DNA from: a virus
IMG/VR virus record: IMGVR_UViG_3300031749_000458
Span: 1 to 28,466 of that record
Length of the DNA stretch: 28,466 bases
Reading direction: 5' to 3' (one strand)
Shown here: positions 1 to 28,466 of the stretch, piece by piece
Position numbering within the stretch: the stretch's first letter is position 1
Layout of the letters: the number at the start of each line of letters is the position of its first letter
Translations under genes and position numbers: made by a program
The notes under the pieces: model-generated
Seen by the model: only the letters and a program-made list of their open reading frames with translations
What the model was told of the DNA's origin: nothing
Database searches by the model: none

Positions 1-402
1 ATTGGCCGGCCACGTCGTAATCTCATCATTGATCGTCAGGATCCGAAGCTGGCCCTTCTTCACCCTTTCGAGCGTTTCAACGCCGATTCGCTTGACGGTT
101 TTCGCGTCCAGGACGTACTCGCCGCGGTGCGCAATGCCAGCCGGTTCAGTTTCAGGCCCTTCGCCGGTGTAGCCTCCACGCTGAAACCCGGCAGCGCGCA
201 CATTGGCCGGCCACGTCGTAATCTCATCATTGATCGTCAGGATCCGAAGCTGGCCCTTCTTCACCCTTTCGAGCGTTTCAACGCCGATTCGCTTGACGGT
301 TTTCGCGTCCAGGACGTACTCGCCGCGATGGACGATGCCAGCCGGTTCAGTTTCAGGCCCTTCGCCGGTGTAACCTCCGCGCTGAAACCCAGCAGCGCCG
401 CC
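1..402 (-). repeat. 201-bp tandem duplication inside the tape-measure gene
   Basis: Positions 1-201 and 202-402 are two direct copies with a period of exactly 201 bp (67 codons), so the reading frame is kept. Most of the unit is identical; differences cluster near 127-133 and 165-200. Each copy encodes the GGYTG...AGI(V/A)HRGEYVLDAKT segment followed by the same Lys/Arg-rich stretch and an ending in TWPAN. More copies could lie beyond the left edge, and such an array could be why the sequence stops here. Confidence 0.93.
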
Positions 403-3003
403 ACTCGCGACCGCAACCAGGCTGGTCGTCATTGCGGTTGTTTGCCCGGCCTGTAACGCTGCCAGACCGGCCCCGGCAGCACCGCCGAATGTCGCCACGC
501 TTGCCAAATATGCCGGTGTCGCCCACATCGCTGCCGAAGCTGCTGCCATTGGCGCTGTTGCTGCTGTTGCGGCGGCAACAGCGCTGCGTCCAGCGACTGC
601 CATCACGATTTGCGTTGCAACCCAGCGAACGCCCATTTGAACAATCGCGCCGACAATTGAACTGAGAATCGTTCTGCCTATCTCCAACAGGGCCTGCCCC
701 CATGTCTTCGTCCGGAGAATCAGCCCGCTGATTCCATCGCTGATGGCGGAAATCGAGGTCTCAAACACGCCCTTGAAGGATTGCGCAAGCTGCTTCGCCC
801 ACGTCCCCCATTCATTTGCAATCTCGACCATTACCGCCCGGAACTGGTCAGTGTAGCTCTCAGGATCCGGTCCGAGCTGCAGTTCAGCAATTTGATAGCG
901 CGCAAGGTGTTGCTGCGCCTGAACCAGTTCCTCGTCGAGTTTCATCCGCTCATTCGTGGTGATCCGTTCCGATTCGCGCATTCGCGTGAGTTGGTCGATA
1001 TAACCGCGAGTCAATGTTTGTTGCTCGCGAATGGCCGCGGACTGCGCCTCCCATTTGCGGACAGCGTCCATGCGCCAGTCGGCTGATGCGCGCGCGAGTC
1101 GTTCCTCGATCCGGGCAGATTCGCGCTGGTATTCGACCTTCTGCTTCTGAAGGGTAAGCTCGATGTTTTCGACTGGCGCGGTCGTAATCTGCGGTTGCTT
1201 ATCCGTTTGCCGGGTTTTCTCGATCTCTTTACGTGCGGCTTCGAGCTCGGCTCGCAACCGTTGCGTTGCGGTCGTAGCTGAATTAGCCGATTCAGTCACG
1301 CCAATGCCAAGTCCGGCCTGGATCAGGTCAAGACCGAGCAACGTTTCGTTGACGGTCTGTCTTGCGGCCTGCAACGCTGCATCGAGGTTTTCTTTCCACG
1401 ACACAGGTTTGAGTTCCGGTAGCGGCGGAACTTCAGTTGGCGTTACCTCGAACGTCGAGCGGAGTTGCTCGCGGATGTGATCCGTCGAGGACTTTACAAC
1501 GGCGCTGGTTTCGAGCAGCCTGCTCTCGAACGTCTTCAGAGGAGCCGTTTCGGCCTCGACCTTAACTTCGACGGGTTTCAGCGTTGGCACCGGAATCGCA
1601 GCGCCTGTTGGTCCAAGCGCGGCGATGTTCAGTACCCTCACCAGCGGCGAAAGTTGGTTCCATTGCGTGACGAGAAAGTTGACCACGGACGCCAAGCCGC
1701 GGCGTAGAAGGTCAAGCAGGTGCCGGATACCAGCCTCAGCCTTATCCAACACAGTCTCGACGACCGCCATCAGGTACGGGCCGAATTTTTCGACCGGTGC
1801 GAATAGGAGGTCCATTTCTGCCGCGCCGAGCGTGTTCCACGCTTTCGCCTGCCAGTTAAACAGCTCGGCAAACACCCGCTTTACGGTCGCTACGATGATT
1901 TCGATCCTGTTCGCGACGTAGTCGATAGCGGTCTGAGCGAGTGCAGCGTTCCATGCCATGATCGGCTCGAACAGGCGCACTGGAGCCCGGATCATCGCCA
2001 GAGCGATTTTTTCGATGGTCCGTTGTGCGTCTTCGAGGATTTCGGCCCAGCTTGCGCCGAGAACGCGCCGCATCGCCTCGACGCCTTGCTCAGCACCAGC
2101 CTCGAACGCGAGCGCAATGAACTCGGCTGTGCGCCCCTCCTCGAACGCGTGCTTAAACGCAATGACGAACTCAGCAACTGCGCCGCCAGCCCGCGCAAAG
2201 CCAAGCCGTGATGCACTCAGGATCGCGGACGTCAGAGTCGGTCCCACAGCCTCGATGATCGGCGCCCAGAAACTCAGTACCGCCGCTTTGAGCCGCTCGA
2301 AGGCGACTCTGAGTTCCAGCGCCGCCGGTGCAGCACGCGACATCGCCTCGCCAGCAGCGGTCAGGCGCCCGATTCCTTCCGCTGACTGTGACAGGATCGG
2401 TAGGAGCTGGAGCGCTTCACGACCGAACAGTTTCACGGCGAATGCTGCCCTCTGCGCACTGCTGGGTAGAGCAGCAAGCGCGTTGCGCACGGCTATGAAC
2501 TGTTCCTCGGCGGTCTCTGCGGCCAGTTCGTCCACGCTCAGGCCGAGTCGTTCGATCGCTTCGCGTGCCGGGCCGGCCTCGGTTATTGCATCGCCGATGG
2601 CGCGCGTCATTCGGAGGATCATTTGAGACGCGCTGTCAGCGTCGAGGCCGAGACCAACCATTTCGTAGCGGAGCGCTGCGATTGCCGCTGTGCTGAGTCC
2701 CGTCGAACGCGCCATAATGCCGAGGTCCGAAGCCACGCGCATCGCGGTCGAGAACTGGCTGAGCGCCGTCCGAACGGTCAGGAACCCGGTCGCAATTGCA
2801 GCCAGCCGGGTCGCGAACGATGCAAATGACCCAGCAGCGCTTGATACGGCACCGGTCAGTCCTCGGAATTGCCGTGTGGCGCCAGTGGCAGATGCGTCGA
2901 GGGCAACAACTTGCCTGTTTGCCCGTGCAAGCTTTTCGGCGGCGGTTTGATCGCCGCTCACCTGCAGAACAATCTGCACCGGTACTGTAGATTCGTCAGC
3001 CAC
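1..3003 (-). CDS. Tail tape-measure protein (C-terminus cut off by window edge)
   Basis: The minus strand is open for 1001 codons from a GTG at 3003 to the window edge. An in-frame TGA lies just upstream at 3016-3018, and the start is 5 nt after the preceding chaperone stop, the usual G/GT-to-tape-measure spacing. Tape-measure proteins set tail length and fill the tail tube. Visible here are an N-terminal Ala-rich helical region, predicted amphipathic helices, a charged coiled-coil stretch at about residues 600-720, a hydrophobic Ala-rich segment at about 790-850, and a C-terminal motif, GGYTGEGPETEPAGIVHRGE, common near the end of tape-measure proteins. That motif occurs twice because of a 67-residue tandem duplication. 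The function rests on length, composition, the motif and gene order. The true C-terminus lies outside the window. Confidence 0.88.
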   Translation of the reverse strand, partial: MADESTVPVQIVLQVSGDQTAAEKLARANRQVVALDASATGATRQFRGLTGAVSSAAGSFASFATRLAAIATGFLTVRTALSQFSTAMRVASDLGIMARSTGLSTAAIAALRYEMVGLGLDADSASQMILRMTRAIGDAITEAGPAREAIERLGLSVDELAAETAEEQFIAVRNALAALPSSAQRAAFAVKLFGREALQLLPILSQSAEGIGRLTAAGEAMSRAAPAALELRVAFERLKAAVLSFWAPIIEAVGPTLTSAILSASRLGFARAGGAVAEFVIAFKHAFEEGRTAEFIALAFEAGAEQGVEAMRRVLGASWAEILEDAQRTIEKIALAMIRAPVRLFEPIMAWNAALAQTAIDYVANRIEIIVATVKRVFAELFNWQAKAWNTLGAAEMDLLFAPVEKFGPYLMAVVETVLDKAEAGIRHLLDLLRRGLASVVNFLVTQWNQLSPLVRVLNIAALGPTGAAIPVPTLKPVEVKVEAETAPLKTFESRLLETSAVVKSSTDHIREQLRSTFEVTPTEVPPLPELKPVSWKENLDAALQAARQTVNETLLGLDLIQAGLGIGVTESANSATTATQRLRAELEAARKEIEKTRQTDKQPQITTAPVENIELTLQKQKVEYQRESARIEERLARASADWRMDAVRKWEAQSAAIREQQTLTRGYIDQLTRMRESERITTNERMKLDEELVQAQQHLARYQIAELQLGPDPESYTDQFRAVMVEIANEWGTWAKQLAQSFKGVFETSISAISDGISGLILRTKTWGQALLEIGRTILSSIVGAIVQMGVRWVATQIVMAVAGRSAVAAATAATAPMAAASAAMWATPAYLASVATFGGAAGAGLAALQAGQTTAMTTSLVAVASGGAAGFQRGGYTGEGPETEPAGIVHRGEYVLDAKTVKRIGVETLERVKKGQLRILTINDEITTWPANVRAAGFQRGGYTGEGPETEPAGIAHRGEYVLDAKTVKRIGVETLERVKKGQLRILTINDEITTWPAN

Positions 3004-3008
3004 TGCTA

Positions 3009-3323
3009 CTACTTCTCAATCCTGCCGATTCGGCTCAGGATTTTCGTTAGGCGCTCTGCTGGCTTGTCTTGTCCGAGACAGAGCGCGATTGCGCTTGCCA
3101 TGCAATTCATCAGCACGATCGCGCGCCGTGCATCGCGTCGTTCGGCGGCCTCTACCATGAGACGCAACTGCGCGAGCGAATGCTGGCGCGCCTGCTCGAA
3201 CGTCAACCCGCAGGCGACACAGGCTTCTGCGACCCACTCATCGAGGCGAAGCGGTCCACGACGGCGGTTTGCCCGCCTGTTATCGCGGCCATCCTTTTCA
3301 GGCGCCGTTGCAGCCAGCGCTCG
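3009..3323 (-). CDS. Tail assembly chaperone T-frame extension (made as a G-T fusion by -1 frameshift)
   Basis: In the -1 frame relative to the upstream G gene there is a stop (TAA) just before the slippery site, then an open stretch of 104 codons ending with TAG at 3009. This is what a programmed G/GT tail chaperone frameshift looks like. In long-tailed phages a minority GT fusion and the majority G protein together chaperone the tape measure. The extension begins RALAATAPEKDGRD, has an Arg-rich linker, then DEWVAEACVACGLTFEQ and a helical C-terminus. A simpler alternative is independent initiation at TTG 3206, which overlaps the G stop as TTGA and would give 65 residues. The tape-measure gene starts 5 nt downstream. 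Confidence 0.78.
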   Translation of the reverse strand, partial: RALAATAPEKDGRDNRRANRRRGPLRLDEWVAEACVACGLTFEQARQHSLAQLRLMVEAAERRDARRAIVLMNCMASAIALCLGQDKPAERLTKILSRIGRIEK

Positions 3324-3580
3324 AAAAAATCCCAGTTAAGCCGTTCCCCGGTCGCGAGCAGGTTTTCGACACTTTCAATCTTTAGGGTTTTAGCCCAGCC
3401 GGCTTGCTTGCCGCACAGGAACTCCACTTGGGCCAATTCATCATCAAGCAGTTCGAGATAACGTTGACAGGCGTCGAGGTGGAACTGTCGCACTTCGACA
3501 GTCTCGGTCGTACCATCGAGCTTCTCGACGGTTACCGTCGCCTTGCCGAGTATCGTTTCCATTGGTTTTGTTTCGTTCAT
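3203..3580 (-). CDS. Tail assembly chaperone G-like protein
   Basis: 125 residues, located just before the tape-measure gene, the standard place for the lambda gpG-type chaperone. The N-terminal half (ETILGKATVTVEKLDGTTE) resembles the beta-rich start of many such chaperones, and the C-terminal half is helical. It contains the TTTTTTC slippery heptamer that allows a GT fusion. The ATG at 3580 is preferred because AGGAG lies 7 nt upstream; a second ATG at 3562 is possible. The first codons, MNETK, are encoded by a variant of the GAAACGAAAC motif seen at other gene starts. There is no sequence-level proof of family beyond position, size and frameshift. Confidence 0.75.
   Translation of the reverse strand: MNETKPMETILGKATVTVEKLDGTTETVEVRQFHLDACQRYLELLDDELAQVEFLCGKQAGWAKTLKIESVENLLATGERLNWDFFERWLQRRLKRMAAITGGQTAVVDRFASMSGSQKPVSPAG
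3323..3329 (-). promoter_or_regulatory. Candidate -1 ribosomal frameshift site, T TTT TTC
   Basis: On the coding strand the zero-frame codons read GAT TTT TTC GAG, forming a canonical X XXY YYZ slippery heptamer. The -1 frame is closed by TAA three codons upstream of the slip codons and open from there to 3009. The site lies about two-thirds of the way through the G gene, and a GC-rich sequence that could form a stimulatory structure follows. Confidence 0.72.
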
Positions 3581-3582
3581 GG

Positions 3583-4743
3583 CTACTCCTCTGTTGCTAT
3601 TTGGAACGGATCAGTCCATGCAGACGGTCCGCGATTGTTCCGGGCCCTGATCCGAAACCAGTAAACTGTGCCATAGTTCGCACTTGTCCAGACAAAGCTG
3701 TTTTCTGACGGCTGAACAGTAGCAATCCACGTCCACGGTCCAACGCTCGACCGTGCGAATTCAATGTCAGTCAGCGCCCCCTGCTCATTGGTATCAGTCC
3801 AGCTAATCTCAACCGCGCCTTGTTCGGTCCAGACAGCGCCAGGCTCATCGGGTACGGTAGGGAGCGATGGCAATGTCTTGAATCCCGGATACGTCCGACT
3901 TCTTGCTGCTGCATCGGTCTTTGCCCAGAACGGTGCCAATCCGAACGCTGCGGCCTCGCGGATCATTATCTTGGACTTGGGTGATTCGTCGCCGTAGTAT
4001 TCCTCCCAGAATGCGTATCGGCCCCTGAGCCGTTTCACCAGCTCATGCTGTGCGGTAAAAGCAAGCTGCCCGTTCAGGTAAACCAAAACGCGGCCCTTGT
4101 TCCAGTCCAGTACGACCCTTCCGTTGTGGTCAACTCCGTACTCGAGCATTTGATCCGGGAACCGCCATAGGGCGACTTCGCTATACATGATGCCGTCAAC
4201 GATGAAGTCGAGGATAACAGCGTTACGATGAAACCGCACGTGGACGATGTTGTGAATCCAGTTCGGTGTATTGCTCGGGCCGCAAGCCATTACAAACAGC
4301 CCGTCAGGGCCTTCTCCAGCGATTTGTTCCCATCTGAATGTCGCAGTGAGCTCAATCGGCTCGCCTCGTAAGACCTGGCAGGCGTAGATCGTCTTGCTCA
4401 GTCCGAATTTGCTGGCCGTTAGGTAACCGCACTGCACCATTCCGTAGAGACTCCGAGCTTGGCCGCCAGGACCGATCAGCACCCATTCATCGCCGAGTAG
4501 CGGGTACCCTGCAGAAGGTTCCTCCGTGTCAGGGCGATTGAAGTCGTCGTACAGCAACGCAGATTTAAGGCCCATCGTCATGTTTGGCCGGGGTATCGTG
4601 CCGAGGGACGCCTGTCGCTTGACCATGATTCCAAGTGCGGTTCTTGCCTTGCCAACCGGTGCAACCGGCTGGGCATCGCAGATCGTGAGTCCATTGCAAA
4701 GGAGTCCGCTCGCTATCGCTATGACTGTTAAGTGTGTCCTCAT
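3583..4743 (-). CDS. Secreted LamG/ConA-like protein with C-terminal fibronectin type III domain
   Basis: 386 residues from the ATG at 4743. Longer forms from upstream codons up to 4791 would place 12-16 residues before the hydrophobic segment. Residues 1-24 look like a Sec signal peptide (MRTHLTVIAIASGLLCNGLT, then a CDA-type cleavage site). Residues about 55-280 carry the YDDFNRPDTEEP opening shared with three genes upstream and a jelly-roll pattern with VYLNGQLAFT, typical of LamG/concanavalin-type carbohydrate-binding folds. Residues about 295-386 fit a fibronectin type III domain (GAVEISWTDTN ... VYWFRIRARNNRGPSAWT). It is the largest and most divergent of the four paralogs and the only one with a signal peptide and FN3 domain. 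It may be exported from the infected cell or be a tail appendage; the signal favours export. Confidence 0.72.
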   Translation of the reverse strand: MRTHLTVIAIASGLLCNGLTICDAQPVAPVGKARTALGIMVKRQASLGTIPRPNMTMGLKSALLYDDFNRPDTEEPSAGYPLLGDEWVLIGPGGQARSLYGMVQCGYLTASKFGLSKTIYACQVLRGEPIELTATFRWEQIAGEGPDGLFVMACGPSNTPNWIHNIVHVRFHRNAVILDFIVDGIMYSEVALWRFPDQMLEYGVDHNGRVVLDWNKGRVLVYLNGQLAFTAQHELVKRLRGRYAFWEEYYGDESPKSKIMIREAAAFGLAPFWAKTDAAARSRTYPGFKTLPSLPTVPDEPGAVWTEQGAVEISWTDTNEQGALTDIEFARSSVGPWTWIATVQPSENSFVWTSANYGTVYWFRIRARNNRGPSAWTDPFQIATEE

Positions 4744-4854
4744 ATTTTCGCTCAGCTTTTTCACCTGATTGGAGCACATTGCATACACCACTGAATTGCA
4801 AGCAGTTATAGCGATTTTTCGAGGTGTTTTTGCGCCTTGTCGGCTTACACGGTG

Positions 4855-5670
4855 TCATAGAGCGATTACCCAACGAGTGTCGCGCTGTCTTGGTACGGAA
4901 GGTCGAGGGGGATCAATTGATGCGCCAAGTTCTTTGAACGCAAGCTCCGCCGTTGCCTTGAGATAGCTGTCATAGCAGGCTTGCCAGTAACAGGTTGCTC
5001 CAAGAACTTGCCCGAGTAGGCCCGTCTGCACTTTCAATAAATCGACCCCGTTAATTGAGACCGTCACCGTACCAGCCGCAGCGTTTATGTCAGCTATTAC
5101 GAGGTAATGGATTCCGACGCTGAGCTGAGGATCGAAGAACTGTTGCTTTCTGAACGTCTCGACACCGTTCTTGCGGATGCGAACGTCGCAACGCGATCGT
5201 CTGACGGCGATATGCAAGCCATTGGCACCTGAACAAGCGTTCTGTTCATTCGTGCAGCCCATGCTCATCCAACCCGGATAAGAAAGCCCGTTGGGCACCA
5301 ACGCCCAGCGGACTTCAGCAAACAGAATCGTAGGGGCTGCGCAAGGGCCACGCTCGTTTATGAGGACGAATTGACCGTCGCGGGTCTGCCGTGACGATGT
5401 TGCGTAGCCTGACCTGATGCAGCCGTACCGTCCCGGAGCTACGCCACTTTCGTTAGCGATCAGCCACTTCCCACCCCGAACCGCCGTGCCTAGGTCCGGT
5501 TCGGTTGTGTCGGCGCGGTTGAAATCATCGTACAAGCAGAGGCGCCGATGTTCCACCTGATCGTATCGGCTTTCTCTCCAGTGCATTGCAAGTCCAGTGG
5601 CTAACGCTCGATGCCATACCCCGCCTTCCGAGTAGTCTATGTCCGATACTAAGCTGGCGCGTTCTGCCAC
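4855..5670 (-). CDS. LamG/ConA-like domain protein (paralog 3 of 4)
   Basis: 271 residues from GTG 5670, which overlaps the previous gene by 22 nt. An ATG at 5586 gives MHWRESRYDQ and matches the MxW start of its paralogs, so the shorter form may be right. The signature YDDFNRADTTEPDLGT is followed by GGKWLI, a beta-rich middle and VTVSINGVDLLKV, which corresponds to the NG-turn strand in LamG-like jelly rolls. This fold usually binds glycans or other surface ligands. The C-terminal 25 residues (IDPPRPSVPRQRDT) are Pro/Arg-rich and absent from the neighbours. Function as a host-surface or virion decoration protein is inferred from the fold pattern and location. Confidence 0.7.
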   Translation of the reverse strand: MAERASLVSDIDYSEGGVWHRALATGLAMHWRESRYDQVEHRRLCLYDDFNRADTTEPDLGTAVRGGKWLIANESGVAPGRYGCIRSGYATSSRQTRDGQFVLINERGPCAAPTILFAEVRWALVPNGLSYPGWMSMGCTNEQNACSGANGLHIAVRRSRCDVRIRKNGVETFRKQQFFDPQLSVGIHYLVIADINAAAGTVTVSINGVDLLKVQTGLLGQVLGATCYWQACYDSYLKATAELAFKELGASIDPPRPSVPRQRDTRWVIAL

Positions 5671-6392
5671 CCCCAGCGCGCATAGGCGCTCACCTCCTTG
5701 ATTGCAGCTTCTGCCGTTGAATTGCCGTCGGAGTAAGTTGACTCCCAGAATGCGTATGGCCCACAGACTTCGGCAATTGCGCTGTTCTGATAAGTGAGCT
5801 GCAACTCGCCGTTCACCCAGATTGTGACCCTGCCGAGGTCGGGATCAATCTTTGCTACAAACAAGTGCGGCGTATTTAGAGGCAGCGCCGGGTTTATGCT
5901 CTCGGTTGCGTAGGGTGTAAACACATCGTTCTTGATGCGGTCAATGCTTACAGATGATCGACTGAATCTGAGATGGACGCAATCCTTGACTATGTAAGGC
6001 TCAATCGAAGGCCCGCACCCGCATGCAAGAAGGCCCTCAGCACCGCTACCGCCACTAGGGAGCCAAATGCCGCGCATTAAGAGCTGTGTTACCATGCCAC
6101 CCAACGCGTAAGGCGTAATTGCGAACCACGTGCCGGCACTACCAACAACTGTCGTTGTAGCACGCCCGGATCTGATGCAACCGCGCGTGCCCGGCACCCT
6201 CGCGCCAATGCCGCCAATGATCCATCGACCGCCAATCACCGGCGTTCCGAGGTCTGGCTCTGTCGTATCGGCCCGGTTGAAGTCGTCGTACACGGCTAAG
6301 CGTCCAACCTGCAGTGACTGTGGCTTGTTGCCAGTCCAATTCGCAGGCTGACCAACCTGTATCTGCTGTGGCTTTTCGTTTGTCCAATTCAT
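5649..6392 (-). CDS. LamG/ConA-like domain protein (paralog 2 of 4)
   Basis: 247 residues; the start overlaps the preceding stop as ATGA. The N-terminus holds a 16-residue tandem repeat (NWTNEKPQQIQVGQPA then NWTGNKPQSLQVGRLA), followed by VYDDFNRADTTEPDLGT and a beta-rich domain containing VHLRFSRSSVSID and VTIWVNGELQLTY. The arrangement matches its neighbours, indicating serial gene duplication. The N-terminal repeat resembles the MAWSNDKPE leader of paralog 1 and may be an attachment peptide. Ligand binding is inferred from the fold. There is no signal peptide here, unlike the last member. Confidence 0.75.
   Translation of the reverse strand: MNWTNEKPQQIQVGQPANWTGNKPQSLQVGRLAVYDDFNRADTTEPDLGTPVIGGRWIIGGIGARVPGTRGCIRSGRATTTVVGSAGTWFAITPYALGGMVTQLLMRGIWLPSGGSGAEGLLACGCGPSIEPYIVKDCVHLRFSRSSVSIDRIKNDVFTPYATESINPALPLNTPHLFVAKIDPDLGRVTIWVNGELQLTYQNSAIAEVCGPYAFWESTYSDGNSTAEAAIKEVSAYARWGWQNAPA
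6297..6392 (-). repeat. 48-bp tandem duplication at the start of a LamG-like gene
   Basis: The first 16 codons of this gene are repeated once, giving two copies of the NWT(N/G)(E/N)KPQ(Q/S)(I/L)QVG(Q/R)(P/L)A unit. The period is 48 bp and the frame is kept. Confidence 0.85.
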
Positions 6393-7096
6393 ACGCTGAT
6401 CGCCTCAGGAACGCTGTTGGCCAATCCACCATCGGTCGCAACGCTGAACCCGCAAATCTTACCCTCGCACGTTGAGTCGGCAGCTGGATAGCTGAGCTGG
6501 AAGAACGGAATTTGGTAAAGATGCTGAATGATCGCCGAGGTCGAGACGGTAACCTTGAGCGCGCCGTTCACGTATAGCCCGACGACCCCGCGGTACGGGT
6601 CGATCCTCCAGACAAGCGTGTGAACTACGCCGGTCGAAAGTTCAGGTGAAATCGCAGCCTGCTGGAGGTTGGTCATATTGCCATTGCCGAATACGTCAAG
6701 CGTTATGCTGCCCCGGTACCAGCGGGAGTAAATCGCGTTGTAAACGACATAGGGCGACAGCGACTTGGCGAAGCCAGTGCCGAAGAACGGTGGGCCGCCG
6801 GTCCCGCCAGCCGTGTCCCATCTGGCCTTGAAGGTCAGTTGAATCGCTTTGCGGTTTATATCCGCCAACGTGGCGTAGAAGTTGCCACCACTGCCAACTA
6901 CGCTGGACACAACGACGTTGTTCAGAATCTTGCCCTTCGACGCCGGGGTTGTGCCATTGCCGTTGCGCAAAATCCATGGACCGCCTCGTCGTGCAATGCC
7001 AAGGTCCGGTTCTGTCGTGTTTGCGCGGTTGAAATCGTCGTCAACCGCTAAAACCGATGCGAGAATGATTTCGGGCTTGTCGTTGCTCCATGCCAT
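6389..7096 (-). CDS. LamG/ConA-like domain protein (paralog 1 of 4)
   Basis: 235 residues. The ATG at 7096 has AAGGAG 7 nt upstream, which also holds the preceding gene's stop. The N-terminal leader MAWSNDKPEIILA precedes DDDFNRANTTEPDLG, the opening shared by all four copies, then GGPWIL, a glycine-rich beta region, and VHTLVWRIDPYRGVVGLYVN, the conserved NG strand of the jelly-roll fold. It is first of four adjacent paralogs, between the tail tube block and the tail chaperones. Likely roles are glycan binding on the virion or at the host surface. The C-terminus (GLANSVPEAISV) is short and unlike the others. Confidence 0.74.
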   Translation of the reverse strand: MAWSNDKPEIILASVLAVDDDFNRANTTEPDLGIARRGGPWILRNGNGTTPASKGKILNNVVVSSVVGSGGNFYATLADINRKAIQLTFKARWDTAGGTGGPPFFGTGFAKSLSPYVVYNAIYSRWYRGSITLDVFGNGNMTNLQQAAISPELSTGVVHTLVWRIDPYRGVVGLYVNGALKVTVSTSAIIQHLYQIPFFQLSYPAADSTCEGKICGFSVATDGGLANSVPEAISV

Positions 7097-7099
7097 ATG

Positions 7100-7300
7100 C
7101 TACTCCTTGAGCTTCGCAGCTTCGATATAGTCCCAGTAGGTCTTCGACCTTGCTCTTGCGAACAAGGCTTTCCAGTCATCCTCCGGCACTTGATCGGCGC
7201 TGCCGTACTTTTGTACGATGGTGACAATCTCGTCGATTGCGGGCAGTCCGTATTGGGCTATCATCGCAATCACAAACATCGCAAGCTGCAATTGGTTCAT
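7100..7300 (-). CDS. Small hypothetical protein with hydrophobic N-terminus
   Basis: 66 residues; the start overlaps the lipoprotein stop as ATGA and the gene ends 3 nt before the first LamG-like gene. Residues 4-30 (LQLAMFVIAMIAQYGLPAID) are hydrophobic and could be a membrane helix or amphipathic segment; the rest is charged with WKALFARARSKTYWDYIEAA. I do not recognise the family. Coupling to the lipoprotein and membrane-protein genes suggests one functional unit, perhaps at the envelope. Confidence 0.65.
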   Translation of the reverse strand: MNQLQLAMFVIAMIAQYGLPAIDEIVTIVQKYGSADQVPEDDWKALFARARSKTYWDYIEAAKLKE

Positions 7301-7656
7301 TGTCGTTTCACAAGTTCGATCGTTTGAAGAACGTTAGTCGCCAGGGCAACAACGCGGGACGTTGCGGCTGTAACGTCGCCCTTTTGAGCGGCCTTATAGC
7401 CAAGTACAACAATCTCACACGACTGCAGTCCTGAAAGGTAGGCGTTGTACGCTTGTTCGACCGCCTTGTGCTGCTCTGGCGTCACTGGAACGGCTGCGCA
7501 ATAAGCCCCCCACGATTTCATAGCCGCGTCAACGGTAACAGCCGTACTGGCAATGACGCGGTATGCCTGCACCTCGGTTGTCTTGCAACCAGACAAGGCT
7601 AGGGCTAGAAGGACCATTCCAGCCACGAATCCAAGTGTGACTGTTTTCGTGTTCAT
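7297..7656 (-). CDS. Predicted phage lipoprotein
   Basis: 119 residues from the ATG at 7656, chosen because it overlaps the previous stop as ATGA. The N-terminus is a clear lipoprotein signal: Lys at position 4, a hydrophobic core, and lipobox LSGC with the lipidated Cys at 24. The mature part is mostly helical and Ala/Val-rich with two further Cys residues. It follows a membrane protein, so the pair resembles inner- and outer-membrane spanin subunits, though its length and the position inside the tail module are unusual for spanins. It could instead be a superinfection-exclusion lipoprotein. The lipobox is seen directly; the role is a guess. Confidence 0.72.
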   Translation of the reverse strand: MNTKTVTLGFVAGMVLLALALSGCKTTEVQAYRVIASTAVTVDAAMKSWGAYCAAVPVTPEQHKAVEQAYNAYLSGLQSCEIVVLGYKAAQKGDVTAATSRVVALATNVLQTIELVKRQ

Positions 7657-7949
7657 TTGCTTTCTGTCATGCAAGGTCTCTTGGCCAGTTCGATTTTGAG
7701 TTGTTCGAGCGTCTCGAGCGACTTCGCCTGCAAGTTAATCATCTGCCGCACGAGCCACGCCGAGAAAGAGATCGCTGTTATTGCAGTTACCAAGCTAAGC
7801 CAAACAATGTCTTTCTCACGGGCCAGGTCCGCGACTGTCGGCGTCGCTGGCGCCGCAGTCTCCTGCGCAAGCAGGGCAAGGGTTGTGCCATGTGCCAACC
7901 AGAAAGCCACTGCGAGCCATGTCAGCAGGTTAATGCGGTTCGTGTTCAA
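7653..7949 (-). CDS. Small membrane protein, holin- or spanin-like candidate
   Basis: 98 residues from TTG 7949, 5 nt after the tail tube stop; no in-frame ATG occurs before the second hydrophobic segment. Residues 7-28 (NLLTWLAVAFWLAHGTTLAL) form a signal peptide or first membrane helix, and residues about 48-68 (IVWLSLVTAITAISFSAWLV) a second, followed by a charged helical tail (LQAKSLETLEQLKIELAKRP). A two-helix hairpin fits a class II holin, while one helix plus a coiled tail would fit an inner-membrane spanin. Its partner is probably the downstream lipoprotein. No lysin gene lies nearby to support a lysis cassette. Confidence 0.6.
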   Translation of the reverse strand: MNTNRINLLTWLAVAFWLAHGTTLALLAQETAAPATPTVADLAREKDIVWLSLVTAITAISFSAWLVRQMINLQAKSLETLEQLKIELAKRPCMTESK

Positions 7950-7954
7950 GGGAA

Positions 7955-8491
7955 CTAGAGGGATCCGGTGTTCAAGCTGGAGTGGAGCACGTCTGCCTCG
8001 AACGTGAAGCTGACAGGAGCGTCACCGAAATCCGTTTCGGCGTTGATCGTGAGGTGGACCCACAGGTCAACAACGTTCACGAGCTGATCGTTGTGGTCAT
8101 ATTGCTGGATTTTGAGCCAGCCGTTTTTGACCGACCCCTCGAGCGGATTATACTGCTCCGACTGTTCATTGAGAGCAAGCGTTCCAAACAGGTTTTCAAT
8201 CGCGAACGGACTGAGGTCGTCAACCGTGAACGTTACCTTGATCCGCTTCTTGCTTTCGAGGACCTCGTACAGCCGCTTCTGGCCGGGGCTTGGAATCCAG
8301 CGTTCGTGAACTTCCCTTTGCGGTTGGACTTTCAGGTCGCTTACAAGGCCGACGTCAATCCAACCAGTGTCATCAGCGCCGGGTTTGCTTTCGCGACCGC
8401 AGGTGCCCGGGGCGGGAACGGTGTAACTGTCTCCTTCGCGGAAGAACCAGACGTGATTACCAATTATTCTTGCGCCAGTTGTGAGTGCCAT
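7955..8491 (-). CDS. Major tail tube protein
   Basis: 178 residues. The ATG at 8491 has AAAGGA a few bases upstream; a copy of GAAACGAAACG sits 15 nt further up. The sequence is beta-rich with VGLVSDLKVQPQREVHERWI, RIKVTFTVDDLSPFAIENLFG and a C-terminal VSFTFEADVLHSSL, a pattern seen in siphophage tail tube proteins, which polymerise as hexamer rings to form the DNA channel. Size and position after the tail completion genes agree. A high-level promoter or translation signal would be expected for such an abundant protein. Assignment is from pattern and gene order. Confidence 0.72.
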   Translation of the reverse strand: MALTTGARIIGNHVWFFREGDSYTVPAPGTCGRESKPGADDTGWIDVGLVSDLKVQPQREVHERWIPSPGQKRLYEVLESKKRIKVTFTVDDLSPFAIENLFGTLALNEQSEQYNPLEGSVKNGWLKIQQYDHNDQLVNVVDLWVHLTINAETDFGDAPVSFTFEADVLHSSLNTGSL

Positions 8492-8506
8492 AGATTCCTT
8501 TCACTA

Positions 8507-8518
8507 CGTTTCGTTTCG
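8507..8518 (-). promoter_or_regulatory. GAAACGAAACG leader motif upstream of tail tube gene
   Basis: A CGAAACGAAACG stretch lies 15 nt before the tail tube start. The same 10-12 bp string occurs at the 5' ends of other genes here (near 12345, 21563, 23522, 23546 and 27777), always in the gene's sense direction. Confidence 0.5.
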
Positions 8519-8525
8519 GCATAGT

Positions 8526-8627
8526 CTATTTGCGCCGCCTGCGCTGCCGCCGATTGCAGCGCACGCTGTATTGGTTCGCCAGAGCCATAGGTGGTCTGGT
8601 AAGTGTGTTCGGGACCCGACCTTTCAT
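8526..8627 (-). CDS. Tiny basic ORF (33 aa) before tail tube gene
   Basis: A 33-codon frame whose ATG overlaps the stop of the preceding small ORF (ATGA). It ends with an extremely basic tail, SVRCNRRQRRRRK, then TAG. It ends 34 nt before the tail tube start. The chain of two ATGA overlaps in a gap that otherwise would hold no gene is the main support. No family is recognised. The basic end could bind nucleic acid or be a by-product of GC-rich sequence. Confidence 0.42.
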   Translation of the reverse strand: MKGRVPNTLTRPPMALANQYSVRCNRRQRRRRK

Positions 8628-8752
8628 TTCGCATCCCATCCTTTTTGCATCTTGTTGCACGGCGATCCGCGGAACCTCTTCCGTCGGCGCTTTCGCCAGC
8701 CGCCACCGACCGTTGGAGGCCCGTCGCCGTGATTTGATGCCGTCTTTTTCAT
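8624..8752 (-). CDS. Tiny basic ORF (42 aa) after tail completion gene
   Basis: A 42-codon frame starting ATGAAAAAG, with the ATG overlapping the previous gene's stop as ATGA. The sequence has a Gly/Pro-rich start (GDGPPTVGGGW) and an Arg/Lys cluster (RKRRRKRFRG), with one Cys. Translational coupling and the position between two tail genes argue for a real gene, but no homology is recognised. Confidence 0.5.
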   Translation of the reverse strand: MKKTASNHGDGPPTVGGGWRKRRRKRFRGSPCNKMQKGWDAK

Positions 8753-9195
8753 TGTCGCCTTGTGCCTCGGAGCGTCCGCGGCAGCTTAAGATTGATGATC
8801 AAATTTACGTGCACCGCCAGCGGAGTTGCAAACATATTAACAAACCGAAAGCTTACACCAGCAGCGAAAAAGCCGAATGCTGGGTCAAGCATTCCATCCG
8901 GCTTGCATTCGATCGCGTCACAGAGCTTCTCATAGGCGCCGAGTGCGCCTTGAAGGCCGTCTTTGAGGTCCGTTGCCAACACAAAGCCGATGTCAAGGCT
9001 CGGTCGCGCCACTTCCTGCGGCGAGGTTATCTCCTGCGGCAACATTCCGGTCAGCCGGAGCCACGGCAGCGTGGCTTTCCCCTCCACCTCTGCCGCAAGC
9101 TCGCGTCTGAAGTTCCAGCCAGACAAAAAACCCCCATCCACGTGGGCCTGTATCCGGTCCAAGACCAATGTTACTGACCTCGCGTAAACGCCCAT
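8749..9195 (-). CDS. Probable tail completion/terminator protein
   Basis: 148 residues starting ATGGGCGTTTAC, one base after the preceding stop. The N-terminus (YARSVTLVLDRIQAHVDGGF) is a helix followed by alternating beta strands and ends with VHVNLIINLKLPRTLRG. This size, the location between the gp10-like and tail tube genes, and the absence of another candidate suggest a tail terminator or tail-completion protein that caps the tail and docks the head. No diagnostic motif is visible, so the role is positional inference. Confidence 0.6.
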   Translation of the reverse strand: MGVYARSVTLVLDRIQAHVDGGFLSGWNFRRELAAEVEGKATLPWLRLTGMLPQEITSPQEVARPSLDIGFVLATDLKDGLQGALGAYEKLCDAIECKPDGMLDPAFGFFAAGVSFRFVNMFATPLAVHVNLIINLKLPRTLRGTRRQ

Positions 9196-9196
9196 G

Positions 9197-9697
9197 TCAC
9201 GGTTTTATGCCGGCGATTGCATTCCTGATTGTCGCCCGCATCTCGTAGAGCAATGCGCTCTCCACAAACGGTCGCATCCGCGCGACAATTCGCCGAGGTT
9301 TGATGCCGCGCACGCGCCTTCTGAGGATGTAGTCCTCGCCGTATTCAAGGTCCTCATTCCATCCGAACGATGCCTTCCTGTTCAGCGGTATGTAAAGGGC
9401 ACGGGCCCGCTTCGGGTAGATGAATCCGGTGCCTTCATTGGCAGTGCCGAATTCCAAGTAGCGCATCACCTTGTGAGGATTACGCACCACCCATTGGCCG
9501 GGTTTTTCGCCTTTCACCATTTGCCACGACCGCCGAACTTGGCCAAACCACCTTTTGGGCGTCCGCTCCACAACCTCTCTTAGCACCCTGGCTGCGGCGC
9601 GTGCAATTGTCGCGTCAACAGACTCCGGCGAAAGAGCCCTTTTGATCGCATCGAAAAGCTCATTTGCCGATCTCGAGTTAACGTTGACGGTAATCAT
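9197..9697 (-). CDS. HK97 gp10-like tail/neck component
   Basis: 166 residues from the ATG at 9697, which overlaps the connector stop as ATGA. An upstream extension to 9733 is unlikely. The N-terminal helix (SANELFDAIKRALSPESVDA), the RAAARVLREVVERTPKRWFG segment and VVRNPHKVMRYLEFGTANEG are typical of the HK97 gp10/minor tail family, whose hallmark is a conserved (Y/F)xxxLExGT stretch. These proteins act at the head-tail junction. Gene order between connector and tail tube agrees. Confidence 0.75.
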   Translation of the reverse strand: MITVNVNSRSANELFDAIKRALSPESVDATIARAAARVLREVVERTPKRWFGQVRRSWQMVKGEKPGQWVVRNPHKVMRYLEFGTANEGTGFIYPKRARALYIPLNRKASFGWNEDLEYGEDYILRRRVRGIKPRRIVARMRPFVESALLYEMRATIRNAIAGIKP

Positions 9698-10281
9698 GGG
9701 ATCAAGGGTCTTCGCTGGCCGATAATATCCCAAGCGGCTTTTGGAATCTCTTTGTTCGTGATGTGCATCACCGAACCATCAGGCCCCACGATCTCCTTCT
9801 GATTATGCCCCGTGAACGCTGCGGCTATCATTATGCACGCGCGCGTGATTTCCTGCGGCATGCCCTTTGGCACGTCCGTTGAAGCGGTCTGCGGCCAACC
9901 AAACAGCCCGTAGATTTCGACGCAGTCGGTCTTGTCATCGCCAAGCCATTCGAGCTCATCCACCCGGATCAGCCGCCGTCCAACTAGGACATAGTCTTCA
10001 CCCGGCACCTGCTCTTCTTCCTGCCAGACGACCTTGTCGATCCGCTGAATGTGGAGGTAAGGAATCCATATCATGTCAGCAACGGCCCACCTGCTGCAGC
10101 CGTAAATCTTGATCGGGTTGGTCGTGTGGTCGTGCTGGTAGAAATCATACCCAAGTACGCTGTCGATGAACCTGCTGGCGTGGTTGATCGCTTCTTCGAT
10201 AACCGGGACAAGGCTTTCATCCCGGTTTCGCAGCTCTTCTTGCACCTGCGCAACGGTGCAATATGGATTCTCAAGGGGCAT
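9694..10281 (-). CDS. Head-tail connector (gp6-like adaptor)
   Basis: 195 residues; the start overlaps the previous stop by 11 nt. The N-terminus (CTVAQVQEELRNRDESLVPV) followed by IEEAINHASRFIDSVLGYDF is typical of gp6-type adaptor proteins, which begin with helices and assemble as a ring under the portal. A beta-rich middle with EDYVLVGRRLIRVDELEW and IYGLFGWP, then a helix (PQEITRACIMIAAAFTG), completes the expected layout. The family is recognised from these patterns and position. Confidence 0.75.
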   Translation of the reverse strand: MPLENPYCTVAQVQEELRNRDESLVPVIEEAINHASRFIDSVLGYDFYQHDHTTNPIKIYGCSRWAVADMIWIPYLHIQRIDKVVWQEEEQVPGEDYVLVGRRLIRVDELEWLGDDKTDCVEIYGLFGWPQTASTDVPKGMPQEITRACIMIAAAFTGHNQKEIVGPDGSVMHITNKEIPKAAWDIIGQRRPLIP

Positions 10282-10600
10282 TTTTTAGGGCGGTTAATAC
10301 GTTGACGAGCAGCGCGCGATGCTGTGTCCGAGGGGAACAGCGGATGCCAAGCCGCTGTGCCAGCTCGCGTAGTTCAGCCAAGGTCAACTCCATTATCTCG
10401 AGCCGTCTAACCCTCTCGGGATCATTCTCAGGCGAATCCAGAACTTGAGCATCGCCGGTGTATTTCCCAACGGGCACAAACTGGCTTGACCCTCCTATTG
10501 ATTGTGCCTCACGGTTCGTTAGCCTGAGCACGGAACCGGCTCGCACGGGGCCGAATCGTCCCAGATTCGCCAGTGGGCCCACATACACGAACTCTTTCAT
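10271..10600 (-). CDS. Hypothetical head-proximal protein with Rho-N/SAP-like C-terminal helix pair
   Basis: 109 residues. The N-terminal half is beta-like (FVYVGPLANLGRFGPVRAGS) and could be a small capsid-accessory fold. The C-terminal half, LTLAELRELAQRLGIRCSP then HRALLVNVLTALK, resembles the short helix-extended-loop-helix of Rho_N/SAP domains, often fused to phage head accessory proteins. The start is 14 nt after a long inverted repeat, so the mRNA leader is structured. No strong Shine-Dalgarno is visible. The function is unknown. Confidence 0.62.
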   Translation of the reverse strand: MKEFVYVGPLANLGRFGPVRAGSVLRLTNREAQSIGGSSQFVPVGKYTGDAQVLDSPENDPERVRRLEIMELTLAELRELAQRLGIRCSPRTQHRALLVNVLTALKNAP

Positions 10601-10613
10601 ATCAAGGCGATTT

Positions 10614-10689
10614 CTGGCTGGTGTCGTTCGTGTTCGGGTGGTTAACGCGCCGATGTAGAATCAACTGGTGCTGAAACGACACCAGCCAG
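10614..10689 (-). repeat. 15-bp perfect inverted repeat between capsid and connector genes
   Basis: CTGGCTGGTGTCGTT at 10614-10628 is the exact reverse complement of 10675-10689, with 46 nt between. It lies just upstream of the connector-side gene and downstream of the capsid gene. A nested CTGGTG/CACCAG hairpin overlaps the right arm, so two alternative folds are possible. It may be an RNA-processing site, an attenuator or a protein-binding dyad. Confidence 0.75.
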
Positions 10690-10760
10690 TAAAGCCATTA
10701 GGACGGTCTGACGATCGTTTTTGAGCTCCTTCGGCGTTCCCATACTACATGTTCCGGTTG

Positions 10761-10788
10761 GGGCCAGCCGATTTTAAGCGGCTGGCCC
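10761..10788 (-). terminator. Strong hairpin downstream of capsid gene (10-bp stem)
   Basis: GGGCCAGCCG pairs perfectly with CGGCTGGCCC across an 8-nt A/T-rich loop. It lies 53-80 nt after the capsid stop. No U-run follows on the coding strand, so it is either a non-canonical terminator or an mRNA-stabilising or processing hairpin that separates capsid expression from downstream genes. Confidence 0.5.
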
Positions 10789-10799
10789 GTTTCACCAGC

Positions 10800-10827
10800 G
10801 CAGGTAGCCCGCGCGCACGCTACCTGC
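10800..10827 (-). terminator. Second hairpin immediately after capsid stop (9-bp stem)
   Basis: GCAGGTAGC pairs with GCTACCTGC across a 10-nt GC-rich loop, starting 13 nt after the capsid stop codon. With the hairpin at 10761-10788 it forms a tandem structure. No U-run follows, so the terminator function is uncertain; protection of the capsid mRNA 3' end is equally possible. Confidence 0.5.
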
Positions 10828-10840
10828 ATTCGCGTGCGTA

Positions 10841-12316
10841 TCACGCCGTGTAGTTGTAGCCGATTGCCAGCGACGTGATCGACGCGCTCGGCGTTTCGAG
10901 CGGCGACATGCCCCGCCGGAAGCTGGCGACAACTTTCGTCATCTGACAATCAATATCGCGGAACGTCTCGACCATGAAGTCGCGCCTTCGGCCAATGATG
11001 AACTGGGTCCGATTAACAATCAGGATCGAACCCTTCGTCTTTGTAACGCCGTCGTACACGCCATTTTCGTTGAGGTCCTCGCGGCAGGCCGCGCTCTCGA
11101 CGATCGGCACGCCCCAGATCGTCTCGAGCGGGTTGCCGAACAAGGTGGCGTTGCTGCCAGCCTTGTCAGCGGTCATTACCTCAGGAAGCGCCAGTATGTC
11201 GTTCTTGCCAGCAATGCCGCAGATCAAAACGCAATCGCGCGGGTTACCGGAGTATCCCTTCATGAGCTTGAGTAGCGCCCGGAGGTTCGCCGACGTGACA
11301 CCACCAGTCGAGAGGTCCTTCCTCGTTTCCGCCTGGGCCAACGCGTATTTGCGGAACCCTTTGAACGCTTTCTCAGCGGCCTTCTGGACGGCGTCGATGT
11401 CCGAGTCCATGTGGTTGGCGCTGTCATCACCATTGATGACAACCGACTCAAAACACTCAGCAGCGCCTTCGGCGAGTAGCCGTTCAATCCAAGGAAGGAT
11501 CGGAATCACAGCGTCCTCGCTGAGCTCGTAGCTGAACGTTACCTTGGCCATGAACCTCTTGGCGTCGAGCGTAACCAAACCGGTTCCGGGCGTGGATTCA
11601 GTTCCGGGTTGGCCCTCCGTGCTCTCCAAGTAGTACTTCGGTCTCGTTGTCGAGAGCGGCATTGTGAAGGGCTGAGTCGGCATTGCAATCTCGTACGCGG
11701 CAAGGAGCGCATAGAGCTTGCTTGCCATATACATGCGCCGCTGAATCTCGGCGGAAAGGTCTGTCGGTACGAGCTCATCGCCGGCCCCTTGTCCGGTCGA
11801 GGTGAGCGCCTTCAACCCGTACTGCATCCGCGAGATCATCGCGTCGCCGAGTTTCTCGCCCTTGCGAATGACGTCCTCGGAGATGCCCTCGTTCATCGGG
11901 CGCCGGGTAATGATGTTCAGCAACTGCTTGCCGTGCAACGGCAGGTTGCCCTTGCACCATGACACGGGTATCTCGATGACCTCGCGGGTAGCATCGGACG
12001 GATCAGCTACCGGCTTCGCCTCAGAACGGGTTTGAGCAAGCGCGCGTTTCGCTGCCTCTTCAGCCAGCTTGCGCACTTCGTCTGCAGTCACTGTCTCTGC
12101 AGGCTTGGCTGAGACCGCCTTTTGGACGGCCTCGGTAACGGCCTCAGAGATGCGCTTGTCGGTTTGGTTGAGTACCTCACCGACGCTTGCCTTGACGGCC
12201 TCGGCAATGAGGCTCTTGACTTCGTCTGCGGTTAGCTCATTGGCAGTTGGCTTTTGTGGCTCGCCGCCAGCCGCATTTTGAGCATTTCCCTTGATGGTAT
12301 CGGCTTTTCCTTCCAT
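10841..12316 (-). CDS. Major capsid protein, HK97 fold, with N-terminal scaffold-like region
   Basis: 491 residues. Residues 1 to about 115 are charged, Ala/Glu/Lys-rich and helical (ELTADEVKSLIAEAVKASVG), like the delta/scaffold domain that HK97-type capsids carry and that the prohead protease removes. The capsid proper follows, with LVPTDLSAEIQRRMYMASKL, YELSEDAVIPILPWIERLLA, a GSNATLFGNPLETIWGVPIV beta-hinge region and a FIIGRRRDFMVETFRD end segment, matching HK97-fold capsids in order. It follows the protease gene across a 76-nt gap with a hairpin and a GAAACGAAACG leader, and is followed by two hairpins, so its transcript could be processed separately for high expression. Confidence 0.92.
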   Translation of the reverse strand: MEGKADTIKGNAQNAAGGEPQKPTANELTADEVKSLIAEAVKASVGEVLNQTDKRISEAVTEAVQKAVSAKPAETVTADEVRKLAEEAAKRALAQTRSEAKPVADPSDATREVIEIPVSWCKGNLPLHGKQLLNIITRRPMNEGISEDVIRKGEKLGDAMISRMQYGLKALTSTGQGAGDELVPTDLSAEIQRRMYMASKLYALLAAYEIAMPTQPFTMPLSTTRPKYYLESTEGQPGTESTPGTGLVTLDAKRFMAKVTFSYELSEDAVIPILPWIERLLAEGAAECFESVVINGDDSANHMDSDIDAVQKAAEKAFKGFRKYALAQAETRKDLSTGGVTSANLRALLKLMKGYSGNPRDCVLICGIAGKNDILALPEVMTADKAGSNATLFGNPLETIWGVPIVESAACREDLNENGVYDGVTKTKGSILIVNRTQFIIGRRRDFMVETFRDIDCQMTKVVASFRRGMSPLETPSASITSLAIGYNYTA

Positions 12317-12392
12317 AGACGTTTCGTGTTAGTTCGGGTCCAAGCGTTTCGTTTCGTTCCAGCCCACGTCCCGAGCGCCTGCTCGGGCAAAC
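12317..12392 (-). promoter_or_regulatory. Capsid gene leader: GAAACGAAACG motif and hairpin
   Basis: On the coding strand this gap holds a 7-bp stem hairpin with a 4-nt loop (12370-12387), then AACGAAACGAAACG (12345-12358), then ACGAAACGT just before the ATG. No good Shine-Dalgarno is visible. It is a likely expression-control segment for the capsid gene, as promoter, processing site or translation enhancer. Confidence 0.5.
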
Positions 12393-12983
12393 TCAACCGG
12401 TGCCGGTCATCTTGAACGCCATTGCTCTGCCCTCTTCTTCGGTCGTTAGCGATCGTACCGAGATTGTGGCACGCGGGTTCGCAGGCACTGCTACCAACGA
12501 GCCTTCCCAGAGATCAACCTGTACTATGGTGCGGCCATCCTCAGCGTAGTGGAAGATGCCGCCCATGCTCAGCGACCGCAGGATGCCCTCGACAACCTTC
12601 CACCGGGTATCAGTATTTCCCGGGGCGTTGCTCAGCATCGCCTCAACGTACAGGCCGTTGTCGTCCTCGATCGCCCTGGTGAATACCCCGGCAAGACTTC
12701 GCACATCATTCTCGTGGTTGATCAGCAGCACCGGGTTGGCCATGAACTTCTGCAGCGATTCGGCGAACGCGCCAGGACGGACAGTCTCGCCGTCCCGGTC
12801 AATATTGCCGAACGTGGACAGATAGCCGTTTATGGTCACGTCCCTGTAGTCCACGACGGTTCCGTTCGAGGTTACAGGGGTCCATTTCTTTCGGCCCTCG
12901 CCGGTTATGTCAATCAGAGCCTGCCAGTGCATCATTTTCGCTCGATGCACCGACGCAGTCTTTGTGCGAACGACCCGCAACAT
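12393..12983 (-). CDS. Prohead maturation protease (HK97/U35 type)
   Basis: 196 residues; the ATG at 12983 has AGGA 6 nt upstream. This serine protease cleaves the scaffold portion from the capsid protein during prohead maturation. GYLSTFGNIDRDGETVRPGA is the typical family start motif. The probable catalytic residues are His90 in LLINHEND and Ser139 in LRSLSMGG, spaced as in the family, followed by DLWEGSLVAVPANPRA, the conserved closing strand. It lies directly upstream of the capsid gene, as expected. Confidence 0.9.
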   Translation of the reverse strand: MLRVVRTKTASVHRAKMMHWQALIDITGEGRKKWTPVTSNGTVVDYRDVTINGYLSTFGNIDRDGETVRPGAFAESLQKFMANPVLLINHENDVRSLAGVFTRAIEDDNGLYVEAMLSNAPGNTDTRWKVVEGILRSLSMGGIFHYAEDGRTIVQVDLWEGSLVAVPANPRATISVRSLTTEEEGRAMAFKMTGTG

Positions 12984-13039
12984 GGCATCCTACTCGCACG
13001 GGCCAGTTGGAAACGCAAGCGAAACGCGGCCACGAAAGC

Positions 13040-13348
13040 TTACATTCTCTCCCACAGCCAATCCGGTGTGTTTCGGCCTCCTGGAGGCCAAATCGCAAGC
13101 GCCTTGATAACCCCCACATACGCAGCGTCCAAAACAGCGCGGCGTGTTTCCTTGTCGGGTTCCTGTTTGAGCGCAGGCCACATAAAACCGCTTCTTGCTA
13201 CCGATTCAGCCGGGCCCGGGACCAGAGGTCGCCATCCGGTCGGAGACTCGACTACGCCGATCGCCAAGCCGTTGCCGAATGCGACAAGATATGAGTGCTC
13301 ATCTCCGGCCACGATTCGCATGTTTTTGATGTGGATTCCGCTATGCAT
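13040..13348 (-). CDS. Hypothetical protein between MuF and protease genes
   Basis: 102 residues; the ATG overlaps the MuF stop by 8 nt. The first half looks beta-rich (MRIVAGDEHSYLVAFGNGLA), with a WRPL motif, and the second half is helical (KETRRAVLDAAYVGVIKALA). There are no signal peptide or membrane segments. If the MuF C-terminal domain is a toxin-like enzyme, this tightly coupled small gene would be an obvious candidate for an immunity or partner protein, but nothing in its sequence proves that. Confidence 0.68.
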   Translation of the reverse strand: MHSGIHIKNMRIVAGDEHSYLVAFGNGLAIGVVESPTGWRPLVPGPAESVARSGFMWPALKQEPDKETRRAVLDAAYVGVIKALAIWPPGGRNTPDWLWERM

Positions 13349-14948
13349 CTGCGTTTTCCGCTATTTGAACCTCGATACCGAGTGAATTGAGTTTTTCCAC
13401 AATCTGCGCCGACGGTGGAGTGTGGTCTGGAAAAATTACCCGCCGAATGTCTTTTGCCGTTACCGGCTTGTGAATCTGTACTTCCCAGTAGTCGTGTTGC
13501 GCTTCGACCCCCAGTTCACCCCTTAGCAGGTCCGTTAGCGGATCGCCATAGCGCATCAAGGATGTTGCACTGAACCAACGCGGCTGGTTGACCGGGGATG
13601 CTATCATCAGCTGGCGATATGCTCCGTACCTGTACTCCCACGACCGGAACGAGTCGCCGAGGGTCATCGTGCAGTATCTGCGCACGTCATCCTTGAGCTC
13701 AAGCGCGACTTTGCCGTATGCGCCCACGGTGGTATATTTTCGGATTGAAGCCATCCTGTCCGGGTCAAGATAGCCGTAGATCGGCCTTTGGGTCTCCGGC
13801 GCGTTTCTTGGAACGCCAATTGCCCGTTCCTCGACCATGATGCGCCGTTCCCGGCAGGATGCGTCCGTTGACAGGCTGGGCTTGTAGCCTTCCTGCAATA
13901 TCCGATCCAGAACGTTTTCATCCTTGATTCTGATGTAGATTGAGCTCACTGCAGTTCGCCGCGCCAATGCCCGTTCAAGCGTCTCTTGGTATTCGCTTAC
14001 CGTCATGCCGTGGCGGCGCGCGATCCGTTCCATTGGCTCGAAGATCGCAGGGTCAAGCTGAGAAGCCCGTTGTTCTATCTCAGCCAGGCCCGGCAGGTCC
14101 GGCGCGACCTCGACGAAGTCCGGTCGTGGATCAGGTCTCGGCGCAATGTTTTCTTGGCCTTGGCCGAGGTCAACCTGCTCGCCCTCGACGGATCGGATAC
14201 GGCTTGGCACCATGCAACCGGTGTGGTTCGGGTGAAACCTGAGCTTGGGCGCATCCTGCACAGGCACGTCTCGGATATTGCACGTGCTCTCACCGCGATA
14301 CATGAACTGCTGATAGGACGGCTGTCCCCACCGTTCTTCCTCACGCGATTCGCAGCCAAGGACGGATACGTGCGTCACCACGCCGCTTGCGGCCATTGCT
14401 TTCGCAGTCGCTTCGTTCCACGCGAGCATCGTCTCGGTTCGTGCAACGGTTCTTACCTTCGTTTCGCTCCAGTTTCGGAGCCCGGCACGAAGCTTGTCAG
14501 CCACCTGAACGACGGTATCGCTCTCCTTGATCGCGTCTCGCAGGAGCTTGAGGACTTGGTCTCGCGTTGATTCGTTGATACCGGTTATGCGCTGCGCAAG
14601 CTCGGCGCTGTTGCGGGCCACGGAGCGACGCAAGCCCTCGTCTTCGAGACCCAGAGTCCTCAAACAAAAGTCCCGTCCGAGGTCAAACGTCTGATCAGTC
14701 GTATGCCTTACGACTGCTTCTACAGCAAATCCAGCCTGCTCAAGTTCAGCCTGAATCGCTTCCCGCCAGATGAACTCCAGCGTGCCGGGATCAATTCCGA
14801 GGCCTTGGGGTTCAATAACATGCTTGGCGGTCTTGCCAATGATGTTCGGGACTCGCTTGGCCAGCGCCCCGTAAACTTTCTGCAGCCTTGTCCTGAGCTG
14901 CGCTTCTGCGGTCCGCATGACGATTTTACCCCCGCGGAAAAAGGTCAT
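13341..14948 (-). CDS. MuF-type minor head protein with C-terminal toxin-like (ART/DUF3626-like) domain
   Basis: 535 residues from the ATG at 14948; alternatives are ATG 14918 and TTG 15125, the latter adding about 60 residues unlike MuF proteins. Residues about 100-250 fit the MuF/SPP1 gp7 head-morphogenesis domain (KVRTVARTETMLAWNEATAK, then conserved Cys residues in GCESREEERW and HTGC). From about residue 285 on is a separate domain: VLDRILQEGYKPSLST, QRPIYGYLDP, YGKVALELKDDVRR, TMTLGDSF and YWEVQIHKPVTAKDIRRVIF. This YGYL...YG...TxGDS...EVQ order is found in C-terminal domains of many phage MuF proteins and resembles DUF3626/ADP-ribosyltransferase-like folds. MuF proteins can enter the host with the DNA, so the domain may act on the host at infection. 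The enzymatic assignment is tentative. Confidence 0.8.
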   Translation of the reverse strand: MTFFRGGKIVMRTAEAQLRTRLQKVYGALAKRVPNIIGKTAKHVIEPQGLGIDPGTLEFIWREAIQAELEQAGFAVEAVVRHTTDQTFDLGRDFCLRTLGLEDEGLRRSVARNSAELAQRITGINESTRDQVLKLLRDAIKESDTVVQVADKLRAGLRNWSETKVRTVARTETMLAWNEATAKAMAASGVVTHVSVLGCESREEERWGQPSYQQFMYRGESTCNIRDVPVQDAPKLRFHPNHTGCMVPSRIRSVEGEQVDLGQGQENIAPRPDPRPDFVEVAPDLPGLAEIEQRASQLDPAIFEPMERIARRHGMTVSEYQETLERALARRTAVSSIYIRIKDENVLDRILQEGYKPSLSTDASCRERRIMVEERAIGVPRNAPETQRPIYGYLDPDRMASIRKYTTVGAYGKVALELKDDVRRYCTMTLGDSFRSWEYRYGAYRQLMIASPVNQPRWFSATSLMRYGDPLTDLLRGELGVEAQHDYWEVQIHKPVTAKDIRRVIFPDHTPPSAQIVEKLNSLGIEVQIAENADA

Positions 14949-15155
14949 GATCAGTCGTTCGCCCTCGCGGGCGAATCGAGTAGCGTTCCACGTGCTGCGC
15001 GGCAATCCAGTGTAAAGGTTTCTGTCCGCAGACCGGTTTTGCGGCACGGCTTGCGTGCGTTTTCGGTGTTCAAGGGTTGTGCAGGCGCTCATCATGCTGG
15101 TGCAGGAAACACGCTGACCGCACAAGCCACTCGCATTACGAATGTTGGATCACGC

Positions 15156-15428
15156 CTATGCAGTTTGGCGTGGTTCGGCTCTGTGAGTCGGCAGCGTTCG
15201 CGCCATAGCGCGCTCCCTTGTCCACGCGAAGGCAGTCCGCTTGCCAGCCGGACTCGTCCCCGCCCGAGTAGCGCCACTGTCATCGGTACCGTCCTTAGCA
15301 GGCTGTTGCAGGACACGGTCGTCCTCGTCCTCGATCGAAGCAAACGCAGGTTCGGCTGGCCCGACTTCGTGCACGGTTTCTCCTACAAGGCTCTCTTCCT
15401 GTTCAAGAATGTCGTCGTGTTCGGACAT
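15156..15428 (-). CDS. Small acidic hypothetical protein
   Basis: 90 residues; GGAG lies 8 nt before the ATG at 15428. The first two-thirds are strongly acidic (SEHDDILEQEESLVGE, then FASIEDEDDRVLQQP), and the last third is basic and Thr/Arg-rich. Such split-charge small proteins between portal and MuF genes may aid head assembly, but no family is recognised. The composition shift at about residue 55 is odd and could mean the true coding region is shorter. The following 200 bases up to the MuF start hold no other convincing gene. Confidence 0.55.
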   Translation of the reverse strand: MSEHDDILEQEESLVGETVHEVGPAEPAFASIEDEDDRVLQQPAKDGTDDSGATRAGTSPAGKRTAFAWTRERAMARTLPTHRAEPRQTA

Positions 15429-15455
15429 ATTACAACTCCATGGCTGTTTTCAGGT

Positions 15456-16772
15456 TTAGTCTCGGTGAAATCCGAATTCGCCGTCGCCGTTCCGGCGCAA
15501 CACCGCCACCTCGCGCAGTGCAGATGTGGCAAAGTCACGCACCATTTGTTCAGCAGCCCGCTCTGCTCCGGTGGAAATCAAGGACACGCCCGACAACTCA
15601 AGCGGCACGAGCCCTGCGGTGATGTAGTGTTGATTCCATGCCGGATTGTCGGGGTCCGTAGGCAGTCCGAGCGCGGCGCGCGCCTCGTTGATGCTGATCA
15701 GGCCGCGGTCAAATGCGGTTGCGACTGACATGACGACCTGGGCCTGGATGACCGTCATCGGCTGGAACACAAACCGGTAACTGCCGTAGCCGGTTAGCAG
15801 GTCGGTCGTTAACGTGTCCCCAATGCATGTTAGGAGCGGCTTTACCGTATAGGTCCGAAACCGTTCATCGTCAATCTCTGCAGTTGCGTAGTTGGCTGCC
15901 TCGCGAATTCCAACTACCGAGAGCGGCACGCCATGCAATGTGTAAATGTTCTCGATTGAAAGACGGCTGCGTTCGATGTCCTGCATTTCTTGCACCGAAA
16001 GGCCGAGCCGTTCGTACCGCCACTTGCCGCTGAGCCATGCCGTTTTACCGGCTTTTTCGGACCCGCCGTACTGTGCCTGCCAGCGCGCCTTGGCCCGTTC
16101 CCACTCTTCCTCATCCGTTACGGCATCCTCGCAGATCAAGATTCCGCTTGGTGCAGCGCCGTTCTTCCAGAATGCGCGTTGCCACACATCATGGTTTAGG
16201 ACCTCTTGAAGCATCTGCTCGCCTGCTTCAATCTCCCCGAGGCCGTAGTAGTCGTTGTTCGGGTGCGGCTTGAACCAGTGAATGATTTCTTCAGGCTCGA
16301 ACGGGATGATCGTGCCGTCATCGCGCCTGTAAGTGTATCCGGTGAGCTTGCCGGTAGCGCTATCGACGGCAATGCGCACTTTGCGCGGGTTCAGCAGCCA
16401 GAGTTCGCGAGGGCGCTCGCCGTCCAATGTCGCCTCGGCCTTGTAAGCGTATGCGTTGCCCGTAGCCTTGAGATGGAACGTAAGCCGGTACAGGAAGTCG
16501 CTCACTGTCTCCTTTTGATTCGGGTACCGCAACAGCCTGTCGAGGTCCTTGGGCAGCGATTTGACGGGCCCGTCCGGGCCTTGAATTGTGAACGGAGTTG
16601 ACGCAACCGCGTTCGATACGATGTCCAGTGCGCGCCACGTTGCCCACAGCTTGCCACACGCTGCCGACAGATACGATGCGTAATCCGAGAGTCCCTCGAA
16701 GTTTGTCTGCATCGCCATCAGGATCGAGGTGGTCTGGTTCGACTTGAGCCTGCGCAGAAGTTTCCGAAACAT
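15456..16772 (-). CDS. Portal protein, HK97 family
   Basis: 438 residues; AAGAG precedes the ATG at 16772. The portal forms the dodecameric ring through which DNA enters the head and to which the terminase and connector bind. The sequence shows the family layout: a basic N-terminus, WRALDIVSNAVASTPFTIQG, LYRLTFHLKATGNAYAYKAE, LWLLNPRKVRIAVDSATGKL, EIIHWFKPHPNNDYYGLGEI, and the C-terminal VGIREAANYATAEIDDERFR with PLLTCIGDTLTTDLL. Length fits. It follows terminase and precedes the MuF gene. Confidence 0.93.
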   Translation of the reverse strand: MFRKLLRRLKSNQTTSILMAMQTNFEGLSDYASYLSAACGKLWATWRALDIVSNAVASTPFTIQGPDGPVKSLPKDLDRLLRYPNQKETVSDFLYRLTFHLKATGNAYAYKAEATLDGERPRELWLLNPRKVRIAVDSATGKLTGYTYRRDDGTIIPFEPEEIIHWFKPHPNNDYYGLGEIEAGEQMLQEVLNHDVWQRAFWKNGAAPSGILICEDAVTDEEEWERAKARWQAQYGGSEKAGKTAWLSGKWRYERLGLSVQEMQDIERSRLSIENIYTLHGVPLSVVGIREAANYATAEIDDERFRTYTVKPLLTCIGDTLTTDLLTGYGSYRFVFQPMTVIQAQVVMSVATAFDRGLISINEARAALGLPTDPDNPAWNQHYITAGLVPLELSGVSLISTGAERAAEQMVRDFATSALREVAVLRRNGDGEFGFHRD

Positions 16773-16853
16773 AACGTTACTCTTGCGCTCTGCAGGTCCA
16801 TTTTCAAGGCCGGTTTGCTGCCTGGCGCTTACGCCGTCGATCGCGCCTTATGG

Positions 16854-18290
16854 CTACGCAACCATGATCTTTCGGGTCCGGGTCAGTAATGCGTATCCGC
16901 CACTCACGGCGTCAATCATGTCATCGTGTTTGCCAGCCGGGAACTCCTCGGCCTGCCGAATGAATTCAACGTTCCAATCGCCGCTGACGAGAAAGAATTT
17001 GCCAGCTTCCGCAAGCGCAATCCAAGGAAGCGCGCGAGTCAGTTTGTCTGTTTCAACGCGGACCGGGATTGACTTGACGTCCGGCGGGAGAACTTCGCGA
17101 AGGTTCGAGTAGGCCGTCTCGAACCCGCCTTGCGCCTCGACGCCCACGAGGATTCGTTCTGCCTCGGCAATGGCTCTGATTCGTTCCCGCGCCTGCGGCC
17201 ACCACCAACGACCGGTCACGATGTTCGCAACGTAGCAGTTGCCATCCCTGTCAATGCCGACCTTTGCCCCGGCCGTCATGTCGGGGTCGGGTCCGGTCGT
17301 GCGGGCCTCGGTAGCTGCCAAGTCCCAGAACCTTGTCCACCGTACGCCCTCGGGAACGAGCTCTGGCGGGATGATTTTGATCTTGTCAACGTGGATGATA
17401 TTTCCGCCGCGTGCCATCGGCCTGCCACAGTACAGCGCCGACCAGATGTACGTACCGGTTGTCTGCCTGATCGCCTTGAGCCTCTCAATCGAGTAGTATT
17501 CAGGCCAGAGCGCCTCGCCCGGTTTCCGGCCAATCGGGTCGTTTTCCTCGGCAATTGCAGGCAAGTTAACCACCGTCCATGTCTCGTCCTGCACGCCAGC
17601 CGCTTCAATCTCGGCCATTCGCTGCGGGTCGGTAAGCCGGCCCACAAGGTCGTCCACGTGCCATCGCGTCATTATCACGATTATTGACCCCCACGGCGCA
17701 AGCCGAGTGTAGGCAACGGATCGGTACCAGTCCCACACGTTCTCGCGCGCTGCGGCGCTCGTTGCCTCGGCAAAATCCTTGTGTGGATCATCAATAATGA
17801 GAAGGTCAGCCGGGTGGCCAGTGAGCGAGCTGCCAATACCAACCGCTTTGTACGTCCCGCCACCAACAACCGACCAGTTGTCAACGCTTTGATTGGCCGG
17901 GTCGAGCTTTGTATTGAACAGCCATGCATGCTCGCCGCTCATTATCCTGTCGCGCGTCATTCGGCTGTGCCGATGACTGAGGTCTTTGGCGTAACTGGCC
18001 ACCACTATTCGGGTAGTCTTGGTTCGGCCAAGCAGCCATGCCGGAAATTCGACAGCAACAAGCCGACTTTTACCGTGCTGCGGTGGCACCGTCACGATCA
18101 GCCGCCGTATTTCGCCGGATGCAACTCGCTGCAGGAAGGCGGGCAAGTGCCGGTGCAACCTGCCAGGATGGTACTTGGGGTCGCACAGAAGGACAGTGAA
18201 CAGCAGGTCCCGCCATGCCTCAGCACGAGCTATGGCCGGGTCCAGTTCCGCCCGCCTCGTAATCAGGCTGTTTTTGGACTTCGGACCCAT
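16854..18290 (-). CDS. Terminase large subunit
   Basis: 478 residues from the ATG at 18290, chosen over 18296 because AAAGGA is properly spaced for it. The ATPase domain has Walker A VPPQHGKS at 68-75 and Walker B LLIIDDPHKD at 163-172, followed by the coupling segment IVIMTRWHVDDL. The C-terminal RNase H-like nuclease shows TRFWDLAATEA and the acidic end motif GKHDDMIDAVSGG. It packages DNA into the prohead and cuts the concatemer. The gene overlaps TerS by about 70 nt. Family membership is clear; I cannot tell the packaging strategy (cos or headful) from the sequence. Confidence 0.95.
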   Translation of the reverse strand: MGPKSKNSLITRRAELDPAIARAEAWRDLLFTVLLCDPKYHPGRLHRHLPAFLQRVASGEIRRLIVTVPPQHGKSRLVAVEFPAWLLGRTKTTRIVVASYAKDLSHRHSRMTRDRIMSGEHAWLFNTKLDPANQSVDNWSVVGGGTYKAVGIGSSLTGHPADLLIIDDPHKDFAEATSAAARENVWDWYRSVAYTRLAPWGSIIVIMTRWHVDDLVGRLTDPQRMAEIEAAGVQDETWTVVNLPAIAEENDPIGRKPGEALWPEYYSIERLKAIRQTTGTYIWSALYCGRPMARGGNIIHVDKIKIIPPELVPEGVRWTRFWDLAATEARTTGPDPDMTAGAKVGIDRDGNCYVANIVTGRWWWPQARERIRAIAEAERILVGVEAQGGFETAYSNLREVLPPDVKSIPVRVETDKLTRALPWIALAEAGKFFLVSGDWNVEFIRQAEEFPAGKHDDMIDAVSGGYALLTRTRKIMVA

Positions 18291-18867
18291 CTCCATCCTT
18301 TAGCTGATGCTCGCGCATCTCGATTTCACGGCGTAACAGCTCCAGATACGCTTCTCGAACCCTTTCCAACTTGAACGGGAGCTCGCCGCCTTCGACCTGA
18401 ATAGGACCGCCATCAGGGCCAACATGCTGCGCTTGAACAAAATCCTTCCTGCCCCAACGCAACGGCACACGCCGTTCAAGACGCCATGCCGCTGCCTGCC
18501 ACTGTCCGTTCGCTGCGGCGCTCGCAATTATCTGCAAATCACGCAGTTCCGCCTCAGCCGTTGCTTTTAGGACGGCGTCGGCAAAACGCCTGTAAATCCC
18601 CCGTCGGGAACTCGCGCCCCTCCGAAACCATTGATACAGAGTCTCTTTGTGAACCCCCGCGTACGCTGCTGCTGTTTCGACGTAGTTGCCAGCGCGCACA
18701 AGCACGCAGATTTTGTCAATTAAATCGTCAGTGAGCTTCGTGCGCCGACCTTGCTTGCGCACTTTCGGCGGCGCGCCGGATGGATACGGGCTGGTTGGGC
18801 CCGTGTACTCGACTGCCCCGCCGGTTTGGAGCGGTTCAGTTGCCGCTGGTGTGTTGTCAATCGGCAT
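18220..18867 (-). CDS. Terminase small subunit
   Basis: 215 residues. Residues about 60-85 form a helix-turn-helix (NYVETAAAYAGVHKETLYQW), followed by IYRRFADAVLKATAEAELRD and WQAAAWRLERRVPLRWGRKD. This combination is typical of small terminases of the Phage_terminase_1/HTH_17-like group that recognise the packaging site. A Pro/Gly-rich N-terminus precedes it, and the C-terminus is Glu/Lys-rich. The gene ends about 70 nt inside TerL. Confidence 0.85.
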   Translation of the reverse strand: MPIDNTPAATEPLQTGGAVEYTGPTSPYPSGAPPKVRKQGRRTKLTDDLIDKICVLVRAGNYVETAAAYAGVHKETLYQWFRRGASSRRGIYRRFADAVLKATAEAELRDLQIIASAAANGQWQAAAWRLERRVPLRWGRKDFVQAQHVGPDGGPIQVEGGELPFKLERVREAYLELLRREIEMREHQLKDGDGSEVQKQPDYEAGGTGPGHSSC

Positions 18868-18873
18868 AGGATG

Positions 18874-19659
18874 TTACGACTGCTTTGGCTGAGTGTGGCC
18901 GGACTCGGCGTCATGCTGTTCGAGGAGGGCCTTTGCAGCCTTCAGTAATTCGGCTATTGCAGTGCCGCCAGCGCGAATGTTTTTAATCCTGCCGAACTGA
19001 GCAACAGAGCTCACAAACTGGTCCCATTGGGATTCATGGCCGACAACCATCAGGTCCACATGCTCATCGTATTTTTTGAGCCATTCAAGCACGCGATCGA
19101 ATTGATGCGGCAAGAACATGAACAGCAAGCACTTTTGCTCGAACTCGAGGGTCGGCGTGAGGATTTGAATGTCAGCGAACTTTTTGTCCACAGGGAGTGC
19201 GTCCTGCGGGATGCCGGTCGAAAGGAGGTCGTCGGCGTTGTCGATCAGCCGGAGCATTTCAGCGAGGATGTCCTTGTCGTCAAGGCCGACGAGCGCGTTA
19301 TGCGCGAGCTGCTTTGCGATCATCTGAGACCGGGTCATTTCAGCGCGGTCGATCAGGACCCAAGCGGTGGTGATGCCTGCGCGGAGGGCGGCTTTGCGTC
19401 TGTTATGGCCGCTCACGATCCGGATTGGGCCGACGCCCTTCGGTTGTGCGCAGTAGGGGATTGACTCGAGCTTGCCGCGTTTGCGGATGTTCTCGACGAG
19501 GGTCTCGAACTCGCGCGGCGGCATCATGCGCGCGTTAATGTCCGACTCCTGCAGCCGTTCAAGCCATACCTCGGCCAACACCATCTCGTTGCCGACGTCA
19601 ATTTCGCGGATAATCACGTTATCCGCTATTTGTTCACCTTGGTGCTCGTTTTCTGCCAT
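18874..19659 (-). CDS. ParB N-terminal domain protein
   Basis: 261 residues from the ATG at 19659, which has AGAAGGA upstream; an ATG at 19680 would add seven residues. Residues about 28-120 carry the ParB/sulfiredoxin-like fold, with PREFETLVENIRKRGKLESI and GHNRRKAALRAGITTAWVLI (the ParB CTPase box is GxxRRxAA). The C-terminal half is helical and Leu-rich without a recognisable DNA-binding domain. In phages this domain occurs next to terminases and DNA-modification genes, where it may act as a CTP-driven DNA switch or an endonuclease. It overlaps the methyltransferase gene by 34 nt. The role is not proven. Confidence 0.85.
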   Translation of the reverse strand: MAENEHQGEQIADNVIIREIDVGNEMVLAEVWLERLQESDINARMMPPREFETLVENIRKRGKLESIPYCAQPKGVGPIRIVSGHNRRKAALRAGITTAWVLIDRAEMTRSQMIAKQLAHNALVGLDDKDILAEMLRLIDNADDLLSTGIPQDALPVDKKFADIQILTPTLEFEQKCLLFMFLPHQFDRVLEWLKKYDEHVDLMVVGHESQWDQFVSSVAQFGRIKNIRAGGTAIAELLKAAKALLEQHDAESGHTQPKQS

Positions 19660-21089
19660 AGCTTTTCCTTCTGTAGCCATTTCTTCAAGATTTGTCCCGA
19701 GGGACTTTCGTCAATCTCGCAGGCATACGTGAGCCGATACCGACTACCCTCGCGTTCACGGCTCATGAGCTTCATTATGCCACGCAGTCCTTTGGCTTCG
19801 TGCAGCCTAGTCCGTTCGATCGTGAACACCCTGTGCACGCGAGCCGAAATCCAAGAGTTGAGGTACCGGAGCGGTTCGCGCGACGCAGCAATCATTGTTG
19901 TAAGCCGGGTCAATCGAAGCGTGGTATGGGGTGCGCCGAATGCGTAGTCGATCAGGATCGCATCGGCGAATTGGCCGCCGGCCCGGCTCTCGCGGACAGG
20001 ATTGAAGTTGTAGCCGATCACCCCGGCAACCTTGCCGTTTACGAGTACGGCCACCGACTTCTGCGCCCGCCCGCCCTTTATCCTGTGGCACCAAAGCTCC
20101 CGGTAGTATTCCGCCGCGTTGTCGCCGATTGAGACAACCTTGATGTCCGACTGTTCGGTTATGTCCTCGGTCGGGGAAATTACGGGAACCGGTAACGGCA
20201 CAACGCGTCGCTCGGGCGCAATCGCAACCGCCCGCGGACGGTCCTCGGGCAGTACGCTTTGCACAATGTCCGGGTGATTCGCGGTGATAAAAATGAAGAA
20301 GTCACAGCGGAGCCGACGGACGTAAACTGGCGTTCCGTGCATGTGCGCCCGGTCGGTGAACTGCTCGCAGAGTAGGAGCGCCTTCCAGTTTGCCGAATCC
20401 TCGATCAGTTTCTTGACGTGCACCTCCGGGTCGAACAGGGTGTATGACGGTTCACGCCATGTCAGCCGGCCGCCAGTCGAGTAAAAGCGCTCAAACCCGG
20501 ACTTGTAACTGGGCGGCGCAGCAAAAATGATCGTGCCGGGATCATCTTTGACGAGGTTCACGTGATCAAAGATGTCCAGCAACTCGAATGAAATTCCATG
20601 TACTCTATTCGCCAACTCGCGTATGGACCGTTCGATACGGGCAACATGCTGTTCCTTCCTTGTCTGCATGTCGTATGCAAACGCCGCTTCCCATGCGATT
20701 TTTGATGCCGCTTCCCGCTTCGCAAGGGCCTGCGTAAAAATCACTTCGGCGGCGTCCCTCGCTGGATCACCGGTCATCGGTAACGGCTTGCCGTCGAGTT
20801 TGATGTCGAGGTCTCGGAGGTCCCTGCCGGTGACTGCGTACCCAAGGGCAGCAGAAAACAACGTGACATCACTGGTTTCGATCCGGTCCGGCGGATACCC
20901 GGCGGCCAAGTAGTATTGGGCCATTGCCAGGCTTCCAGCGCACGGCTCAACGATCCTGTTGTACCCTTTGGCACGGAGTGCCTCGACAACTGTTGCGATA
21001 AAGCCTCGTTCCGGCCCGTACGAGTCGGCCAGAGTCAGAATTGTCGGCGCCGCAAATCCGGCCCCTTTTGTTAATGACGATCCACCCAT
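19626..21089 (-). CDS. DNA methyltransferase-like protein fused to Mom/GNAT-like C-terminal domain
   Basis: 487 residues. Residues 1 to about 300 look like a Rossmann methyltransferase: motif I IVEPCAGSLAMAQ at 46-58 and a motif IV-like TIIFAAPPSYKSGFERFY near 186-203, where the usual D/N-PP-Y acidic or amide residue is replaced by Ala. Residues about 320-487 (AVLVNGKVAGVIGY, FADAILIDYAFGA, TRLTTMIAAS) resemble the GNAT-type fold of Mom-like DNA base-modification enzymes, seen in proteins annotated as antirestriction adenine methyltransferases. It likely modifies phage DNA to escape restriction enzymes, paired with the ParB-like protein downstream. The ATG lies only 4 nt after the tRNA CCA end, with no Shine-Dalgarno. 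The family link is from memory of patterns and should be treated as probable. Confidence 0.72.
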   Translation of the reverse strand: MGGSSLTKGAGFAAPTILTLADSYGPERGFIATVVEALRAKGYNRIVEPCAGSLAMAQYYLAAGYPPDRIETSDVTLFSAALGYAVTGRDLRDLDIKLDGKPLPMTGDPARDAAEVIFTQALAKREAASKIAWEAAFAYDMQTRKEQHVARIERSIRELANRVHGISFELLDIFDHVNLVKDDPGTIIFAAPPSYKSGFERFYSTGGRLTWREPSYTLFDPEVHVKKLIEDSANWKALLLCEQFTDRAHMHGTPVYVRRLRCDFFIFITANHPDIVQSVLPEDRPRAVAIAPERRVVPLPVPVISPTEDITEQSDIKVVSIGDNAAEYYRELWCHRIKGGRAQKSVAVLVNGKVAGVIGYNFNPVRESRAGGQFADAILIDYAFGAPHTTLRLTRLTTMIAASREPLRYLNSWISARVHRVFTIERTRLHEAKGLRGIMKLMSREREGSRYRLTYACEIDESPSGQILKKWLQKEKLWQKTSTKVNK

Positions 21090-21093
21090 AAAA

Positions 21094-21168
21094 TGGTCCG
21101 GCGGGATGGACTTGAACCACCATACACCGCTTAGTTGCGGTTGCTCTATCCAATTGAGCTACCGCCGG
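21094..21168 (-). tRNA. tRNA gene with 6-nt anticodon loop (anticodon ambiguous; CUA possible)
   Basis: The minus strand folds into a full cloverleaf: acceptor CCGGCGG/CCGCCGG, D arm GCTC/GAGC with GG in the loop, anticodon stem ACCGC/GCGGT, T arm GGTGG-TTCAAGT-CCATC, and an encoded CCA. The anticodon loop is AACTAA, six bases rather than seven, with no U at the usual position before the anticodon. The triplet could be read as CUA (amber), ACU (Ser) or another, so the amino acid cannot be assigned. The variable loop is 4 nt. It starts immediately after the stop codon of the DUF488 gene and ends 4 nt before the methyltransferase start, so processing would leave the latter mRNA nearly leaderless. 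A degenerate or specialised tRNA is possible. Confidence 0.85.
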
Positions 21169-21579
21169 TTACACCAATACACGCTTGCAGCCGTTCGATG
21201 CGTTTTTGCCCAGATCATACTCCATTACGACAGCAAGGCCCCTCTGCGTGATGAATTGAGCGAGTGTCGTTCGGTGGCAGCCAATCGGCGACGACTCCCA
21301 GCAGAGTAGGACTGCGTTTTCGGGTAGTTCCTTCACGATCGACGCCAACTCGCCGCTGATTTCGAGGGCCTTAAGTTGGGCCAGGTACCGCTCTTCCCAC
21401 TCGGGAACGTTGCGAACGGCCCATACCGCGTCATTCGGAGCGAACCTGGGTTCCCACATCATCATCGCCGGGACCCACCATCTTGGTGCTGTCCGGCTTA
21501 TTCGGACTTGGACGTGGCTCGGCGGCAGACGCTTGTACGCGCCGTAATAGGACGTCCACAATCGTTTCGTTTCATTCAT
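21169..21579 (-). CDS. DUF488-like protein, paralog A
   Basis: 136 residues. Conserved features shared with a second copy at 23649-24056 are LWTSYYG at the N-terminus, VRI(S/N)R, and a C-terminal LLCWESSPIGCHRTTLAQF, the Cys-x-CHR motif that marks DUF488 proteins. The family has no settled biochemical role; the Cys/His residues suggest metal or substrate binding. The ATG at 21579 begins MNETK, encoded by the GAAACGAAAC motif. The stop codon abuts the tRNA directly. Its product is probably cytoplasmic. Confidence 0.8.
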   Translation of the reverse strand: MNETKRLWTSYYGAYKRLPPSHVQVRISRTAPRWWVPAMMMWEPRFAPNDAVWAVRNVPEWEERYLAQLKALEISGELASIVKELPENAVLLCWESSPIGCHRTTLAQFITQRGLAVVMEYDLGKNASNGCKRVLV

Positions 21580-21806
21580 AGCGTATCGGTCCAGTTCGAG
21601 TCACGTTATCACTGCGAACGCGGAGCGCAAGCGACTGTTTTTGGCGCTGCGTTTACATGCTTTCGTCTGACTTACATTGAGAAGAACGCTCGCCGTCTGG
21701 ATAACTGTCGCCGTTTGATAGATACAGTGCGTGCCGAAATGCGAGCCTGTTTTCGCAGAGCGAAGCCGCCGGGTGGCAGTTCAGCCGATCCGGCGGCTCT
21801 GCATGT
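21580..21806 (-). other. 227-bp non-coding gap with 9-bp hairpin
   Basis: I find no convincing gene. AGCCGCCGG (21764-21772) pairs with CCGGCGGCT (21790-21798) across 17 nt, a hairpin without a U-run that could still terminate or process the upstream transcript. The rest lies just before the DUF488 gene and holds GGAGCGCAAGCG (21622-21633), a 12-mer that also occurs upstream of ssb. A promoter for the modification block is likely in here, but no clear -35/-10 pair is seen. Confidence 0.4.
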
Positions 21807-22244
21807 TCAAGGCTGGCTTGCGCCGCTCTGGTTTGGTTGGTGCAGTGTTGCGTTAGCAGACTCGGAGCCAACGCGCCTGCCGAGAAGCTGCATTGCAACA
21901 TCGTGATACTCTTCCGCTGTGCGAAGCCGGAACTCGACGTCCCGTTCGAGGCCGGGCCGTTTCTGGTTCCTCTCAGCAAGCGCCCTTGAGATCGCCTCCC
22001 GGTAAAGCAGCAACGCCGGAACGATCGGGTCCCGGTAGATCGACCTTGGCGCGAAGTTGCAGATGAACGATGCCCTTTTCAGCAATGAAGCCAAGCTTGC
22101 TCCGGCTGTCTTCCAAGTCGGATCGGCCTGGCGAAGGAACTTTTTCAGTTCAGAAGCCAACCAACGCCTGCGCATTCGTCCAATCGTTAGGACGTGCTGT
22201 TCGACGGCGTCATAGTCAATTGCGTTATCTTTGAGAAAGTTCAT
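21807..22244 (-). CDS. Hypothetical helical protein
   Basis: 145 residues; the ATG overlaps the RadC-like stop as ATGA. The sequence is mostly helical and basic with RMRRRWLASELKKFLRQADP, a central KRASFICNFAPRS and a tail rich in Gln/Asn/Ser. No membrane or signal segment and no known family. It is the last gene of the run before the non-coding gap, so its transcript may end at the hairpin there. Confidence 0.65.
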   Translation of the reverse strand: MNFLKDNAIDYDAVEQHVLTIGRMRRRWLASELKKFLRQADPTWKTAGASLASLLKRASFICNFAPRSIYRDPIVPALLLYREAISRALAERNQKRPGLERDVEFRLRTAEEYHDVAMQLLGRRVGSESANATLHQPNQSGASQP

Positions 22245-22729
22245 GATAGGTACCCCAATTCCGCAAGCGACAGGAAGGGTGGCAAACCCTCAACCTTCTG
22301 CGATCCGATGATGATGTGGTCAAGCAACTTTATCTTGAGAATCTCGCCAGCACTCGCAATGCGCCTCGTCTCCCTTAAGTCCGTGTCGCTCGGCGTTGGA
22401 TCGCCGCTCGGGTGCGAGTGTGTGAGAATGATTGAGTGCGCCGCGGCAACAATGGCCGGGCGGTAAACCTCACGCGGGTGCATCACGCACGTGTCGAGAG
22501 TCCCGATCCCGAGTAGAAACATACCCGTAGCGCGCATGCGCGCGTTCAACGTCCATACGCATATGATCTCGGCGTCCGGGGTCCACCACGGTGCCGTCAC
22601 CACGATTCTCTTCCATGCCTCGTAAATGCGGTCCGGCGAGTTCATCACAGTCTCTTCGGCGGCAACCGGTTGATCCCGTAGCCTCACAACCTTGCACTCA
22701 AAGACTTTGTACGTTTTGGCTGGTTCCAT
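22241..22729 (-). CDS. RadC/JAB-like metalloprotease-fold protein
   Basis: 162 residues from the ATG at 22729, which overlaps the preceding gene by 32 nt. The JAB/MPN signature is complete: Glu54, then ILTHSHPSGDPTPSDTD with His104, His106, Ser114 and Asp117, the usual HxHx7SxxD zinc ligands. RadC-type proteins in phages and mobile elements are common, and their link to DNA repair is disputed. The surrounding genes are nucleases and SSB, suggesting DNA metabolism. A shorter N-terminus than chromosomal RadC means the helix-hairpin-helix domain is missing. Confidence 0.85.
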   Translation of the reverse strand: MEPAKTYKVFECKVVRLRDQPVAAEETVMNSPDRIYEAWKRIVVTAPWWTPDAEIICVWTLNARMRATGMFLLGIGTLDTCVMHPREVYRPAIVAAAHSIILTHSHPSGDPTPSDTDLRETRRIASAGEILKIKLLDHIIIGSQKVEGLPPFLSLAELGYLS

Positions 22730-23045
22730 TTGACACCATCCTTTCCATGCGATACGCCGTCGCTCCGCCAAACCGGAACAGGCCGTCATCGAGTTGGTTC
22801 CATCGCAGGTCAATAATCACGCCATTGCCGACCGAGAAGCTCACCCTCGCAGAGGGGGGAACGGAGTACTCACCAAACCACTCCGTAAGCGCGCTTGGGT
22901 CGTAGCCGGCACATCTTACAATGCAGGTCAGCTCATGTATCGGGAACACCTTGTGATACCGGAGTGCTACTTGCTGTAAGCCCTGCTGCAGTGCCTCAAA
23001 GCTGGCGTCGTGCCGGAACGGCAGGTTTTGTTGGAGTTCCATCAT
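22698..23045 (-). CDS. Hypothetical protein
   Basis: 115 residues from the ATG at 23045, which overlaps the previous stop as ATGA. Residues 1-40 are helical (DASFEALQQGLQQVALRYHK); the rest alternates beta strands (ARVSFSVGNGVIIDLRWNQL) and ends FRFGGATAYRMERMVS. There are two Cys residues in ELTCIVRCAGYD. Family unknown. It is coupled to the RadC-like gene by overlap. Confidence 0.62.
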   Translation of the reverse strand: MMELQQNLPFRHDASFEALQQGLQQVALRYHKVFPIHELTCIVRCAGYDPSALTEWFGEYSVPPSARVSFSVGNGVIIDLRWNQLDDGLFRFGGATAYRMERMVSNGTSQNVQSL

Positions 23046-23545
23046 TGCTCCTGTGTCTGGTTCGCAGTTGCGGTCTGCTCGGCAGGTCCCCTTGGTTCCG
23101 CCTCCATCTCGATGAAAAGACGGCAAAGCTCGTGCGCCTCTTCGACCGAGATTTCGATGCCAGCATCGTTCATCTCGGCCCACAAGCCGTCCGCGTCGTT
23201 CGCCAGTGCCCCCAAAGCCGTTAGAACAAGCAATCGGTCGTCGAGGCCGAAGTTCCGGACCATGAACTTTTGGAGCCTGTCGAAGGCAGGGTGTTCAGCG
23301 AGCCACTGCTTGCGTTGTTCCGACCAATGCTGAAACGCCTCCCTCGGTTCCCTGCCAGCCTTGACCTTTTTCCACGGCCTCGGTCCGTCTCCTGTGTCCC
23401 GGAGTACCCTGCCGTCTTTGAGCCATACCAGCCGATCCGCAAGCCGGTCAACGACTGCCAGCTCTACTTGTTTCGCGCCGTTTTGCTTTGCTTCTTCCTG
23501 TTTCATTCCTTGCGTTTCCATCGTTTCGTTTCGTTGCGTTTCCAT
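23042..23545 (-). CDS. Hypothetical protein with duplicated translation start region
   Basis: About 167 residues from ATG 23545, or 159 from ATG 23521. Both starts sit in a 24-bp tandem duplication: each is immediately preceded by GAAACGAAACG, and each encodes METQ. A further frame extends upstream to 23623 but has no comparable signal. The body is helical with VDRLADRLVWLKDGRVLRD and GREPREAFQHWSEQRKQW; the C-terminus is acidic and ends in Gln/Glu-rich sequence. No domain is recognised. Confidence 0.65.
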   Translation of the reverse strand: METQRNETMETQGMKQEEAKQNGAKQVELAVVDRLADRLVWLKDGRVLRDTGDGPRPWKKVKAGREPREAFQHWSEQRKQWLAEHPAFDRLQKFMVRNFGLDDRLLVLTALGALANDADGLWAEMNDAGIEISVEEAHELCRLFIEMEAEPRGPAEQTATANQTQEQ

Positions 23546-23569
23546 CGTTTCGTTTCGGCGTCTGATCCG
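23522..23569 (-). repeat. 24-bp tandem duplication carrying GAAACGAAACG-ATG
   Basis: The two direct copies each hold a GAAACGAAACG core followed directly by ATGGAAACGCAA. They give two alternative start codons in the same frame. The motif cores are at 23522-23533 and 23546-23557. Confidence 0.85.
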
Positions 23570-23648
23570 CCTTGCCAGCCCGTATCGCTCACTGGTTGCG
23601 CCCGCTGTTCGTCGTCCTGCCAACCACGGGAAGCCGGCAGGAAATCAA

Positions 23649-24056
23649 TTAAAGGCTGAGCTCCAATTGCGCTGTTGGAGACTGTGCTTCTGGCTGCCAC
23701 TCAGCCACTTCCGCGTAGCCACGTTCGGTGAGAAACTTCGCAAGCTCGCTCCTGTGGCACGTCTCCGCGTCCTTTTCGTAGCAGCAAAGGAAGGCGCCGT
23801 CCGGCAAAGCCTCAACGATCGCTTTCAGCACCCCCTGCTCGTCGAGGTGCTGAAGCTGGGCCCTGTAGTGGGCCCGCCAAGCAGGGTCATCGACTTCGAC
23901 TTGCCCCGCCCAAGCCAGCTTCATCCACACCGGGGCCAACTCCTTTGCCTCGATCAGCTTGTCCAGCCAGCTTGGCCGGCTGTTACTGATCTGGACCCGG
24001 ACGGCCCCCTTTGGTAGGTGCCGTCCGTAGTAGCTTGTCCAAAGTGTTTTCTTCAT
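23649..24056 (-). CDS. DUF488-like protein, paralog B
   Basis: 135 residues from ATG 24056 (MKKTLWTSYYG), chosen because it aligns with paralog A; upstream extensions reading to 24236 run through the repeat region and are not credible. It shares LWTSYYG, VRVQISNS and the C-terminal LCCYEKDAETCHRSELAKFL, with the CHR motif of DUF488. The two copies are moderately diverged, implying an old duplication or two separate gains. The gene lies at the end of a 270-bp gap with three 51-bp repeats, so its expression may be controlled there. Confidence 0.82.
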   Translation of the reverse strand: MKKTLWTSYYGRHLPKGAVRVQISNSRPSWLDKLIEAKELAPVWMKLAWAGQVEVDDPAWRAHYRAQLQHLDEQGVLKAIVEALPDGAFLCCYEKDAETCHRSELAKFLTERGYAEVAEWQPEAQSPTAQLELSL

Positions 24057-24326
24057 TGTTTGTTTTATTTTACGCCTATAGAATGTCACGTAACCCGCTG
24101 ATTTGCAAGCAGATAAAACGTCTCCAAGCTGATTTTTTTGCGGCAGTTGGCACTGTTTTTGTACCTCACCCACCCCAAAATGCATGCCAAGCCGGAGTTG
24201 GCACGGTTTTTGTATTGCACCCACTTCAAAAAGCATGCCAAGCCAATGTTGGCACGGTTTTTGAATGGTCGCAGTACTTCAAGATGCATCCCAGTTCCGA
24301 CCGTATTTTTCGATGGCCGCCGTCCT
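24057..24326 (-). promoter_or_regulatory. 270-bp non-coding gap between DUF5131 and DUF488 genes with repeat array
   Basis: I find no gene. The region carries three 51-bp repeats (listed separately) and, next to the downstream start, an A/T-rich stretch (GTAAAATAAAACAAACA) that could serve as a leader or promoter tail. The gap ends at the DUF5131 stop. A promoter or operator region for the downstream genes is the most likely role. Confidence 0.45.
24146..24290 (-). repeat. Three 51-bp direct repeats, each with an internal dyad
   Basis: Copies start at 24146, 24197 and 24248, with an exact 51-bp period. In the second, TTGGCACGGTTTTTG (24198-24212) faces CAAAAAGCATGCCAA (24227-24241): 12 of 15 positions pair, around a 14-nt loop. 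Copy 1 keeps TTGGCA/TGCCAA arms and most of the stem; copy 3 is decayed at its right end. The array lies in a non-coding gap. Candidates are operator repeats, a replication-like iteron set, or an RNA switch. Confidence 0.82.
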
Positions 24327-25163
24327 CTATCGAGTCCACGGGCCCGGGGCGGCCATTCTCGCCGAGTTATAGGGCAACTGGCTGTAAATGATGCCGTCAA
24401 GCTGTCGATTCCGAAGCGGCGAACTCCATCGTTTGAAGAAAAACGGTGTTCCCGTAGCTGTGCACCGATCCCGAATGGCCCGAGCCCAATCAGGGTCCAT
24501 CGGTCGTGCGCCCGGCCCTGTCTCGCCGCCGACAATCACCCAGTCAAGCCCCTGTCGGGTGTCCCTGCCGTGCTGCCGGCGGAGGTAGGGAGTTAGGTCT
24601 ATCGGCCCCAGAAGCGGCTCACAGGAGACGAAGTGGATCAGAGCGCGGCTTTCGAGGAGGTATGGGATTCGATCGTCTGCGCCGGCTTGGTTTTCGGCCG
24701 TCACGCCGAACCAGACGTTGTAGCGGTGCACGCCGGTCGGCAAATGTCCGAACATGTCGCGGTATTTCTCGGCTACAAGTCTGTCCCAGTTGCTGCTGTT
24801 CAAAATTTCCCACATGCGGACAGCCCGTTTCGTCAATACTTGGAATGTATGTCGAGGTGACGCGAGCATGACCGCGAACACGCGGGCAACGAAGTCCTCG
24901 TCCACGAGCTCGTGGAACAGGTCGCCCATGCTGTTCACGAAGACCATCCTAGGTTTGGTCCAGCGTACAGGTAGCAGAAGCCTGTCTGGCCGAATCTTAA
25001 CGTTCTCGGTGGCGTTCTCAGATGTCCACGGCTTTGGGCACCAGCCGAAGCGCCGCGCCATAGCCTCGGCGTAACAGTGCATGCAGCCAGCGCTAACCTT
25101 GCTGCAGCCGATTACCGGGTTCCAAGTCGCGTTCGTCCATTCGATCTTTGACCCGTCAGACAT
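24327..25163 (-). CDS. Gp37/Gp68 family protein (DUF5131)
   Basis: 278 residues; AGGAG lies 8 nt before the ATG at 25163. The N-terminus IEWTNATWNPVIGCSKVSAG followed by CMHCYAE matches the DUF5131 phage Gp37/Gp68 family, with Cys20, Cys27 and Cys30 as a CX6CX2C cluster like an iron-sulfur or zinc site. MVFVNSMGDLFHELV, FQVLTKRAVRM, WFGVTAENQA, VSCEPLLGPIDL and DWVIVGGETGPGARPMDPDW follow in family order. The biochemical activity is unknown; a radical-SAM-like role has been suggested. The last 15 residues (Ser/Pro/Ala-rich) look unlike the family's usual ending. Confidence 0.88.
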   Translation of the reverse strand: MSDGSKIEWTNATWNPVIGCSKVSAGCMHCYAEAMARRFGWCPKPWTSENATENVKIRPDRLLLPVRWTKPRMVFVNSMGDLFHELVDEDFVARVFAVMLASPRHTFQVLTKRAVRMWEILNSSNWDRLVAEKYRDMFGHLPTGVHRYNVWFGVTAENQAGADDRIPYLLESRALIHFVSCEPLLGPIDLTPYLRRQHGRDTRQGLDWVIVGGETGPGARPMDPDWARAIRDRCTATGTPFFFKRWSSPLRNRQLDGIIYSQLPYNSARMAAPGPWTR

Positions 25164-25185
25164 GGCTTTGCTCCTGAGCCGTCTG

Positions 25186-25425
25186 CTAGCGGATCGAGCT
25201 GGTCATGCCCAACTGTTTCAGCAACCACCTCGTCCCCGGCTTTGAATCCTTTGCCGCCTGGCGGGCTATTTCCTCGCCGATCGCGCGCGCGAGAGATAAT
25301 CTCCAGAGGTTCTTGCGATGCCTCCGGGTGCGATTGGGCCTTTTCCTGCCGTTCTTGCCGTACAGCGGGCAGTCAGCCGTCTTGTGAGGTCCGTAGCAGA
25401 AAGCGCACGGTTCGACAGCTCTCAA
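25186..25425 (-). CDS. Small basic protein with zinc-knuckle-like Cys/His motif
   Basis: 79 residues from TTG 25425, which overlaps the VRR-NUC stop as TTGA; alternatives are GTG 25455 (89 aa) and ATG 25509 (107 aa), which overlaps the previous gene by 88 nt. The motif CAFCYGPHKTADC (Cys7, Cys10, His14, Cys19) is CX2CX3HX4C, close to a zinc knuckle. The rest is very basic, with NGRKRPNRTRRHRKNL and a helical tail. A nucleic-acid-binding role is likely from composition and its nuclease neighbours, but the family is not recognised. Confidence 0.62.
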   Translation of the reverse strand: MRAVEPCAFCYGPHKTADCPLYGKNGRKRPNRTRRHRKNLWRLSLARAIGEEIARQAAKDSKPGTRWLLKQLGMTSSIR

Positions 25426-25865
25426 CCGTTTCCAGTTGTATTTCTTGAGTTGCACGTTCGCGCAAATTCCAAGAACGCGTCCAAGGATCGAATCACAGCA
25501 ACACGCCATCCATTCGCCGAGAGTTTTTCCAGCATCTCGGACTGATCTGGCCGCAAGCGCCCTGTCTGGCTCTTCAACTCGACAGCGCACGGTATTGCGT
25601 GGCCGCTTGCGTCCTTGAGCGCAAATGTTAGGTCGGGCCAGCCAGTCCTGCACGTCGTGCGCCGGTCCATCCGGCTGGCGTTCCATGCAATTCCCCACCG
25701 ATCGAGCACCGCCGTCACCTGTTTCATCAACTGCCGTTCCGCCTTGGCATCGAGTTCCTGCCGTACCTCGTCTTCGGTTCGGCCAAAACGGCCCAACTGC
25801 GCCCTATCCGAATCGCTCATCATTCGGACAAGTCTGGCAGACAGCCATGCTCGGTTAACGCCCAT
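25422..25865 (-). CDS. VRR-NUC domain nuclease
   Basis: 147 residues from ATG 25865, chosen because it overlaps the HNH stop by 11 nt; a longer frame reading to 26084 runs through the HNH gene and is rejected. The PD-(D/E)xK-type VRR-NUC core is visible: GWPDLTFAL with Asp78, AVELKS with Glu96 and Lys98, and GRLRPDQSEML with Gln108. Such small phage proteins are structure-specific or Holliday-junction-type nucleases. The N-terminal half is helical. It sits between HNH and zinc-knuckle genes. Confidence 0.85.
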   Translation of the reverse strand: MGVNRAWLSARLVRMMSDSDRAQLGRFGRTEDEVRQELDAKAERQLMKQVTAVLDRWGIAWNASRMDRRTTCRTGWPDLTFALKDASGHAIPCAVELKSQTGRLRPDQSEMLEKLSANGWRVAVIRSLDAFLEFARTCNSRNTTGNG

Positions 25866-26151
25866 CGTCTTGAGTTGGTACGCTGTTCCATCTCGCCACG
25901 TCCGAGAGTAGTCGGAGCGCCCTCGCAGCCCGAACGTTATCATGCACCCACCGGTGATGTTTGCGGCAAAGCGCAACCCACCATCGCGTGTCCAGAAGAA
26001 GTAATCCGGCGCGACCGCGGCTGTGATGAACGTCTGTAGCCGCGCGGCGGCAGCCTGGAAAGCGGCATACGGAGTTGGCCGCAAGCCATCTCTTTCGCTC
26101 GGCCCTGTACAACCGTTGCAGGCGTTGCCGTTTGCATGAAAGACGTCTCAT
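25855..26151 (-). CDS. HNH endonuclease-like protein
   Basis: 98 residues; the ATG overlaps the previous stop as ATGA. A zinc-binding beta-beta-alpha nuclease core is seen: CRFPGC (Cys29, Cys34), DVHHSRG (His42-His43), VALCRKHHRWVHDN with Cys62, His65, His66, His70 and Asn72. This is the HNH signature; the enzyme likely nicks or cuts DNA. HNH genes often sit near terminases, whereas this one is 8 kb upstream, among recombination-type nucleases. The N-terminus is very basic. Confidence 0.85.
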   Translation of the reverse strand: MRRLSCKRQRLQRLYRAERKRWLAANSVCRFPGCRRAATDVHHSRGRAGLLLLDTRWWVALCRKHHRWVHDNVRAARALRLLSDVARWNSVPTQDDGR

Positions 26152-27017
26152 TTTGGCATTCCGATTGGATGGAATTGGGTTGTCGCGCTTTTGTTCGACG
26201 TGGACGGCTTTGGATCATTAAACCCGCCCCAGTTCATGTAGTCATTCCAGTCCACGTATGCGTTGCGGACAGCCCGTTCGATCAGCCAAGGTTGCTTGCA
26301 GTAAAACGTCGAGCGCCCAATGTAGGGGTCAATCCCGCTCAGCAACCAGACTCCTACCGCAGTTCGGAGGTGGAAGTTTGAGTCACACTTCACTCCGGCA
26401 GCGGCGTAATTTGCGACATAAACATCGCAGGCGCCATTCTGCTCGAAGTAACAGCCGGAGACCAGCAGGCTGCCAACCGAGCCGGTCACGGCGATCCCAT
26501 ACCGCTTGTTGCCTTCGATGCAGGACGAGATTTTGTTGCCGTAGTGGTCAAAGCCGGTGATCGAGACGCCAACCGTGTTGCCAGCTATCTCACCGCCGGT
26601 CACCTTCAGATCGTTCACCGCCCTTCCCGTTAGGGCGATGCCGTTCTCGCAGCCGTTGAAGTGGCAGTCACGCACTGAGACTATCCACGACTCCGTTATG
26701 GCGAGACCATTGCTGCACGAGCTAACGCGGACGTTTTCGATCAACCACCGGTGTGCCGTCCTCGACAGGATTCCATCGCACGTTTTTCGGCCAATCAGTG
26801 TAACGTTGCGCACCGTGCAGCCGTTAGCCAGCGTCATCATCGGGAACTCGCCATTGCTAACGTAAGTAGCGCCGTTTCCGTCCCAGATTTCACCGGGCTT
26901 CACTTTTATTGTTTCCTTGAGAAGGATTGTATCCCCACCCCAGCAGGAAAGACCCAGAAGGCCCAGTCCGGCTAGAAGCGGCACTGTGTGACGCTGTGAG
27001 TTTCTGGTTCGTTTCAT
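26148..27017 (-). CDS. Lipoprotein with right-handed beta-helix fold
   Basis: 289 residues from ATG 27017, which overlaps the previous stop as ATGA. The N-terminus is a lipoprotein signal: basic MKRTRNSQRH, hydrophobic core, then GLSC with Cys25. Mature residues show a regular pattern of short beta coils with Asn/Gly turns (CTVRNVTLIGRKTCDGI, SWIVSVRDCHFNGCENGI, VSITGFDHYGNKISSCIEGN, GSLLVSGCYFEQNGA), as in right-handed parallel beta-helix proteins, often polysaccharide-active or surface-binding. In most phages such folds are tailspikes without signal peptides, so a lipid-anchored copy in an early gene cluster is unusual. It may coat the infected cell and block or modify receptors. Function is inferred. 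Confidence 0.78.
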   Translation of the reverse strand: MKRTRNSQRHTVPLLAGLGLLGLSCWGGDTILLKETIKVKPGEIWDGNGATYVSNGEFPMMTLANGCTVRNVTLIGRKTCDGILSRTAHRWLIENVRVSSCSNGLAITESWIVSVRDCHFNGCENGIALTGRAVNDLKVTGGEIAGNTVGVSITGFDHYGNKISSCIEGNKRYGIAVTGSVGSLLVSGCYFEQNGACDVYVANYAAAGVKCDSNFHLRTAVGVWLLSGIDPYIGRSTFYCKQPWLIERAVRNAYVDWNDYMNWGGFNDPKPSTSNKSATTQFHPIGMPK

Positions 27018-27409
27018 TTCGCCCCTGCTGAATTTTTGCGCACGGCGTTGAGCTGGCATGATCCGTAAAGCGGGCAGCAGTGCATCGGGCAGTTGAAGGG
27101 TTTAGCGCCTACCATTGCAGCCATGAGCCGCAAGTGATCCTCCAAGAACCGTTGACGGGCCACGTTAATATGCCAGCAACGCCATACAGGGCCCGCGGCA
27201 ATGCCGCGCTCAAGCTGCGGTCGAAGTCTGAAAACAAAGTGTTCGCAGTGACACGAGCCGTTGAAGCCGAACTCGTCGAGATCAACGACGTAAGGCTGAA
27301 GCCAAGGCCGCCGACTGCGAACCAGAAAACGAAGCGGTTCGCCGGGCACCGGTCGCGCCGAATCGCAAAGCGCGTCGTAGAATTCCTGCTTCCGGCCAGC
27401 CGCTAGCAT
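27014..27409 (-). CDS. SWIM-type zinc-binding protein
   Basis: 131 residues; the ATG overlaps the SSB stop by 7 nt. A SWIM pattern, CxCx(n)CxH, is present: GSCHCEHF (Cys53, Cys55), then RCWHIN (Cys78, His80), 22 residues apart. A second Cys cluster, NCPMHCCPLYGSC, lies near residue 113. SWIM domains bind DNA or protein and accompany recombination proteins. The gene is coupled to ssb, supporting a nucleic-acid role. Family assignment rests on this spacing only. Confidence 0.68.
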   Translation of the reverse strand: MLAAGRKQEFYDALCDSARPVPGEPLRFLVRSRRPWLQPYVVDLDEFGFNGSCHCEHFVFRLRPQLERGIAAGPVWRCWHINVARQRFLEDHLRLMAAMVGAKPFNCPMHCCPLYGSCQLNAVRKNSAGAK

Positions 27410-27774
27410 GACGCCTCCTGTAGTGCTGCGGTCTTGGCCTCGGTCTGGCCGTTGTCGAAGGTTCTCCAGATCGTATCGGCAACGATGCGCACTGCTGTGC
27501 GTTGGTTGCCGTTTGTGTCAAGCCATGACTTGTTCTGCAGTCTCCCCTCGACCAGGACGCGATCTCCCTTGTTAAGGCCGGAAGCGAACTCACCCAAGCC
27601 ATGCCATGCTACGCAGGTGATTTGATTGACCTCGCGTCGGTACTCGCCGCGGTACGTCCAGCTATGCGTGCTCTCGACACAGAATTCCGTGACAGTTGTT
27701 CCCCGGTCGGTCTTGCGGGTAACCGGCCTCTCAAGGACGATGCCGCCGAAGATTGCCTTGTTTACGCCATCCAT
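27403..27774 (-). CDS. ssb: Single-stranded DNA-binding protein (OB fold)
   Basis: 123 residues. The sequence VNKAIFGGIVLERPVTRKT, VTEFCVEST, ITCVAWHGLGEFAS, GDRVLVEGRLQNKSW and AVRIVADTI follows the SSB OB-fold order. SSB coats exposed ssDNA in replication and recombination. The C-terminus (KTAALQEASC) lacks the acidic DDDIPF-like tip that recruits host partners, common in phage SSBs. Upstream is a GAAACGAAAC leader two bases before the ATG, and no Shine-Dalgarno. Partners may include the SWIM and RadC-like proteins. Confidence 0.9.
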   Translation of the reverse strand: MDGVNKAIFGGIVLERPVTRKTDRGTTVTEFCVESTHSWTYRGEYRREVNQITCVAWHGLGEFASGLNKGDRVLVEGRLQNKSWLDTNGNQRTAVRIVADTIWRTFDNGQTEAKTAALQEASC

Positions 27775-27914
27775 AGGTTTCGTTTCGTTGCTATTCGTTT
27801 CGACGAAAGTCTCCCGCTAGCGCCTGGAGCGCAAGCGCAAAAAAAAACAAGCTAGCTTACGCCCTCGGTTGCTTTACGCAACCGGCGAGCTCAGCCGTCC
27901 ATGCTGCCGGCAAC
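27775..27914 (-). promoter_or_regulatory. Intergenic control region between KH gene and ssb
   Basis: On the coding strand there is a hairpin with a 7-bp stem (CGGTTGC/GCAACCG, 27866-27884) and, 18 nt downstream, a run of nine T (27839-27847), which is terminator-like but with an unusual gap. Next come CGCTTGCGCTCC, a 12-mer also seen at 21622-21633, and a GAAACGAAAC leader (27777-27789) directly before the ssb start. The layout suggests termination of the KH transcript and a fresh start for ssb. Confidence 0.48.
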
Positions 27915-28466
27915 TTACCCCGGCAATGAAACCGGCTCGCCTCCCGACACCGTAACAATCCTGCCTTGGGCGCGACCGATTGCATTCCACAGCACGTTCA
28001 GTGCCGCAATCAGTTCCTCAAACTCTCGCGCAGGCTGTCTTCGCATAGGCTTGACCACAAACTCGGTCACAGCGTTAGCACCGTCGTTTCTTTCGACGAC
28101 TGCACCGCCCGAGATAGCTGCTGACGCGACTTGCGTGAGTAGCTCGTGGGCGCTCTTGCCGTCCCACTCCTCCTTCGGTTGGAAAGGCGAATAGCGATCT
28201 CTCTGACCAGCCTCGGGTTCGAGCAGCCGAATTTTTAGTGGTACGCCGGACGTCAGACCGATGTCTCCAACGATCTTCGTGAGAGCCTTTATGTGCGCGC
28301 CGCCACGGCCAATGGCACGCGGCATGTCCGCGGAGTGGACTTGTGCACAAATAACAGCAGAACGGGCAAGTTGTTCGACTGATATTTTGACACTATCCTT
28401 GTGAATTGCAATGCCAGACAGAATTTTTGACACCATCCTGGCGGTTTCATGGGCAATCTCATCCAT
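27915..28466 (-). CDS. KH-domain RNA-binding protein
   Basis: 183 residues; the ATG falls exactly on the window edge, so upstream starts cannot be excluded. Residues about 25-70 (VKISVEQLARSAVICAQVHS, then PRAIGRGGAHIKALTKIVGD) contain the KH motif GRGG at 53-56, as in YlqC/KhpA-type proteins that bind single-stranded RNA or DNA. The C-terminal part is long, with a helical end (FEELIAALNVLWNAIGRAQG), and has no recognised domain. Phage-encoded KH proteins are uncommon. It could bind phage mRNA or the single-stranded DNA also coated by SSB. Confidence 0.75.
   Translation of the reverse strand: MDEIAHETARMVSKILSGIAIHKDSVKISVEQLARSAVICAQVHSADMPRAIGRGGAHIKALTKIVGDIGLTSGVPLKIRLLEPEAGQRDRYSPFQPKEEWDGKSAHELLTQVASAAISGGAVVERNDGANAVTEFVVKPMRRQPAREFEELIAALNVLWNAIGRAQGRIVTVSGGEPVSLPG

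Follow-up and report, generated by a model that had tools for sequence, protein, structure and literature searches.

What could a phage gain from a tRNA whose anticodon loop is one base short, placed between two protein genes with hardly a base to spare? The question is raised by the only tRNA gene in an IMG/VR virus record of 28,466 bases, which was analysed over its full length and is called the window below. ARAGORN placed this gene at 21094-21168 on the minus strand, labelled 'tRNA-???' with the anticodon (ct), that is, with a six-base loop. The match to Rfam family RF00005 reached 50 bits (E 4.5e-8; gathering cut-off 29), and the tRNA is therefore genuine and not a chance resemblance.

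The tRNA gene of the window and its neighbours

An earlier note on this DNA had described a loop AACTAA lacking one base and the U before the anticodon, within an otherwise sound cloverleaf with an encoded CCA, and had suggested ARAGORN and a covariance model as checks; both called the tRNA, the short loop was confirmed, and the acceptor, D, anticodon and T stems are all intact. Read 5' to 3', the tRNA is CCGGCGG-TA-GCTC-AATTGGATA-GAGC-A-ACCGC-AACTAA-GCGGT-GTAT-GGTGG-TTCAAGT-CCATC-CCGCCGG-A-CCA. Its first base immediately follows the stop of a DUF488 gene, and four bases separate its CCA from the next ATG, so that the wedged position given in the note is also correct, the strand, which it did not name, being minus. 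The features of this region are as follows.

21094..21168, minus strand: tRNA gene with six-base anticodon loop and encoded CCA, Arg-like by clade, with D-loop A20, C35 and U36 (ARAGORN, Rfam, family comparison)
21162..21168, minus strand: 5' acceptor strand CCGGCGG, in which C1, C2 and G3 are the family signature (pairs 1-72, 2-71 and 3-70 nearly invariant in 73 family tRNAs)
21131..21136, minus strand: six-base anticodon loop AACUAA, best read as A32, (33 absent), A34 C35 U36, A37 A38 (sequence; the pattern recurs in ValentiniPuff, C-UCG-UU, and L021, C-UCU-GA)
21094..21104, minus strand: 3' acceptor strand CCGCCGG, discriminator A73 and encoded CCA (sequence)
21090..21093, minus strand: spacer TTTT, four bases, from the tRNA CCA to the fusion-gene ATG at 21089 (sequence)
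21169..21579, minus strand: DUF488 (DUF488-N3-like) gene, directly upstream of the tRNA (Pfam PF04343, 23.2 bits, cut-off 22.2)
19626..21089, minus strand: Dam-like methylase and GNAT fusion protein, 487 aa, proposed tRNA-dependent DNA-modifying enzyme (PF22555, E 2e-49; PF22559, E 5e-29)
20274..21014, minus strand: Dam-like domain, residues 26-272 (PF22555; structural match to E. coli Dam)
19662..20150, minus strand: GNAT domain, residues 314-476 (PF22559; best Foldseek match phage Mu Mom 8bv8)
18874..19680, minus strand: ParB-like gene, the conserved next gene of the set (phrog_7405, E 5e-48, and phrog_620; order kept in ValentiniPuff and FP_Brigit)
18220..18867, minus strand: terminase small subunit (phrog_4102, E 1.5e-37)
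16854..18296, minus strand: terminase large subunit (phrog_38, E 3e-99; PF03237)

The upstream gene is a member of DUF488 by its PF04343 score, and its match to PF22751 (24.2 bits) falls below the cut-off of 27. No consensus promoter was found in a scan around the tRNA, and terminator-like sites in the window were not in excess over chance. DUF488, the tRNA, the Dam-like/GNAT fusion, the ParB-like protein and terminase form a conserved gene set. In the Faecalibacterium phage FP_Brigit the order is DUF488, tRNA-Lys(CTT), Dam/GNAT, ParB-like, terminase small and terminase large subunit; in the Microbacterium phage ValentiniPuff, Dam/GNAT is gene 1, and DUF488 and a tRNA with a six-base loop (CTCGTT) lie at the opposite end of the linear genome. 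The family tRNA is unannotated in both records.

A second DUF488-family gene in the window, at 23649-24236, has no adjacent tRNA, which hints that the Dam/GNAT gene, and not DUF488 as such, is the tRNA's partner. Just upstream of this second gene, at 24185-24256, we noted near-identical inverted repeats (TGCCAAGCC...TTGGCA), with a T-rich stretch after each. Elsewhere in the window, four tandem genes at 3583-7096 (3583-4791, 4855-5670, 5649-6392 and 6389-7096) share a DDFNRADTTEPDLG-like motif and are probably duplicated genes for structural or binding proteins, and a phage protein at 27915-28466 weakly matches the KH_KhpA-B RNA-binding domain, with a score under the Pfam cut-off.

Relatives of the tRNA in phages and prophages

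Close relatives of the window were found neither by single-protein search nor with a tRNA DNA pattern nor by phage blastn, and family alignments were therefore used instead. Alignment-guided scans recovered relatives from viral contigs as well as from the genomes of bacteria belonging to Bacillota, Synergistota, Thermodesulfobacteriota, Bacteroidota and Acidobacteriota. The census holds 76 distinct loci, from which copies with identical upstream sequence were removed and of which the remainder are not all independent; three loci that end within 460 bases upstream were set aside, leaving 73 usable. In 72 of these 73 the fusion gene is preceded by a tRNA, mostly within 25 bases of the DUF488 stop, and in ValentiniPuff the association spans the genome ends. 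Across several bacterial phyla, phages and prophages keep a tRNA of this family next to the gene for the Dam-like/GNAT fusion. One locus, L062, an Acidobacteria bin contig (1-2070), is alone in having a Dam/GNAT gene and ample upstream sequence but no visible tRNA.

The distance between tRNA and fusion gene ranges from a few bases up to 1.9 kb in these relatives, and two or three family tRNAs stand in tandem in L049, L052, L057, L097, L103 and L107. The arrays before the fusion gene in L052, L057, L097 and L107 are of Gly type, sometimes with an unrelated tRNA (Trp-like, Leu) interspersed. The spacing bears on the proposal of the earlier note that tRNA processing leaves a nearly leaderless mRNA for the downstream gene and might thereby control its translation. 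Such an mRNA is possible in the window, and the junction in L069 is similarly tight, with the tRNA ending a few bases before the enzyme start; most relatives lack a tight junction, and in FP_Brigit a terminator-like hairpin and T run lie between tRNA and fusion gene. Control by processing is thus possible in the window but fails as a property of the system, and the link between tRNA and downstream gene that the note had seen holds as a functional one, by a route other than mRNA processing. A tRNA-like structure could also act in cis more generally, as an mRNA processing signal or as a DNA packaging site, given the tight junctions in the window and L069 and terminase genes two genes on. We consider this highly unlikely, since the variable distance, the tandem copies and the FP_Brigit hairpin all speak against it, and a cis element would not conserve isotype-specific anticodon and discriminator bases.

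Family anticodons correspond to Lys (CUU, once UUU), Gly (NCC) and Arg (UCU, CCG, UCG), with a Pro-like GG found twice. Across the Lys, Gly and Arg-like isotypes the pairs C1-G72, C2-G71 and G3-C70 are kept and are essentially fixed. C1-G72 was identified in 71 of the 73 family tRNAs, some counts coming from a curated list partly selected for CCG/ACG...CGG ends, and in 48 of 51 top scan hits without that selection, versus 3 of 56 distinct tRNAs (2 Pro, 1 Ile) sampled from three host genomes; of these host tRNAs, those for Lys, Gly and Arg have G1-C72 in 10 of 10 cases. Irrespective of the amino acid, the acceptor end has the look of a site recognised by a protein. The structure is under selection: the pairs from 4-69 to 7-66 and all five of the anticodon stem vary freely in sequence and are paired in 72-73 of 73 tRNAs, versus shuffle means of about 29-54. 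These pairs were counted from each tRNA's own fold, because the MAFFT tRNA alignment misplaced the anticodon arm.

Decoding features have been repeatedly lost in the family, while the CCG...CGG acceptor end is constant across isotypes. A seven-base loop with U33 is missing from 23 of 73 family tRNAs, versus none of the 56 from hosts (Fisher 5.6e-7), and this trait changed at least 14 times on the enzyme tree. The window tRNA, with its six bases, has neither the seven-base loop nor the U33 of a translating elongator, the latter present in 56/56 host tRNAs. Six-base loops were identified in three phages, namely the window (A-ACU-AA), ValentiniPuff and L021 (CTCTGA), with L032 left out of this count. 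Most relatives have the normal seven-base loop that, in the terms of the earlier note, would speak against an unusual one, while ValentiniPuff and L021 share the short form. In addition, Gly-type family tRNAs lack the D-loop GG and most Lys-type ones have an extra base in the T stem; many Lys-type tRNAs retain a normal CTCTTTA or CTCTTAA loop with U33 and could still decode.

These observations weigh on three other explanations of the odd loop. The earlier note had offered decay as the plain alternative, and the tRNA is indeed one base short and without U33; we give decay very little probability, as all stems are intact and show covariation within the family, non-standard loops of the same kind recur in the separate lineages of ValentiniPuff and L021, and the acceptor end is fixed. 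The note had also suggested that the tRNA decodes amber UAG, and an amber suppressor or -1 frameshifting tRNA can be imagined from the CUA within the loop. This candidate was rejected and is hardly credible: CUA appears only in a shifted reading of the six-base loop that puts a non-standard A at position 33, the other six-base loops lack CUA, the reading shared by all three fits arginine and not CUA, and TAG is the ordinary stop of 11 of the 36 genes in the window.

The third explanation is an ordinary phage tRNA that supplements translation, replaces nuclease-cut host tRNAs or rescues a lysogen, the odd loop conferring nuclease resistance. PMC10264068 and PMC10865867 document phage tRNAs that escape nucleases through an altered anticodon loop, and lysogeny that depends on a tRNA; nucleases could plausibly target tRNAs for Lys, Gly and Arg, and many of the Lys type keep U33. 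Like those tRNAs, the present ones are phage-encoded, with loops that are sometimes unusual. However, supplementation, nuclease evasion and tRNA-dependent lysogeny all require a tRNA that decodes, whereas U33 has been lost time and again in this family, which is bound to a single enzyme gene and tracks it across phyla. The six-base loop, the loss of U33, the bulged T stems and the missing D-loop GG of the Gly types are not favoured by translation, and the fixed C1-G72, unlike the 1-72 pair of host tRNAs of the same isotype, is left unexplained. An ordinary role is thus unlikely.

Domains of the Dam-like/GNAT fusion protein

The downstream gene, called a methyltransferase in the earlier note, does encode a Dam-like domain, fused to a GNAT domain, and is thus not a plain methyltransferase. 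An AlphaFold model of the whole fusion protein has a pLDDT of 84.7, and E. coli Dam maps onto its residues 14-278 (VIA Z about 13, about 195-200 residues), indicating a Dam fold. The catalytic motif IV, (D/N/S)PP(Y/F/W), is replaced by APPS in the window, and 34 pattern-matched homologs have NPPT in 31 cases and APPT in 2. With this non-standard motif, the Dam-like domain may position DNA more than methylate it.

The GNAT domain alone is predicted to fold with a pLDDT of 89.4 and a pTM of 0.88, and Foldseek ranks phage Mu Mom (8bv8, E 2.9e-5) as its best match. In VIA, Mom came second (Z 10.2, 145 residues), tied with generic CoA-dependent GNATs. The acetyl-CoA pyrophosphate-binding loop Q/RxxGxG/A between beta4 and alpha3, expected of a CoA-dependent GNAT, was found in none of 36 homologs. 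Pfam searches matched the window protein to PF22555 and PF22559 only and Mu Mom to PF25680, the profile-profile comparison with Mom was not significant (hhalign probability 1.9%, E 0.025), and a PDB sequence search with the fusion profile gave no significant match. FemX, leucyl/phenylalanyl-transferase and other known aminoacyl-tRNA transferases are not among the fold matches listed, which carries no weight against them.

TacT and AtaT are toxins that acetylate aminoacyl-tRNA. A GNAT fold adjoining Gly, Lys and Arg tRNAs could likewise act on charged tRNA itself, the phage tRNA being its substrate or a resistant copy. The lack of the acetyl-CoA loop, the fusion to a Dam-like DNA enzyme and a best Foldseek match that is a DNA modifier make this quite unlikely.

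A putative amino-acid donor for DNA modification

A GNAT domain without a CoA loop, its fusion to a Dam-like domain and the near-constant adjacent tRNA are most simply accounted for if the charged phage tRNA donates its amino acid to DNA. We therefore consider it likely that the tRNA supplies the amino acid in a phage system for DNA modification and is not a tRNA for translation. The phage tRNA would be charged by a host aminoacyl-tRNA synthetase (ArgRS for the window, LysRS or GlyRS for relatives), and the GNAT domain would recognise the CCG/CGG acceptor end, take the amino acid from the charged tRNA instead of acetyl-CoA, and attach it to the base, probably adenine, that the Dam-like domain presents, with the ParB-like and DUF488 proteins as presumed helpers. 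Poorly usable by the ribosome, the tRNA would be the enzyme's own aminoacyl supply, and the six-base loop without position 33 may be one of several routes by which the family dropped decoding.

A20, C35 and U or G at 36 are arginine identity elements. In the common reading of the six-base loops, position 33 is missing, C35 is kept, U or G stands at 36, and the D loop has A20. The enzyme tree puts the window into a clade (SH-aLRT 100) in which the other enzymes are accompanied by Arg-type tRNAs (UCU in L067, CCG in L069, UCG in L072 and L089, the six-base loop in ValentiniPuff), long branches leaving the placement within the clade unsure. The Gly-type tRNAs also correspond to one clade (SH-aLRT 100), and isotype follows the enzyme tree in both. 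The GNAT residues preceding a conserved PH are YGMT in most enzymes with Lys, YVMK in most with Gly, and (Y/F)(A/S)(F/V)G in the Arg clade. From the clade, these residues and the identity elements, arginine is therefore our best guess for the window tRNA, and a moderately probable one, against which stand its A73, versus U73 in its clade, and the ambiguity of a six-base loop. In L021 (2595-3126), a DUF488 gene nearly identical to that of FP_Brigit and a Lys-type enzyme accompany a tRNA of another type, with an Arg-like body, six-base loop and 3' TCTA, an apparent tRNA swap that the donor model does not explain.

Besides this swap, the enzyme without a visible tRNA in L062 and the many Lys-type tRNAs with U33 count against a donor role, as do a GNAT domain that is not Mom by sequence, a Mom Z score tied with CoA-dependent GNATs, and the use of a host tRNA by Mu.

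Evidence for tRNA-dependent DNA modification comes from Mu itself, whose adenine hypermodification is reported to depend on tRNA-Gly (PMC12908700), glycine being the amino acid reported; modification by Mom with charged tRNA-Gly is attributed to Silva et al. 2023, as cited in PMC12707154. Like Mu Mom (PF25680), its top Foldseek match, the fusion enzyme has a GNAT fold in a phage DNA-modification context and no canonical acetyl-CoA loop, Mom having an NSES motif at the equivalent place. Unlike Mom, to which it has no significant sequence relation, it is fused to a Dam-like domain, and whereas Mu uses a host tRNA, the phage here encodes its own dedicated tRNA, with Lys, Arg and possibly Pro isotypes besides Gly.

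We additionally identified Gly tRNAs beside or overlapping the gene end of stand-alone Mom homologs with a ParB-like neighbour, in the Microbacterium phage Antuna and the Arthrobacter phages Wyborn and Sonny. Those of Wyborn and Sonny are unannotated and non-standard, and that of Sonny, missed by ARAGORN, was identified by eye. The Gly tRNAs next to or overlapping the 3' end of these Microbacterium and Arthrobacter phage genes are listed here.

L165, 4654-4728: Gly tRNA
L167, 4544-4614: Gly tRNA
L173, about 3042-3115: Gly tRNA

These stand-alone homologs are a second, separate line that agrees with a donor role.

A staphylococcal non-proteinogenic tRNA-Gly serves FemXAB in cell-wall synthesis. 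There too, translation-avoiding tRNA isoacceptors serve an aminoacyl transferase with a GNAT-like fold; unlike in the phage family, the acceptor is a peptidoglycan precursor and not DNA, and the system is chromosomal.

The protein part of the present system is already in Pfam, as DAM-like-phage1/GNAT-phage-like proteins (PF22555/PF22559) with DUF488 and ParB, and carries the label 'hypothetical' in phage annotations. Outside the Silva et al. preprint and a RapZ-C/DUF488 comparative-genomics paper, both beyond the scope of our search, we found no literature link between PF22555/PF22559 proteins and tRNA. While tRNA-dependent DNA modification is known in principle from Mu, the dedicated tRNA family, its acceptor signature, relaxed decoding, variety of amino acids and Dam/GNAT partner are new as far as that search shows.

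Taken further, it seems somewhat more probable than otherwise that these ribosome-avoiding phage tRNAs (Gly, Lys, Arg and perhaps Pro) serve only as aminoacyl donors for the Dam-like/GNAT enzyme, and that the amino acids placed on the DNA differ from phage to phage and include charged ones, which are not known as tRNA-derived DNA modifications. New modified bases of lysyl or arginyl type would then be predicted in isolated phages such as FP_Brigit and ValentiniPuff, and a CCG...CGG acceptor end with a relaxed loop would serve as a rule for non-translational tRNAs that annotation pipelines miss or mislabel. If true, this would give a concrete answer to the presence of lone tRNA genes in some phages, and tRNA-dependent DNA modification would go from a single case, that of Mu with a host tRNA-Gly, to a broad strategy in which phages use their own tRNAs and several amino acids.
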